Part shown: piece after piece, positions 1 to 64,000 of the stretch
Numbering within the stretch: position 1 is the first letter of the stretch
Layout: every line of letters begins with the position of its first letter
NCBI GenBank assembly: GCA_903904005.1
Contig: CAIVAR010000021.1
Coordinates: 1-64,000 of the forward strand
DNA length: 64,000 nt
Direction of reading: 5' to 3'
Source of the DNA: an uncultured Anaeromyxobacter sp.
GTDB lineage: Bacteria; Myxococcota; Myxococcia; Myxococcales; Anaeromyxobacteraceae
Program-made: the position numbers and the translations under genes
The notes under the pieces: generated by a model
The model's input: only the letters and a program-made list of their open reading frames with translations
The model's database searches: none
What the model was told of the DNA's origin: nothing

Positions 1-572
1 ACCATGGTCGCGTAGGTGCCGCCGTCCGGGTGCCGGGTGGAGAGACCCTTGCGGACCAGGATCACGTCGCGGTCGGTGTAGCGCACGTCGATCGCCGAGG
101 CGGGGCCGACCAGCGGGTTCACCGCGCAGAGCTCGGCGTCGAAGGACTGGGTGAGTGCGGCGACGTCGTACTGGAGGCCGAGGGCGAGGAGCTCTGTCTG
201 GAGCGACGCCAGGAAGTCGTAGACCACGTTGGTCGCGACCGGGGTGTTGATGGCCTCGAAGTTGCCCAGGCAGACGACCGGCTGGCCGGTCCGCCAGATC
301 GCCACCTCCTGGAGGCCGATGACGTCGGGGTTCTGCGCCGCGATCCCGGCGGCGAGCACCTTGGCCCGGGCCGGAAAGTTGGTGGCCTGGACGTCGCTCC
401 ACACCAGGAACGTCGCCACCGCGGCCTCCTCGGGGCTGGCTGCCCGGGCGATCGAGAAGATGTCGCCACCCAGGTAGAGGTTCTGGCTGACCACGGTGAG
501 CGTGGTGGAGCTCGACGAGCTGCTCGAGCAGGCACTGGCTACGAGGAGGAGGGCAGCGAGGGATCGGCGCAT
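1..572 (-). CDS. Endonuclease/exonuclease/phosphatase-family lipoprotein (C-terminus cut by window edge)
   Basis: The frame runs open from the ATG at 572 to the window edge, giving about 190 residues. The N-terminus is a lipoprotein signal (hydrophobic stretch, then ASAC with the lipid cysteine at residue 15) followed by a serine run. The mature part starts with VVSQNLYLGGD and continues with NPDVIGLQEV. These are the first two conserved blocks of the EEP (DNase I-like) fold, carrying the metal-binding Asn and Glu. The family holds phosphodiesterases acting on nucleic acids, sphingomyelin or inositol phosphates; substrate cannot be told here because the catalytic His/Asp blocks lie outside the window. 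An AGGAG sits just upstream of the ATG. Likely a secreted, membrane-anchored phosphodiesterase. Confidence 0.8.
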   Translation of the reverse strand, partial: MRRSLAALLLVASACSSSSSSSTTLTVVSQNLYLGGDIFSIARAASPEEAAVATFLVWSDVQATNFPARAKVLAAGIAAQNPDVIGLQEVAIWRTGQPVVCLGNFEAINTPVATNVVYDFLASLQTELLALGLQYDVAALTQSFDAELCAVNPLVGPASAIDVRYTDRDVILVRKGLSTRHPDGGTYATM

Positions 573-677
573 CGTGGGCTCCTGGCGGTCGAGGCTTCCC
601 GGCCGCGTGGGGCCGGATTCACCTGCATATTCCGTTTCGAGACGACCTGGCAATGGCAACCTGATAACTAGCGGTCC

Positions 678-1487
678 ATGACGAGCCAGCCGGGGCGCTC
701 CATCGGGTTCGGGACGAGCCTTCTCATCGGGATCGCGGCAGGGTGCTTCGGGGGCCTGGTGGGCCTCGGCGGCGGGGTCGTGATGGTCCCGCTCATGGTC
801 GGGGTGGCCGGGCTGAAGCAGAAGCAGGCCCACGGGACGAGCCTCGTCGCGCTCGTCTTCACGGGGATCGTGGGTGCCGCCACCTACGCCACGAAGGGGC
901 AGGTCGACGTGGTCGCGGCGGGGCTGCTCGCCGTCACCGCCACCGTCACCGCGCGCTTCGGCGCGCGCTACGCCGACCTCCTCCCCGAGTGGAAGCTGAA
1001 GCGCTCCTTCGGCGCCTTCCTCCTCGTCATCGCGGTGATCCTCCTCGCCCGGCCGTGGATCGCCGGCGTGGGCGGGACGGCCGCCCCCTGGGTGAAGCCG
1101 GCCGTGCTGCTCACCACCGGCCTCTTCACCGGGTTCCTCTCCGGGATGATGGGCGTGGGCGGGGGCAGCATCATGGTGCCGGCCATGGTCCTCCTGGCCG
1201 GTTTCCCGCAGGTGCTGGCCCAGGGAAGCTCGCTGCTCGCCATGGTCCCGGCCGGGGCGGCCGGCGCCTACACCCATTTCCGGCTCGGCAACGTCGTCCG
1301 GGGGCTCCTCCCCGGCCTCATCCCCGGGATCCTGCTGGGAACCTTCGTCGGGAGCAGCTTCGCGGTCCGGTTGCCGGAGGTGGTGCTCCGCCTGGTCTTC
1401 GCCGCGGTGCTGGTCTGGACCGGGTCGAAATATCTGAAGGCGAAGCCTCCCGCGCCGGCCCCGGCGACGAACGCCCCACCCGGGTGA
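678..1487 (+). CDS. Sulfite exporter TauE/SafE family membrane protein
   Basis: A 269-residue integral membrane protein with two homologous halves. Each half carries the family's glycine-rich signature (GLVGLGGGVVMVPLM near residue 30 and GMMGVGGGSIMVPAMV near residue 157), as expected for the TauE/SafE (formerly DUF81) family with about eight membrane segments. Members export or import sulfur-containing anions or organic acids such as sulfite, sulfoacetate or glyoxylate; the substrate here is unknown. The ATG at 678 follows a short intergenic region divergent from the EEP lipoprotein. The stop overlaps a possible GTG of the downstream kinase gene, so the two may be co-transcribed. Confidence 0.9.
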   Translation: MTSQPGRSIGFGTSLLIGIAAGCFGGLVGLGGGVVMVPLMVGVAGLKQKQAHGTSLVALVFTGIVGAATYATKGQVDVVAAGLLAVTATVTARFGARYADLLPEWKLKRSFGAFLLVIAVILLARPWIAGVGGTAAPWVKPAVLLTTGLFTGFLSGMMGVGGGSIMVPAMVLLAGFPQVLAQGSSLLAMVPAGAAGAYTHFRLGNVVRGLLPGLIPGILLGTFVGSSFAVRLPEVVLRLVFAAVLVWTGSKYLKAKPPAPAPATNAPPG

Positions 1488-1513
1488 TCGGGCGGGTGCT
1501 ATTCTCGCGGAGG

Positions 1514-4500
1514 GTGAAATCGTCCACGACCGCACGGGTCGCCTGCGCCCTCCTCGTCGCGAGCCTTGCATCGCCGGCCGGCGCCTCACCGGCCGACCCC
1601 GTGCCCGGCGAGGACCGGCGCTGGCTCGACGCCCACCGGGTGCTCCGGGTGGGGCTCGAGACCGGCTACGCCCCCTTCTCCTTCGTCGGCCCGGACGGCC
1701 TGCCCGCCGGGATCTCCATCGACACGCTCCACCTCCTGGAGCGCCGCCTGGGGGTCCGCTTCGAGGTCGTGGCCACCGGGGATCTGTCGACCCTCCTCGA
1801 GAAGGCTCGGGGGGGCGAGGTCGACCTGCTCACCTCCCTCACGCGGACGGCCGAGCGGGAGGCCTTCCTCGACTTCACCCGCCCCTACTTCACCTCTCCC
1901 GCCGTGCTGGTGGTGAGGAAGGACCGGGAAGGTGCCGGGAACCTCGAGGCGATGGCCGGTTCCCGGATCGCCGTGGGGGAGGGCTACGGCGTGGCGGAGT
2001 TCCTGCGCCGCCACCATCCCGCGATCCGGCTCGTCCCGGCGCCGAACGACGCCGCCGGCCTGCGCCTCGTGCTCTCCGGTGAGGCCGACGGGGCGGTCCT
2101 CGACCTGGCCAGCCTCTCCTGGATCCTCGCGTCCACGGGGCTGCACGGGCTGCGGGTGCTCGAGGACGTGGGCTTCACCTACGACCTGGCCTTCGCCAGC
2201 CGCGAGGGGCTGCCCCAGCTCCGGCGCCTCCTGGACGAGGCGCTCGCCGCGACGCCTTCCGCCGACTTCCGGAAGATCCGGGACACGTGGGTGCACGTCG
2301 AGGTGGCCCCGCGCGGGGGCGACCACCGCGTCTGGGCCTGGCTCGCCTTCGCCATCGTGGGGACGGCCGTCCTGGGGATGGCCATCTTCGGGGTGAACTG
2401 GGCGCTGCGCCGGGAGGTGGCGCGGCGCACCCGGGAACTCGCGGCGAGCGAGGCCCGCTACCGGCTCCTCGCCGACCACGCGGAGGACGTGATCTGGACG
2501 CTCAGCCTGGAGACGGGTCGTTACACCTACGTCAGCCCGTCGATCCGGACCCTCCGTGGCCTCACCCCGGAGGAGGCGCTCGTCGAGCCGGTCGAGGAGA
2601 GCCTGACGAAGGAGTCGCTTCGCCGGGTGCAGGAGGAGATGGCCCGCATCGGGACCCCGGACGAGCAAGACCCCCACACCGGCATCTACGACCAGCCCTG
2701 CCGCGACGGGTCGGTGAAGCACGTCGAGATCACCACCACGCTGGTGCGGGAGAACGGCCGCGCCGTGCAGGTGCTGGGCGTCTCGCGCGACGCCACCGCC
2801 CGCGTCCGCGCCGAGCGCGCCGTGGAGCGGACCCAGCTGACGCTCCTCATGCTCACGCGCTGCAGCGAGGCCATCCTGCGGGCCAGCACGGAGGAGGAGC
2901 TCTTCACCGACGTCTGCCGGGTGATCGTGGAGACCGGCGGGTACCGGATGTGCTGGGTCGGCGTCGCCGAGAACGACGAGCGGAAGACGGTCCGGCCGGT
3001 GGCATCCGCCGGCAGCGACGACGGCTACCTCGCCACCCTCGACCTGGTCTGGGCCGACGTGCCGGCCGGGCAGGGACCCACCGGTACGGCCATCCGGGAA
3101 GGGCGGGTGGTGGTGGGCCACTACCTCGCCTCCGAGGGCGAGCTCTCTCCCTGGCGGTCCGAGGCCCTCCAGCGGGGCTTCGCCTCGGCCATGGCGCTGC
3201 CCATCTCCTTCGAGGGGGAGACGGTCGGCGCCCTCAGCATGTACTCGGGGGACGTCGAGCCGATCGGCGACGTGGAGCTGAGGTTCCTCCGCCAGCTGGC
3301 CGACGACCTCGCCTTCGGCGTCCACGCGCTCCGGGAGCGGACGGCGCGGGTCCGGGCCGACGCCGAGCGGGAGGCCGCCCTGCGCGCCCTCGCTTCCGAA
3401 CAGGATCGTTTCCGTGCGCTCATCGAGGGCTCGAGCGACCTCACGCTGGTCGTCGACCGGGACGGCGTGATCCGGTTCGCGAGCCCTGCCTCCCGCGAGG
3501 TGCTGGGGTACGTCCCGGCGGATCTGGTCGGGCAGCCGTTGCTCGAACACATCCACGCGGAGGACCACGAACGGGCCCGCCAGGTGATGGACGAGGTGCT
3601 CGCCGTTCCCGGCGCCGGGAGCCGGGTGGAGGTCCGGGTTCGCCGCGCCGACGGCTCCCACGCCCCCGTCGAATCGGGCTTGCGGAACCTGCTCGACGTC
3701 CCGGGCGTCGAGGGGATCGTCATCAACAACCGGGACATCACCGAGCGCAACCGGCTCCGCGAGCAGTTCCAGCAGGCACAGAAGCTGGAAAGCGTCGGGC
3801 GCCTGGCGGGCGGGGTGGCCCACGACTTCAACAACCTGCTGACCATCATCCTCTCCTGCGGCGAGGAGATGCGCGCGGAGATCGCGGCGGCGCCGTCCCC
3901 GCTGGCCCGGGAGTACCTCGACGACATCATCACGGCAGGGCGGCGCGCCAGCGACCTCACGCGACAGTTGCTCGCCTTCGCCCGGAAGCAGGTCATCGCC
4001 CCCGAGGTGGTCGACCTGACCGCGCTTCTCCGCGAGAGCAAGAAGCTGCTCGGGCGGGTCATCGGCGAGGACATCCGGGTGATCGAGAGCTACCAGGCCG
4101 ACCTCTGGCCCGTGCGCTGCGACCCGGGCCTGCTCGGCCAGGTGGTGATGAATCTCGCGGTGAACGGCCGCGATGCGATGCCGAAGGGCGGCACGCTGAC
4201 CCTCTCCACCCAGAATCTCGACATCCGCCCCGGCGACCATCCCCCCGACCCGGAGATGGCGACCGGCCCCTGGGTCCGCCTGGGCGTCCGCGACACCGGC
4301 GTGGGAATGACGCCCGAGGTCCTCGCCCACGTCTTCGAGCCGTTCTTCACCACCAAGGCGCCCGGCGTCGGCACCGGACTCGGCCTCGCGACCGTATACG
4401 GGATCGTGAAGCAGAGCGGTGCACACCTCACGGTCCGGTCCGCCCCCGGCGAGGGGACCTCCTTCGACGTCTTCTTCCCCCGGGCGCCGGACGAGGCTCG

Positions 4501-4906
4501 GGCGGTGAATGGGACCACGGCCGCGCCAGCGCCGGGAACGGAGACGGTGCTGGTCGTCGAGGACGACCCCAAGGTGCGGGACGTGGCGGTGCGGTCGCTT
4601 CGCGGTGGAGGCTACCGCGTGCTCGCCGCCGACGGCGCCGACCAGGCCTACGAGATCGTTCGGCGGGAACGTGCCCCCATCCACCTGCTCGTGACCGACG
4701 TGGTGATGCCCGGCACCGGGGGACGGGAGATGGCGCGCCGCATCGGGGAACTGCGGCCCGGGATCCGGGTCCTCTACGTGTCGGGTTACACGCACGACGC
4801 CATCAGCCAGCAGGGGGTGCTCGACGAGGGGATCGAGTTCCTCCCCAAGCCCTTCACGGCGACGGCGCTGCTGGCCCGGGTCCGGGCCGTGCTCGACCGA
4901 GCCTGA
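1514..4906 (+). CDS. Hybrid sensor histidine kinase with periplasmic SBP3 domain, PAS, GAF, PAS and REC
   Basis: About 1130 residues. From the GTG at 1514 there is a signal peptide, then a family-3 solute-binding domain (roughly 35-255, with DFTRPYFTSPAVLVV), one membrane helix at about 272-296, a PAS domain, a GAF domain, a second PAS, a dimerisation/H-box region (GGVAHDFNNLL, phospho-His near 770), an HATPase domain (GVGTGLGLATVYGIV) and a C-terminal receiver with phospho-Asp near 1061 (VTDVVMPG). This is the hybrid-kinase layout that senses a small polar ligand in the periplasm. A GTG at 1484 overlapping the upstream stop is an alternative start, but 1514 gives a cleaner signal peptide and has a GGAG upstream. 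The ligand is unknown; the TauE neighbour could move a related compound. Confidence 0.9.
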   Translation: MKSSTTARVACALLVASLASPAGASPADPVPGEDRRWLDAHRVLRVGLETGYAPFSFVGPDGLPAGISIDTLHLLERRLGVRFEVVATGDLSTLLEKARGGEVDLLTSLTRTAEREAFLDFTRPYFTSPAVLVVRKDREGAGNLEAMAGSRIAVGEGYGVAEFLRRHHPAIRLVPAPNDAAGLRLVLSGEADGAVLDLASLSWILASTGLHGLRVLEDVGFTYDLAFASREGLPQLRRLLDEALAATPSADFRKIRDTWVHVEVAPRGGDHRVWAWLAFAIVGTAVLGMAIFGVNWALRREVARRTRELAASEARYRLLADHAEDVIWTLSLETGRYTYVSPSIRTLRGLTPEEALVEPVEESLTKESLRRVQEEMARIGTPDEQDPHTGIYDQPCRDGSVKHVEITTTLVRENGRAVQVLGVSRDATARVRAERAVERTQLTLLMLTRCSEAILRASTEEELFTDVCRVIVETGGYRMCWVGVAENDERKTVRPVASAGSDDGYLATLDLVWADVPAGQGPTGTAIREGRVVVGHYLASEGELSPWRSEALQRGFASAMALPISFEGETVGALSMYSGDVEPIGDVELRFLRQLADDLAFGVHALRERTARVRADAEREAALRALASEQDRFRALIEGSSDLTLVVDRDGVIRFASPASREVLGYVPADLVGQPLLEHIHAEDHERARQVMDEVLAVPGAGSRVEVRVRRADGSHAPVESGLRNLLDVPGVEGIVINNRDITERNRLREQFQQAQKLESVGRLAGGVAHDFNNLLTIILSCGEEMRAEIAAAPSPLAREYLDDIITAGRRASDLTRQLLAFARKQVIAPEVVDLTALLRESKKLLGRVIGEDIRVIESYQADLWPVRCDPGLLGQVVMNLAVNGRDAMPKGGTLTLSTQNLDIRPGDHPPDPEMATGPWVRLGVRDTGVGMTPEVLAHVFEPFFTTKAPGVGTGLGLATVYGIVKQSGAHLTVRSAPGEGTSFDVFFPRAPDEARAVNGTTAAPAPGTETVLVVEDDPKVRDVAVRSLRGGGYRVLAADGADQAYEIVRRERAPIHLLVTDVVMPGTGGREMARRIGELRPGIRVLYVSGYTHDAISQQGVLDEGIEFLPKPFTATALLARVRAVLDRA

Positions 4907-4912
4907 GGGGCG

Positions 4913-4939
4913 GTAGCACGCCCTTTGGGTTCGTGCTAC
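4913..4939. promoter_or_regulatory. Inverted repeat upstream of nickel/cobalt uptake operon (possible NikR-type operator)
   Basis: GTAGCAC, 13 intervening bases, then GTGCTAC form a perfect 7-bp inverted repeat 40 bases before the first gene of the Nik/Cbi operon. The known NikR operators are two short half-sites separated by 14-16 bases, so this site is similar in design but one base shorter overall. The extended arms (GTAGCACG/CGTGCTAC) could also fold as an RNA hairpin. No T-tract follows, so it is not a standard terminator for the kinase gene. Confidence 0.45.
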
Positions 4940-4978
4940 GGTCCGTCCCCTCGCCGCACCTGTCGGGGGATCCGTCGC

Positions 4979-5680
4979 GTGTCCTGGAAGAGGTTCGTCT
5001 CGCCGCTCGCCGTCGCCTGGCTCGCGCTCCCGCTGGCCGCCCGGGCCCATGACCTCTGGCTCGAGCCGCAGGGCGAGAACCTGGTACTCCGGTACGGCCA
5101 TCGGGGAGGCGACCTCCTCGACCTGGACGGGAGCCGGGTCCGGACCCTCCTCTGCCGGAAGGGTGGCGCGGGCGCGACGGACGTCCGTGGGGCCGCCCGG
5201 ACCGGGCCGAGGGAACTTCGCACCGCGTCGCGCTGCGACGTCGCGAGCGCCTTCCTCGACGGAGGCTTCTGGTCGCTCACGCCCGACGGCGAGAAGAACC
5301 TCCCCAGGAACCAGGTCCCCGATGCGGTGCGCTCCTGGCAGTCGCGCCAGTGGGCCAAGTGGGTCGACGTCCGGTCCGCCTCCGCCGGAGTTCCCCTGGG
5401 CGAGGAGTTCGAGATCGTCCCGGTGGGCGACCTCTCCCGCATCCGCCCGGGGGACAAGGCCACCTTCCGGGTCCTCTGGCAGGGCAGGCCGGTGACCGGG
5501 GCGGTGCTGGCCGTCGATCACCGGCCGCTCGGCGAGACCGACGCGGCCGGGGAGTGCCGCGTGAAGGTGCGCGCGGCCGACGTCGAATCGGTGACCGCGA
5601 CCCTGAAGCGCCCGCTCGGGACGCCCGAGGCCGACACCCTGGTTGCCGAGGCCAGCCTGACCTTCGAGGTCGGCCGGTGA
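4979..5680 (+). CDS. DUF4198 periplasmic protein, NikK-like component of nickel/cobalt ECF uptake
   Basis: From the GTG at 4979 (GGGGGA eight bases upstream) the protein has 233 residues: a signal peptide ending ...ARA, then HDLWLEP, the start typical of DUF4198 proteins. The mature N-terminal His is often a metal ligand in this family. DUF4198 proteins named NikK accompany NikL and the NikM/Q/O core in nickel/cobalt ECF transporters of deltaproteobacteria. Here the gene heads a tightly packed run of NikL-like, channel-like, CbiM, CbiQ and CbiO genes with 4-base overlaps, which supports a role in metal capture. The upstream in-frame ATG at 4925 would spoil the signal peptide and is rejected. 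Confidence 0.8.
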   Translation: MSWKRFVSPLAVAWLALPLAARAHDLWLEPQGENLVLRYGHRGGDLLDLDGSRVRTLLCRKGGAGATDVRGAARTGPRELRTASRCDVASAFLDGGFWSLTPDGEKNLPRNQVPDAVRSWQSRQWAKWVDVRSASAGVPLGEEFEIVPVGDLSRIRPGDKATFRVLWQGRPVTGAVLAVDHRPLGETDAAGECRVKVRAADVESVTATLKRPLGTPEADTLVAEASLTFEVGR

Positions 5681-6126
5681 GGCCGGCCCGCGCCCTCCTC
5701 GCGCTCGCGCTCCTCGCGGCGGCCCTCCCGGCCTCCGGCCACGAGGTGATGCACGAGGTTCGGCGCGGACGCGCGGTGGCCGTGCGCGCCTGGTTCCCCG
5801 GCGGCGAGAGCCTCGCCTACGTGCAGGCCGAGGTCTTCTCGCCCGCGGACGAAAAGGTCCCCCACTGGAAGGGGCGCACCGACCGGAACGGCTGGCTCGC
5901 CTTCGTCCCCGACGTCGGCGGGAAGTGGCGCGTCCGCATCGTCGACGCGACCGGGCACGGTCTCGACACGACGGTGGACGTCGCCGCCCCGGATCTCCCG
6001 GGGTCGGGTTCGAGCGACCCTCCGGCCGGCGCCACGTCGCTCGCCCTTCGCCCGGTCGCCGGGGTGGCCGTCATCGCGGCCGTGTTCGCGTTCCTCTATC
6101 TGCGCGGGCGGAGGCGGGCGCCATGA
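5677..6126 (+). CDS. NikL-like membrane-anchored periplasmic protein of nickel/cobalt uptake system
   Basis: 149 residues starting with a GTG that overlaps the previous stop. It has a signal peptide (LLALALLAAALPASG), a mature N-terminus beginning HEVMHEV, a small beta-rich domain and one C-terminal membrane helix (VAGVAVIAAVFAFLYL) followed by an RGRRR stop-transfer tail. This layout matches NikL, the small auxiliary subunit found between NikK and NikM in Nik(KL)MQO systems. The His residues at the mature N-terminus could bind Ni or Co; this is inference. It overlaps the next gene by four bases (ATGA), consistent with translational coupling. Confidence 0.75.
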   Translation: MRPARALLALALLAAALPASGHEVMHEVRRGRAVAVRAWFPGGESLAYVQAEVFSPADEKVPHWKGRTDRNGWLAFVPDVGGKWRVRIVDATGHGLDTTVDVAAPDLPGSGSSDPPAGATSLALRPVAGVAVIAAVFAFLYLRGRRRAP

Positions 6127-7133
6127 GCCGGCGACGCCCTGCGTTCCCGCGACTGGCAGCGGTCCTGCTCCTCTCCGTCGCGCCCCCCGCCCGCGCCCAC
6201 CACGGCAGCGCCGGCGTCGGGATGGCCGGACCGGAGGGCCCGGGCGCGGCCCTGGAGACCACCTCCCCCATCCCCATCCCCTGGAACAGCCTCTTCTTCA
6301 TGGTGAAGTCCGAGTACGTGCCCTTCCGGCAGTTCGACCTCGCCCAGCCGGAGAACAAGACCTTCTCCCTCTTCGACACCCTGGTGGCGGGCTACGGGAT
6401 CACGCCCTGGCTCACCGGGTACCTGTTCCTCCCCTACAACGTGAAGGCGCAGGACGGCGTCGGAACGAACGTCGGACTCGGCGACCCGGGGCTCTTCCTG
6501 AGCTTCGCCTTCAAGTACGACGAGGGCTTCCGGCTGGTGCCGGCGAAGGAGAGCCTCGACGAGCTGGAGGACTGGCACTTCTCGGTCTTCGGATACGTGA
6601 CCGTGCCCTTGGGGCCAACCGTGTCGGCGACCCACGCGCTCGATTGGTTCGCCCCCGACATGCAGACCGGCTTCGGCTCCCCGAGCTTCCAGCTCGGCGT
6701 CTCCGCGGCGAAGCAGCTCTCCCCCGACCTCACCTGGCTCGCCGACGCGAGCTACCAGTTCTTCCTCCCCCACACCTACCCCTTCACGCGTTACCAGTTC
6801 GGCGCCGAGTCGCGGATCAACACCGCCATCGCCTGGCGGGCCGTCGCAACCCCCGGCTTCCGGTTCGACGTCGCCGGCGAGGTGAACTTCCTGAACCTCC
6901 AGCGGGATCAGGAGCGGAACGGCGCAGCCGTCATGGAACCGCTGCAGGCCTCGGGCGGGACGATCCTCTACGCCGGACTGGGCGTGCGGGCCTACGTGGG
7001 ACGCTTCTCGGCGGCGCTCGCCGCCCGCACCTCCTTCGCCCGCTGGCTCAACGAGGGGGCGGAACAGCAGGGCTCGGAGGGACTGGAGTGGGTCCGGGTC
7101 GCGCTCACGCTCTCCTGCGTCCTGCCCATCTAG
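6123..7133 (+). CDS. Putative outer-membrane channel/transporter in the nickel/cobalt operon
   Basis: 336 residues with a signal peptide (LAAVLLLSVAPPARA) and a mature N-terminus HHGSAG. The rest is rich in alternating aromatic and polar beta strands (GYGITPWLTGYLFLPYNVK, VTVPLGPTVSATHALDWF) and ends without a charged tail, like outer-membrane beta-barrels of the 'transporter' (phenol-degradation MetA-like) group. It lies inside the operon, four bases into the NikL-like gene and two bases before cbiM. That position suggests it lets Ni/Co or a chelate cross the outer membrane. The function is inferred from context; the barrel assignment rests on composition only. Confidence 0.6.
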   Translation: MSRRRPAFPRLAAVLLLSVAPPARAHHGSAGVGMAGPEGPGAALETTSPIPIPWNSLFFMVKSEYVPFRQFDLAQPENKTFSLFDTLVAGYGITPWLTGYLFLPYNVKAQDGVGTNVGLGDPGLFLSFAFKYDEGFRLVPAKESLDELEDWHFSVFGYVTVPLGPTVSATHALDWFAPDMQTGFGSPSFQLGVSAAKQLSPDLTWLADASYQFFLPHTYPFTRYQFGAESRINTAIAWRAVATPGFRFDVAGEVNFLNLQRDQERNGAAVMEPLQASGGTILYAGLGVRAYVGRFSAALAARTSFARWLNEGAEQQGSEGLEWVRVALTLSCVLPI

Positions 7134-7135
7134 CC

Positions 7136-7768
7136 ATGCACGTCCCCGACGGCTTCCTCTCCCCGGTGATCACCCGTCCCGCCTGGGGCGCGGCCGCGCC
7201 GCTCTGGTACTGGGCCGCGCGGCGCAACTTCGGGGCATCGGCCACCGAGTCACTCCCGATCCTCGGTTCGCTCACCGCGCTCGCCTTCGTCGTGCAGCGC
7301 CTCATGATCCCGGTCCCCGGCGGGACCTCGGCGCACCTGACCGGCGTGGCCATCCTGGCGATCCTCTACAACCCCGGCGTCGCGTTCGTTTGCGAGTCGC
7401 TGGTGCTGCTCCTCCAGGCCCTCTTCTTCGGCGCGGGCGGCTTCACCGTCCTGGCCGTGAACGCGCTCGCCATGGGGCTCCTCGGGCCCGGCGCAGCCTG
7501 GCTCGCCTACCGGGCCCTGCGCGGACTCTCCGAACCGGGAGCCGCCTTCGCCGGGGCCTACGTCGGCATGCAGGTCGCGACCCTCGCGGTGGCGCTCGTG
7601 CTCGGGCTGCAGCACCGGCTCGACCCCGCCTACATGCCGGTGCCCTTCGAGGTGACGGTGGCGGCGACGATGCTGCCGAGCCTCACGGTCCTGGGGGTAG
7701 TCGAGGGGCTCTTCACGGTGGCCACGATGGCCCTCCTTCGCAGGGCGAGGCTCCTCCATGCCCGCTGA
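7136..7768 (+). CDS. cbiM: Energy-coupling factor metal-binding subunit CbiM/NikM
   Basis: 210 residues starting MHVPDGFL, the hallmark N-terminus of CbiM/NikM in which the N-terminal amine, His2 and a later His form the Co/Ni site. About six hydrophobic segments follow, and GGTSAHLTG matches the conserved His-containing loop of the family (residues about 62-70). This is the substrate-specific S component of the ECF importer that CbiQ and CbiO energise. The ATG at 7136 lies two bases after the preceding stop and the gene overlaps cbiQ by 11 bases. Whether the metal is nickel or cobalt cannot be read from this sequence alone; the NikKL partners slightly favour nickel. Confidence 0.93.
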   Translation: MHVPDGFLSPVITRPAWGAAAPLWYWAARRNFGASATESLPILGSLTALAFVVQRLMIPVPGGTSAHLTGVAILAILYNPGVAFVCESLVLLLQALFFGAGGFTVLAVNALAMGLLGPGAAWLAYRALRGLSEPGAAFAGAYVGMQVATLAVALVLGLQHRLDPAYMPVPFEVTVAATMLPSLTVLGVVEGLFTVATMALLRRARLLHAR

Positions 7769-8321
7769 GCCGCGCCGGAGCCAGATCCTCCTCGTGGCCT
7801 GGGCCGTCACGACCTTCGCGCTCTCCGCGTCGAAGGACCCGCGCGTCCTCCTCTCGGCCGCGCTGGCGGCGGCCCTGCTCTTCCGGCGGGGGGCGGCCCC
7901 CGTGGCCCGGAGGGTCGTCGTCGGGGTGCTCCCCTTCGCGCTGGGGCTCCCGCTCGCCTCGTGGGCCTGGCTGGCATGGCGGGAGGAGGCACCGCCGGTG
8001 GCGCCCTTCGCCACGCTGGCCCTGCGGGCCGCGCTCATCGCCTTCGTCACGCTGTCCGTCCTGCGCCGGGTCGACCTGCTCCGCGCGGCCGCCCCCTTCC
8101 CCACCCTCTCCCGGCTCCTCGTCCTCAGCCTGGCCCAGATCCACGCGCTGCGGCGCCTCGCCACCGAGTCGGCGCTCGGGCTGCGGAGCCGGCTGCCTCG
8201 GCGGCCGGGAACGCGGGACGCCGTGCGGAGTTCCGGCGCCGTCACCGTGGCCCTCCTCTCCCTCTCCGCCCGGAACGCCCGCGACGTCGGCGACGCGCTG
8301 CGCTCCCGGGGGTTCCATTGA
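7758..8321 (+). CDS. cbiQ: ECF transporter transmembrane subunit CbiQ (short form)
   Basis: 187 residues, hydrophobic, with membrane segments near 20-45, 55-75 and 90-105 and the cytoplasmic coupling region near the C-terminus (SARNARDVGDALRSRG), which corresponds to the second Ala-Arg-Gly coupling motif of T components. Typical CbiQ proteins have about 220-260 residues, so this copy is short. The N-terminal segment and the stretch before the first coupling motif look reduced. It overlaps cbiM upstream and cbiO downstream, so assignment is firm from position even though the sequence is divergent. Confidence 0.8.
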   Translation: MPAEPRRSQILLVAWAVTTFALSASKDPRVLLSAALAAALLFRRGAAPVARRVVVGVLPFALGLPLASWAWLAWREEAPPVAPFATLALRAALIAFVTLSVLRRVDLLRAAAPFPTLSRLLVLSLAQIHALRRLATESALGLRSRLPRRPGTRDAVRSSGAVTVALLSLSARNARDVGDALRSRGFH

Positions 8322-9100
8322 CCTTCGCGCTTCGCGACGTCTCGCTCGAGGTGGAGGGGCGCCCGGTGCTGCGCGATCTCTCCTTCTCGATCGCCGAGCG
8401 GGAGCGGGTGGTGGTGCTCGGGGTGAACGGCTGCGGCAAGACCACCCTGCTCCGGATCCTCGACGGCCTCGCCTTCCCGACCCGGGGCGAGGTGCGCCAC
8501 TGCGGTGCGCCGCTCGATGCCCGCGCGCTCGCGGACCCGGCGTTCCGCCGCCGCTTCCGTGGCGAGGTGGCCTTCCTGTTCCAGAACGTGGACGCGATGC
8601 TCTTCAACCCCACGGTCGCCGACGAGATCGCCTTCGGCCCCCGGCAGCTCGGGCTCGACGGCGTGGACGACCGGGTGGCCCGCTGGGCCGATGCGCTGGG
8701 CGTCACGCCCCTGCTCCCCCGCCCCCCCTTCGAGCTCTCCGGGGGCGAGAAGAAGCGGGTCGCCCTGGCCGCGCTGCTCGCCAGCGACCCGCGCGTCCTG
8801 CTCCTCGACGAGGCCACCGCCAACCTCGACCCGGCCTGGGCCGGGAAGCTCGTGGACCTGCTGGCCGGGCGGCCGGACCTGACCGTGGTGAGCGCCACCC
8901 ACAACCTGTCGGTCGCCGAGGAGCTGGGCGCCCGGGCGCTGCTCCTCGCCCCTGGCGGGGCGGGGCTCCTCTTCGACGGCCCCACCGCCGGGCTGCTCCG
9001 GGACCCCTTGCTCCTCGTCCGGAGCGGCCTCGCCCACCGGCACGCCCACACCCACGACGGAACCGGCCACGCACACTTCCACGTCCACGACGTGGAGTGA
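8318..9100 (+). CDS. cbiO: ECF transporter ATPase subunit CbiO with histidine-rich C-terminal tail
   Basis: 260 residues from a TTG that overlaps the cbiQ stop. Walker A GVNGCGKTT at 35-43, signature ELSGGEKKR and Walker B RVLLLDEAT are all intact, so it should hydrolyse ATP to drive CbiMQ. The Q-loop reads FLFQNVDAMLF, usual for ECF ATPases. The last 21 residues are unusual: seven His alternate with Ala, Thr and Asp (HRHAHTH and HAHFHVH). Such tails bind Ni, Co or Zn in metal chaperones and could make the ATPase a metal sink or sensor. A weak hairpin (CCGAGGG/CCCTCGG, about 9171-9201) lies after the stop. Confidence 0.93.
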   Translation: MTFALRDVSLEVEGRPVLRDLSFSIAERERVVVLGVNGCGKTTLLRILDGLAFPTRGEVRHCGAPLDARALADPAFRRRFRGEVAFLFQNVDAMLFNPTVADEIAFGPRQLGLDGVDDRVARWADALGVTPLLPRPPFELSGGEKKRVALAALLASDPRVLLLDEATANLDPAWAGKLVDLLAGRPDLTVVSATHNLSVAEELGARALLLAPGGAGLLFDGPTAGLLRDPLLLVRSGLAHRHAHTHDGTGHAHFHVHDVE

Positions 9101-9247
9101 GGGTCCCTCGCGAGCCTCCGCGCCCCTTCCGGGACGACTGAGAGACTCACAGGAACGATGCCCTGGAATGTCCGAGGGATGGTCACCCGCACACCCCTCG
9201 GTTAGCATCCTGGAAGGAGTCCCGTTCCCCCCCCCAGGAGACGATAA

Positions 9248-10402
9248 GTGAATCTCACCGCATTGGTCCTCGCCGCCGCGTTGGTCGCGGGCAAGGACCC
9301 CGTGTACGTCGGACTGGACCTCGAGTTCGGCCACCAGACCAGCACCTCGGCCGAGGCCGTCCAGCGCGGGGTCGAGCTTGCCATCGCAGAGATCAACGCC
9401 GCCGGGGGCGTCCTCGGAGGGAGACCGCTCGAGGCGGTGGTGCTCCCCAACCGCGCGGTGCCGGCGCGCGGGGTCGAGAACATCCGCACCTTCGCCGCCC
9501 GCAAGGACGCGGTCGCCGTGATGTGCGGGAAGTTCAGCCCGGTGGTGCTGGAGGAGATCCCGGTCCTCCACGAGCTGGAGATGCCGCTGCTCGACCCCTG
9601 GGCGGCCGCCGACGGGATCATCGACAACGGCAGGCACCCCAGCTACGTCTTCCGCCTGTCGCTCCGCGACTCCTGGGCGATCCGCACCATGCTCGAGTAC
9701 GCGGCCTCCCGGGGCCTGGAGCGGGTCGCGCTCCTCCTGCCCAACACCGGCTGGGGGCGCAGCAACGCGGCCGCCGCCGAGACCTACCTCAAGTCCCACC
9801 CCACGCCGCGGATCGTCGCCACCCGCTGGTTCAACTGGGGCGTCGAGTCGCTCGTCGAGGACTACGAGGCCTTCCGCACCGCCGGAGCCCAGGCGGTGGT
9901 GTTCGTCACCAACGAGGGGCCGGGCGCGGTGCTGGTCCGGGAGGTGGCCGCGATGGCTCCCGAGAAGCGGATGCCCATCATCGCCCACCACGGCGTCGCC
10001 GGCGGCGACCTCGTCACGCTCTCGGGGCCTGCGCTCGGCAAGGTCGATCTCACGGCGGTCCAGTTCTTCACCTTCGTGGGCAACACCCGCCCCCAGGCGA
10101 AGGCCCTGCTCGCCGCCGCCGAGAAGCGCTACGGAGTTCAGGACGCCGGGCACGTGCTCTCCGCCGGCGGCCTCGCCGCGGCCCACGACCTCACCCACCT
10201 GCTCGCACTGGCGGTGCAGAAGGCCGGGAGCACCGACCGGAAGGCCATCCGGAAGGCGCTCGAGGAGTTGCGCGACTACGACGGCGCCGTGAAGCAACTC
10301 CCCCGCCCGTTCACCCCCGACCGGCACGAGGCGCTCGCCCAGGAAGACCTGTTCATGGCCCGGTTCACCGCCGAGGGCGCGCTGGTCCGCATCACCCCGT
10401 GA
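9248..10402 (+). CDS. ABC-type substrate-binding protein, branched-chain amino acid/urea type (Peripla_BP_6)
   Basis: 384 residues from a GTG preceded by AGGAGA. A very short hydrophobic N-terminus (LTALVLAAALVAG) serves as signal, then the ligand-binding lobes with family blocks EINAAGGVLGGRPLE and YAASRGLERVALLLPN. The family binds amino acids, urea or amides for ABC import. No permease or ATPase gene is adjacent; instead the stop overlaps the start of a Cache histidine kinase. It therefore probably works as a periplasmic ligand-presenting partner of the kinase, as known for other orphan binding proteins; this is inference. Confidence 0.85.
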   Translation: MNLTALVLAAALVAGKDPVYVGLDLEFGHQTSTSAEAVQRGVELAIAEINAAGGVLGGRPLEAVVLPNRAVPARGVENIRTFAARKDAVAVMCGKFSPVVLEEIPVLHELEMPLLDPWAAADGIIDNGRHPSYVFRLSLRDSWAIRTMLEYAASRGLERVALLLPNTGWGRSNAAAAETYLKSHPTPRIVATRWFNWGVESLVEDYEAFRTAGAQAVVFVTNEGPGAVLVREVAAMAPEKRMPIIAHHGVAGGDLVTLSGPALGKVDLTAVQFFTFVGNTRPQAKALLAAAEKRYGVQDAGHVLSAGGLAAAHDLTHLLALAVQKAGSTDRKAIRKALEELRDYDGAVKQLPRPFTPDRHEALAQEDLFMARFTAEGALVRITP

Positions 10403-12417
10403 ACCCCGTGCGCGGCGAGGCTCGATCTGCGCCTCGGCGCCTTCAGGACTGGCTCGGGGCGAGCATGTACCGCCGCGTCGGGTTCTCGCTCGGCGCCACC
10501 ACCCTCGCCTTCGCGCTGGCGGTGGACACGGTCTCCTACGTCACCGCTCGCGCGCAGATCAACACGTCGGTCGAGCAACTGCTCGAGACCGAGTCCCGGT
10601 ACGAGGTGGAGCGGATGTCGACGTCGCTCACCTCCACGGTGGACGCGGTGGCGGTCCTGGCCCGCAGCCGGCTCCTCTCCAACGCGCTCGTCGACTCGGA
10701 CGGGCGACTCGCCTACGTGACCCCCTTCCTCCGCGACTTCCAGGCCGGGCGAAGCCGGAAGATCGGTCTCAGCCTGGTCGACTTCCGCGGCAACGCCATC
10801 GCGACCACGCGGACCGACGGCGCTGCCCCGGCGATCGACGCCTCCGCGGCCTCCCGCCTCGTGGAGCAGGGGCGCCCCCACGCCGGCATCGCCGGCACCC
10901 GGGAGACGCCGATCCTGGTCGTGGCCTGGCCCGTCCTCTTCCCGGAGACCCAGACGGCGGAGGGGCTCCTCATCGCCGAGTTCGACGCCCGCTCCGTCCT
11001 CCACACCATGTCGGCTGCAGCGGGCCACACGACCTTCCCCGTCCTCCGCGTCAGCGACGGCTCGGGCCACGTGCTCTCCACCGGGGGGTCCGACGCCCCG
11101 TGGGACGGCATGCTCTCCCGGTCGGAGCGGGTCCCGGTGCCCGACGTCCTCGCCCCGCTCGGCCTCCAGGTCGAGGTGGGCGTCCCGAAGTTCGAGGCCT
11201 ACAAGCCGCTCCGGTACCTGGCCCTCATCTACCTGGCCGGGACCGTCGCCGTGGTGCTGGCCGCGCTCGGCGTGGCCCGGCTGGTGGCCGAACGGCTCAC
11301 CCGCCCCATCCGGCGCCTCTCCGGCGAGGCAGCCCATATCGCCGACAGCGCCCGGCTCGACTCGGGCGTGACGGTGGAGGGGCGCGACGAGATCGCGCAA
11401 CTGGCCCGCTCCTTCAACGAGATGCTGCTGCGCCTCCAGCTCACGACCGAGTCTCGCCTGTCCGCCCTCCGGGAGCAGAACGCGGAACTGGTCCGCGCCC
11501 ACGCCGCCCAGCGGCGGCTGGAGGAGGAACTGCACCACGCCCAGAAGCTCGAGGCGGTGGGACGGCTAGCCTCGGGCATCGCCCACGAGATCAACACCCC
11601 CATCCAGTACATCGGGGACAACACCCGCTTCCTCGCCGACGCCGTCGACTCGCTCAGCAAGGCGCTCGACGGGCAACGGCAGGAACTCGAGCGCGTCGCC
11701 TCCGCCGAGGCGCTCGCCCGGATCGACCGGGTCGGGGAGGATCTGGACCTGCCGTACGTGCGGACCGAGGCGCCCCGCACCGTGGCCCGGACCCTGGAGG
11801 GCGTCCGGCGGGTCGCCACCATCGTCCGCGCCATGCGGGAATTCTCCCACCCGGGGGAGAGCGAGCCGGTGGCCGCGGACATCAACCGCTCGCTCGAGGC
11901 CACGCTCGACGTGGCCCGGAACGAGTACCGCTACGTCGCCGACGTGGTGACGGAGCTCGGCCAGCTCCCCCTCGTCACCTGCCGCCCCGGCGACCTGAAC
12001 CAGGTGTTCCTGAACGTCATCGTCAACGCCGCCCATGCCATCGAGGACGTGGTCCAGGGCACCGACGCGCGCGGCATCATCCGGGTCCGCACCGCCACGG
12101 ATGGTGACGCGGTGGTGATCGCCATCTCCGACACCGGCGGCGGCATTCCCCCCGAGGTCCGAGGCAAGGTCTTCGAGCCGTTCTTCACCACCAAGGACGT
12201 GGGTCGCGGCTCCGGCCAGGGGCTCGCCATCGCCCGCAGCATCGTCGAGGCCCACGGGGGGACGATCTCCTTCGAGACCATGCCGGGCCAGGGGACGACG
12301 TTCCGCATCCGCATCCCGCTCGCCCCACCTCCCCCGCAGCCGCCACAGCCCCCGGAGCACCCGGAGGCGCCTGCCGCCCAGGCCCCGGCCGCGGCTGAAA
12401 CCCGGAGGGAGCCATGA
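10399..12417 (+). CDS. Membrane sensor histidine kinase with periplasmic Cache-like domain and HAMP
   Basis: About 672 residues from a GTG that overlaps the upstream stop (GTG at 10408 is an alternative). It has a membrane helix (VGFSLGATTLAFALAV), a periplasmic region of about 230 residues resembling a Cache sensor, a second helix (YLALIYLAGTVAVVLAALGV), a HAMP linker, a coiled coil, an H-box (LASGIAHEINTPIQYIGDN, His near 396) and an HATPase domain (GSGQGLAIARSIVEAHGG). The C-terminus is a proline-rich tail. Translational coupling to the binding protein before it and the REC-HDOD protein after it indicates one signalling unit. Confidence 0.9.
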   Translation: MNPVRGEARSAPRRLQDWLGASMYRRVGFSLGATTLAFALAVDTVSYVTARAQINTSVEQLLETESRYEVERMSTSLTSTVDAVAVLARSRLLSNALVDSDGRLAYVTPFLRDFQAGRSRKIGLSLVDFRGNAIATTRTDGAAPAIDASAASRLVEQGRPHAGIAGTRETPILVVAWPVLFPETQTAEGLLIAEFDARSVLHTMSAAAGHTTFPVLRVSDGSGHVLSTGGSDAPWDGMLSRSERVPVPDVLAPLGLQVEVGVPKFEAYKPLRYLALIYLAGTVAVVLAALGVARLVAERLTRPIRRLSGEAAHIADSARLDSGVTVEGRDEIAQLARSFNEMLLRLQLTTESRLSALREQNAELVRAHAAQRRLEEELHHAQKLEAVGRLASGIAHEINTPIQYIGDNTRFLADAVDSLSKALDGQRQELERVASAEALARIDRVGEDLDLPYVRTEAPRTVARTLEGVRRVATIVRAMREFSHPGESEPVAADINRSLEATLDVARNEYRYVADVVTELGQLPLVTCRPGDLNQVFLNVIVNAAHAIEDVVQGTDARGIIRVRTATDGDAVVIAISDTGGGIPPEVRGKVFEPFFTTKDVGRGSGQGLAIARSIVEAHGGTISFETMPGQGTTFRIRIPLAPPPPQPPQPPEHPEAPAAQAPAAAETRREP

Positions 12418-13544
12418 TCGGGACGCCGGAGCTTCGCGTCCTGCTCGTCGACGACGATGGCTCGGTGCTGTCCGGCCTGCAGAACGTGCTGCGGCCCGAG
12501 CGCCACCGCTGGGCGATCCGCGTCGCCGAGGGCGCCGAGGCGGCGCTGACCGCGCTCGCGGCGGAACCGTTCGACGTCGTGGTGAGCGACATCCGCATGC
12601 CTGGGATGAACGGGCTGGAACTGCTCGGCCGCATCCACGACGGATGGCCCGGAACCGTCCGGGTCCTGCTCTCCGGGTGGTCCGACACGGGCTCCATCAC
12701 CCGGGCGGGCACGGTGGCCCATCGCTACCTGCTCAAGCCCTGCGACGCCGACACCCTGCGGTCCGAGCTCGCGGGGATCCAGGAGATCCGGGCGCTCCTC
12801 CCCGACCCTGGACTGCGCGACGCGCTGGGCGCGCTCCGCTCCTTGCCGAGCTCACCGGAGACGCTCCAGGCCCTCCGCGACCTGCCGGAGGACCCGGATG
12901 CCCGGGACCGCGCGGTGGCGGTGGCGGTCGAGACCGACGTGGCGCTCGCCACGCGGGTCCTCCAGTTCGTGAGTTCCCCTTCCTTCGGCTCACCCCGGCC
13001 GATCACGGGGCTGCGCGCCGCGCTCGGCCTCCTGGGGCACGGGCTGCTGCGGGAGATCGCCTCGCTGCTCGAGCCGCTCGCCAGCTCCTCCCTCCTCCCG
13101 GGCGCCGCCGAGTCGCTGGTGCGCCTGGAGCAGCACGCCCGGACGTCGTCCCGGATGGCGCGGGTCCTCGCGCCGGACGAGGCCACCGCGGATCCGGCCT
13201 CGACCGCGGCGCTCCTCCACGACGCGGGGCGGTTCGCCCTCCTCTCCCGCCTGCCCGGCCCCTACGCCGAGGTGCTCCAGCGATCGCTCCGGGGAGGCCG
13301 GCCCCTCGAGGAGATCGAGATCGAGGTCCTGGGGGCCACCCACGCCCGGATCGGGGCCTACCTGCTCGGCCTCTGGGGCCTTCCCCGCTCGATCGTCGAC
13401 GCGGTCGCACGCCACCACGACCGGGACGTCCTCGACGACCCGGGTATCGCCGGCCTCGTCGCCACCGCCAACCTCTTCGCCCACCAGGCCGACGCCGCGG
13501 CGCGCTCCGCGCCCGGTGCGGCCCTCGCTCGGAGCCTCCGATGA
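12414..13544 (+). CDS. Response regulator with HDOD output domain
   Basis: 376 residues. The N-terminal receiver (about 1-125) carries the acidic pocket LLVDDDGS, the phospho-Asp at 59 (VVVSDIRMPG), Ser in VLLSGW and the Lys in YLLKPCD. The rest is an HDOD domain (about 140-350), a helical HD-like fold without obvious catalytic HD pairs, including ALGLLGHGLLREIASLL and LLHDAGRFALLSRLPG. REC-HDOD proteins are common in deltaproteobacteria and act by protein contacts rather than DNA binding. It overlaps the kinase upstream and the REC-kinase downstream by four bases, so it is a likely phosphorylation target of both. Confidence 0.9.
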   Translation: MIGTPELRVLLVDDDGSVLSGLQNVLRPERHRWAIRVAEGAEAALTALAAEPFDVVVSDIRMPGMNGLELLGRIHDGWPGTVRVLLSGWSDTGSITRAGTVAHRYLLKPCDADTLRSELAGIQEIRALLPDPGLRDALGALRSLPSSPETLQALRDLPEDPDARDRAVAVAVETDVALATRVLQFVSSPSFGSPRPITGLRAALGLLGHGLLREIASLLEPLASSSLLPGAAESLVRLEQHARTSSRMARVLAPDEATADPASTAALLHDAGRFALLSRLPGPYAEVLQRSLRGGRPLEEIEIEVLGATHARIGAYLLGLWGLPRSIVDAVARHHDRDVLDDPGIAGLVATANLFAHQADAAARSAPGAALARSLR

Positions 13545-14689
13545 AGCCAGCCATTCCGCCCCGCGTCCTCTGCGTGGACGACGAGCCCAACCTGCTCGCG
13601 GGACTCGCCAACACGCTCCGGCGTCGCTTCGACGTCGCCACGGCCAGGAGCGGACCCGAGGCGCTCGACCTCATCGCCCGGTCGAACCCCTTCGACGTCA
13701 TCGTCTGCGACTACCGGATGCCGGCCATGGACGGGGCCGAGTTCCTCCGCCGGGCCCGCGACGTGGCCTCCGGCGCCGTCCCGGTCCTGCTCACCGGCCA
13801 CGCCACGCTCGAGGGCGCCATCGCCGCTGTCAACGAGGGAAGGGTCTTTCGCATCCTCCTCAAGCCGTGCCCCCCCGAGATCCTCATCGGCGCCATCGAC
13901 GAGGCCGTCTCCCAGGGACGGGCACCGTCCATCGAGCGGAAGCGGTTCGAGGAGGAGATCGAGGGGCTCTCGGGCGAGCTCCAGGAGGCCGCCCGGCTGG
14001 CCACGGCGGGGCGTCTCGCCAGCGGCTTCGGACACGAGATCAACAACATGGTGGCCGTCCTCGACGGGACGATCGCCGGGATCCGGGACGCCTCCGGCAG
14101 CGGCGCGCAGCTCGACCCGGAGGACATCGCGGCCCTCGCCCACGTGCGCCGCCACCTCGCCACCCACGGGAGGAACCTCATGCGCCTGGGGCGGCCCCAG
14201 CGGGCCGGGAGTGCCTCGGCCGACCTGGGGCGCTGCATCGCCGACGCCGTCTCCATGCTGCGAGAGACCGGTCCCCTCAAGCGGGCCACCGTGGTCGTCG
14301 ACGTTCCCCCCGGGCCCACGCAGGTGGGGCTGGCCGAGACGCCGCTCGAACAGATCCTGCTCAACCTGATCAAGAACGCCTCCGAGGCGGTCCAGACGGT
14401 CCGCACGCGCGTCCCGACCATCCGCGTGGCCGTCGCCGTGGATACCGTGACCGGGGTTGCGTCCTGCTCGGTGTCCGATGATGGGGTGGGGATCACGCCG
14501 GATCGGATGGATCGGCTCTTCGAGCCCTACCAGACGACGAAGCAGGCCGGGAGCGGCACGGGGCTCGGGCTCTTCGTGGTCCGGCACATCGTGGAGTCGG
14601 TCGGCGGCACGGTGTCGGCGACGAGCCGGGAGAACCTGGGCAGCACCTTCACCTTCACGCTGCCGGTGGCGACGACGCCCGAGGGCTAA
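13541..14689 (+). CDS. Receiver-histidine kinase hybrid (REC-HisKA-HATPase), soluble
   Basis: 382 residues, no membrane segment. The N-terminal receiver has DDEPN, phospho-Asp 57 (VIVCDYRMPAMDG) and the conserved Lys (ILLKPCPP). A kinase core follows with H-box LASGFGHEINNMV (His165) and an HATPase domain ending GSGTGLGLFVVRHIVESVGG. REC-kinase proteins of this order relay signals between partner kinases and regulators. The ATG overlaps the stop of the REC-HDOD gene. Its stop overlaps, tail to tail, the end of the minus-strand lipoprotein gene. Confidence 0.9.
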   Translation: MKPAIPPRVLCVDDEPNLLAGLANTLRRRFDVATARSGPEALDLIARSNPFDVIVCDYRMPAMDGAEFLRRARDVASGAVPVLLTGHATLEGAIAAVNEGRVFRILLKPCPPEILIGAIDEAVSQGRAPSIERKRFEEEIEGLSGELQEAARLATAGRLASGFGHEINNMVAVLDGTIAGIRDASGSGAQLDPEDIAALAHVRRHLATHGRNLMRLGRPQRAGSASADLGRCIADAVSMLRETGPLKRATVVVDVPPGPTQVGLAETPLEQILLNLIKNASEAVQTVRTRVPTIRVAVAVDTVTGVASCSVSDDGVGITPDRMDRLFEPYQTTKQAGSGTGLGLFVVRHIVESVGGTVSATSRENLGSTFTFTLPVATTPEG

Positions 14690-15087
14690 CCGCTCTTCGC
14701 GGGCGTCTGGGTCGGCGGGACCGGCGAGGGGGTGGCGTCGGGCGCCGGCTCGAGCGGACCCGAACCGCCCGTGCACTCGTAGTCGACGCGGATCCCGAAG
14801 GGCGCCCCGGCCGGACCCACCGGATCGGCCATGGCACCGGGCGTCGGCGGGGGCGGACCGCCCCTGCTCCCCGACGACTCCTGCACCTGCGCCAGGATCC
14901 GGTACTTGCCGTTGCAGTGGTTGCTCATGAGATCCTTGGCGCTCTCCCAGGCCTTGTCGTTGTTGGCCGAGAGCATGACGGAGCCGCCGTCGGCCCGGGT
15001 CCCGATCCGCTCGGCGCGTCCCGGCGCGGAGCAGGCGAGGATGGAGGAAAGCGCGGCGAGCGCGGCCAGCGAGCGGGGTCGGAGCAT
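14686..15087 (-). CDS. Small putative lipoprotein, unknown function
   Basis: 133 residues. The N-terminus (SLAALAALSSILAC) is a lipoprotein signal with the lipid Cys at 19. The central part (SANNDKAWESAKDLMSNHC) resembles short envelope lipoproteins with a conserved Asn-Asp-Lys-Ala-Trp block and a paired Cys later (VDYECTGG). The C-terminus is a proline-rich, low-complexity tail. Transcribed opposite to the kinase genes, with convergent stops that share bases. No function is claimed. Confidence 0.65.
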   Translation of the reverse strand: MLRPRSLAALAALSSILACSAPGRAERIGTRADGGSVMLSANNDKAWESAKDLMSNHCNGKYRILAQVQESSGSRGGPPPPTPGAMADPVGPAGAPFGIRVDYECTGGSGPLEPAPDATPSPVPPTQTPAKSG

Positions 15088-15162
15088 GCACCATCGGTAT
15101 CACGCCGGCCATGCCGTTGCACCGTCCGGGTCCCTGGCGCATCATCGCCCCCGGAGGACACC

Positions 15163-15945
15163 ATGGACGCCGCCACGCTCAACACCCACCTCGAGAAGCA
15201 CCTGCGGGTCGCCACCTTCCCGCTCGGCATCCGGCCGCTGCACCCGGGCGAGCCCTTCCCCGCGAAGGCCCGCCGGCCGCTGGCCCAGATGGGGGTGAAG
15301 GTCGCCATCTGCCAGGCCCTCGGGATCGCCCGCCGCTACGGGTGGACGATGGCCTTCTCCGGGGAAGACATCTCCTGCCCAATCGCCAAGGCGGTCTTCG
15401 GGTTCGAGGAGCGGAACGACCTGTACACCTCGGGCACCCTCGCCGACGGCATGTACGCCTCCTGCCGGGAGGCCGGCGCCCGCTTCGAGGACGCGCTCGC
15501 GAAGTACGACGTGGGGGAGATATCGGGGGTCGTGGCCGGGCCGCTGAACCGCATCGACTTCGCGCCCGAGACCGTGCTCGTCTACGGGAACTCGGCCCAG
15601 GTGCTGCGGCTCCTCAACGCCTGCCTGTTCGAGAAGGGCGGCGCGCTCCACGGGGAGTTCTCCGGCCGCGGCGACTGCTCCGACATCATCATCCGGACCG
15701 GGAAGACCTCCGAGCCCCAGGTGATCCTCCCCTGCTACGGCGATCGGATCTTCGGCATGACCGCCGACGACGAGATGGCCTTCACCTTCCCGTTCCGCCT
15801 CGCCGACCAGGTGGTGAAGGGGCTCGAGGGCACCCACGCCGGCGGGGTCCGCTACCCCGTGCCGGTCTTCCTGCGCTACCAGGCCGACTTCCCGAAGAGC
15901 TACCAGGAACTGGAGAAGCTCTGGGAGCAGGAGAAGCGGGGATAG
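15163..15945 (+). CDS. DUF169 family protein
   Basis: 260 residues starting at ATG 15163 with GGAGGA eight bases upstream. It matches the DUF169 layout: an N-terminal helical part naming a target substrate pocket (LGIRPLHPGEPFP), a Cys-containing centre (EDISCPIAKAVFG) and the conserved tail (GDRIFGMTADDEMAFTFPF). No signal peptide or membrane helix, so cytoplasmic. Members are common in anaerobes and often sit near redox or metal proteins; no reaction is established. It is convergent with the RegA gene and seems to be transcribed alone. Confidence 0.8.
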   Translation: MDAATLNTHLEKHLRVATFPLGIRPLHPGEPFPAKARRPLAQMGVKVAICQALGIARRYGWTMAFSGEDISCPIAKAVFGFEERNDLYTSGTLADGMYASCREAGARFEDALAKYDVGEISGVVAGPLNRIDFAPETVLVYGNSAQVLRLLNACLFEKGGALHGEFSGRGDCSDIIIRTGKTSEPQVILPCYGDRIFGMTADDEMAFTFPFRLADQVVKGLEGTHAGGVRYPVPVFLRYQADFPKSYQELEKLWEQEKRG

Positions 15946-15967
15946 CCGGCCGGACCGCCGGCGGTCG

Positions 15968-16519
15968 TCACCGCGCCGGCGGATACTTGTGCAGCTTGCG
16001 CTGCAGGGACCGGCGGTGGATCCCCAGCCGGCGCGCGGTCTCCGACACGTTGCCCGCGCAGTCGACGAGCACGCGCTGGATGTGCTCCCACTCGGCGCGG
16101 GCCAGCGTCGGGGTGTCGATCACGGCGGCGGTGTCGGCGGACGCGCGGCCGGTGAGCGCCGCCACCACCTCGTCGGCGTCGGCCGGCTTGGACAGGTAGC
16201 CGACGGCGCCCCGGCGCGTCGCCTCGACCGCGGTGGCGATCGACCCGTATCCGGTGAGCATGAGCACCCGGGTGGCCGGGTCGATGGCGCGCAGCGCGTC
16301 GAGCACGTCGATCCCGGAGCCGCCCGGCATGCGGAGATCGACCACCGCATACTCCGGGGCATCCCGGCGGGCGATGGCGATGGCCTCCTCGCCGTTGGCC
16401 GCCAGGCTCACCTCGAAGCCGCGCTGTGCGAGCGCCCGCCCAAGTCGCTCGCGCAGCACGTCGTCGTCGTCGACGAGGAGCAGCGTCAGCGCCCCTTCCT
16501 TGCCCACTTCCTGGTTCAT
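15968..16519 (-). CDS. regA: RegA/PrrA/ActR-type redox response regulator
   Basis: 183 residues. The receiver has DDDD at 17-20, phospho-Asp 61 (AVVDLRMPGGSG), Thr in MLTGYGS and Lys in YLSKPAD. The C-terminal Fis-type helix-turn-helix reads GNVSETARRLGIHRRSLQRKLHK, the nearly invariant DNA-binding helix of RegA/PrrA/ActR regulators; only the first part is quoted as motif context (ARRLGIHRRSLQRKL). These regulators control respiration, carbon and nitrogen fixation and energy metabolism in response to quinone redox state. Its start overlaps the stop of the cognate sensor upstream, a typical two-gene operon. Confidence 0.93.
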   Translation of the reverse strand: MNQEVGKEGALTLLLVDDDDVLRERLGRALAQRGFEVSLAANGEEAIAIARRDAPEYAVVDLRMPGGSGIDVLDALRAIDPATRVLMLTGYGSIATAVEATRRGAVGYLSKPADADEVVAALTGRASADTAAVIDTPTLARAEWEHIQRVLVDCAGNVSETARRLGIHRRSLQRKLHKYPPAR

Positions 16520-17811
16520 CCGGTCGCCTCCTCCCGCCCCGACGGAACCGCCGGGAGGGTGATCCGTGCCGTGGTTCCGAGCCCGTGCCGGGACTGGAGC
16601 TCGAGGCTGCCGCCCAGCTGCTCGGCCAGGCTCCTCGCGATGAAGAGCCCGAGGCCGCTGCCCTGCCCCGGCGCCTTGGTGGTGAAGAAGGGCTCGCCGG
16701 CCCGGGCCAGCACGTCGGGCGCCATCCCGGCGCCCCGGTCCTCGACCTCGACGGCCACCGCGTTCCCGGCGTGTCGCGCCCGCAGCGCCACCTCGGAGCC
16801 GGGGGGGGAGGCCTGGAGGGCGTTCATCAGGACCACCCGCAGCGCTCGCTCCAGGCCGCGGGCCGGGCCCCGGACGAAGGTGGTCCCGCCGGCGAGATCG
16901 ACCCGGACCCGCTCGCGGTCGGGGAGGCCGTCGAGCGCCCCGTCCACCCATCGACCCAGCTCGACCTCCACGATGTGCTCGCCGGCATTCTCTCCGGCCC
17001 GCGCCGACATGTGCTGGAGGATCTCCTTGCAGCGAACCACCTGGGTCCGGATGAGCCGGAGATCGTCGAGGGCGCCCTCCGAGGCCCCTCCCTGGACGAA
17101 CTCCCGGTCCAGCTCCTTGGAGGCGATGGCGATGGCGGCGAGCGGCGTCGCGAGCTCGTGGGCCGCCCCGGCGGCCAGCGTCACCAGGGAGGAGAGCTTT
17201 GCGCGCTGCTCGGCGAGGCGCCGCTCCCGCGCCAGTTCCTCGTCCCGGCGGGCCAGCGCCCGGCTCACGCGCTGCACGATGAGGACGATGACGAAGGCGG
17301 CCACCGCCACCGCCACGAGCATGCCGTACAGGTGCACGGCCATCATGGCCTCGTGGTCCTGCACGCCGAAGGGGGCCCACTGCTGCATCGGAAAGAGGGC
17401 CCCGAAGGAGACGATGCTCGCCACCGCCTGGGTCCACGACCAGCGCGGGGGGAGCAGCACCGCCGCGAGCGCGACGTTCACGATGTAGAGGGTCGAGAAG
17501 GGGTTGAAGTGCCCGCCCGACAGGTGGAGGAGGCCGGTGAGGATGGCCGTGTCGAGGAGCATCACCCCGGCCAGGAAGCCGTCGGAGACCACCGGATCGC
17601 GCCGGAGCCAGGCCTGCAAGGCCAGGTTCACGACGATGGCGAGCCCCACCAGCGCGCCGAGCGGGGCGAGCGGCAGGTTCATGAGCCCGGCGCCCTGGAC
17701 CGCCGCGATGGCGGCCGACTCCCCCAGGATGGCGATCCAGTGGAGCTTGACCAGCCATTCCAGCTTGATGCGGCCGGGTTCGGCGGCGAGGTCGGGGGTG
17801 CGGACGGTCAC
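16516..17811 (-). CDS. regB: RegB/PrrB-type redox sensor histidine kinase
   Basis: 431 residues from the GTG at 17811; an in-frame GTG at 17856 would add 15 residues and cannot be excluded. Six membrane segments lie in the first 190 residues and include HFNPFSTLYIVNVALAA, the region of the quinone-sensing GGxxNPF motif of RegB. The H-box AAGAAHELATPLAAIAI gives phospho-His 218. A Cys at 261 (VVRCKEILQHM) lies at about the place of the redox-active Cys265 of Rhodobacter RegB. The HATPase domain ends GSGLGLFIARSLAEQLGG. Together with the next gene this is a complete RegBA system, presumably sensing quinol/oxygen status. Confidence 0.92.
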   Translation of the reverse strand: MTVRTPDLAAEPGRIKLEWLVKLHWIAILGESAAIAAVQGAGLMNLPLAPLGALVGLAIVVNLALQAWLRRDPVVSDGFLAGVMLLDTAILTGLLHLSGGHFNPFSTLYIVNVALAAVLLPPRWSWTQAVASIVSFGALFPMQQWAPFGVQDHEAMMAVHLYGMLVAVAVAAFVIVLIVQRVSRALARRDEELARERRLAEQRAKLSSLVTLAAGAAHELATPLAAIAIASKELDREFVQGGASEGALDDLRLIRTQVVRCKEILQHMSARAGENAGEHIVEVELGRWVDGALDGLPDRERVRVDLAGGTTFVRGPARGLERALRVVLMNALQASPPGSEVALRARHAGNAVAVEVEDRGAGMAPDVLARAGEPFFTTKAPGQGSGLGLFIARSLAEQLGGSLELQSRHGLGTTARITLPAVPSGREEATG

Positions 17812-17918
17812 GGATCCATCATCTTCGCAGACGGCGTCCCTCCTGAGAATGGGCACATTTGTCGCACCCTCGCCGGTGACCGCTCTGGTATCGTCCCCCG
17901 CCGAGGAGGGACCCCATC

Positions 17919-19190
17919 GTGCGCATCGTCTCGGCTGCCGAGGCCGTCTCCGTCATCCAGTCCGGAAATCGGGTCTTCATCCACAGCGTCGCCGCCGCCC
18001 CCCGCCGGCTCATCGAGGCGATGACCGCCCGTGCCGGCGAGCTCCGCGTGGTGGAGATCGTCCAGCTCCACACCGAGGGCGAGGCTCCCTACGCCGCCCC
18101 GGCCGTGTCCCGGAGCTTCCGGGTGAACACCGTCTTCGTGGGGGCCAACCTCCGCGAGGCGGTCCAGGACGGGCGAGCCGACTACCTGCCGGTCTTCCTC
18201 TCGGAAGTGCCCAAGCTCTTCCGGTCGGGCCTGTTGCCCCTCGACGTCGCCCTCGTGCAGGTCTCGCCCCCCGACCGGCACGGCTTCTGTTCCCTGGGGG
18301 TCTCGGTCGATGCCACCCGCTCCGCGGTCCAGACCGCCCGGACCGTCATCGCCCAGGTGAACCGCCACATGCCCCGCTCCCACGGGGACGGGCTCATCCA
18401 CATCGAGGACATCGACTTCGGCGTCGAGGGAGACGACGCCCTGCCGGAGGTAAACCACCCGCCGGTCAACGAGGTGGACCGGGCGGTGGGGCGCCACTGC
18501 GCCGAGCTGGTCGAGGACGGCGCCACCCTGCAACTCGGGATCGGCACCATCCCCGACGCGACGCTGGCGGCCCTCGCCGATCACCACCGGCTGGGCATCC
18601 ACACCGAGATGCTCTCCGACGGGATCGTCGACCTGGTGGAGCGGGGCGTGATCACCGGAGAGATGAAGCGGGTCCACCCCGGCAAGATCGTGGCCGGCTT
18701 CGCGCTGGGCACGCGGCGGCTCTACGACTTCATGGACGACAACCCGCTCGTCCAGATGCTCGACATCGCCTACGTGAACGACCCGGAGGTCATCCGCCGC
18801 AACCCGCGTGTGACCGCCATCAACAGCGCGCTCGAGGTGGACATCACCGGCCAGGTCTGCGCCGACTCCATCGGCGAGAGGCTCTACTCCGGCGTGGGCG
18901 GGCAGATGGACTTCATCCGCGCCGCGGCCCTCTCCGACGGCGGCAAGCCCATCATCGCGCTTCCCTCGATCACCTCGGGGGGCATCTCGCGCATCGTCTC
19001 GCAGCTCAAGCCCGGCGCGGGCGTCGTCACCACCCGCGCCCACGTGCACTTCATCGTCACCGAGCACGGCATCGCCGACCTCTTCGGGAAGAACCTCCGC
19101 CAGCGGGCCGAGGCCCTCATCGCGGTGGCCGACCCGCGCCACCGGGAAGGGCTGACCGCCGAGGCGCGACGCCGGTTCGGGAGCTGGTAG
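17919..19190 (+). CDS. Acetyl-CoA hydrolase/transferase family protein (4-hydroxybutyrate CoA-transferase-like)
   Basis: 423 residues from a GTG with GAGGAGGGA upstream. Both family domains are present: the N-terminal half (VFVGANLREAVQ, DVALVQVSPPDRHGFCSLG) and the C-terminal acetyl-CoA hydrolase/transferase half (VNEVDRAVGRHCAELVEDG, LQLGIGTIPDATL). The catalytic glutamate that forms the CoA-thioester is the Glu in INSALEVDITGQV. Likely reactions are transfer of CoA between acetate, butyrate or 4-hydroxybutyrate and acyl-CoA. It is divergent from regB with about 100 bases between, so redox control by RegA is plausible but not shown. Confidence 0.88.
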   Translation: MRIVSAAEAVSVIQSGNRVFIHSVAAAPRRLIEAMTARAGELRVVEIVQLHTEGEAPYAAPAVSRSFRVNTVFVGANLREAVQDGRADYLPVFLSEVPKLFRSGLLPLDVALVQVSPPDRHGFCSLGVSVDATRSAVQTARTVIAQVNRHMPRSHGDGLIHIEDIDFGVEGDDALPEVNHPPVNEVDRAVGRHCAELVEDGATLQLGIGTIPDATLAALADHHRLGIHTEMLSDGIVDLVERGVITGEMKRVHPGKIVAGFALGTRRLYDFMDDNPLVQMLDIAYVNDPEVIRRNPRVTAINSALEVDITGQVCADSIGERLYSGVGGQMDFIRAAALSDGGKPIIALPSITSGGISRIVSQLKPGAGVVTTRAHVHFIVTEHGIADLFGKNLRQRAEALIAVADPRHREGLTAEARRRFGSW

Positions 19191-19199
19191 CCCGGCAGG

Positions 19200-19832
19200 C
19201 TAGAAGCGGAACTCGGGCGACGCCAGCAGTTGCACGCCGCCGATGAACGTCCCGTTCATCGAGCCGCCCTCGAGCACGAGGTCGAGCCCGACGCCGAAGC
19301 GCGCCGTGTTGAAGAACGCCACCCCGACGCCGACGCGCCCGAGGAAGCCGAACTTGGTGTCCGGCCCGATGAGGAGTCCGCCGCCGAAGCGCAGGCGCCC
19401 CACCGTGTCGGACATGGGCGTTCCCAGCCGGACCAGGTAGTCGATGGTGGGCTCGTAGGTGGTGACCTTGGCCGACCGGGTCACCGGTAGCCCGCCGGCG
19501 TCGACCCCCGTGGACTTCACCGACCCGAACCCGAAGAGGAAGCCCAGGCTGACCGCGCTCGGCCCACCCAGGTGGATGTCGATCTGGGGTCCGACCACGA
19601 ACGGCACGAAGCTCGCGTAGGACGTCGACGCGCAGTCCCACCCGTAGTAGCAGAGGTACCAGTCGGAGTTGTAGAGACCGGCGCCCACGTTCACCCGCAG
19701 GACGTTGCGCCACCCCTCGAGCTGGAGCGGAGGCGGCTTCACGTCCGGCGAGAGGAAGGTGTACTGGGCGGCCGCGGGGGCGGCGAAGGCGAGGCCCATG
19801 GCGACCACGGCGGCCCGGAGAAAGGTACGCAT
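19200..19832 (-). CDS. Putative outer-membrane beta-barrel protein
   Basis: 210 residues from the ATG at 19832 (AAGG seven bases upstream); an in-frame GTG at 19838 is possible. A signal peptide (VVAMGLAFAAPAAAQ) is followed by strands rich in Gly and aromatic residues (VNVGAGLYNSDWYLCYYG, VSLGFLFGFGSVK, GRVGVGVAFFNTARFGVGL) and a terminal Phe (SPEFRF), the usual end of an outer-membrane barrel recognised by BamA. Size fits an eight-stranded barrel. Two Cys in the first loop may pair. No specific function can be given. Confidence 0.65.
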   Translation of the reverse strand: MRTFLRAAVVAMGLAFAAPAAAQYTFLSPDVKPPPLQLEGWRNVLRVNVGAGLYNSDWYLCYYGWDCASTSYASFVPFVVGPQIDIHLGGPSAVSLGFLFGFGSVKSTGVDAGGLPVTRSAKVTTYEPTIDYLVRLGTPMSDTVGRLRFGGGLLIGPDTKFGFLGRVGVGVAFFNTARFGVGLDLVLEGGSMNGTFIGGVQLLASPEFRF

Positions 19833-19848
19833 GGACACCTTTTATCGC

Positions 19849-19865
19849 ACGCCCTCGGGGGGCGT
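19849..19865. terminator. GC hairpin between lpxC and barrel gene
   Basis: ACGCCC, a five-base loop and GGGCGT form a six-pair hairpin in the 45-base gap between the lpxC stop and the barrel gene start (both minus strand). On the transcribed strand it is followed by GCGATAAAA, not a T run, so it could at most be a weak or factor-dependent terminator. Confidence 0.25.
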
Positions 19866-19877
19866 ACAGGTTCCTGC

Positions 19878-20801
19878 CTAGGCGTGCTGCTGCGCCGGCG
19901 CGAGGCGCGGGAGCCGGACCCGGAGGGGCTCGAGCTCCTTCTCCCCGGTGACCCGGACCACCCGGTGGCTGCCTGCGTCGGCGAGGACCTTGGTGACGAG
20001 CGCATGGTTCAGGGCGTGCCCGCTCTTGTAGGCCCGGAAGTGGCCGATGACCGGCAGGCCGAACAGCGAGAGGTCGCCGATGGCGTCGAGCACCTTGTGG
20101 CGCGCGAACTCATCGGGGAAGCGCAGCCCCTCGGGGTTCAGGATGGAGAACTCGTCGACCACGATGGCGTTCTCGAGGCTGCCGCCGCGGGCCAGGCCGG
20201 CCTTCTTCATCATCTCGATGTCGCGCAGGAAGCAGAAGGTGCGGGCGCGCGCCACCTCCCGCTCGTAATTGCGGTCGGAGAAGGCGAAGCGGAAGGCCTG
20301 GTCGGTGACGAGCGGGTGCTTGAAGTCGACGGTGAACTCGATGGAGAGCGAATCGGCCGGCTCGAGGCGGGCCAGCTTGTCCCCGTCGCGGACCTCGACG
20401 GCCCGCTCCATGAGGATGAACTGCTTGCCGGCGCGCTGCTCCGCCACGCCGCCCTCGCGGATCAGCGCCACGTAGGGGGCCGACGAGCCGTCGAGGATGG
20501 GGATCTCGGGGCCATCGACCTCGACCCGGCAGTTGTCGATCCCCATGCCGGTGAGGGCGGAGAGGACGTGCTCGACGGTGTGGACGCGGGCCTTCCCGAT
20601 CGCCAGGTTGGTGGAGAGGGTCGTATCGACGACGTGCTCGGAGCGGGCCGGGATCTCGACGCCCAGGTCCATGCGGACGAACCGGATGCCGCTGTCGGCC
20701 GGAGCCGGGGCGAGCGTCAGCGATGCCGGCCGGCCGGAGTGGAGCCCCACCCCCGAACAGGTCACGCGCTTCGCCAAGGTTCGCTGATTCCAGTAGCCCA
20801 T
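19878..20801 (-). CDS. lpxC: UDP-3-O-acyl-N-acetylglucosamine deacetylase LpxC
   Basis: 307 residues from the ATG at 20801, chosen because GGAGG lies eight bases upstream and the protein then begins like other LpxC (NQRTLAKRVTCSGVGLHSG). LpxC removes the acetyl group from UDP-acyl-GlcNAc, the first committed step of lipid A synthesis, in the cytoplasm. Zinc ligands are visible: the His in HTVEHVLSALTG, and the His and Asp in HKVLDAIGDLSLFG; the catalytic His is in KSGHALNHALV. Length is normal. It shows that the host has an LPS-type outer membrane. Confidence 0.96.
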   Translation of the reverse strand: MGYWNQRTLAKRVTCSGVGLHSGRPASLTLAPAPADSGIRFVRMDLGVEIPARSEHVVDTTLSTNLAIGKARVHTVEHVLSALTGMGIDNCRVEVDGPEIPILDGSSAPYVALIREGGVAEQRAGKQFILMERAVEVRDGDKLARLEPADSLSIEFTVDFKHPLVTDQAFRFAFSDRNYEREVARARTFCFLRDIEMMKKAGLARGGSLENAIVVDEFSILNPEGLRFPDEFARHKVLDAIGDLSLFGLPVIGHFRAYKSGHALNHALVTKVLADAGSHRVVRVTGEKELEPLRVRLPRLAPAQQHA

Positions 20802-21109
20802 TTGAGGTGCCTCCGAAGTGGCCACCAACCCGCCGTGACACGCCGCGCAAACGCGGAGCGTCATGGTAAGGAGCAATAAGGATGCCGGGGTGTGACGGGC
20901 CTCCTCTCGACAGGACCCAAACGGGCATCCTCCCGATATCAGGGGAGTTTAGACGCAAGGAGTCGAGGAAGCCAACTTTTCGATCCCCGGCGGGCTGTCC
21001 GGGTTACCGAACGACCCTGACAGGAATGTCGCGATCCTGCAGCGGCGCGCAGTTCCTTGGAGATTCGGATATACGACCCGCGGGGGCCAACCCCCGTGTC
21101 GGGGAAAAC
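20802..21109. other. Intergenic region between divergent lpxC and rhomboid genes
   Basis: 308 bases without a convincing gene. The left end holds the lpxC ribosome-binding site (minus strand). A small perfect hairpin, CGGGGG-CCAA-CCCCCG at 21081-21096, ends 13 bases before the rhomboid GTG and could affect its translation. An open frame from 20882 runs into the rhomboid gene but its sequence looks non-coding. I see no clear sigma-70 boxes. Confidence 0.5.
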
Positions 21110-21865
21110 GTGATTCCGCTGAAGAACGACATCCCGGTCCACCGGGTACCTGCCGTGACCTGGGCGCTCCTCACGGCAAACCTCCTGGGCTTCGCCTGGC
21201 AGGCCTGGTTCGCCTTCCAGGTCACCGGGTTGCTGCATGCCCACGGCCTGCCGTTCGGCGAGCTGATGCGCCGCTTCGACCAGGGGATCAGCTACACGGC
21301 GCTCGTGGGGGGTGCCATCCCGTGGGAGGTGATGACCTTCCGGGACATCGGCCCGCGCGACCTCGTCCCTCCCCCGTTCACCATCCTGACGAGCATGTTC
21401 CTCCACGGCGGACTGCTCCACCTGCTCGGCAACCTGCTCTTCCTCTGGGTGTTCGGCCCCAACGTGGAGGACGTGCTCGGCAAGGTCCGCTTCGCCGCCT
21501 TCTACCTGGCGAGCGGTGTCGCGGCGGCCGCCGCGCAGACCCTGCTCTCGCTCGCCCAGGGGGACCCGCTCATGCCGATGGTCGGGGCGAGCGGCGCCAT
21601 CGCCGGGGTGATGGCCGCCTACATGGTCTTCTTCCCGCGCGCCCGGGTGCTGACCGCCGTCCCCATCTTCTTCTTCGTCCGCTTCATCCACCTGCCGGCG
21701 AGCTTCTTCATCGGCCTGTGGTTCGTGCTGCAGCTCCTCTACGCGTTCCTGGGCGGCTTCGGATCGGGCGTGGCCTTCTTCGCCCACGTCGGCGGGTTCG
21801 TGTTCGGGTGGGTGGTGACGAAGACGCTCGTGCTCGCGAACCAGCGGCGACGGGGAGCCGCGTAG
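21110..21865 (+). CDS. Rhomboid-family intramembrane serine protease
   Basis: 251 residues from the GTG at 21110 (GGGGA upstream; VIPLKNDIP is the usual rhomboid N-terminus). The catalytic Ser lies in PMVGASGAIAGVMAAY and the catalytic His in AHVGGFVFGW, with the conserved HGGLLHLLGNLLFLWVFG helix in between, so the protein should be active. About six membrane segments are predicted. Rhomboids cleave single-pass membrane proteins inside the membrane; in bacteria, known targets include TatA and quality-control substrates. Divergent from lpxC and convergent with ruvB. Confidence 0.92.
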   Translation: MIPLKNDIPVHRVPAVTWALLTANLLGFAWQAWFAFQVTGLLHAHGLPFGELMRRFDQGISYTALVGGAIPWEVMTFRDIGPRDLVPPPFTILTSMFLHGGLLHLLGNLLFLWVFGPNVEDVLGKVRFAAFYLASGVAAAAAQTLLSLAQGDPLMPMVGASGAIAGVMAAYMVFFPRARVLTAVPIFFFVRFIHLPASFFIGLWFVLQLLYAFLGGFGSGVAFFAHVGGFVFGWVVTKTLVLANQRRRGAA

Positions 21866-21872
21866 GCCCGGA

Positions 21873-22901
21873 TCAGAAGAGCGGGTCCTGGCCGCCGCGC
21901 GGACGATCGCGTCCCAGGTGCGCGTAGGCGGGCGGAAGCGCGACCCGGCCGCGCGGCGTTCGCGCCAGGTATCCCTCCCGGACCAGGAACGGCTCGTAGA
22001 CGTCCTCGATGGTGTCGCGCTCCTCGCCCACGGCCGCGGCGATGGCCTCGATCCCCACCGGACCGCCGCCGAAGACGTCGACCACGATGGTGAGGATGCG
22101 CCGGTCCATGGCGTCGAGCCCGGAGGCGTCGACCTCCAGCCGCGTGAGGGTCCGCTGCACGATGGGCGTGTCGATCCGGCCGTCCCCCTCGACCTGGGCG
22201 AAGTCCCGGGCCCGCAGGAGCAGCCGGATGGCGATGCGCGGCGTCCCCCGCGCCCGCCGGGCCAGTTCCTCGACACCCTCGGGATCGACCGGAAGGAGGA
22301 GCTTGCGTGCGGCGCGGACGGCGATCTCCTTCAGGTCGGCCGGGGCGTAGTAGTCGAGCCGCTCCTGGATCGGGAACCGGTCGCGCAGGGGGCTGGCGAG
22401 CAGCCCGGTGCGGGTGGTGGCGCCGACGAGCGTGAACCGCTCGAGCTTCATCTCCATGGTCTGCGCGCCCAGGCCGGCGCCGAGGACCACGTCGAAGCGG
22501 TAGTCCTCCATGGCGGGGTAGAGGGCCTCCTCCACGGAGGGGGAGAGCCGGTGGATCTCGTCGATGAAGAGGATGTCGCGGGGCGCCAGCGCGGTCAGCA
22601 GCCCGGCCAGGTCCCCCTTCTTCACCAGCGCCGGACCGCTCGTCACGTGGAGCGCCACGCCGAGCTCGGTCGCGAGGATGTGGGCGAGCGAGGTCTTGCC
22701 CAGTCCCGGAGGGCCGGAGAGGAGCACGTGATCGAGGGCCTCGCCCCGCTGCCGGGCCGCCTGGGCGTAGACCCGGAAGTTGTCGACGAGCTTCTTCTGC
22801 CCGACGTACTCGTCGAAGCTGGCCGGTCGCAGCGACTGCTCGAGCCGCTCCTCGCCGTCCTGGGCCCTTCCCGAAACCTCGCGCGCCGGCCGTACCGACA
22901 T
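21873..22901 (-). CDS. ruvB: Holliday junction branch migration ATPase RuvB
   Basis: 342 residues from the ATG at 22901. Hallmarks: SLRPASFDEYVGQ at the start, Walker A SGPPGLGKTSLAH, Walker B ILFIDEIHRLSP, sensor GATTRTGLLASPLRDRF and the C-terminal winged-helix part (GGGPVGIEAIAAAVGE, EPFLVREGYLARTPRGR). RuvB hexamers drive branch migration with RuvA. It is cut off from ruvCA by an opposed lipoprotein gene, so it needs its own promoter or read-through on the minus strand. Confidence 0.96.
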   Translation of the reverse strand: MSVRPAREVSGRAQDGEERLEQSLRPASFDEYVGQKKLVDNFRVYAQAARQRGEALDHVLLSGPPGLGKTSLAHILATELGVALHVTSGPALVKKGDLAGLLTALAPRDILFIDEIHRLSPSVEEALYPAMEDYRFDVVLGAGLGAQTMEMKLERFTLVGATTRTGLLASPLRDRFPIQERLDYYAPADLKEIAVRAARKLLLPVDPEGVEELARRARGTPRIAIRLLLRARDFAQVEGDGRIDTPIVQRTLTRLEVDASGLDAMDRRILTIVVDVFGGGPVGIEAIAAAVGEERDTIEDVYEPFLVREGYLARTPRGRVALPPAYAHLGRDRPRGGQDPLF

Positions 22902-22919
22902 CCGGGTAATGTAGCACTC

Positions 22920-23324
22920 GTGACCGACGGGCTCGACGTGCGATTCCGCCTCCTCCGCGCCGTGGCGATCCTGGCCGCGGCGATGGTGGCCGGCTGCGCG
23001 TCGCACGACCCCACCCAGCTGCTCCCCGTCCCGCCCGACCCGGGCACACCCTGCACGCGCGACACGGCCGTGGCCTCCGACACCGTGGTCGTGGCGGCCG
23101 GGGCCTGCAACCCGTGGTGCATCCACGTGCCCGCCAACACCTCCGTCTACTTCATCAACGCCGACCCGAACCTGTACTACTTCGTGGCCGACCCGCCGCT
23201 CTCCTACGACGTCCAGGTGCCGGGGTATGCCGGCGCGGTGACCTTGCCCCTCACGGTCCGGGGGCAGGTGACGTGGACCGAGGTGCACCACCCGGCCGCC
23301 ACGGTGACCATCTTCGTGGAGTGA
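22920..23324 (+). CDS. Putative lipoprotein, beta-sandwich-like, unknown function
   Basis: 134 residues from a GTG at 22920, 18 bases from the divergent ruvB start. A lipoprotein signal (AILAAAMVAGC, lipid Cys 26) precedes a Pro-rich linker and a domain with CNPWC, NTSVYFINADPNLYYFV and WTEVHHPAATVTIFVE. The fold looks like a small beta sandwich with a faint cupredoxin likeness, but the usual copper ligand set is not evident. It sits between ruvA and ruvB on the opposite strand. Confidence 0.6.
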   Translation: MTDGLDVRFRLLRAVAILAAAMVAGCASHDPTQLLPVPPDPGTPCTRDTAVASDTVVVAAGACNPWCIHVPANTSVYFINADPNLYYFVADPPLSYDVQVPGYAGAVTLPLTVRGQVTWTEVHHPAATVTIFVE

Positions 23325-23345
23325 CGGGGCGGCTGCCCGGGCGCC

Positions 23346-23936
23346 CTACCCGCGCAGCCGCTTGAGCGCGTCGCGCAGGAGCTCGTCGAGGGTGCGCCCC
23401 TCGGTGGAACCGGCCATGGCCTCGACCGCCTGCACGGCCTGCTGGGGCCGGTACCCGAGGCCGACCAGGGCCTGCTCGAGCTGCTCGGCGATGCCCCCCT
23501 TCGCGGCGGTGGCGCGGGGCGAGGCGGCGAGGGCCAGCGTGGCGAGCCGGTCCTTGAGCTCCACCACCAGCCGCTCGGCGGTCTTCTTGCCGATGCCCGG
23601 GACCTTGGTGAGCCGGGCCACGTCGCCCGAGGCCACCGCTGTCGCCAGGTCGCGCGGCTCGATGCCGGAGAGGATGTTCTGGGCGGCGCGGGGACCGACG
23701 TTCTTCACGCCGATGAGCTCGCGGAACACGGCCTCCTCCTCCTCGGTGGCGAAGCCGAAGAGGTCGAGCGCGTCCTCGCGCACGTGCTGGTAGGTGCGCA
23801 GCCGGACCCGCTCGCCGGGCGGGAGCGCGGCGAGGCAGGTGGCCGAGACGTGGACCAGGTAGCCGACGCCGTTCACGTCGATCACCACCGACCCCTCGCG
23901 CTTCTCGACGACCGCACCCTCCAGGCGCGCGATCAC
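23346..23936 (-). CDS. ruvA: Holliday junction DNA helicase subunit RuvA
   Basis: 196 residues, starting [15 protein letters not shown]. The OB-fold N-terminal domain carries [12 protein letters not shown]; the tandem helix-hairpin-helix region has [17 protein letters not shown] and [19 protein letters not shown]; the C-terminal domain III that contacts RuvB follows a variable linker ([18 protein letters not shown]). RuvA tetramers hold the four-way junction in a planar form. It overlaps ruvC by four bases, so ruvCA are translated together. Confidence 0.96.
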
Positions 23937-24457
23937 GCGGCACCCCGGGTGCGGCGGCGCGCCGCCGACGGGCGCGGCGCGGGGACCGGAGCGCGGAGGG
24001 CCCCGCGGCCGAGGTGGCAGACGGCGAGCGCGATGGCGTCGGCCTCGTCGGCGAGGAGCGCCGTCACCCCGAAGAGCGCCTGGGCCATGCGGATCATCTG
24101 CACCTTCTCGGCCCGCCCGTTGCCGGTGAGGGCGAGCTTGGCCTGCTGCGGGGCGTACTCCGCCACCGGGACGCCGGCGCGGGAGGCCGCCGCCAGCACC
24201 ACGCCGCGGGCCTGGCCGAGCACCAGCGCCGAGCGCGGCGACACGCCGGCGAAGACGGTCTCGACCGCGATCGCGTCGGCGCCGGAGCGGGAGAAGAGGG
24301 CCTCGAGGCCGTCGAGGATGAAGGCGAGCCGGTACGGCAGGTCATGGTCGCCGGGCACGAGCACCCCCGACTCGACGACCCGGAGCCGGGAACCCGTCCT
24401 CGCCACCACACCGTAGCCGCACCGCTGCGTGCCCGGATCGACGCCGACGACCACCAC
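23933..24457 (-). CDS. ruvC: Crossover junction endodeoxyribonuclease RuvC
   Basis: 174 residues from a GTG. The four acidic metal ligands are visible: Asp in [12 protein letters not shown], Glu in IAVETVFAG, and the Asp pair in [13 protein letters not shown]. The DNA-wedge region ([16 protein letters not shown]) is conserved. RuvC resolves Holliday junctions after RuvAB migration. The C-terminal tail after CHLG is Arg/Ala-rich and longer than in E. coli. First gene of a ruvCA pair; the MFS gene upstream is 47 bases away on the same strand. Confidence 0.95.
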
Positions 24458-24504
24458 CCGGCCATCGTGTCACGAGTCTGAATGCCCGTCCAGTACCGGG
24501 CGAC

Positions 24505-25866
24505 TCACCGCTCCGCCCGTCCCCCCTCCGGCTTCACCAGCGCGAGCAGCCCGGCCGCGAGCCCCAGGGCCGCACCCACGCCCAGCGCGAGCCGCCAGCC
24601 GGCGACGAAGGAGGTCCGCTCCCCCGCCTCGAAGAGCGCGCCGCCGGTGGCCACGCCGAGCACCATGCCGACGTTCCGCGACGTGGCGAGGAGACCTCCC
24701 CCCGAGCCGAGCTTGCTCGCCGGCAGCGCCCCCATCACCACGCTGTTGTTGGGGGGCTGGAAGAAACCCATCCCCGCCCCCTCCAGCACGAGCCCCGCCA
24801 CGATGGAGGGCATCGGGGTGGTCCCGTCGGCGGTGGCGAGCCAGGCCAGCCCGGCGGCGAGCATGAGGCCGCCCAGCACCTGGGGGATCCGCGCCCCGTG
24901 CCGGTCGGAGATCCACCCGGCCACCGGTGACGTCAGCATGAGCGCGATGGGCACCACGGTGAGCGTCGCGGCGATCCCCGCCTGCCCGAGCCCCTTCACG
25001 TCGGAGAGGAAGAACGGGGAGAGGAGCGTCTGGTGGAAGATCGCCGCGTAGGAGAGCAGCGCCGCGAGCAGGCCGATCGAGATCGTCCCGTCCCCCAGGA
25101 GTTCCGGGTCGACGAGCGGGGCGGCGGCGCGCCGCTCGACCCGCCAGAGGATGGCGGCCGCCACGACCGCCGCGGCGAGAAGGGCGAGGGCCCATTTCCC
25201 CTGGTGCGGGGCCATCTCCACCGCGCCGATGGCCGTGGCGAGCGCGATGCCGAGCCAGAGCGCGCCGAGCCCGTCGAAGGGCGGGCGCTCCCCCGGCTCC
25301 TCGTCGGGGATCGCGCGCGAGGCCCAGATGGCCCCGGCCACCCCCACCGGGAGGTTCACGAGGAAGATGGCGTGCCAGGAGGCGAAGGAGAGGATGGCCC
25401 CGCCGATGGGCGCGCCGGCGGTGAGCCCGGCCGCCACCACGCTCGACACGATGCCGAGCGCCTGCCCCCGCCGCTCGCGCGGGAAGGTCGACGTCACGAT
25501 GGCGGGCGCCATCGCCATCATGGCCGCGGCGCCAAGCGCCTGGACCCCGCGCGCCGCCACCAGCACCGGCAGCGACCAGGCGAAGCCGCACAGGCCCGAA
25601 CCCAGCGTGAAGAGGAGCATCCCCCCGGTGAAGACGCGCCGGCGCCCCAGGACGTCGCCGAGCCTCCCGGCGGCGAGGAGGGCAGCGGAGACGACGAGCA
25701 GGTAGACGCTCACCACCGCCTCGACACCGCCGATGGAGGCGCCGAAGTGCCCCCGGATGGCGGGCAGCGCCACGTTGACGATGCTCCCGTCGAGCGTGGC
25801 CATGAAGACGCCCACCGAGACGGCGGAGAATCCCCACCACGGGGAGCGCGTGGAACCTTCGGCCAT
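24505..25866 (-). CDS. MFS transporter, DHA2-type (14-helix) drug efflux
   Basis: 453 residues from the ATG at 25866. The first helix carries FMATLDGSIVNVALPAI, the DHA2 motif D1, and the loop between helices 2 and 3 has GRLGDVLGRRRVF, the MFS motif A. Motif C (GAPIGGAILSFASWHAIFLVN) marks proton-driven antiporters of the drug-efflux branch. About 13-14 hydrophobic segments are seen. The substrate is unknown. It is divergent from a MATE gene with only 59 bases between, so the two exporters may share a control region. Confidence 0.9.
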   Translation of the reverse strand: MAEGSTRSPWWGFSAVSVGVFMATLDGSIVNVALPAIRGHFGASIGGVEAVVSVYLLVVSAALLAAGRLGDVLGRRRVFTGGMLLFTLGSGLCGFAWSLPVLVAARGVQALGAAAMMAMAPAIVTSTFPRERRGQALGIVSSVVAAGLTAGAPIGGAILSFASWHAIFLVNLPVGVAGAIWASRAIPDEEPGERPPFDGLGALWLGIALATAIGAVEMAPHQGKWALALLAAAVVAAAILWRVERRAAAPLVDPELLGDGTISIGLLAALLSYAAIFHQTLLSPFFLSDVKGLGQAGIAATLTVVPIALMLTSPVAGWISDRHGARIPQVLGGLMLAAGLAWLATADGTTPMPSIVAGLVLEGAGMGFFQPPNNSVVMGALPASKLGSGGGLLATSRNVGMVLGVATGGALFEAGERTSFVAGWRLALGVGAALGLAAGLLALVKPEGGRAER

Positions 25867-25925
25867 CGAGCCGCGAAGCTTACCCGCTTTGCCCCCATGC
25901 CCGGCTCGGTTATGTAGGCGCGCCC

Positions 25926-27320
25926 GTGAAGCTCTCCGTCCCCGCCCGCGCCGAGGTGCGCGCCCTCGTCCGCCTCGCCGTTCCGCTGGCGCTCGCCAGC
26001 GCCGGCCAGTCGCTCATGAGCGTGGTCGACGCCGCGGTGGTGGGGCGTGCCGGCGCGGTCCAGCTGGCCGGCGTCGGGCTCGGGACCCTCCTCTTCTTCG
26101 CCGTCTCGGTGGCGGGGATGGGCACGATGATGGGGCTCGACCCGATCGTGTCGCAGGCGCTCGGCTCCGGCGACGGGACCCGCGCCCGCCACTTCCTCTG
26201 GCAGGGCGCCTGGCTCGCGCTCCTCCTCGGGGCGCTGCTCGCCGTCCCGCTGGGGTTCGTGCCCATGCTGCTCGGTCCGATCGGCATCGCGCCGGACGTG
26301 GCGGCGCAGGCCTCGGGCCACCTGCTGGCCCGGCTCCCCAGCCTTCCCGCCCTCCTCTTCTTCTTCGCGGCCCGCTCCTACCTCCAGGGGGCGAACGCGC
26401 CGCGGGCGGTGCTCCTCTCCGCGGTGATGGCCAACGTGGTGAACCTGCTCCTCGATCTCCTGCTCGTCTTCGGCGGCGAGGGGCTGCCGCCGTGGACCGG
26501 CGTGCTCCGGGCCATCCCGCCGCTCGGGGCGGCCGGCTCCGGGATCGCCACCTCGGTCGCCACCTGGCTCCAGGCCGGCTTCGTGGCCTGGGCGGCGGGA
26601 CGGGTCCCGGCCGCCGGACCCTGGGTGCGCCGGCCGGTGGCGCGGGAGATGCGACTCGCCGTGAAGTTGGGCGCGCCCGTGGGGCTGCACATGGCCGCCG
26701 AGGTGGGCGTCTTCGCGCTCGTGGGGCTCATGGCCGGCCGGCTCGGGGCGGTGCCCATGGCCGCCCACCAGGTCGCGCTCGCGCTCGCCTCCTTCTCCTT
26801 CAACGCCGCCGTGGGGATCGGCAACGCAGGCTCGGTGCGGGTGGGATGGGCAGTCGGCTCCCGCGACACGCCGGCGGCCCGCCGGGCCGGGCTCGTGGCC
26901 TTCGGCACGGGCGCCGCGCTCATGTCCACATGGGGGCTCGCCTTCCTCCTCCTCCCCGGACTCTTCGCCCGTCTCATGAGCTCCGACCCCGCGGTGGTCG
27001 CGGCCACGACGCCGCTCCTGCGCGTGGCCGGCCTCTTCCAGATCTCCGACGGGATCCAGGCGGTCGGCGCGGGCGTGCTGCGCGGGGCCGGCGACACCCG
27101 TTTCACCCTCTGGGCCAACCTGGTCGGCCACTGGGCGCTCGGGCTGCCGGCGGCGCTCGGGCTGGGGCTCGCGCTGGGCTACGGCGTCACCGGCCTGTGG
27201 TGGGGTCTCCTCGTCGGCCTCTCGGCGGTCGCAGTGGCCCTCTTCCTGCGGTTCCGGAGCGTGTCGTCGCGCGAGATCGTCCCCATCCAGGCGCACGTCA
27301 CCGGCGTCTCCCAGGGGTGA
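25926..27320 (+). CDS. MATE family multidrug/metabolite efflux transporter
   Basis: 464 residues from a GTG, about 12 membrane segments in two six-helix halves. Family blocks: LAVPLALASAGQSLMSVVDAAVV in helix 1-2 (quoted in part: SAGQSLMSVVDAAVVG), VRVGWAVGSRD in the second half and DGIQAVGAGVLRGAGDT, a very typical MATE loop. These proteins export cationic drugs or metabolites against Na+ or H+. The next gene starts inside its stop codon, implying co-expression. Confidence 0.93.
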   Translation: MKLSVPARAEVRALVRLAVPLALASAGQSLMSVVDAAVVGRAGAVQLAGVGLGTLLFFAVSVAGMGTMMGLDPIVSQALGSGDGTRARHFLWQGAWLALLLGALLAVPLGFVPMLLGPIGIAPDVAAQASGHLLARLPSLPALLFFFAARSYLQGANAPRAVLLSAVMANVVNLLLDLLLVFGGEGLPPWTGVLRAIPPLGAAGSGIATSVATWLQAGFVAWAAGRVPAAGPWVRRPVAREMRLAVKLGAPVGLHMAAEVGVFALVGLMAGRLGAVPMAAHQVALALASFSFNAAVGIGNAGSVRVGWAVGSRDTPAARRAGLVAFGTGAALMSTWGLAFLLLPGLFARLMSSDPAVVAATTPLLRVAGLFQISDGIQAVGAGVLRGAGDTRFTLWANLVGHWALGLPAALGLGLALGYGVTGLWWGLLVGLSAVAVALFLRFRSVSSREIVPIQAHVTGVSQG

Positions 27321-28129
27321 CGGTGGACGACTTCCAGCTCCCTCCCGCGCGCTGGCCGCGCCTCCAGCTCTTCGAGTTCACCGACCTCCCCGGCCTGCCG
27401 ATGCCGCTGCGGCGCTGGCTCGGCGACTACCTTCGCGGCATCGTCACCCTCACCCGGCTCTTCGAGCCGGCGGCCCCCCGGATCGCCCGCCTGCTGCGGG
27501 GCGCCGGCACCGACCAGGTGGTCGACCTCTGCTCCGGCGCAGGTGGCCCCTGGCCGGCGCTCGCACCGTTCGTCGAGGCCTCGCTGGGAATGCCGATCCA
27601 CGTCCACCTCACCGACCTTCACCCCGACCCGGGGGCCTGGGCGTGGATCGAGGCCCGCGCCCACCGGGGCGTGACCGGACATCCGGGATCGGTGCGGGCC
27701 GACCGCGTTCCCGACGCACTCCCCGGTGTCCGCACCCTCTTCGACGGCTTCCACCACCTGCCGCCGGCGGCTGCCCGGGCGGTGCTCGCCGACGCGTCCC
27801 GGATGCGGGTGCCGATCCTGACAGCCGAGGCGGTGGAGCGAAGCCTGGCCGGGCTCGTCGGGGTGCTCTTCTCGCCCTTGCTCGTGTGGCTCGTGACCCC
27901 GTTCCTCCGCCCACCGTCGATCCCCCGGCTCCTCCTCACCTACGTCGTGCCGCTGGTGCCGTTCCTCGTCCTCTGGGACGGGGTGGTCTCGGTCTTCCGC
28001 GCCTACCGCCCGGAGGAACTCCTGGCGCTCTCGGCCGGCCTCCCCGGCGACATGGAGTGGCAGGTGGACCGTTCGCGGCCTCGGGGACCGGGGGCGACCT
28101 TCCTCACGGGAACCCCTCGCCAACGCTGA
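27317..28129 (+). CDS. SAM-dependent methyltransferase-like protein
   Basis: 270 residues from a GTG that overlaps the MATE stop by four bases. A class I methyltransferase motif I is visible near residue 70 ([15 protein letters not shown]), followed by an acidic loop ([13 protein letters not shown]) and motif II-like [13 protein letters not shown]. The C-terminal third has two hydrophobic segments ([34 protein letters not shown]), so it may associate with the membrane. The acceptor is unknown. Similar proteins are annotated as class I SAM methyltransferases in myxobacteria. Confidence 0.65.
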
Positions 28130-28175
28130 CGGAGCGGATTATGCGAGCCCGGGTGCGCCCCGTGCGCCGCGGAGG

Positions 28176-30365
<2,190 letters not shown>

Positions 30366-30373
30366 GGGGCCGG

Positions 30374-31144
30374 CTACCGGCCGGTGGCGCGCCGGACCGC
30401 CTCGTGCGCCAGCCCGGGCCGGTTGCTCACCACGGCGGCCACCCCGAGGCGCGCGAGCCGCTCCACCTCGACCGGGTCGTCCACCGTCCAGACCAGGACG
30501 TTCATGCCGGCGCGGGTCCAGGCCTCGAGCCGGCGATCGGTCGCGAGCTCCAGCGCCAGGTGGATCGCGGCGGGACGGATGGCCCGGACGGCAGCCTCGG
30601 CCCGGGCCCAGGCGATGGCGCCGGGCGAAACGAGGAAGCCGGTGGCCACGTCGGGGGCGAGCGACCGGAAGGCGCCGAGCAGGGCGGCGCTGAAGGACGA
30701 GACCACTACCCTCGGCTCGGCCCTCTGCTGCCGGAGCGTTCGCACCACCTCGACGGCGAGCCCCAGGTCGGGGACGCGGGCGCTCTTCAGCTCCACGTTC
30801 ACGACCGCGTCGGGGAAGGCGTCGAGCACCTCGGAGAGCGTGGGGATCCGCTCCCCGGCGAACGGCTCCCCGCGCCACATCCCCACGTCGAGTTCCCGGA
30901 GCCGGGAGAGGGGCTCCTCGCGCACCACGAGCGGCGCCTGCCCGGTGCGCCGGCAGTCGGCGTCGTGGATCACCACCGGCTCGCCTCCCCGGCAGCGCCA
31001 GACGTCGAGCTCGAAGCCGTCGGCCCCCTGGGCGAGCGCCATCCGGAAGGCCGCCAGGGTGTTCTCCGGCGCGTCGGCGCTGGCACCGCGGTGTCCCAGG
31101 ACGAGGGGGCGGCCCGGGACGGAAGGGTAGCTCGGAGGGCTCAA
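30374..31144 (-). CDS. Glycerophosphodiester phosphodiesterase
   Basis: 256 residues. GDPD hallmarks: [16 protein letters not shown] (catalytic His and the Glu-Asn pair), [12 protein letters not shown] and [12 protein letters not shown] (second catalytic His and metal-binding Asp). The fold is a TIM barrel that hydrolyses glycerophosphodiesters to glycerol-3-phosphate and an alcohol. No signal peptide, so it is probably cytoplasmic. The only plausible start is TTG at 31144, with no clear ribosome-binding site; it lies only about 20 bases from the divergent tatA start. Confidence 0.88.
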
Positions 31145-31164
31145 GCCGCGTTATGCTACCGCTC

Positions 31165-31413
31165 ATGCGACTCGGTTTCGGCGAGATTCTCATCGTCCTC
31201 GTCGTCGTGCTGCTCATCTTCGGGGCCAACAAGATCCCGCAGCTCGGCGACGCCCTCGGCAAGGGGATCAAGAACTTCCGGAAGGCGACCGGCGGCGGCG
31301 ACGACTCCATCGACGTGACGCCCCCCCGGGACGAGCCGGAGCAGATCGCCGGAGCGCAGAAGACCTCGGCGCCCCAGCCACAGCCGACGCCCGCCGGGTC
31401 GAAGAAGGCCTAG
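31165..31413 (+). CDS. tatA: Twin-arginine translocase subunit TatA
   Basis: 82 residues from the ATG at 31165; an upstream ATG at 31153 would add four residues (MLPL). The start at 31165 gives the usual short periplasmic end (MRLGFGE) before a single helix ([13 protein letters not shown]), the hinge and the amphipathic helix with the family motif [19 protein letters not shown]. The C-terminus is Pro/Gln-rich and disordered. TatA oligomers form the pore of the Tat pathway for folded proteins. TatB/C are not in the window. Confidence 0.92.
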
Positions 31414-32162
31414 CCCCGCCGCTTCTCGGACAGCACCCGCGCCGCCTCCCGCACAGCCGGGTGGAGCGTCCCGTCGCGGGCGATCTCCCCGACCAGACCG
31501 GGCGGAAGCGTGGGGAGGATGTGGAGCGCGATCTCGGTCTCCACGTAGGGGTTGCGGGCCAGCGCACGCCGGACCGCCGCCCGGTTGCGGAACCGCGGGT
31601 CCTCGTGGAGGGCCCGGAGCACCTCGGGACGGACCGGGCGGCGGGCGGCGATCCGGGCGGCCACCGCCTCCGTGACGAGCGGGTTGCGCAGGAGTTCCCG
31701 GACGACCGCCGGGTCCCCCTCGGCGGCCAGCCGGGCCAGGAGGTCGGGGTCGCGCCGGAGGCGCGCGAAGGTCTTCTTTTGACCGAGGGTGAGGCGCGCC
31801 GACTCCGGGTCGGACCGGTCCCGCGGCTCCTGGAACGGCCGGCGCGGAGCGGGCGCGAGGAAGAGGGAGGCCACGTGGGGAAGCGCGCGCTCCCGGGCTT
31901 CCGCGTAGGCCGCCGTCCTCCACTCGTAGGGGATGACCGGAGCCGTCCCGCGCAGCGCCTGGCCGATGGCGGCGACGGCCGGCGTTCCCCAGGCCTCGGC
32001 GCCCGAGGAGACGAGCGCGGCCAGGAGCTCGACCCCCTCCTCCGGTGGCATCCGCGCCAGGTGGCGTCCCGCGGCCCCGGCGCGGATGTCGCCCTCCGGG
32101 AGCACCCCGAGGAGCCGGGCGAAGGCCTCGGCACGGGCCACGGCGGGATCCCGCCCGGCCAC
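31410..32162 (-). CDS. Hypothetical helical-repeat protein
   Basis: 250 residues from a GTG, two bases after the stop of the zinc-ribbon gene on the same strand. All-helical, Ala/Arg-rich; the C-terminal half shows short repeats of the leucine-rich-variant or HEAT type ([34 protein letters not shown]) ending [10 protein letters not shown]. Such folds bind proteins. No enzyme motif or signal peptide. Coupling to the MJ0042/DUF3426 gene suggests they work together; the role is unknown. Confidence 0.6.
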
Positions 32163-32164
32163 GG

Positions 32165-33508
32165 TCAGCGCTCCCGGGCGGGAAGGGGCTCGACACGGAA
32201 GCGGATGGTGCCGACGTCACCGGCGGGGAGCGGCAACAGGGCCAGGAACGGGAGGTCGCCTCCCGGGTCCAGGCTGCGCGGCGCTCCGCCCTCGACCTGC
32301 GCCTTCAGGCCTGCCAGCTCGCCGGGCGTGGTCACCGCCGCCAGGTCCTCGGCGCTCGGCACCGCGCCCGCCACGGCGGTCGCGGCACCCAGCATCGTGC
32401 CGCCCCGCTCCATCACGACCCGGATGGTCACCGGCCCCTCCACCGATCCCTTCGTGGCCCGCACGACGCCGCGAACGAAGACCATCGGCTGCCCGTGCAT
32501 CCCCTCGTACACGCCGCTCGCGACCTGGGAGACGTCGACGGCCTGCGGCCCGGCACCGGGCCAGCGAAGGAGGGATCCGATCCTCTCGCCGCGCCACCAG
32601 AGCACGATCCCGAGGGTGACCACGAGCAGGGCCGCGAGCGAGAGGACGTTCATCGCCGCCGCCCGGAGACGGGCGGGCGAGATCCGGGTGATGGAGGTGG
32701 GCTCGTAGGGGTGCTCGACCGGCGCCGGCTCGCCCTTCGGGGGCGGAATGGGTGGTGCCCCGTCCTGCCCGGCCTGCCCGCGGGGCTCCGGCGCGGGGAT
32801 CGCCACCTCGCGGGTCGAGTCGAAGGCCGGGTCGGGGCGCGCCTCCCCGCTCGCCAGGTCCACCTCCTGGAAGCCGTCCGGTCCGACCGCGATGGCCTGC
32901 GAGGCCTCGGGCTCGCTCCAGCGGGCAGCAGCCTCCCGGATCGGGGTGGCGGCGGGGGTGCGCTCCTCCAGCGACAGGTCGCCCTCGGCGTCGAAACCGC
33001 GACCGGAACCGGAACCGGGGCCGGCGGAGTCGGGTCCGGGATCGGCGACGGGAGGGAGCGGGGGCAAGAGCGGGACCGCGCCGGTCCGCTCCAGGTCGGA
33101 GAGGTTCGTGACCGGAAGTGAACCGAGGAAATCGAGCGCCGGAGGCGGCGCGGCGGCCGGCGCCGGGGGAGCGGCCGCCTCGGGCTCGGACAGCGAGCCG
33201 AAGGCGGCAAACGGGTCGTCCGGGTGGAGGGCGTGCCCGGGGCTCGAGCCGGGCTCGGAGCCAGGCCCGCCCACCTCCAGGACCCCGGTCGGCCAGCCGC
33301 CGGTGCCGGTGGGCTCGTGGGGGACCTCCGGAGGCCGGGGGGGCGGCGGAGGGGGGGGCAAGGGCGCCGGCTCCGGTTCCTGGGCTGGCGGGGGAACGAC
33401 CGAGAACGTCTGGCCGCACCGGGTGCACCGGATCCTCGCGCCCCGGGGACCGACCTTTTCGTCGGCGACCCGGAACCGGGTGCTGCATGCGGAGCAAGCG
33501 ACGATCAT
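32165..33508 (-). CDS. MJ0042-type zinc-ribbon protein with DUF3426-like periplasmic domain
   Basis: 447 residues from the ATG at 33508 (AGGA upstream). The N-terminus is a zinc ribbon with two CxxC pairs (CSACSTRFRV and IRCTRCGQTFSV). A long proline- and glutamate-rich linker with poly-Pro runs follows, then one membrane helix (VLSLAALLVVTLGIVLWW) and a C-terminal beta domain (VVRATKGSVEGPVTIRVVM), matching DUF3426. This architecture, with the zinc ribbon in the cytoplasm and a domain outside, is frequent in myxobacteria and its function is unsettled. Earlier in-frame starts up to 33703 read as non-coding and overlap the promoter of the divergent gene. Confidence 0.75.
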   Translation of the reverse strand: MIVACSACSTRFRVADEKVGPRGARIRCTRCGQTFSVVPPPAQEPEPAPLPPPPPPPRPPEVPHEPTGTGGWPTGVLEVGGPGSEPGSSPGHALHPDDPFAAFGSLSEPEAAAPPAPAAAPPPALDFLGSLPVTNLSDLERTGAVPLLPPLPPVADPGPDSAGPGSGSGRGFDAEGDLSLEERTPAATPIREAAARWSEPEASQAIAVGPDGFQEVDLASGEARPDPAFDSTREVAIPAPEPRGQAGQDGAPPIPPPKGEPAPVEHPYEPTSITRISPARLRAAAMNVLSLAALLVVTLGIVLWWRGERIGSLLRWPGAGPQAVDVSQVASGVYEGMHGQPMVFVRGVVRATKGSVEGPVTIRVVMERGGTMLGAATAVAGAVPSAEDLAAVTTPGELAGLKAQVEGGAPRSLDPGGDLPFLALLPLPAGDVGTIRFRVEPLPARER

Positions 33509-33554
33509 GCCGTGATTCCTGGGTTCCCCGGCGCAACCGTAGCACCGCTCCCCC

Positions 33555-33583
33555 TTGACACCAAGCGTCGAGCCGAGAACAAT
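33555..33583 (+). promoter_or_regulatory. Sigma-70 type promoter of the PhaR-like gene
   Basis: TTGACA at 33555-33560 and AACAAT at 33578-33583 are separated by 17 bases, with the gene start 56 bases downstream. The -35 box is perfect and the -10 box matches four of six bases. The region is shared with the divergent zinc-ribbon gene. Confidence 0.5.
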
Positions 33584-33638
33584 GCCGCAGTGCGGCAGGG
33601 TTTCGCCCACGTTCCCACGCGAGGGGTCGAGATTTCCG

Positions 33639-34199
33639 ATGAGTGAACAGCAGACGGTGGAAGCGGACACGACCTCGTTGGGGCGTGAACCGAAGGTCAT
33701 CAAGCGCTACGCGAACCGCAAGCTCTACGACACCGTCGAGTCACGGTACGTCACGCTGGAAGAGATCGCGGAGATGGTGAAGGCGGGGACCGAAGTCCGG
33801 GTCGTCGACAACCGGACCAAGGAGGACCTCACCAGCGTCACCCTCGCCCAGATCATCTTCGAGGAGGAGAAGAAGACCTCCAAGATGAGCCTCCGCACCC
33901 TGAAGGACCTCATCCGGCACGGCAGCGAGCGCGCCCAGCAGTTCGTCGACGTGGCGCAGGCCGACATCCGCGACAAGGTCCAGACCCTCATCCCCCGCGT
34001 CCAGGCCACCGGCGACCGGGCCAAGGACCTCGTGGCCGCCTCCCAGGAGGCCGTCTCCCAGTTCCAGCGCCGCATCGACGACCGGGTGCGCGCCGCCATG
34101 GACGGAGTGGCCAACCTCCCCGAGCTGCGCAAGGATTTGCAGACCCTCACCGCCCGCCTCGAGGACCTCGAGCGGCGGCTCTCCGACCTCGACCGCTAG
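33639..34199 (+). CDS. Polyhydroxyalkanoate synthesis regulator-like DNA-binding protein (PhaR)
   Basis: 186 residues. The N-terminal domain KRYANRKLYDTVESRYVTLE is the signature of the PHB/PHA accumulation regulator DNA-binding domain, followed by LAQIIFEEEKK. The C-terminal 90 residues are a long coiled coil with phasin-like heptads (FVDVAQADIRDKVQTLIP; LTARLEDLERRLSDLD). PhaR proteins bind both PHA granules and promoters of phasin genes. No PHA synthase is in the window. The stop overlaps, tail to tail, that of the ParA gene. Confidence 0.85.
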   Translation: MSEQQTVEADTTSLGREPKVIKRYANRKLYDTVESRYVTLEEIAEMVKAGTEVRVVDNRTKEDLTSVTLAQIIFEEEKKTSKMSLRTLKDLIRHGSERAQQFVDVAQADIRDKVQTLIPRVQATGDRAKDLVAASQEAVSQFQRRIDDRVRAAMDGVANLPELRKDLQTLTARLEDLERRLSDLDR

Positions 34200-34978
34200 C
34201 CCGGGCGAGTGGCCGGAGCCGGCCGGTCCCAGACGACGCGGGCGATCTCCGCCAGCGCCAGGGCGCCGCTCGACCGGGGTGCGTACTCGAAGATGGTCCG
34301 GCCATGGCTCTGGGCCTCGTCGATCTTCACCGAGAAGCCGAGCGGGCGGGCCAGCCGCCCCGCGAAGCGCGCCTCGAGCTTGCCCAGGATCTCCGCGGCG
34401 AGCTGGGTCTTCCGGTAGAGCGTGGGCACCACCAGGGTGACCTCGGGAGCCCGCCCGGTCTCCCGGCGCAGCGTCTCCAGGCTGGCCAGGATCTCGGCGC
34501 ACCCGTCGAGCGCCAGGTAGGTGAGCCCCACCGGGAGCACCACCTCGGTGGCGGCGCGCAGCACGTTCTCGGTGACGAGCGACACCGACGGCGGCGCGTC
34601 GATGAGCACCGCGTCCCAGGTGCCCTCGGGCACGTCGTCGAGCCGCTGGCGGAGCCGGTCGGCCCGGTCGTGGAAGGAGGCGACTTCGACCGGGAAGCCG
34701 GCCAGGTCCTTGTTGGCCGGCAGCAGGTCGAGCCCGGGAACGCCGGTGGGCCGGGCCACGTCCCTCACCGAGAGCACGTCGCCGAGCAGGACGTCGCGGA
34801 TGGTGGGGGCGAGCCCGCGCACGTCGACGCCGAGCGCCTTGCCGGCGTGCCCCTGCGTGTCGAGGTCGGCGACCAGCACCCGCTTCCCGCGCTCCACGGC
34901 GATCCAGGCCGCCGTGTTCACGCAGAGCGTGGTCTTGCAGGTGCCGCCCTTCTCGTTGACGAAGGCGATGCGCCGCAT
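34196..34978 (-). CDS. ParA/Soj-family ATPase
   Basis: 260 residues starting MRRIAFVNEKGGTCKTT. The deviant Walker A KGGTCKTT has both lysines of the ParA type but a Cys in place of the usual second Gly. Walker A', VADLDTQGHAGKAL, and Walker B, AVLIDAPPSVS, are intact. ParA proteins position chromosomes, plasmids or other cargo on the nucleoid. There is no ParB next to it; the partners in place are a small acidic coiled-coil protein and a PhaR-like protein, so positioning of PHA granules or another cargo is possible. That link is inference. Confidence 0.85.
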   Translation of the reverse strand: MRRIAFVNEKGGTCKTTLCVNTAAWIAVERGKRVLVADLDTQGHAGKALGVDVRGLAPTIRDVLLGDVLSVRDVARPTGVPGLDLLPANKDLAGFPVEVASFHDRADRLRQRLDDVPEGTWDAVLIDAPPSVSLVTENVLRAATEVVLPVGLTYLALDGCAEILASLETLRRETGRAPEVTLVVPTLYRKTQLAAEILGKLEARFAGRLARPLGFSVKIDEAQSHGRTIFEYAPRSSGALALAEIARVVWDRPAPATRPG

Positions 34979-35002
34979 GTCCGGGTGTCCGGCGGCGGGC
35001 GG

Positions 35003-35365
35003 TCAGCCCGCGGCGCCGCCCTGCCCTTCCTCGGTCTCGTCCTCGCCCTCGTCCCTGTCCTTGTCCTCGTCGTCGCCCTCGCGCGCCTCGGCCCTCGCCA
35101 GCCGGGTGGAAAGGCCGTCGAGGAGTTCCTCCATCTCGACGAGCCTCCGCTTCAGTTCGTCGAGGTCCCGGGACGACGGCACCTGGGCGGCGTCGAGCGC
35201 GGCGCGGGCCACCCGGTCGATCCGCTCCCGGGCCTCCCCGGCGGCGGAGAGGAGCGCCTGGAGCGCGGCACCGGCCACCTCCGGAGAGAGCACGCGCCCC
35301 ACCTGGCGCTCGCCGGCGGCACGCGCCTGGCGCAGGAGAGGATGATCGAGGAGCGAGCGGAGCAT
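35003..35365 (-). CDS. Small coiled-coil protein with acidic tail, unknown
   Basis: 120 residues from the ATG at 35365. A helical N-terminal part (AALQALLSAAGEARERIDRVARAAL, quoted partly as AALQALLSAAGEARER) leads into a heptad region (LDELKRRLVEMEELLDGLSTR) and a Glu/Asp-rich tail. Size and coiled coil recall phasin-like or PhaR-accessory proteins, but there is no decisive motif. It is upstream of and co-directional with the ParA gene (24 bases apart) and divergent from the ArsA gene. Confidence 0.6.
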   Translation of the reverse strand: MLRSLLDHPLLRQARAAGERQVGRVLSPEVAGAALQALLSAAGEARERIDRVARAALDAAQVPSSRDLDELKRRLVEMEELLDGLSTRLARAEAREGDDEDKDRDEGEDETEEGQGGAAG

Positions 35366-35405
35366 GTGGACATCTCCACCCCCCGACGTTAGCTTGTCAA
35401 GCGTC

Positions 35406-36331
35406 GTGTCCGGCTCCGAACTGCTCGATCGCCGCCTCGTCGTGGTCACGGGCAAGGGAGGAGTCGGGAAGTCGACCGTCTCCGCCGCCCTGGCCATGCT
35501 CGCCGCCCGCCGCGGCAAGCGCGTCCTCGTCGCCGAGGTCGACGCCCGTGAGCGCGTGGCCCCCATGCTGGGTGGCCGCCCCTCCGGCCCGGTGATCCGC
35601 GAGGTCCTCCCCGGCATCTCCACCGTCGACGTCGACCCGCGCCACGCGCTCGAGGAGTACGCGCTCATGGTGGTGAAGGTGCGGGCCATCTACCAGGCCG
35701 TCTTCGAGAACCGGGTGGTGCGCTTCTTCCTGCGCGCCGTGCCCTCGCTCGCCGAGACGCTCATGCTCGGCAAGATCCTGCACGAGGCCCGGTCGGAGAC
35801 CAGCGGACGCCCCCGCTGGGATCTCGTGGTGGTGGACGCACCGGCCACCGGCCATGCCGTGCAGCTCCTCGGCGTTCCCAGGGCGCTCCTCGCCACGGTG
35901 CCGGGGGGCCCGCTCCGGCGCGACGCGGAGTGGATGCAGGCCCTGCTCTCCGACCCGGTGCGCACCGCCATCGCGCTCGTCTCCCTGCCCGAGGAGATGC
36001 CGGTCACCGAGACGGCCGAGCTCGACGCCCGGATCGGAAAGGAGCTCTCGCTGCCCCGGGGGCCGGTGTTCCTGAACGCCATGCCCCGGGAGCTCTATAC
36101 CGAGGGTGAACGGGAACGGCTGCGCGCCGTCCTGGATGCGCCGCCTCCGCTCGGACCGGCGGCCCGGGCCGCGGTCCTCCAGGCCGAGCAGCGGGTGCGC
36201 GCCTCCGCCCAGGCGACCCGGCTGCGCGAGCTGGTGGGCCGCCCGCTGATCCCGCTCCCGCTCCTGGCCTTCGACCGCTGGGGGCGGCGCGCCGTGGAGC
36301 GCATCGCCGACGCCATGGAGGGGCAGGTCTG

Positions 36332-36332
<1 letters not shown>
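35406..36332 (+). CDS. ArsA-family ATPase (first of pair)
   Basis: 308 residues from a GTG at 35406; an ATG at 35364 that adds 14 residues overlaps the divergent gene and is less likely. Walker A reads TGKGGVGKSTVSAAL, the switch region VLVAEVDARERVA and Walker B LVVVDAPATGHAVQLL, as in the ArsA/GET3 family. The metal-binding Cys triad of arsenical pumps is absent, so it is not an arsenite pump ATPase. Paired ArsA-like ATPases of this type are common in myxobacteria and actinobacteria; their cargo is unknown. Confidence 0.85.
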
Positions 36333-39266
<2,934 letters not shown>

Positions 39267-39343
39267 CACCCTCCGGAACACGCGCGGGCGGGGCCGGTCG
39301 CCGGTCCCGCCCGTTTGCTTTGTGTGAGCCCGTCGGGCCGCTA

Positions 39344-39357
39344 TCCGTGATGACGGA
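39344..39357. promoter_or_regulatory. Palindromic operator copy upstream of XRE-cupin gene
   Basis: TCCGTGATGACGGA, a 14-base palindrome with two differences from the perfect element TCCGTTATAACGGA. It lies 30 bases before the TTGACA box of the XRE-cupin gene, in the gap after metY. Confidence 0.6.
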
Positions 39358-39373
39358 ATAATCTCCGCTTCAC

Positions 39374-39402
39374 TTGACACTCGCCATCCGTTAAAGCAGA
39401 TT
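39374..39402 (+). promoter_or_regulatory. XRE-cupin gene promoter with second operator-like site
   Basis: TTGACA at 39374-39379 is a perfect -35 box; 17 bases later CAGATT (39397-39402) could serve as a weak -10. Between them lies TCCGTTAAAGCAGA at 39387-39400, whose left half matches the sulfur operator exactly. A site placed like this fits autoregulation. Confidence 0.45.
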
Positions 39403-39432
39403 GTCGTCCGTTCACTTTCGGAGGGGTGCCGG

Positions 39433-40083
39433 ATGGCCGAGGTTCGAGAGGGTGAGGAGGCCGGTCCCGTGTCCCGCCGAAAAGGGCGTAGGGCCGCCTC
39501 GCCTCCACCCGACGCAGGCAACGACCTCACACCGGTGGTCGGGACCAACCTGCGGCGGCTCCGCGTGCGCCGCGGGCTCTCGCTCGAGCGGCTCGCCACC
39601 CTCTCCGGGGTTTCGCGCGCCATGCTCTCCCAGGTCGAGCTGGGGAGGAGCACGCCCACCATCAACGTGGTCTGGCGCATCGCCAAGGCGCTCGAGCTTC
39701 CCTTCTCGGCGCTCATCGCGGCCCGCTCCGCCCCGGGCGTCCGCGTCCTGCGCCAGGAGGAGGCCAAGGTGCTCGCCAGCCACGACGGCAGCTTCACCTC
39801 CCGTGCACTCTTCCCCTTCGACGAACCGCGCCGGGTGGAGTTCTACCAGCTGCGTCTCGAGCCCCGCAGCGAGGAGCGGGCCGAGCCCCATCCCCCGGGC
39901 ACCTTCGAGAACCTGGTGGTGGCCTCCGGCGGGGTCGAGATCGACATCGCCGGGGAGCGGGCCGTCCTGGGCGCGGGCGACACCATCCTCTTCCAGGCCG
40001 ACGTCCCGCACGCCTACGTCAACCCGACCGGCACGCCGGCCGTGATGTACCTGGTCATGACCTACGCGGAAACCATCGGATGA
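39433..40083 (+). CDS. XRE-type regulator with C-terminal cupin (SutR/YdcN-like)
   Basis: 216 residues. After an Arg-rich start comes a Cro/C1 helix-turn-helix (LRRLRVRRGLSLERLATLSG... with recognition helix near VSRAMLSQVELGRSTPTI) and a C-terminal cupin (about 120-210; FENLVVASGGVEIDIAGERAV, quoted partly, and ILFQADVPHAYVNPTG). E. coli SutR (YdcN), of the same domain layout, controls sulfur use. Here the gene leads an operon with a ThrC-like enzyme, a CysO-like carrier and a MoeZ-like activator, and has two copies of the sulfur operator in front, so it is the best candidate for the local sulfur regulator. The cupin may sense a sulfur metabolite. Confidence 0.88.
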   Translation: MAEVREGEEAGPVSRRKGRRAASPPPDAGNDLTPVVGTNLRRLRVRRGLSLERLATLSGVSRAMLSQVELGRSTPTINVVWRIAKALELPFSALIAARSAPGVRVLRQEEAKVLASHDGSFTSRALFPFDEPRRVEFYQLRLEPRSEERAEPHPPGTFENLVVASGGVEIDIAGERAVLGAGDTILFQADVPHAYVNPTGTPAVMYLVMTYAETIG

Positions 40084-41342
40084 GCCCCTCCTCCGCCGCC
40101 CGCGCCGTTCTCCCGGCCGGCCCCGCACTCGTCCCGCAGACCTGCCGGCTCTGCGGGGCCGTGAGCGAGCCCGCCCCGGTCGCCGTCTGCGCCGAGTGCC
40201 TCGGCCCGCTCGAGCCCACCTACGAGAAGTCCCGCCGCCTGCCCACCCGGCAGGAGATCGCCCGCCGCGCGCCGTCGCTCTGGCGCTACCGCGAGTGGCT
40301 GCCCCTGCTCGGGGAGCCGACCGTCTCGCTCGACAGCGGCTTCACGCCGCTCGTCGAGGTCCCCGTGCTGGCCCGCAAGCTCGGCGTGGCCCGCGCCTTC
40401 GTGAAGAACGACGCCGTCTCCCACCCCACCCTCTCCTTCAAGGATCGCGTGGTCGCCACCGCCCTCAACGCCGCGGTGGCGCTCGGGGTGAGGACGGTCG
40501 GCTGCGCCTCCACCGGGAACCTGGCCAACGCGGTCGCGGCGCAGGCCGCGCGGGCGGGGCTCTCCTCGTGGATCTTCATCCCGCATGACCTGGAGCTCGG
40601 GAAGGTGGTGGGGACCGCGGTCTACGGCCCCAACCTGGTCCGGGTCCGCGGGACCTACGACGACGTGAACCGGCTCTGCGCCCAGGTGGCCGATCGCTTC
40701 GGCTGGGGGCTCGTGAACATCAACCTCCGCGGCTACTACGGCGAGGGGTCGAAGACCATGGCCTTCGAGATCGCCGAGCAGCTCGGCTGGCGCCTCCCCT
40801 CGGCGGTGGTGGTCCCCATGGCGGGCGGGTCCCTCCTCACCAAGCTGCACAAGGGCTTCGCCGAGTTCGCCTCGGCCGGGCTGGTCGAGGGCCCCGCGCC
40901 CCGCCTCTACGGGGCGCAGGCCTCGGGTTGCGCGCCCATCGTCGACCTGGTCCGGCGCGGCGACGGCGTGCTCCGGCCGGTGGTCCCGGACACCATCGCC
41001 CGGTCGATCGCCATCGGGAACCCGGCCGACGGGCGCTTCGCCTCGGCGGCCATCCGGGCCTCCGGCGGCTGGGCCCAGGCGGTGGCCGATCCGCACCTGG
41101 TCGAGGGGATCCGCACGCTGGCCCGGGATGCGGGCATCTTCACCGAGACCGCCGGCGGCACCACCGTGGCTGCCGCGCTGCAGCTGGCCCGCGGGGGCCA
41201 CTTCCGGCCCGACGACGAGGTGGTGCTCTGCATCACCGGCAACGGTCTCAAGACGGTGGAGGCCCTGCAGGGGGCCCTACCCGAGACCCCGGTCATCGCT
41301 CCCCGCCTCGCCGAGGTGGCGGCCCTGGTACCCTCCGCCTAG
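40080..41342 (+). CDS. Threonine synthase-like PLP enzyme
   Basis: 420 residues, overlapping the regulator by four bases. The N-terminus has a zinc-ribbon-like pair (CRLCG and CAECLGPLEP) found in many archaeal-type ThrC; the PLP lysine is in HPTLSFKDRVVATAL; the phosphate-binding loop is in CASTGNLANAVAAQAA; the C-terminus has LCITGNGLKTVEAL. The textbook reaction turns O-phosphohomoserine into threonine. Its place between a sulfur regulator and a CysO/MoeZ pair suggests instead, or as well, sulfur transfer to an activated amino acid. Function beyond the fold is inference. Confidence 0.85.
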   Translation: MSPSSAARAVLPAGPALVPQTCRLCGAVSEPAPVAVCAECLGPLEPTYEKSRRLPTRQEIARRAPSLWRYREWLPLLGEPTVSLDSGFTPLVEVPVLARKLGVARAFVKNDAVSHPTLSFKDRVVATALNAAVALGVRTVGCASTGNLANAVAAQAARAGLSSWIFIPHDLELGKVVGTAVYGPNLVRVRGTYDDVNRLCAQVADRFGWGLVNINLRGYYGEGSKTMAFEIAEQLGWRLPSAVVVPMAGGSLLTKLHKGFAEFASAGLVEGPAPRLYGAQASGCAPIVDLVRRGDGVLRPVVPDTIARSIAIGNPADGRFASAAIRASGGWAQAVADPHLVEGIRTLARDAGIFTETAGGTTVAAALQLARGGHFRPDDEVVLCITGNGLKTVEALQGALPETPVIAPRLAEVAALVPSA

Positions 41343-41360
41343 AGAACGAGAGGAGCGAAC

Positions 41361-41636
41361 GTGTCCGTGCAGATCCGCATCCCCGGCGTCCTGGCGCCGC
41401 TCACCGGTGGCCAGACCGCGCTGCAGGCCAGTGGCGCGACCGTGGGCGAGGTGGTCGCCGACCTCGCCGGGCGCTTCCCCCGCATCGCCGGCAAGCTCCG
41501 GGACGCCCGGGGGGAACCGTATCCCTACGTCGTCTTCTACCTGAACGACGACGACATCCGCTTCCATTCGGGCTTCCAGACCGCGGTGAAGGACGGCGAC
41601 GAGATCGTCGTCGTCCCCGCCATCGCCGGAGGGTGA
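41361..41636 (+). CDS. CysO/ThiS/MoaD-type sulfur carrier protein
   Basis: 91 residues from a GTG (GAGGAGC upstream). It has the ubiquitin-like fold pattern and ends VVVPAIAGG, with the free Gly-Gly that is adenylated and turned into a thiocarboxylate. The block FYLNDDDIRFHSGFQTAV and the length closely resemble mycobacterial CysO (93 residues, also ending AGG), more than ThiS or MoaD. It directly precedes the E1-rhodanese gene that would charge it. The thiocarboxylate would give sulfur to cysteine, homocysteine or another product. Confidence 0.9.
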   Translation: MSVQIRIPGVLAPLTGGQTALQASGATVGEVVADLAGRFPRIAGKLRDARGEPYPYVVFYLNDDDIRFHSGFQTAVKDGDEIVVVPAIAGG

Positions 41637-41637
41637 C

Positions 41638-42780
41638 TTGAAGTCGCCGCTCCCCACGCTCGACCGCGCCGAGATCCACCGCTACAGCCGCCACCTCATC
41701 CTCCCCGAGATGGGGGTGACGGGGCAGCGCCGGCTGAAGGGCTCGCGCGTCCTGCTCGTGGGGGCAGGCGGCCTCGGGTCGCCCGCGGCGCTCTACCTGG
41801 CCGCCGCCGGCGTGGGGCACGTGTCGCTCGTGGAGTTCGACGTGGTCGACGTGACCAACCTCCAGCGCCAGGTGCTCCACGGCACGAAGGACGTGGGGCG
41901 CCCCAAGGCGGAATCGGCGCGCGATCGGCTGCTCGACTTGAACCCGCACCTCTCCCTCACCCTCCACGACACCCGGCTCCACGCCGGCAACGCCCTCGAG
42001 CTCGTGCGCGACCACGACCTTGTCGTCGACGGCACCGACAACTTCGGGACGCGCTACCTGGTGAACGACGCCTGCGTGCTGGCCGGCCGCCCCAACGTCT
42101 ACGCGAGCATCTTCCGCTTCGACGGCCAGGCCTCGGTCTTCGCCACCGCCGACGGCCCCTGCTACCGCTGCCTCTACCCCTCGCCGCCGCCCCCGGGCGA
42201 GGTGCCCTCCTGCGCCGAGGGAGGCGTGCTCGGCGTGCTTCCCGGGCTGCTCGGGACCATCCAGGCCACCGAGGCGCTGAAGCTGCTGGCCGGCATCGGC
42301 CAGCCGCTCGTGGGGCGGCTGCTCCTCGTCGACGCGCTCGCCATGCAGTTCCGGACCGTGAAGGTCCGCAAGGACCCGAACTGCCCGGCCTGCGGGACGA
42401 GGACGATCCGCGAGCTCCGCGAGGAGTCCTTCGCCTGCGAGGTGGGCGCCCCGGTCGAGCGCGTCCCGGAGATCACGCCGGTGGAGCTGGCGAAGCGGGT
42501 CCTGCGCGGCGACGCGCTCACCCTGCTCGACGTCCGGGAGCCCCACGAGTGGGAGATCACCCGGATCCCCGGCGCCCGCCTGGCGCCGCTCTCCCGTCTG
42601 GCCGAGGAGATCCAGCGCCTCGATCCGGCCCGGGAGATCGTCGTCTACTGCCGGAGTGGTGTCCGCAGCCAGAAGGCCGGCCTGCAGATCCGGGCCGCCG
42701 GATTCCCCAACGTCCTCTCCCTCGCCGGCGGCGTCCTCCGCTACGGCGACGACGTCGATCCCTCGCTCCCCCGCTACTGA
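41638..42780 (+). CDS. E1-like adenylyltransferase with rhodanese domain (MoeZ/MoeB-R type)
   Basis: 380 residues from a TTG with GGAGG seven bases upstream, one base after the carrier gene. The E1 domain shows HLILPEMGVTGQRRL, the nucleotide loop LLVGAGGLGSPAALYLAAAG, the cysteine of SCAEGGVLGVLPG and a zinc CPACG. The C-terminal rhodanese (about 285-380) has LLDVREPHEW and the active Cys 338 in VYCRSGVRSQKAG. Such fusions adenylate a carrier C-terminus and load it with sulfur from thiosulfate or a persulfide. This matches M. tuberculosis MoeZ acting on CysO. Confidence 0.93.
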   Translation: MKSPLPTLDRAEIHRYSRHLILPEMGVTGQRRLKGSRVLLVGAGGLGSPAALYLAAAGVGHVSLVEFDVVDVTNLQRQVLHGTKDVGRPKAESARDRLLDLNPHLSLTLHDTRLHAGNALELVRDHDLVVDGTDNFGTRYLVNDACVLAGRPNVYASIFRFDGQASVFATADGPCYRCLYPSPPPPGEVPSCAEGGVLGVLPGLLGTIQATEALKLLAGIGQPLVGRLLLVDALAMQFRTVKVRKDPNCPACGTRTIRELREESFACEVGAPVERVPEITPVELAKRVLRGDALTLLDVREPHEWEITRIPGARLAPLSRLAEEIQRLDPAREIVVYCRSGVRSQKAGLQIRAAGFPNVLSLAGGVLRYGDDVDPSLPRY

Positions 42781-42862
42781 GACGGACCCGAGCCCATGAC
42801 CATCCCCGACCGGGAAGGACCCCTCTCGCTTCGCCGCCGACGTCCGCTTCTACGGATATTGT

Positions 42863-42876
42863 TCCGTCATGAAAGA
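42863..42876. promoter_or_regulatory. Operator-like site upstream of sulfate assimilation operon
   Basis: TCCGTCATGAAAGA: the left half of the sulfur palindrome is intact and the right half is degenerate. Just before it, ACGGATATTGTTCCGT (42852-42867) is an inverted pair of the same half-sites in the opposite arrangement. The site lies 20 bases before the GTG of the APS reductase gene. Confidence 0.45.
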
Positions 42877-42896
42877 TTTGTTTTCCAGGTGCGCCG

Positions 42897-43613
42897 GTGA
42901 GCGGCCCTGGCCTCGACGCCTGGGCCGGCGACCTCGACGGGCTCCCCGCCGAGCAGATCCTCGCGCGTGCCGCGGGCCGGTTCCCGCACCGGCTCGGGCT
43001 CGCGACCGGGTTCGGGCGGGAGGGCTGCGTGCTCGTCGACCTGGTGGCGCGCCACGGGCTCGACGTCGACGTCTTCACGCTCGACACCGGCGTCCTCTTT
43101 CCCGAGACCCACGCGCTCTGGGAGGAGCTCGAGGCCAGGTACGGCGTGGAGATCCGCTCCGTCCGCGCGCCGGCCGGCGACCTCGCCGAGGTCGACCGTG
43201 GGTGGGAGACCGACCCGGACCGATGCTGCGAGCTGCGCAAGGTCATCCCGCTGGGCCTCGAGCTGACCCGCTTCGACGCCTGGGTGACCGCCATCCGGCG
43301 CGACCAGACCGCCGAGCGGCGCCGTGCACGCGCAGTGGAGTGGGACGGGAAGTTCGGGCTCGTGAAGGTGAACCCGCTCGTTGGCTGGACCGCCCAGGAC
43401 GTCGACGCCTACGTGGTCCGGCACGGCGTGCCGGTGAACCGGCTCCACGACCGGGGGTATCCGAGCATCGGCTGCGAGCCCTGCACCTCCCCCGTATCGC
43501 CCGGCGAGGACCCGCGCGCCGGCCGCTGGCGCGGGCTCGAGAAGAAGGAGTGCGGCCTCCACACCCGGCCCGGCTGGACCTCGTCCCCTTCCCCCGCTTC
43601 ACCCAAGGAGTAG
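42897..43613 (+). CDS. cysH: Assimilatory adenylylsulfate (APS) reductase CysH
   Basis: 238 residues from a GTG. It reduces APS to sulfite with thioredoxin or a similar donor. Iron-sulfur cysteines typical of APS (not PAPS) reductases are visible: Cys110-Cys111 (DPDRCCELRK) and Cys193/Cys196 (SIGCEPCTSP). The catalytic Cys219 is in KKECGLH. The P-loop-like LATGFGREGCVLVDLV and LDTGVLFPETH bind the nucleotide. First gene of a nine-gene operon. The C-terminus after GLH carries a 17-residue extension. Confidence 0.94.
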   Translation: MSGPGLDAWAGDLDGLPAEQILARAAGRFPHRLGLATGFGREGCVLVDLVARHGLDVDVFTLDTGVLFPETHALWEELEARYGVEIRSVRAPAGDLAEVDRGWETDPDRCCELRKVIPLGLELTRFDAWVTAIRRDQTAERRRARAVEWDGKFGLVKVNPLVGWTAQDVDAYVVRHGVPVNRLHDRGYPSIGCEPCTSPVSPGEDPRAGRWRGLEKKECGLHTRPGWTSSPSPASPKE

Positions 43614-43617
43614 CTCC

Positions 43618-45381
43618 ATGTCGACCCTCGTTGCCCCGCACGGCGGGGTCCTGGTGAACCGCATCGTCCCCGCCGAGGAGGCAGGGCCGCTCCGGGCGTT
43701 CGCGGCCGGGCTGCCGCGCCTCGTCCTCGACGCGCGGGAACTCGCCGATCTCGAGCTCATCGCCACGGGGGCCGCGAGCCCCCTGCGGGGCTTCCTCGGC
43801 GAGGCCGACCACCGGAGCGTCCTCGCCGACCTGCGTCTCGCCGACGGGACGGTGTGGCCCCTCCCGTTCAACCTGGCCGTGGACGCGGCACGCTTCCCGG
43901 AGCTGCTGCGCGCCGGATCGGCCGCCCTTCACGATCCGTCCGGGCGCCTCTGGGGCGTGGTGGCGGTCGAGGAGGCATACGTCCGCGACCTCCCGGCCGA
44001 GGCCCGCGCGGTCTACGGGACCGACGACCCGGCCCACCCAGGCGTGGCCTACACCCTCTCCCGCCCGGCAGGCGCCGTGGGTGGCCGCGTCCAGGTCCTG
44101 CCGCTCCCCGACGACCTCCCCTTCCACGAGCGCCGGCTCTCCCCGGCGCAGCTCCGGGCCCGCATCGCCGAGCGGGGGTGGAAGCGGGTGGCCGGCTTCC
44201 AGACCCGCAACCCCATCCACCGCGCCCACGAGTACCTGACCAAGATCGCCCTCGAGCACGCCGACGGCCTCGTCCTCCACCCGCTGGTGGGCGAGACCAA
44301 GAACGACGACGTCCCTGCCTCGGTGCGCTTCGAGGTCTACGAGGCACTGCTCGCGAAGTACTACCCGGCCGACCGGACCCTGCTCGCCGCCTTCCCCGCG
44401 GCGATGCGCTACGCCGGCCCGCGCGAGGCGCTGTTCCATGCCATCGCCCGGAAGAACTACGGGATCACCCACCTCATCGTGGGGCGGGACCACGCCGGCG
44501 TGGGCAAGTACTACGGCCCCTTCGACGCCCACCGGCTCTTCGATCGGTTCGGTCCCTCCGAGATCGGGGTCGAGCCCCTGCGGTTCGACGCCACCTTCTA
44601 CTGCCGCGCCTGCGGGGCGACCGCCTCGCCGCGGACCTGCCCCCACCCCGTCTCGGAGCGGCTCGAGGTCTCGGGAACGAGGGCCCGCGAGATCCTCCGC
44701 TCCGGGCAGGCGCTCCCGCCCGAGTTCACCCGCCCCGAGATCGGGGAGATCCTGCGGGCCCACTACCTGGCCGCCCAGCCCGCGCCGGAGCCGTCGCGGA
44801 TCGCGCCACTCCGTCACCACCGGGGCGGGTTCATCCTCTGGTTCACGGGGCTCTCCGGCGCCGGCAAGAGCACCCTCTCGAAGGCGCTCGAGCCGATCCT
44901 CTCCGCCGAGCGCCCGGTGGAGATCCTGGACGGCGACGAGGTCCGCACCTACCTCTCGAAGGGGCTCGGCTTCTCCCGCGAGGACCGGGACACCAACATC
45001 CGGCGCATCGGCTACGTGGCGCGGCTGCTGGCGCGCAACGGGACCGCGGTGGTCACGGCGGCGATCTCGCCCTACGCCTCCACCCGAGACGAGGTGCGCG
45101 CGCTCGCCCTGCAGGACGGCGTCCCGTTCGTGGAGGTCTTCGCCTCGGCCAGCATCGAGGCGCTGGCGGCGCGGGACGTGAAGGGGCTCTACCGGAAGGC
45201 GCTGGCCGGCGAGCTCGCCAACTTCACGGGGGTCTCCGATCCGTACGAGCCGCCCCCGTCGCCCGACGTGGTGATCCGGAGCGACTCGGAGCCGGTCTCG
45301 GAGAGCCTGGCCCGGATCCTGGCCCACCTGCGCGACCGCGGGCTCGTCGCCGGGCCCCGCGCGGAGGCGCGCGCGTCGTGA
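43618..45381 (+). CDS. sat: Bifunctional sulfate adenylyltransferase/adenylylsulfate kinase (Sat-CysC)
   Basis: 587 residues. Residues 1-390 are ATP sulfurylase, with the active site QTRNPIHRAHE at 195-205, VGRDHAGVGKYYG and a CRACG/CPHP zinc site. Residues 400-587 are APS kinase with P-loop GLSGAGKST at 411-419, DGDEVRTYLSKGLGFSREDR and NIRRIGYVARLL. The first activity makes APS from sulfate and ATP; the second makes PAPS. Because the neighbouring reductase is of the APS type, the kinase domain probably serves PAPS supply or a salvage balance. Sits five bases after cysH. Confidence 0.95.
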   Translation: MSTLVAPHGGVLVNRIVPAEEAGPLRAFAAGLPRLVLDARELADLELIATGAASPLRGFLGEADHRSVLADLRLADGTVWPLPFNLAVDAARFPELLRAGSAALHDPSGRLWGVVAVEEAYVRDLPAEARAVYGTDDPAHPGVAYTLSRPAGAVGGRVQVLPLPDDLPFHERRLSPAQLRARIAERGWKRVAGFQTRNPIHRAHEYLTKIALEHADGLVLHPLVGETKNDDVPASVRFEVYEALLAKYYPADRTLLAAFPAAMRYAGPREALFHAIARKNYGITHLIVGRDHAGVGKYYGPFDAHRLFDRFGPSEIGVEPLRFDATFYCRACGATASPRTCPHPVSERLEVSGTRAREILRSGQALPPEFTRPEIGEILRAHYLAAQPAPEPSRIAPLRHHRGGFILWFTGLSGAGKSTLSKALEPILSAERPVEILDGDEVRTYLSKGLGFSREDRDTNIRRIGYVARLLARNGTAVVTAAISPYASTRDEVRALALQDGVPFVEVFASASIEALAARDVKGLYRKALAGELANFTGVSDPYEPPPSPDVVIRSDSEPVSESLARILAHLRDRGLVAGPRAEARAS

Positions 45382-45950
45382 GCGCTCCGCTCTTCCCGCT
45401 CTTCCTGCGCCTCGAGGGGCGCGACGTCCTCGTGGTCGGTGGCGGACCCGTCGCCGCCGGGAAGGTGCGGCTCCTCCTCGAGTCCGGGGCCCGGGTGAAG
45501 GTCGTGGCGCCCGAGGTGGTCCCGGAGATCCGGGCCAGCGGCGTGGAGGTGGCCCTCCGCCCCTTCCGCCCCGCCGACGTGGCCGAGGCCTGGCTGGTCG
45601 TCGCGGCCGCCACGCCGGAGGTGAACCGCGCGGTGGCCGACGCGGGGGAGGCCCGCAACGTCTTCGTGAACGCCGTGGACGACCCGGCCAGCGCCAGCGC
45701 ATACACGGGTGGTGTGGTACGGCGCGGCGGGGTCCTCGTCGCCATCTCCACCGAGGGTCGTGCCCCGGCCCTGGCCGGGCTCCTGCGCGAGGCGGTCTCC
45801 TCGCTGCTTCCCGACGACGTCGGCCGGTGGGTGGAGGAGGCCGAGGCCCTTCGCTTCCGGCAGCGCGCCGACGGCGTGCCCATGGCCGCCCGCCGGCCCC
45901 AGCTCCTCACCGCGCTCGACGCGCTCTATGCCCGACCGGAGGCCTCGTGA
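45378..45950 (+). CDS. Precorrin-2 dehydrogenase/sirohydrochlorin ferrochelatase (CysG N-terminal type)
   Basis: 190 residues from a GTG overlapping the previous stop. The NAD-binding loop is VLVVGGGPVAAGKVRLLLE, followed by VKVVAPEV, NVFVNAVDDPA and GGVLVAISTEGRAPALAG. It corresponds to the N-terminal half of CysG or to Met8, making siroheme from precorrin-2. Siroheme is the cofactor of the sulfite reductase two genes downstream. The methyltransferase half of CysG is encoded separately by the next gene. Confidence 0.93.
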   Translation: MSAPLFPLFLRLEGRDVLVVGGGPVAAGKVRLLLESGARVKVVAPEVVPEIRASGVEVALRPFRPADVAEAWLVVAAATPEVNRAVADAGEARNVFVNAVDDPASASAYTGGVVRRGGVLVAISTEGRAPALAGLLREAVSSLLPDDVGRWVEEAEALRFRQRADGVPMAARRPQLLTALDALYARPEAS

Positions 45951-46732
45951 CCGGCTTCGTCTCCATCGTCGGCGCCGGACCCGGCGATCCCGAGTTGCTC
46001 ACCGTGAAGGGCGCGCGACGGCTCGCCGAGGCCGACCTGGTCCTCTACGACGCGCTCGTGTCCGGCGAGGCGCTCCGGCTCGCCACCCGCGCCCACTGCT
46101 TCTTCGTCGGCAAGCGCGCCGGACTGCCCAGCATCCGGCAGGAGGCCATCCACCGCATCCTCATCGCCGCCGCGCGTGTCGGAAAGCGCGTCGTCCGGCT
46201 CAAGGCGGGGGACCCGTTCGTCTTCGGCCGCGGAGGAGAGGAGGCGCTGGCGCTCGCCTGCGCCGACGTTCCGTACGAGATCGTCCCGGGGGTCAGCTCC
46301 GCCATCGCCGCACCCGCGCTCGCCGGCATCCCGGTGACCCACCGCGGCTTCGCCTCCGGCTTCGCCGTGCTCTCCGGGCACGATGCCGCCGCCTGGGGCC
46401 CGATGGTCGACGCCATCCCGCCGGAATCCATGACGCTCGTGGTGCTGATGGGGCTCGGCGCCCGCGCCACCATCGCCGAGCGGCTGCTCCAGCGGGGTTG
46501 GCCCCGGGCGACGCCGGCAGCGGTCCTCCTCGCCGCCTCCACCCCGGGCGCGGCGACCTGGGTGGGAACGCTCTCGGAGCTTGGCTCCGCCAGCCTTCCC
46601 GACGCCGGCCGTGCCCCCGGAACCCTCGTCGTGGGCCGGGTGGCCTCCCTCGCCACCGCGATCGGATCGTCCGTCCGGAGCGGCCTCGGCGCCACCGCCA
46701 CGATCACCGCCGCGCGCGCGTCGGGAGCCTGA
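45947..46732 (+). CDS. cobA: Uroporphyrinogen-III C-methyltransferase
   Basis: 261 residues from a GTG that overlaps the preceding stop by four bases. Signature VSIVGAGPGDPELLTVKGA, RLKAGDPFVFGRGGEEALAL and EIVPGVSSAIAAPALAGIPVT (parts quoted separately) are all family marks. It methylates uroporphyrinogen III twice using SAM to precorrin-2, feeding siroheme synthesis by the preceding gene. SAM use links it to sulfur status. Confidence 0.94.
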   Translation: MTGFVSIVGAGPGDPELLTVKGARRLAEADLVLYDALVSGEALRLATRAHCFFVGKRAGLPSIRQEAIHRILIAAARVGKRVVRLKAGDPFVFGRGGEEALALACADVPYEIVPGVSSAIAAPALAGIPVTHRGFASGFAVLSGHDAAAWGPMVDAIPPESMTLVVLMGLGARATIAERLLQRGWPRATPAAVLLAASTPGAATWVGTLSELGSASLPDAGRAPGTLVVGRVASLATAIGSSVRSGLGATATITAARASGA

Positions 46733-46740
46733 GGATCGCC

Positions 46741-48570
<1,830 letters not shown>

Positions 48571-48607
48571 ACGTCGAACCCCCGATCACGAACAAGGAGA
48601 AGCGAAC

Positions 48608-49630
48608 ATGACGCTCGATCGAATCCGCAAGACCGCCGTCCGCGCGCTGGCCATCCTCTCCGGCCTGCTGCTGGGGATCCCGCAGGCATCCGCCGCACCC
48701 ACCACCCTGCTCAACGTCTCCTACGACCCGACGCGGGAGCTCTACGAGGACGTCAACTCCGCCTTCGCCAAGGAGTGGAAGGCGAAGACGGGCGAGGACG
48801 TGACCATCCGGGCCTCCCACGGCGGATCCGGCAAGCAGGCCCGCGCCGTCATCGACGGTCTCGAGGCCGACGTGGTGACGCTCGCCCTCGCCTACGACGT
48901 CGATGCCATCGCCAAGGCCGGCCTCGTCAAGGCCGGCTGGGAGAAGCGCCTTCCCGACCGCGCCGCCCCGTACACGTCGACCATCGTCTTCCTCGTCCGC
49001 AAGGGCAACCCGAAGGGGATCAAGGACTGGCCCGACCTCGCGAAGCCGGGCGTCCAGGTGATCACGCCCAACCCCAAGACCTCCGGCGGCGCCCGCTGGA
49101 ACTTCCTCGCTGCCTACGGCGACGCCGTCCGGCGCACCCAGGACGACGCCAAGGCCCGCGAGTACGTGAAGGCCCTCTTCCGGAACGTCCCCGTCCTCGA
49201 TTCCGGCGCGCGCGGATCCACCACCACCTTCGTCGAGCGCGGCATCGGCGACGTCCTGCTCGCCTGGGAGAACGAGGCCATCCTCGCCGTGAACAAGCTC
49301 GGCAAGGACAGGTTCGACATCGTGGTGCCCCCGGTCTCCATCCTGGCCGAGCCGCCGGTGGCGGTGGTCGACCGGGTCGTGGAGCGGCGCGGCACCGCCA
49401 AGGTGGCGAATGCCTACCTGGAGTTCCTCTACTCCCCGGCCGGCCAGGAGATCGCCGCGCGCAACTACTACCGCCCGCGCCTGTCCGACGTCGCGGTGCG
49501 CTACGAGAAGACCTTCCCGAAGGTGAAGCTCTTCACCATCGACGAGCAGTTCGGCGGCTGGCAGAAGGCGCAGGCCACCTTCTTCGCCGACGGCGGCATC
49601 TTCGATCAGATCTACCAGCCGGGCAGCTAG
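48608..49630 (+). CDS. sbp: Sulfate/thiosulfate ABC transporter substrate-binding protein
   Basis: 340 residues with a signal peptide ([16 protein letters not shown]). Typical Sbp/CysP start [17 protein letters not shown], sulfate-pocket loops [16 protein letters not shown] and [17 protein letters not shown]. It delivers sulfate or thiosulfate from the periplasm to CysTWA encoded next. The protein is very similar to the second binding protein at 56740, with the same blocks in the same order. GGAGAAGC upstream of the ATG. Confidence 0.95.
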
Positions 49631-49662
49631 CGGCTCCCGTTCGACGGGCCCGGGGTGACGCC

Positions 49663-50514
49663 ATGAATTCCGAACGGAGAGAGGGGAGACGCACGCGACG
49701 GGGCGTACTCCCTGGTTTCGGGCTCTCCGCCGGCGTCACCATGGCGTACCTCGGGCTCGTCGTCCTCATCCCCCTCTCCACCCTGGCCCTGAAGGCCAGT
49801 TCCCTCTCCTGGGACCAGTTCTGGGCGCTCACCACCGGCCCCCGGGCCCTGGCCTCCTACCGGCTCTCCTTCGGCACCTCGCTGGCCGCTGCGGGAGTGA
49901 ACGTGGTCTTCGGCGCCGTGCTCGCCTGGGTGCTGGTGCGCTACCCCTTCCCGGGCCGCTCGGTCGCCGACGCCATCGTGGACATCCCCTTCGCCCTTCC
50001 CACCGCGGTGAGCGGCATCGCCCTCACCGCCCTCTACGCGTCGAACGGCTGGTTCGGCGGCCCCCTGGAGCGCCTGGGAGTAAAGGCCGCCTTCTCCCCC
50101 CTGGGCGTGGGCATCGCCCTCACGTTCATCGGGCTTCCCTTCGTGGTCCGGACCGTGCAACCGGTCATCGAGGAACTGGACCGCGAGATGGAGGAGGCCG
50201 CGGCGGTCCTGGGGGCAGGACGTCTCCAGACCTTCCTGCGGGTCGTCTTCCCGGAGATGCTCCCGGCCCTCATCACGGGCTTCGCTCTCTCCTTCGCACG
50301 GGGGCTCGGCGAGTACGGTTCGGTGGTCTTCATCTCGGGGAACATGCCCGGGAAGACCGAGATCGCGCCGCTCCTCATCATGACCCGGCTCGAGCAGTAC
50401 GATTACCCGGGCGCGACCGCGCTCGCCGTCGTGCTCCTCCTCGCCTCGCTCACCATCTTGCTCGCCATCAACCGGCTCCAGTCGTTCGTCCGGGCCCGCG
50501 GGGGGATGGCCTAG
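49663..50514 (+). CDS. cysT: Sulfate ABC transporter permease CysT (CysU)
   Basis: 283 residues, about six membrane helices. The coupling EAA loop is [26 protein letters not shown] (part: [19 protein letters not shown]). [20 protein letters not shown] is a typical CysT block. Pairs with CysW to form the membrane channel. N-terminal 18 residues are strongly basic and cytoplasmic. Start 32 bases after the binding protein gene. Confidence 0.95.
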
Positions 50515-50515
50515 C

Positions 50516-51376
50516 ATGCCCGGCCGATCCACCGTGCACCTCGTGGACGACCCGGCCTGGGTTCGCTGGACGCTCACCGCAGTTGCCCTCGGTTTCCTGA
50601 CCCTCTTCGTCGTGGCCCCCACCGTGCTCGTCTTCGTGGAAGGGCTGAAGAGGGGCTGGCAAGTCTACGTCGACGCGCTAACGACGCCGGAGGCGCGCGA
50701 CGCCATCCGGCTCACCCTCATCACCGCAGCCATCGCGGTTCCGCTCAACACGGCCTTCGGCCTCGCCGCGGCCTGGTGGATCACCCGCTTCCGCTGGAAG
50801 GGCAAGACGCTGGTGGTCTCGCTCATCGACCTGCCCTTCGGCGTGTCGCCCGTGATCTCCGGCATGGTCACGGTCCTGCTCTTCGGCGCCCCGGGGCTCC
50901 TCGGCCCGTGGCTGCAGGCCCATGACATCCGGATCGTCTTCGCGCTCCCCGGCATCGTGCTCGCCACCATCTTCGTCACCTTCCCGTTCGTGGCCCGCGA
51001 GCTCATCCCCTTCCTGGAGACGCAGGGAACCGAGGAGGAGGAGGCCGCCCACATCCTGGGCGCCGGCGGCTGGCAGATCTTCTTCCGGGTCACCCTCCCC
51101 AACATCAAGTGGAGCCTCCTCTACGGAGTCATCCTCTGCAACGCGCGCGCGATGGGGGAGTTCGGCGCCGTGTCGGTCGTCTCCGGGCACATCCGGGGCG
51201 AGACCAACACCGTGCCCCTCTACGTCGAGATCCTCTACAACGAGTACAGCTTCGCCGCGGCCTTCTCGGTGGCCTCCCTCCTCGTGCTGCTCGCCGGCGT
51301 CACGCTCGCCGCGAAGAAGCTGGTGGAGTGGAAGGCGCGCGATCTCCGGCGGCCGGAAACCGGGAGCGCCCCATGA
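50516..51376 (+). CDS. cysW: Sulfate ABC transporter permease CysW
   Basis: 286 residues, six membrane helices, one base after the cysT stop. EAA loop [21 protein letters not shown] and the C-terminal block [19 protein letters not shown], diagnostic of CysW. Forms the heterodimeric sulfate channel with CysT. Overlaps cysA by four bases. Confidence 0.95.
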
Positions 51377-52446
51377 GCATCGCCGTGCAGTCCATCGTGA
51401 AGGCCTTCGACGGCCACCCCGTCCTCCGCGACGTCTCCTTCGACGTTCCGGGAGGAGAGCTGGTGGCGCTGCTCGGGCCCTCCGGCTGCGGCAAGACCAC
51501 GCTGCTGCGGATCATCGCCGGGCTCGAGCACGCCGACGCCGGCCATGTCCTGCATTCCGGCGAGCCGGTGGGCGGCAAGAGCGCCCGCGACCGGAACGTG
51601 GGGCTCGTCTTCCAGCACTACGCCCTCTTCCGGCACATGACGGTGGAGCAGAACGTCTCCTTCGCCCTCACCGTCCGGCGCCGACCCCGGGAGAAGGTCC
51701 GTGCCCGGGTCAGCGAGCTCCTGCGGCTCGTCCAGCTCGAGGGGCTGGAGCGGCGCTTTCCGTCACAGCTCTCCGGGGGCCAGCGGCAGCGGGTGGCGCT
51801 CGCGCGGGCTCTCGCCACCGAGCCTTCCGTGCTGCTCCTCGACGAGCCCTTCGGGGCGCTCGACGCCCGGGTTCGCAAGGAGCTCCGCACCTGGCTGCGG
51901 CGGCTCCACGACGAGATCCACGTGACCACCCTCTTCGTCACCCACGACCAGGAGGAGGCCTTCGAGGTCGCCGACCGGGTCGTGCTCATGGACGGCGGCC
52001 GCGTGGAGCAGGTCGGCACGCCTCGGGAGGTCTTCGACGAGCCGGCCAGCCCCTTCGTGATGCGCTTCCTCGGATCGGTGAACATCTTCCAGGGACGGCT
52101 GGAGAACGGCCAGGCCCTCTTCGGCGGGATCGAGGTGCCCCACCCGGCCGCGAGCGACCGCGTGTCACCGGCCCGGCTCTACGTCCGGCCGCACGAGCTC
52201 GTGGTCCACCACGATCCGGTCGCCGGGAGCTTCCCCGCCGTGGTGCTCCGGGTCACGCCGATCGGCAGCGCCGTCCGGGTGGAGCTCGACGCCCCGACGG
52301 TGGAGAACCCGCTCTCCGCCGAGGTGGACGCGGAGCGTGCGGCGAGGCTCGACCTCGAGCCCGGGGACCACGTCTGGGTGGAGCCGCGCCGGCTGCGGGT
52401 CTTCGACGGTGACGCGGTGGACAGCCTCACCGCCAGCGGACTGTGA
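51373..52446 (+). CDS. cysA: Sulfate ABC transporter ATPase CysA
   Basis: 357 residues. Walker [15 protein letters not shown], signature [16 protein letters not shown], Walker [13 protein letters not shown] and H-loop FVTHDQEEA. After residue 235 comes the TOBE-type regulatory domain with [14 protein letters not shown]. It energises CysTW. The last gene of the sulfate operon; its stop is followed within 30 bases by the end of the convergent cysteine synthase gene. Confidence 0.95.
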
Positions 52447-52471
52447 GGCTGGGAGAGTACCCGGACGGGGG

Positions 52472-53464
52472 TCAGTCCCGGGGGATGGGGCGGGGGACGA
52501 GCGACTTGCTCGCCAGGAACTCGAGGTTGAAGACCTTCGACGCGTAGCGGCTGCCGTGGTCGCAGAGGAAGGTCACGATGCGCAGCCCCTCCCCGCGGTG
52601 ACGGCGGGCGTACTCGTAGGCCGCCCGCACGTTGAGTGCGGCCGACGTCCCCACCACGAGCGCGTCCTCCCGGGCCAGGTGGTAGAGCATCTCGATCATC
52701 TCCTGGTCGCCGAGGCGCATGGCCTCGTCCACCCGGGCCTGCCGGAAGTTCTCGGTGATCCGCATGATCCCGATGCCCTCGGTGATCGAGCTCCCGCTGC
52801 CCTCGACCTTCCCGTCGCGCACGAAGCAGTAGAGCCCGGAGCCGGGCGGGTCGACGAGCACGACCCGCATCCCGGACAGCTTCGACTTCAAGTAGCGGCT
52901 CGTCCCGGAGAGCGTCCCGCCCGTGCCGACCGCGGAGACGAGGACGTCCACCTTCCCGTCGCACTGCTCGAGGATCTCCGGCCCGGTGGTTTCGAAGTGG
53001 AAGTCGCCGTTCGAGGTGTTCTCGAACTGGTTCGCCCAGAACCAGCCCTCCTTCTCGGCCAGGATCCGCGCCTGGTGGAAGAAGTGGTTCTCGTTCGCGA
53101 AGGGGACGACGGGCACCTTGCGGACCTCGACCCCCATGGCCTCGAGCAGCTCGTACTTCTCGCGGGCCTGGTTGTCCGGCATGGTCACCACCACGCGGTA
53201 GCCGCGCTCCACGCCGAGGAGCCCCAGGCCGATGCCGGTGTTGCCCGCGGTCCCCTCCACGATGGTGGAGCCCGGGCGAAGCTTCCCCTCCTCCTCGGCC
53301 CTCCGGATCATGCCCTTGGCGGCGCGATCCTTGATGCTGCCGCCCGGGTTCATGAACTCGGCCTTGCCGAGGATCTCGCAGCCGGTCAGGCGCGAGAGCG
53401 AGTCGATGCGGAGCAGCGGGGTGTTGCCCACCGCATCCCAGAGCTTCCCCACCTTCGGCGCCAT
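52472..53464 (-). CDS. cysK: Cysteine synthase (O-acetylserine sulfhydrylase family)
   Basis: 330 residues, a fold-type II PLP enzyme: PLP lysine in NPGGSIKDRAAKGM, substrate loop VEGTAGNTGIGL, PLP phosphate loop SAVGTGGTLSGTSRYL. It makes cysteine from activated serine and sulfide or a carrier thiocarboxylate. The C-terminus (about 300-330) is extended past the core. It lies downstream of the encapsulated cysteine desulfurase and shell genes on the same strand with a 25-base gap, so all three likely form one operon: cysteine made here could feed the desulfurase. No serine acetyltransferase is in the window. Confidence 0.93.
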   Translation of the reverse strand: MAPKVGKLWDAVGNTPLLRIDSLSRLTGCEILGKAEFMNPGGSIKDRAAKGMIRRAEEEGKLRPGSTIVEGTAGNTGIGLGLLGVERGYRVVVTMPDNQAREKYELLEAMGVEVRKVPVVPFANENHFFHQARILAEKEGWFWANQFENTSNGDFHFETTGPEILEQCDGKVDVLVSAVGTGGTLSGTSRYLKSKLSGMRVVLVDPPGSGLYCFVRDGKVEGSGSSITEGIGIMRITENFRQARVDEAMRLGDQEMIEMLYHLAREDALVVGTSAALNVRAAYEYARRHRGEGLRIVTFLCDHGSRYASKVFNLEFLASKSLVPRPIPRD

Positions 53465-53489
53465 CCTGCCCCTCCCGCCCGAGCCGGCG

Positions 53490-55265
53490 TCAGATCCCGC
53501 GGTGGCCCCGGCCCGCCTGGATGCGGAGCAGCGCGGCCACCAGCGCGTCGATGTCCTCGCAGGTGTTGTAAGGGGCGAGGGAGGGTCGCACCGTGCTTTC
53601 CAGGCCGAAGCGGCGCAGGATCGGCTGGGCGCAGTGGTGTCCGGATCGCACCGCGATGCCCTCCTGGTCGAGGGCCGTCCCCACGTCCTCGGTGCGGAAG
53701 CCGTCGAGGACGAAGGAGACCACACCGGCCTTCTCGGCCGCGTTCCCGATGATGGTGAGCCCCGGAACGGTGAGCAGGCCGCGGGTCATGTAGGCGAGGA
53801 GCTCGTGCTCGTACCGGGCGACGTTCTCCCGGCCCACCGAGATCAGCCAGTCGACCGCGGCGCCGAGCCCGACCGCGTCGGCGATGTTGCCGGTTCCGGC
53901 CTCGAACTTGAAGGGGGCCGGCTGGTAGACCGTCTTCTCGAAGGTGACGTCGGCGATCATGTTGCCGCCCCCCTGCCAGGGAGGCGTGGCGTCGAAGACG
54001 TCGGAGCGGCCGTAGACCACGCCGATGCCGGTGGGGCCGAAGACCTTGTGGCCGGAGAAGACGAAGAAGTCGCAGCCGATCGACTGGACGTCCACCGGCA
54101 TGTGCGACACCGACTGGGCGCCGTCGACGAGCACCCTGGCCCCGTGCCGGTGCGCCATCTCGGTCATGGCCTGCACCGGGACCACCGTGCCGAGCGCGTT
54201 CGACACCTGGGTGATGGCGACGATCCGCGTGCGGGGGCCGAGCAGCCGCTCGTACTCCTCCAGGATCACCTCGCCCCGGTCGTTCACCGGCGCGACCCGC
54301 AGCCGCGCCCCCTTCTCGGCGCAGAGCATCTGCCAGGGGACGATGTTGGCGTGGTGTTCGAGGTGGGTGACGACGATCTCGTCTCCCTCCCCGACGTACC
54401 GGCGGCCGAAGGCCTGCGAGACCAGGTTCACGCCCTCGGTGGTGCCGCGGACGAAGACGATCTCGCGGGTGGCGCCGGCGTTCAGGAAGCGGCGCACCTT
54501 CTCTCGCGCCCCCTCGTAGGCGTCCGTGGCCTTGGCGGCGAGCGCGTGGGCGGCCCGGTGGATGTTGGAGTTCTCGTGCCGGTAGAACTCCGAGATCCGG
54601 TCGATGACGGCGTTGGGCTTCTGGGTCGTGGCGGCGTTGTCGAGCCAGACGAGCCGCTTGCCGTGCACCTTCTCGTCGAGGATGGGGAACTGGCTGCGGA
54701 TGGCCCGCGGGTCGAAGAGCCCTCCGCCGACGCCGAGGTCGGGCAGGCGGTTCGGGTCCCAGTTCGGCTCGCCCGGAGTCGACGGCAGGGCGCCGCCGAG
54801 ATCGGGCAGCCCGGACATCACGCTCGCGTGCTGCGTTGGCACGAAGGAGAGCTGCTCGGCGGTGGGCATCCCGCCGGGTGGACCGGAGACCGGGAGGCCC
54901 GGCGCGGCCACGGGCGGGCGCGGCGCCTGCGGCGTCGTGGTCGGGACGGGCGGGGTGAGCGACACCGGGGGCAGGGCCGTCGCGGTCCCGGCGTGCAGCA
55001 CCGGGACGAGCCGGAGCTCGGCGTCGGACGGGAAGACCGACGGCGACGCCATCGTCGGACCGACGGGCGGCACGGTCGGAGGAACCGACGGCGGACGCGG
55101 CGCCCCGCCGTCCACCGGGACCGACGACGGCACGGGTGGCGCCACCGGGGTCTGGGGCTGTCCGGGCCAGGCAGCGAAGAGCTCGTTTGCGAGCCGCGCT
55201 ACGAGCTGCGGGTCGGGCGCGCCGGCCGCGGAGGCGGTGGCCCGCTCCGACTCACGGGTACTCAT
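53490..55265 (-). CDS. Cysteine desulfurase with long disordered N-terminal domain, encapsulin cargo (SufS-like)
   Basis: 591 residues. Residues 183-591 are a SufS/CsdA-type desulfurase with PLP Lys407 ([11 protein letters not shown]) and active Cys545 ([11 protein letters not shown]). It removes sulfur from cysteine as a persulfide, leaving alanine. Residues 1-180 are proline- and glycine-rich and predicted disordered, as in the cargo domains of Family 2A encapsulin desulfurases. This part contains a helix-like [15 protein letters not shown] (19-33) and two related motifs at 82-99 and 136-154. The start ATG overlaps the shell gene stop by 14 bases, so shell and cargo are coupled. Confidence 0.95.
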
Positions 55266-56193
55266 GGTAGTGGCCGACCTCGACGTCCTCGAGGACGCCG
55301 ATGGCGTCGTCCGTGAGGACCGCCGCGGAGCAGTAGAGCGAGATCAGGTAGGAGGCGATGGCCTTCTGGTTGATCCCCATGAACCGCACCGACAGGCTGG
55401 GCGTGACCTCGCCCGGGATGCCGGGCTGGAAGAGGCCCACGACCCCCTGCTTCTTCTCGCCGGTTCGGAGGAGCAGGATGCTGGTCTTGCCGGACCCGGC
55501 CTTCTTCGCGTCTCCGGAGACGCGCAGCTTGTCGCTGGGGACGAGCGGGTAGCCCCGCCAGGTGAGGAACTGGGTACCGAAGATCGACGTCGTCGGGGGC
55601 GGGACCCCGCGGCGGGTGCACTCGCGGCCGAAGGCGGCGATGGCGCGCGGGTGGGCCAGGAAGATGGCCGGCTCCTTCCAGACCTTCGCGAGGATCTCGT
55701 CGAGGTCGTCGGGCGTGGGCGGCCCCTTTCGCGTCTTCACCTTCATGGACGGGGCGACGTTGTGGAGGAGGCCGTAGGTGGCGTTGTTGACGAGCTCGTC
55801 CTCCTGCTTCTCCTTCACCTTCTCGATGGTGAGCCGGAGCTGCTCGCGGATCTGGTCGTGCGGGTGGCTGTAGAGGTCGGAGACGCGGGTCTGGACGTCG
55901 ACGACGGTGGTCACGGCGTTGAGCGAGTACTCCCGGGGCTTCTCCTCGTAGTCGACGAAGGTCTCGGGGAGGTTGTCCGTCTCGTCGGGGCTGCACTCGA
56001 CGCCGTCCTCGCCGGAACGGGACTTCACCCGGTTCACGCGGTAGGTGCCGGCCTCGACCGGGACCCAGGGGAGGAAGCTGACGAGCCAGCGGGGCGTGAT
56101 GCCCGACCACTGGGGAACGGTCTTCGTCGTGTTGGCGAGCTGGCGGGCGGCCTGCTCGCCCAGCGTGAGGCGGTTCGCGTCGTTCTGGGCCAT
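55252..56193 (-). CDS. srpI: Family 2A encapsulin shell protein (SrpI-like)
   Basis: 313 residues from the ATG at 56193 (GGAAGGGA upstream). HK97-fold shell features of SrpI-type encapsulins: [16 protein letters not shown] at the N-terminal arm, [19 protein letters not shown] in the E-loop region, [19 protein letters not shown] in the spine helix, [16 protein letters not shown]-like block ([19 protein letters not shown]) and [20 protein letters not shown] at the C-terminus. No cyclic-nucleotide-binding domain is inserted, so it is Family 2A, not 2B. It should assemble into an icosahedral protein shell that houses the neighbouring cysteine desulfurase. The operator site 56313-56329 lies upstream. 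Confidence 0.93.
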
Positions 56194-56312
56194 GGGGTCC
56201 CTTCCCGTTCGGAGATCGAGGTCGTCGGCACGTCGTTCCGGGTCGACTCCCGGGAAGCTACGCCGGTCCCCGCCGCACCTCCGGACCCATCCGGGGGTCA
56301 AGGCACGTTTCC

Positions 56313-56329
56313 TCCGTTATATTGGCGGA
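56313..56329. promoter_or_regulatory. Operator-like site upstream of the encapsulin operon
   Basis: TCCGTTATATTGGCGGA: the left half is an exact TCCGTTAT, the right half CGGA is displaced by three bases. On the minus strand the TATAAC it contains could serve as a -10 for the encapsulin gene 110 bases downstream, though no good -35 is seen. Confidence 0.4.
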
Positions 56330-56380
56330 CCTGGACAGCCTTGGGCGCGGGGCCGGCCATTCGCCCTGGAACGCTCCCAC

Positions 56381-56412
56381 TTGTAGACCGGAAGACCATC
56401 CGTTATAACGGA
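56381..56412 (+). promoter_or_regulatory. Promoter with perfect sulfur palindrome for rhodanese-sbp operon
   Basis: TTGTAG (56381-56386) and TATAAC (56404-56409), 17 bases apart, form a plausible sigma-70 promoter. The perfect 14-base palindrome TCCGTTATAACGGA at 56399-56412 encloses the -10 box. The predicted start of transcription is at or within a base or two of the rhodanese ATG (56417), so the mRNA may be leaderless. Confidence 0.65.
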
Positions 56413-56416
56413 ATAC

Positions 56417-56743
56417 ATGATCCAGACGATCACACCGACCGAGGCCGAGGCGCTCATCGCCCAGGGCGACGTGGATGTCGTCGACGTCCGCGACCCGCGG
56501 GACTGGTCCTCGGGCCACCTTCCCCGGGCCCGCACCGTGCCTCTCGCGCAGCTCACCGCGGATCCACGGTCCTCCCTCCCTCGCGACGGCGTGGTCTTCG
56601 TCTGCGCCCGGGGGGTGCGCAGCCTCACGGCAGCGAAGGCGGCCGCGGCGGTCGGCTTCGAGCGGGTCTTCAGCGTCGAGGGCGGCACGCTCGGGTGGAG
56701 CGGCGCCGGCCTCCCCCTGGTCTCCGAGGGTGCCGGGATTTGA
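56417..56743 (+). CDS. Single-domain rhodanese sulfurtransferase
   Basis: 108 residues, one rhodanese domain: [16 protein letters not shown] near the start and the active-site loop [15 protein letters not shown] with the sulfur-carrying Cys near residue 66. No signal peptide, so cytoplasmic. It may move sulfane sulfur from thiosulfate or persulfides to other carriers. It is divergent from the encapsulin gene and overlaps, by four bases, a gene for a sulfate-binding protein, which suggests thiosulfate as a joint substrate. Confidence 0.9.
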
Positions 56744-57759
56744 CCGCGAGGAACCTGCTCGCCGGATCCCTGGCCTCCATCCTCCTCGCCACGGCCCTCC
56801 CGGCGTCCGCCCTCGCCGCACCGGAGGTGAACCTCCTCAACGTTTCCTACGACCCGACCCGGGAACTCTACGAGGCGGTCGACACCGCCTTCGCCACCGC
56901 CTGGAAGGCCCGGACCGGCCAGGTCGTGAAGGTGAAGCAATCGCACGGCGGCTCCGGCAAGCAGGCCCGCTCGGTCATCGACGGACTCGAGGCCGACGTG
57001 GTCACGCTCGCGCTGGCGCAGGATCTCGACGCCATCGCGCGCAAGGGACTCCTCGATCGGGACTGGCGGAAGCGCTTCCCCGACGGGGCGTCGCCCTACA
57101 CCTCGACGATCGTCTTCCTGGTGCGCAAGGGCAACCCGAAGGGCATCCGGGACTGGGCCGACCTGGTCCGGCCCGGCGTGCAGGTGATCACCCCCAACCC
57201 GAAGACGGGCGGGGGATCGCGCATCGTCTTCCTGGGCGCCTACGGCTACGCCCTGCGCCGGGATGGCGGGAACGACGCGAAGGCCAGGGAGTTCGTCCGG
57301 GCGCTCTACCGGAACGTGCCGGTGCTCGACTCCGGCGCGCGCGGTTCCACGACCACCTTCGTCGAGCGGGGCATCGGCGACGTCCTGCTCACCTGGGAGA
57401 ACGAGGCGCTTCTCGCCCTCCAGAAGCTGGGGGCGGAGAAGGTCGCGGTGGTCGTGCCGCCGGTCTCCATCCTGGCCGAGCCGCCGGTGGCGGTGGTGGA
57501 CCAGGTGGCTGCGCGGAAGGGGACGACCGAGGTGGCAAGGGCCTACCTCGGCTTCCTCTACACCGACGAGGGGCAGGAGATCGCGGCGCGCCACTTCTAT
57601 CGCCCGCGGTCCGCCTCGGTGGCTGCCCGGCACGCGGGGACCTTCCCGAAGCTCTCCCTCTTCACGGTGGAGGAGGTCTTCGGGGACTGGGACCGCGCCC
57701 AGGCTGCGCACTTCGCCGACGGCGGGACCTTCGACCAGATCTACGACGTGGGGCGGTGA
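56740..57759 (+). CDS. Sulfate/thiosulfate ABC substrate-binding protein (second copy, orphan)
   Basis: 339 residues from a TTG that overlaps the rhodanese stop; the signal peptide [21 protein letters not shown] (quoted partly: [14 protein letters not shown]) follows at once. It shares [33 protein letters not shown] and the tail [14 protein letters not shown] with the binding protein at 48608. No permease is adjacent, so it probably feeds the CysTWA at 49.7-52.4 kb with a different specificity, for example thiosulfate. Coupling to the rhodanese fits a thiosulfate role. Confidence 0.93.
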
Positions 57760-57777
57760 GGCCCAGGGATCGGCACA

Positions 57778-57840
57778 TGCGCATCGGGATCGTCGGAGGC
57801 CTGGAGCGTTCGGAATCCCTCTTCGCGTCCCTCCTCAGCC
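57778..57840 (+). pseudogene. Possible 5' remnant of a DUF2325-type gene
   Basis: From the ATG at 57778 the frame reads MRIGIVGGLERSES, the start typical of DUF2325 proteins (MRIxxVGGLERSE), but after about 20 residues it runs as non-coding sequence into the convergent metY gene. If real, the rest of the gene is lost. The short length makes this tentative. Confidence 0.35.
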
Positions 57841-59127
57841 GGTCGCCGCCAGGGCCCGGTCGAGGTCTCGCAGCAGGTCGTCGAGGCTCTCCAGTCCGAC
57901 CGAGAGCCTCACCACCTCCGGCCCGGCACCCGCCGCGGCGCGCTGCTCGTCGGTGAGCTGACGGTGGGTCGTCGACGCCGGGTGGATGACGAGGGATCGC
58001 GTGTCACCCACGTTGGCGAGGTGCGAGAAGAGCTGGCAGGCCTCGACCAGCCGGACCCCGGCCTGGTATCCCCCCTTCACGCCGAAGGTGAATACCGACC
58101 CCGCGCCACGGGGAAGGTACTTCCGGGCCCGCTCCCGGTGCGGACTGGAGTCGAGCCCGGCGTACGACACCCAGGCCACGCGCGGATGGACCTCCAGGAA
58201 CCGGGCCACCTCCAGGGCGTTGGCGACGTGCCGATCCATGCGCAGGGGCAGGGTCTCGATGCCGGTGAGCGTCAGGAAGGCGTTCAGCGGCGCCATGGCT
58301 GGCCCGAAATCGCGCAGCGCAACCGCGCGGGCCTTCATGGTGAAGCCGAAGTCGCCGAAGGTCTCGTGGAAGTTGAGGCCGTGGTAGGCGGGCTCCGGCT
58401 GCGTGAGGGACGGGAACTTGCCGCTCCGTGCCCAGTCGAAACGCCCCGACTCCACGAGGACGCCGCCCATGGACGTCCCGTGGCCGGAGAGGAACTTGGT
58501 GGTCGAGTGCACGATCAGGTCCGCGCCCCACTCGAACGGGCGGCAGAGGTAGGGGGACGCCAGCGTGTTGTCGACGATGAGCGGGATGCCCGCCTCGTGC
58601 GCCACCGCGGCGACCGCTTCCAGGTCGACCACCACGCCCCCGGGATTGGCGAGACTCTCGACGAAGATGGCCTTGGTCCGGGCGGTGATCGCCCGCCGGA
58701 AATTCTCCGGGTCTCCCGGGTCGACGAGGGTAGCCTTCCAGCCGATGCGCGGGAAGCTGTGCACGAACTGGGTGATCGAACCGCCGTACAGGGCCCGGGA
58801 GGCGATGAATTCGTCCCCCGGCTCGAGCAGCGTGAAGAAGGCCAGGAACTGGGCGGCGTGCCCCGAGGCGGCCGCCACCGCGGCCCGGCCGCCCTCGAGG
58901 CTGGCCACCCGCTCCTCGAGCGCAGAGACCGTGGGGTTGGTGATGCGCGAGTAGATGAAGCCGAAGGTCGAGAGGTTGAAGAGCGACGCGGCCTGGTCGG
59001 CGTCCTCGAAGACGTAGGAGGTGGTCTGGTAGATGGGGACGTTGCGCGCACCCGTCGTCGCGTCGGGGCGCGCCCCGGCGTGGATGGCCCGCGTGGCGAA
59101 CCCGAAATCCGGCTGCTTCTCGCTCAT
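57835..59127 (-). CDS. metY: O-acetylhomoserine aminocarboxypropyltransferase, second copy
   Basis: 430 residues. FATRAIHAGARPDATTGA at the N-terminus, [20 protein letters not shown], the PLP lysine in STTKFLSGHGTSMGG and VRLSVGLESLDDLLRDLD at the end are all MetY marks. It differs clearly from the copy at 37950 (for example in the Cys/Gly-rich loops), so it is not a recent duplicate. Makes homocysteine, or works on methanethiol to give methionine directly. It overlaps the CoA-binding protein gene by four bases. Confidence 0.92.
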   Translation of the reverse strand: MSEKQPDFGFATRAIHAGARPDATTGARNVPIYQTTSYVFEDADQAASLFNLSTFGFIYSRITNPTVSALEERVASLEGGRAAVAAASGHAAQFLAFFTLLEPGDEFIASRALYGGSITQFVHSFPRIGWKATLVDPGDPENFRRAITARTKAIFVESLANPGGVVVDLEAVAAVAHEAGIPLIVDNTLASPYLCRPFEWGADLIVHSTTKFLSGHGTSMGGVLVESGRFDWARSGKFPSLTQPEPAYHGLNFHETFGDFGFTMKARAVALRDFGPAMAPLNAFLTLTGIETLPLRMDRHVANALEVARFLEVHPRVAWVSYAGLDSSPHRERARKYLPRGAGSVFTFGVKGGYQAGVRLVEACQLFSHLANVGDTRSLVIHPASTTHRQLTDEQRAAAGAGPEVVRLSVGLESLDDLLRDLDRALAATG

Positions 59128-59612
59128 CGCCCGCTCCGGAGTCGCTTCGAGGTGATGACGCCCGTGTTCACGCCGCACCACCCGAGCTCGCCGAAGAGGC
59201 GGCCGTACTCGATCTTGGGGCAGCGATCCATGACGACCCGGAGGCCGGCCCGGCGGGCCCGTTCCGCGGCGGCCTCGTTCACGACGCCGAGCTGCATCCA
59301 GACCACCCTGGCGCCCATGGCGATGGCCTCGTCGGTGATGGGACCCGCGGCCTCGGCGTTGCGGAACACGTCGACCATGTCGACTTGCACCGGTACGTCG
59401 GCGAGGCGGGCGAAGACCTTCTCCCCGAGGACGACCTCCCCGGCATTCGCCGGATTGACCGGGATGACGCGGAAGCCCTTCTGCTGGAGGTACTTCATGG
59501 CGAAGTGGCTGGGCCGGTTCCACTTGGGGCTGGCGCCCACCATCGCGATCACCCGGACGTCGCGGAGGACGCCGCGGATCTCGTCGTCGCTGTAATGCAG
59601 GGGCTCGTGCAC
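59124..59612 (-). CDS. CoA-binding domain protein (YccU family)
   Basis: 162 residues from a GTG. It has the Rossmann-type CoA-binding signature VIAMVGASPKWNRPSHFAMKYL (quoted partly: AMVGASPKWNRPSH), VIPVNPANAGEVVLGEKV, and MDRCPKIEY. Homologues bind CoA and are often next to O-acetylhomoserine sulfhydrylase genes, as here, where it is coupled to metY. The function is not known; removal or sensing of a CoA-linked sulfur intermediate is possible. It is divergent from the acyl-CoA ligase gene with sulfur operator copies between. Confidence 0.88.
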   Translation of the reverse strand: MHEPLHYSDDEIRGVLRDVRVIAMVGASPKWNRPSHFAMKYLQQKGFRVIPVNPANAGEVVLGEKVFARLADVPVQVDMVDVFRNAEAAGPITDEAIAMGARVVWMQLGVVNEAAAERARRAGLRVVMDRCPKIEYGRLFGELGWCGVNTGVITSKRLRSGR

Positions 59613-59639
59613 GCAGGTGCCTCCGTCTTGTCTTCGGGC

Positions 59640-59653
59640 TCCGTCATCGCGGA
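59640..59653. promoter_or_regulatory. Sulfur palindrome between divergent CoA-binding/metY and ligase operons
   Basis: TCCGTCATCGCGGA, matching the element TCCGTNATNACGGA at 13 of 14 positions after N's. It is midway between the two divergent starts (59612 and 59698), placed to control both. Confidence 0.5.
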
Positions 59654-59659
59654 CAATAC

Positions 59660-59673
59660 CGCACCATGACGGA
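59660..59673. promoter_or_regulatory. Second, half-matching sulfur operator copy
   Basis: CGCACCATGACGGA: the right half ATGACGGA fits the element, the left half is degenerate. It lies 20 bases from the first copy, about two helical turns, so a second dimer could bind on the same face. Confidence 0.4.
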
Positions 59674-59697
59674 TTCCGAGAACCACGGGGTGGACGG

Positions 59698-61341
59698 ATG
59701 AGGCGGCCGCACTCCTACGACACGAACCTCGAGAAGAACGCCGCCAATCACGTTCCGTTGACCCCGCTCTCGTTCCTGGACTGGACGGCCGAGGTCCACC
59801 CCGACCTGCTGGCGGTCGTCCACGGCGCGCGCCGGTACACCTGGGCCGAGACCGCCGCCCGCTCCCGCCGGCTCGCCTCCGCGCTGACGCGCGAAGGGAT
59901 CGAGACCGGTGACACGGTGGCCGTGATGGCCGCCAACACCCCCGAGCTGATCGAGGCGCACATGGGCGTCCCGATGACCGGGGCGGTCCTGAACGCCCTC
60001 AACACCCGGCTCGACCCGGAGAGCATCGCCTTCATGCTCGAGCACGGCGAGTCGCGCATCCTCATCGCCGACCGGGAGTTCGCGCCCACCGTGGAGCGGG
60101 CCGTGGCCATCGCCGGACGAAAGATGCGGGTGATCCACATCGACGACTCCGAGTACGACGGCCCCGGGGCGCCCGTCGGCGACACCGACTACGAGTCCTT
60201 CCTGGCGGGCGGGGACCCCGGCTTCGTCCGATCCGAGCCGCGGGACGAGTGGCAGGCCATCTCGCTCAACTACACGTCGGGCACGACCGGAAATCCCAAG
60301 GGCGTCGTCTGCCACCACCGGGGCGCCTACCTGAACGCGGTCGGGAACATCCTGACCTGGGGCATGCCCCACCATGCCGTCTACCTGTGGACGCTCCCGA
60401 TGTTCCACTGCAACGGCTGGTGCTTTCCCTGGACCATGGCGGCGAACGCAGGGACCAGCGTGTGCCTGCGCCGGGTGGAGGCGGCGCGCATCCTCGCGCT
60501 CATCCGGGAGCACCGCGTCACCCACTTCTGCGGGGCGCCCATCGTCCACCGGCAACTGGTCGACGCCCCCGCCGAGCTGCGGGAGGGCATCACCCACCGC
60601 GTCTCGGCGATGGTCGCCGCGGCCCCTCCTCCCGCCTCGCTCATCGCGGGCATGGAGCGGATCGGGATCGACCTCACCCACGTCTACGGCCTGACCGAGG
60701 TCTACGGGCCCGCATCCGTGTGCGCCAAGCAGCCTTCGTGGAGCACCCTCGACGTGGCCGGCCGTGCCGAGCGGAACGGGAGGCAGGGCGTCCGCTACTC
60801 GGTGCAGGAGGGCATGACCGTCGTCGACCCCGCGACCGGGGTGGAGGTCCCGGCCGACGGCGAGACGATGGGGGAGATCGTCTTCCGCGGGAACATCACG
60901 ATGAAGGGCTACCTCAAGAACCCGCAGGCCACCGCCGAGGCCTTTGCCGGCGGGTGGTTCCATTCCGGCGACCTCGCGGTCCGGCACCCGGATGGCTACG
61001 TGAAGATCAAGGACCGCTCCAAGGACGTGATCATCTCGGGGGGCGAGAACATCTCGTCGGTGGAGGTGGAGGAGATCCTGTACCGGCACCCCGCCGTGGT
61101 GGCGGTCGCGGTGGTGGCCCAGCCCGATCCGAAGTGGGGCGAGAGCCCCTGCGCCTTCGTGGAGCTCGGCGCGGAGGGCTCGGTGACGGAGGAGGAGATC
61201 ATCTCCCATTGCCGCGCCCAGCTGGCCCACTACAAGGTGCCCCGGAAGGTGATATTCGGTCCCCTGCCCAAGACCTCCACCGGCAAGATCCAGAAGCACG
61301 TGCTGCGACAGCGGGCCCGGTCGGCTTCGGCCATCGAGTGA
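59698..61341 (+). CDS. AMP-dependent medium-chain acyl-CoA synthetase (DmdB-like group)
   Basis: 547 residues from the ATG at 59698. The AMP-binding motif is LNYTSGTTGNPKGVVCHHRG, followed by the region HHAVYLWTLPMFHCNGWCFPW, VYGLTEVYGP, and the C-terminal SGGENISSVEVEEILYRHPAV and the catalytic Lys in KTSTGKIQKH. The group includes DmdB enzymes that activate 3-methylmercaptopropionate, as well as general medium-chain acyl-CoA synthetases. The sulfur operator upstream and the coupled enoyl-CoA hydratase hint at a sulfur-containing acid as substrate; this is not proven by sequence. Confidence 0.88.
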   Translation: MRRPHSYDTNLEKNAANHVPLTPLSFLDWTAEVHPDLLAVVHGARRYTWAETAARSRRLASALTREGIETGDTVAVMAANTPELIEAHMGVPMTGAVLNALNTRLDPESIAFMLEHGESRILIADREFAPTVERAVAIAGRKMRVIHIDDSEYDGPGAPVGDTDYESFLAGGDPGFVRSEPRDEWQAISLNYTSGTTGNPKGVVCHHRGAYLNAVGNILTWGMPHHAVYLWTLPMFHCNGWCFPWTMAANAGTSVCLRRVEAARILALIREHRVTHFCGAPIVHRQLVDAPAELREGITHRVSAMVAAAPPPASLIAGMERIGIDLTHVYGLTEVYGPASVCAKQPSWSTLDVAGRAERNGRQGVRYSVQEGMTVVDPATGVEVPADGETMGEIVFRGNITMKGYLKNPQATAEAFAGGWFHSGDLAVRHPDGYVKIKDRSKDVIISGGENISSVEVEEILYRHPAVVAVAVVAQPDPKWGESPCAFVELGAEGSVTEEEIISHCRAQLAHYKVPRKVIFGPLPKTSTGKIQKHVLRQRARSASAIE

Positions 61342-61355
61342 GAAAGGCGGACGGG

Positions 61356-62162
61356 ATGAGCGCGATTGGAACGACGGCGGTCGAGGAACCCCTGGTCACG
61401 CGCCGGGACCAGGAGGGAGTGGTCACCCTCACCCTGAACCGGGGCGATCGCTTCAACCCCCTCTCCACGGCCATGATCGCCGCGCTCGAGGCCCAGCTCG
61501 ACGGCGTCGCCGCCGATCGATCCGCGCGCGTGGTGGTGCTCGCCGCGGCCGGGCGCGGATTCTGCGCAGGCCACGACCTGAAGGAGATGCGGGCCCGTGC
61601 GGACGACAAGGCCTGGCAGCAGAAGCTCTTCACCGACTGCAGCCGGATGATGGTGAAGATCACGGAGATCCCGCAGCCGGTCATCGCGCGCGTGCACGGG
61701 ATCGCCACCGCCGCCGGCTGCCAGCTTGTCTCCACCTGCGACCTGGCCGTGGCGTCCACCGAGGCGCGCTTCGCGCTGCCGGGCGTGAACGTGGGGATCT
61801 TCTGCTCCACGCCGGCCGTCGGGGTGGCCCGCAACGTCGGCCGCAAGCGCGCCATGGAGATGCTCCTCACCGGGGAGCTCTTCGATGCTCCCACGGCCCT
61901 CTCCTGGGGGCTCGTGAACCGCGTCGTCCCCCCGGCCGAGCTCGACACCGAGATCGCCCGGTTCACCGGCATCATCGTCGCGCGGAGCGGCAAGGTGGTC
62001 GCCACCGGTAAGCGGGCCTTCTACCGCCAGATCGAGCAACCGCTGGTGGGAGCCTACGCGCTCACCACCGAGACCATGGCCTGCGGCATGCTCGAGCCGG
62101 ACGCGGCCGAGGGAATCGACGCCTTCCTCGGCAAGCGGCCGGCCCGCTGGCCGCCTCCCTGA
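61356..62162 (+). CDS. Enoyl-CoA hydratase/isomerase (crotonase) family protein
   Basis: 268 residues, 14 bases after the ligase gene. Crotonase folds: AAGRGFCAGHDLKEM (oxyanion hole), GIATAAGCQLVSTCDLAVAS (second oxyanion segment) and FALPGVNVGIFCSTPAVG, then LSWGLVNRVVPPAEL. The typical catalytic Glu pair is replaced: the position after GAAxGxG carries GCQLV, as in ECHDC3-like members, so simple hydration is uncertain. Together with the ligase it would process an acyl-CoA; in the DMSP/MMPA pathway DmdD (also a crotonase) releases methanethiol. Confidence 0.87.
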   Translation: MSAIGTTAVEEPLVTRRDQEGVVTLTLNRGDRFNPLSTAMIAALEAQLDGVAADRSARVVVLAAAGRGFCAGHDLKEMRARADDKAWQQKLFTDCSRMMVKITEIPQPVIARVHGIATAAGCQLVSTCDLAVASTEARFALPGVNVGIFCSTPAVGVARNVGRKRAMEMLLTGELFDAPTALSWGLVNRVVPPAELDTEIARFTGIIVARSGKVVATGKRAFYRQIEQPLVGAYALTTETMACGMLEPDAAEGIDAFLGKRPARWPPP

Positions 62163-62177
62163 CGGGCCCGTCTCGGA

Positions 62178-62984
62178 TCAGATCCGCTCCGCCGGCCCCT
62201 CGACGATCCCGGGCCGCTCGATGCGCTCGATGACGTCGTGCCGGTAGAGCCCGGCGATGCGTTCCTCCAGCTCGACGTAGTCGCGCGCGGAGAAGAGTTC
62301 CCGCCGGCTCCGCGGCAGGGGGAACGGAACCTCCAGGTCGGCGATGACGCGACCGGGGGCGGTTCCCAGGACGACCACCCGCCCTCCCAGGAGCAGCGCC
62401 TCGTCGACGTCGTGGGTGACGAGGAGCACGGTCTTTCGCGGGACACCGGACGACCAGATCTCGAGCAGCAGGTCCTGGAGACGGGCACGGTTCAAGGGGT
62501 CGAGCGCCCCGAATGGCTCGTCGAGCAGGAGCAGTTCCGAGCCGAGCGCCAGGACGCGTGCGATGGCGCCCCGCTGGCGCATGCCTCCGGAGAGTTCGTG
62601 CGGGTACTTGGCCACGGCATCGGCGAGCCCCACCAGCCGGAGGTAGTCCTCCGCCAGATCCCGCCGCTCGCTCCGCCCCAGGCCCGGCCGGGCCTTGCGA
62701 ACTGCCAGTTCCACGTTTCCGCGGAGGCTCATCCAGGGAAAGAGGGCGTAGTCCTGGAAGACGATGGCGCGCCGGAGAGACGGGCCCGCCACCGGCTCGC
62801 CGGCCCAGCGCACCACGCCCTCGGTCGGGTGCTCCAGCCCGGCTGCGAGGCGAAGCAGCGTGCTCTTGCCCGACCCGCTCGGCCCGAGCAGCGAGACGAG
62901 CTGCCCCCGGGGAACGATCAGGTCGATGGCCTGGAGCACGGGCTCCCCGCCGTAGGAAAAGGTCAGGCCGCGGATCTCGAGCAC
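62178..62984 (-). CDS. ABC transporter ATPase, nitrate/sulfonate/taurine type (SsuB/TauB-like), orphan
   Basis: 268 residues from a GTG with AGGAG upstream. Walker A LLGPSGSGKSTLLRLAAG, Q-loop FQDYALFPWMSLRGNVELA, signature ELSGGMRQRGAIARVL, Walker [14 protein letters not shown]-loop LVTHDVDEALLLGG. The FQDxxLxPW Q-loop is characteristic of the SsuB/TauB/NrtD group. Neither permease nor binding protein lies next to it: downstream is the convergent crotonase. The partner may be beyond the window or coded elsewhere. A near-perfect sulfur palindrome precedes it. Confidence 0.9.
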   Translation of the reverse strand: MLEIRGLTFSYGGEPVLQAIDLIVPRGQLVSLLGPSGSGKSTLLRLAAGLEHPTEGVVRWAGEPVAGPSLRRAIVFQDYALFPWMSLRGNVELAVRKARPGLGRSERRDLAEDYLRLVGLADAVAKYPHELSGGMRQRGAIARVLALGSELLLLDEPFGALDPLNRARLQDLLLEIWSSGVPRKTVLLVTHDVDEALLLGGRVVVLGTAPGRVIADLEVPFPLPRSRRELFSARDYVELEERIAGLYRHDVIERIERPGIVEGPAERI

Positions 62985-62993
62985 GCTCCTGTA

Positions 62994-63007
62994 TCCGTCA
63001 TAACGGA
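62994..63007. promoter_or_regulatory. Sulfur palindrome upstream of the SsuB-like ATPase gene
   Basis: TCCGTCATAACGGA differs from the perfect element at one base. It ends ten bases before the GTG (minus strand) and overlaps the presumed promoter, so it would act as a repressor site or switch. Confidence 0.6.
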
Positions 63008-63100
63008 TTTTCGGTCAACAGCCTCCGGCTACGGAACGGGCCGTCCGGGTTATTTACCGCTTGAATGCGGACGAAGGACGCTTCTCTGTGAATCAGACGC

Positions 63101-63128
63101 TTGACAAGATATCTGTCCGTTATACAAG
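63101..63128 (+). promoter_or_regulatory. Promoter of the PaaK-like gene with operator half-site
   Basis: TTGACA at 63101-63106 and TACAAG at 63123-63128 (16-base spacing). TCCGTTATACAAGA (63116-63129), a degenerate operator with an intact left half, covers the -10 region. Confidence 0.5.
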
Positions 63129-63133
63129 ATGCT

Positions 63134-63147
63134 TCCGTAATAACGGA
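63134..63147. promoter_or_regulatory. Second operator before the PaaK-like gene
   Basis: TCCGTAATAACGGA, one base from the perfect palindrome, 18 bases after the start of the previous copy and 8 bases before the ATG at 63155. Confidence 0.6.
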
Positions 63148-63154
63148 TTCCGCC

Positions 63155-64000
63155 ATGGTCCCCCCACGCACCGTCGCCGCCCTCGCGGCCTCCCACCCCG
63201 CCACCCGGGGTCCCCAACCGGCGCTGCGCCGGTACTGGGACGAGGGGATCGAGACGCTCCCCCGGCACGATCTGGAGCGGCTCCAGTCCTCGCTGCTGCG
63301 GGAACACCTGGACCACGCCTACCGCGGCTCCCGGTGGTACCGGCAGGCGTTCGACGCGGCCGGGGTCTCCCCCGGCGAGATCCGTTCCGTCGCCGACCTC
63401 GCGCGACTCCCCTTCGTGGACAAGCGAATCGTCCGCGACCGGCAGGTGGCCGCGCCGCTCCTCGGCGACCTCGCCGCCGTCGACGAGCGCGACGTCGTCT
63501 ACGTCTCCGCCTCGAGCGGTTCGACCGGCGTCCCCACGCTCTCGCCGTTCACGGCGGAGGACTTCGATCACTTCCAGGACGTCCAGGCCCGGCTCTTCTG
63601 GGCCACCGGCCTTCGCCCCCAGGATCGGTACTGCCACGCCCTCAACTTCTCCCTCTTCGTCGGCGGTCCGGACGTCATCGGAGCCCAGCGCGTCGGGGCG
63701 CTCTGCATCTGGGCCGGAACGGTGCCCGCCGACCGGCTGCTCTTCCTCTTCCAGCAGTTCCAGCCGACCACGACGTGGACCACACCGTCCTACGCCTGGT
63801 ACCTGGGCGAGACCGCACGGGCCCAGGGCATCGATCCGGCGCGCGACCTTTCCCTGTCGCGCATCATCGTGGCGGGCGAGCCGGGAGGGTCGATCCCGGC
63901 CACCCGCCGCGCCATCGAGGATCTCTGGGACGCGGATCTCTACGACTTCTACGGAATCTCCGACATCTTCGGGGCCAGCGCCGGGATGTGCCAGGAGAAG
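63155..64000 (+). CDS. Phenylacetate-CoA ligase-like AMP-forming ligase (C-terminus cut by window edge)
   Basis: The frame is open from the ATG at 63155 to the window edge, 282 residues. The PaaK-type N-terminus is seen: YWDEGIETLPRHDLERLQ, LREHLDHAYRGSRWYRQAFD, ADLARLPFVDK and the nucleotide loop YVSASSGSTGVPTLSPFT; then IIVAGEPGGSIPATRRAIED and YDFYGISDIFG. PaaK-family ligases activate aryl or short carboxylic acids with CoA and ATP. Two sulfur operators stand before it, which suggests the substrate is a sulfur-containing acid, but no sequence feature proves that. Confidence 0.88.
   Translation, partial: MVPPRTVAALAASHPATRGPQPALRRYWDEGIETLPRHDLERLQSSLLREHLDHAYRGSRWYRQAFDAAGVSPGEIRSVADLARLPFVDKRIVRDRQVAAPLLGDLAAVDERDVVYVSASSGSTGVPTLSPFTAEDFDHFQDVQARLFWATGLRPQDRYCHALNFSLFVGGPDVIGAQRVGALCIWAGTVPADRLLFLFQQFQPTTTWTTPSYAWYLGETARAQGIDPARDLSLSRIIVAGEPGGSIPATRRAIEDLWDADLYDFYGISDIFGASAGMCQEK

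Follow-up and report, generated by a model that had tools for sequence, protein, structure and literature searches.

A predicted 12-stranded outer-membrane barrel encoded in a nickel ECF operon of Anaeromyxobacter and beside nickel genes in other phyla

The window analyzed here, a stretch of 64,000 nucleotides on contig C21 of a 4.56-Mb draft genome of an uncultured Anaeromyxobacter sp., encodes a barrel-like exported protein (here HHG barrel) in the middle of a set of genes for an ECF-type nickel transporter. With moderate confidence, we read this operon as a nickel uptake route, possibly serving cobalt too, under the control of NikR and, jointly with it, the barrel as a NikR-controlled channel of COG4313 fold that would admit nickel to the periplasm, carry a histidine-tipped N-terminal plug, and feed NikK/NikL-CbiMQO. 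Gene order, the barrel model, the linkage across phyla, the NikR-like sites, and the conservation of the HHG motif, on which this reading builds, were all computed.

The operon and the fold of the barrel

The operon (positions 4979 to 9100, plus strand) consists of six overlapping or abutting genes in the order nikK-nikL-barrel-cbiM-cbiQ-cbiO (Table 1), and the limits given in the sequence-only reading for it and for the barrel gene (6123 to 7133) are correct. The nikK product is an exported DUF4198 protein with a predicted mature start HDLWLEP, and that of nikL is exported, has a membrane span at its C terminus, and is predicted to start with HEVMHE once matured. Only 2 nt separate the stop codon of the barrel gene from cbiM. 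The cbiQ copy of the window had no match in Pfam or NCBIfam; the genes in the same position of three other loci (L019, L020, and L024) match PF02361. The C terminus of CbiO is rich in histidines.

Table 1. Features of the nickel operon and of the barrel gene in the window
Feature	Position	Strand	Details
NikR-like operator	4913-4939	.	Exact palindrome GTAGCAC-N13-GTGCTAC, 40 nt upstream of nikK
nikK-like	4979-5680	+	GTG start, TGA stop; DUF4198 PF10670, 51.2 bits versus cut-off 34, E 2e-13
nikL-like	5677-6126	+	GTG start; GTGA overlap with nikK; NCBIfam NikL NF058648 E 2e-8, 34 bits, below cut-off 100
Predicted outer-membrane barrel (HHG barrel)	6123-7133	+	ATG start, 336 aa; overlaps nikL by 4 nt
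Predicted signal peptide of barrel	6123-6197	+	Residues 1-25, end A-R-A; judged by eye
N-terminal segment preceding strand 1, candidate lumen plug	6198-6287	+	Residues 26-55, HHG...GPEGPGAALETTSP
QQGSEGLE	7065-7088	+	Residues 315-322, loop joining strands 11 and 12, placed outside the cell by the topology rule
cbiM/nikM, substrate-binding membrane subunit	7136-7768	+	ATG start; PF01891 E 1e-47; N terminus MHVPDG
cbiQ, transmembrane subunit	7758-8321	+	ATG start; named from its place in the operon and from homologous ORFs at the matching place in L014-L018
cbiO, ATPase subunit	8318-9100	+	TTG start overlapping cbiQ stop; ABC_tran PF00005 E 4e-28; TIGR01166 cbiO E 2e-39

Structure prediction gave the 336-residue protein the shape of a 12-stranded outer-membrane channel with the COG4313 fold. 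AlphaFold2, given the window protein and 27 relatives, returned 12 strands (pLDDT 84.3, pTM 0.81), and a second model, of a Nitrospinota member (L024), also has 12 strands and agrees with the first. The nearest solved fold of both is 4rl8, a COG4313 channel (window model, Z 26.4, rmsd 2.3 over 251 residues; L024 model, Z 24.9, rmsd 2.5 over 248 residues), followed for the window model by FapF (Z 24.4). The strands are amphipathic, and mean conservation is higher at lumen-facing than at lipid-facing positions in 12 of the 13 strand pieces. The sequence-only reading had called the protein a barrel, which the models of these two members bear out; its signal peptide was seen by eye. PF13557 matched the window barrel with 18.6 bits (E 0.002), below the gathering threshold of 22, and matched 12 of the 28 members at E ≤0.01 (best, 8e-9). 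A search of the own genome with PF13557 gave no match above the cut-off, nor did one of the PDB sequences with the barrel profile give any at E 1, and no match to the barrel was found in plasmids. Judging by the models, the barrel folds like the COG4313/PF13557 channels but is no plain member of them by profile.

The same genome holds three copies of the barrel gene, on contigs C21, C171, and C6. They are 82 to 83% identical, which rules out an assembly duplicate, and form their own clade beside an Anaeromyxobacter MAG (clade support 92/71). A copy is also present in Anaeromyxobacter sp. PSR-1, which can be cultured (L015). C171 repeats the gene order of the whole operon and carries nikR beside cbiO (NikR equivalog NF003381, E 2e-60). 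The C6 copy is limited to nikK-nikL-barrel; cbiMQO does not follow, and a TonB gene precedes it in divergent orientation. The genome also encodes two NiFe-hydrogenase large subunits, suggesting a need for nickel, which we count in favor of a nickel channel.

Linkage to nickel genes and to NikR-like sites

When 84,980 genomes were scanned with the barrel profile, 27 loci were recovered, in Myxococcota, Nitrospirota, Nitrospinota, Planctomycetota, Vulcanimicrobiota, and others. Since this search used the barrel sequence alone, through two patterns (one of them QQGSEGLE), the neighboring genes are a fair test of nickel linkage. With local profiles made from the window proteins, and after dropping neighbor matches on the minus strand or with E >1e-10, nikK, nikL, cbiM, or nikR was found no more than 3 kb from the barrel and on its strand in 23 of the 27 loci; the remaining four (L025, L034, L037, and L039) showed no nickel gene within 3 kb. 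Two gene orders predominate, namely, that of the window (nikK-nikL-barrel-cbiM-cbiQ-cbiO) and, in planctomycetes, nikR-cbiM-(nikL-like)-cbiQ-cbiO-barrel. The CbiM of the two Scalindua loci (L023 and L027) is of the MHITEG type, which may be cobalt specific. Elsewhere the barrel adjoins HupE/UreJ-2 (L033) or lies about 2 kb from a NicO nickel transporter (L036). To judge from these neighbors, the barrel follows nickel rather than any single kind of pump or the ECF machine alone.

As a control, we used the matches listed from one Myxococcota search (30 in all). nikK and nikL lay in the 1.5-kb flank of 6/6 HHG barrels (L013, L014, and L015 of the scan are probably genomes G002, G012, and G017 of this search, and these rows are not independent), versus any of six nickel genes in 0/24 of the distant COG4313-like barrels. 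A chance neighbor or contamination is ruled out by this control and by the 23 of 27 loci in which the linkage recurs, and the conservation of gene order in relatives, proposed as a check in the sequence-only reading, is thus found across phyla. A count of the barrel in 57 of 195 Myxococcota genomes was rejected: strong matches (E <1e-80) came from six genomes only (G000, G002, G012, G017, G165, and G166), the rest being distant COG4313-like barrels, fragments, and remnants.

Within the family, the picture is different. NikL was found in 18 of the 60 relatives searched (own genome included), giving 20 loci. A full-length barrel is present in six of these, three of them in the own genome, and all six have nikK, which occurs in 2 of the 14 loci devoid of a full-length barrel. 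The barrel goes with nikK (6/8 NikL loci with nikK versus 0/12 without it; Fisher test; P = 7e-4, with kinship ignored and three rows from one genome). The expectation that other copies of the operon would keep the gene holds for C171 and for other phyla but fails for these 14 of 20 family loci, from which it follows that the barrel is not required by the import system. We accordingly take it, on gene content, as an accessory, optional part of a system that lacks it in most NikL loci of the family. In two of the 14 loci, what is left of the barrel gene stands between nikL and cbiM and encodes 57 residues (G021) or 70 (G013). Both remnants have retained HHG behind a signal peptide as well as the final strand, which is QQGSEGLE-like, and their break points differ. 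They could be mere leftovers, held in frame by coupling to cbiM.

The palindrome upstream of nikK resembles, as a sequence likeness, the "reversed" NikR signal GTAACAC-N13/14-GTGTTAC from a delta-proteobacterium given in the available part of PMC545781. Sites of the same kind precede the C171 copy (0 mismatches) and the C6 copy (2 mismatches). Across the scan, 13 of the 27 loci have NikR-like sites with ≤1 mismatch, against a shuffled rate of 0.028 per kb, and nikR itself is present in 7 of the 27. Site density was 0.82 per kb close to the starts of nickel genes or barrels (18 in 21.9 kb) versus 0.042 per kb elsewhere (11 in 260 kb). A palindrome may enter these figures once per strand, and several of the 11 sites lie just outside the zones, at true operon starts. 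Among the nine planctomycete loci (L020, L022, L023, L025, L026, L027, L029, L031, and L034), seven have a site with ≤2 mismatches within 200 nt upstream of the chosen barrel start; the site of L034 lies about 400 nt upstream, and none with ≤2 mismatches was found upstream of the L023 barrel. In the anammox planctomycetes, the site stands just upstream of the barrel gene itself (positions 5873 to 5899 in L031). Such predicted sites immediately upstream of planctomycete barrel genes argue directly, if by computation only, for a place of the barrel in the NikR regulon.

Putative route of nickel and alternative explanations

Seven residues of the N-terminal segment (H26, H27, G28, G39, G41, E45, and T46) are invariant in the 28 barrels, giving the pattern HHG...GPG-P-ET-SP, and H26 and H27 are the sole invariant histidines of the alignment. 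An alanine directly precedes HHG in 28/28 barrels, with A, V, G, I, or T at residue -3. The window model aligns from residue 30 onward with residue 1 onward of 4rl8, and its residues 18 to 41 form a disordered stretch with pLDDT <50. QQGSEGLE is also invariant in the 28, which is partly imposed, as it is one of the two search patterns that found 27 of them.

A similar start is seen in the neighbors. An A, G, or S followed by histidine marks the end of the signal-like stretch in 15/15 NikK and 11/11 NikL matches, counts obtained with a regular expression that sought histidine only and then checked by eye. A crude control for histidine after a signal peptide gave 13/97, above expectation. These 13 comprise 6 of one exported His-rich family adjoining the barrel, 2 NikL-like proteins, 3 NicO proteins, and 2 apparently spurious cases, and such a composition offers no clean background. 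NikM binds nickel via its N-terminal amine and His2. In two loci (L019 and L032), CbiM and NikK form a single fused ORF, where a free N terminus of NikK would require cleavage; this speaks against a strict need for a free N terminus.

From these data we infer the substrate, its direction, the position of the plug, metal binding, and hand-over. The barrel would let nickel into the periplasm, either as Ni(II) or in a small complex. The exported NikK and NikL, with histidine at their predicted mature N termini, would take it up and hand it over to CbiM, from which CbiQ-CbiO would drive it into the cytoplasm. The outer-membrane step could run by mass action, the free nickel of the periplasm being kept low as NikK/NikL bind it and CbiMQO spends ATP. 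Like that of the solved COG4313 channel, the N terminus of the barrel probably enters the lumen on the periplasmic side, and its two invariant histidines may turn it into a plug that senses metal or passes it on. A broader version, which we put forward tentatively as possible rather than probable, is that HHG barrels form a novel family of nickel channels in the outer membrane, free of TonB receptors and self-gated by a His-tipped plug. In this version, nickel would step from outside to cytoplasm along a chain of free N-terminal histidines (barrel HHG, NikK HD, and NikL HE) and then the MH start of CbiM, and three kinds of nickel permease in the inner membrane would share the barrel as their outer entrance. 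The N-terminal histidine common to the barrel, NikK, and NikL makes a simple, mutable prediction.

Other explanations were weighed against such a channel for nickel. What the barrel carries might be chelated nickel (bound to a nickelophore or to an organic ligand) and not the bare ion, since the COG4313 and FapF folds serve organic solutes or peptides, according to the part of PMC4493636 available. The invariant Q181, D262, Q315, Q316, S318, E319, and E322, in loops placed outside by the topology rule, could bind such a chelate. Against this, no gene for ligand synthesis was noted in the operon, and a divalent ion on its own could pass without a receptor. We find a chelate channel unlikely, though plausible enough to be kept in play.

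A different question is whether TonB is involved. A TonB-dependent receptor proper, the barrel of which has 22 strands, is ruled out by the 12 strands, the 336 residues, and the lack of a Plug domain (PF07715), for which none of the 28 barrel members gave a match, those at E 0.01 being to PF13557 only. The own genome has Plug-domain matches (two above the cut-off and two below), all on other contigs. The earlier proposal of a path to the cytoplasm without a TonB receptor therefore stands for the protein itself but not fully for its surroundings, as TonB/Exb genes adjoin the own C6 copy and the two Scalindua copies. A TonB_C gene (PF03544, E 5e-17) is divergent from the C6 copy, ExbB-ExbD-TonB lies upstream of the barrel in L023, and ExbD-TonB has the same place in L027, giving a hint of a link between barrel and TonB in Scalindua and in C6; in L025, MotA/ExbB-DUF2149 is upstream of the barrel. 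These neighbors would fit a small TonB-energized barrel lacking a plug domain, in which TonB contacts the N-terminal segment (the invariant ET of G-P-ET-SP) and opens the channel. However, TonB_C adjoins the barrel in only 2 of the 27 loci (L023 and L027), and four draft genomes with the barrel have no TonB_C above the cut-off (no match in those of L020 and L031, matches below the cut-off only in those of L026 and L029). We consider such energization distinctly improbable, and the barrel can probably do without TonB.

It is very unlikely that the barrel is no channel at all and instead an outer-membrane anchor or dock for NikK/NikL, with nickel entering by general porins. The co-occurrence of NikK with the barrel, the nikKL-barrel unit of C6 without cbiMQO, and the family remnants that retain both termini and have lost the strands would all suit a dock, but the amphipathic strands and the conserved polar positions facing the lumen point to a use of the lumen. 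Export of excess nickel or of a metal-binding product is barely credible: FapF, the second-best fold match, is an exporter, but the barrel is linked to importers of ECF, HupE/UreJ, and NicO forms and to sites resembling those of NikR, a repressor of importers under ample nickel. NicO members include exporters, which leaves L035, L036, and L038 ambiguous.

Comparison with known nickel and metal barrels

The nickel channel favored here would fill a recognized gap. The known means by which nickel passes the outer membrane are a few TonB-dependent receptors, and for cable bacteria this step is described as open in the part of PMC11247825 available. In the literature searched, mostly outside subscription journals, we found no outer-membrane barrel in a nickel ECF operon and no nickel-specific channel apart from TonB-dependent receptors. 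With relatives beside nickel genes in several phyla, the HHG barrel is probably the outer door for nickel, of a kind without description in that literature. A NikR-linked, receptor-free channel across several phyla, including anammox planctomycetes, would be a gene to test.

The operon shares NikK, NikL, CbiM, CbiO, a CbiQ named by position and homologs, and a NikR-like site with the NikKLMQO and NikMQO nickel ECF transporters and differs from them in containing the predicted outer-membrane barrel; the available portions of PMC545781 and PMC11247825 on NikK/NikL describe no gene for one. With the TonB-dependent nickel receptors (FrpB4, CntO, and NikH), the HHG barrel has in common the proposed passage of nickel over the outer membrane and, in the case of FrpB4, control by NikR (PMC5140060, in part), which is predicted here. 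Unlike them, it has no Plug match, 12 strands, and 336 residues.

Among small barrels in general, PcoB and other TonB-free metal barrels (MnoP and RopAe) are for another metal and are not known to be homologs of the HHG barrel. Like it, PcoB (copper) is a small barrel encoded inside a metal operon, and entry of a divalent metal through it has been proposed (PMC9210255, in part). The known COG4313 members are associated with hydrophobic molecules, and Pput2725, a solved relative, is thought to take such molecules and conducts ions poorly, according to the available part of PMC4493636, which weighs against a nickel channel; if the barrel is a nickel channel, nickel would be the first metal substrate for this fold. 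The COG4313/PF13557 channels (Pput2725, TcpY, and SphA) and the HHG barrels share the 12-stranded fold and an N-terminal segment preceding strand 1, whereas the HHG mature N terminus, the nickel operons, and the NikR-like sites are the HHG barrels' own.

Reduced copies of the barrel

In two relatives (G021 and G013), the position of the barrel gene, flanked by nikL and cbiM, is taken by a remnant of it. Both remnants keep the signal peptide, the HHG start (the predicted mature N-terminus) and a last strand like QQGSEGLE (barrel residues 315-322), and their internal losses are in-frame and differ between the two; they may be leftovers or working mini-proteins. The 62-residue stretches of contig C110 and G003 show 55% identity to barrel residues 227-289, have no nickel genes nearby and look like decayed barrel fragments.

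Features of the barrel loci (L, locus handle with local positions)
Feature	Position	Source or setting
Barrel remnant, 57 codons	L043:1950-2123	G021
Barrel remnant, 70 codons	L049:1953-2165	G013
62-residue barrel-like stretch	L007:6718-6903	own contig C110
62-residue barrel-like stretch	L011:1059-1244	G003
nikK-nikL-barrel unit without cbiMQO	L005:6291-8484	own contig C6
Degenerate NikR-like site	L005:8488-8514	at C6 unit
TonB gene	L005:8726-9481	divergent from C6 unit
CbiM-NikK, single fused reading frame	L019:4215-5567	
CbiM-NikK, single fused reading frame	L032:3538-4941	
ExbB-ExbD-TonB	L023:3817-6957	Scalindua, immediately ahead of barrel
ExbD-TonB	L027:2-2490	Scalindua, immediately ahead of barrel
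Second barrel-like protein	L027:7424-8443 (-)	Scalindua
Peripla_BP_6 periplasmic binding protein	window 9248-10402 (+)	

Genes neighboring the barrel

The place ahead of the barrel, held by Exb/TonB genes in two Scalindua loci, is occupied in L025 by MotA/ExbB and DUF2149. The next gene 3' of the barrel in 8 of the 27 loci (L022, L023, L025, L027, L029, L030, L031 and L034) encodes a common exported family of about 185 residues, starting HEGHDHSHD or similar, for which no Pfam match was found in these loci except a weak DUF3347 match in L030. The second, distinct barrel-like protein starts with CDICGIGG, matches BBP2 weakly and adjoins cobalt/nickel genes. In the window, the periplasmic binding protein gene lies just 3' of cbiO and is at most a putative member of the operon.
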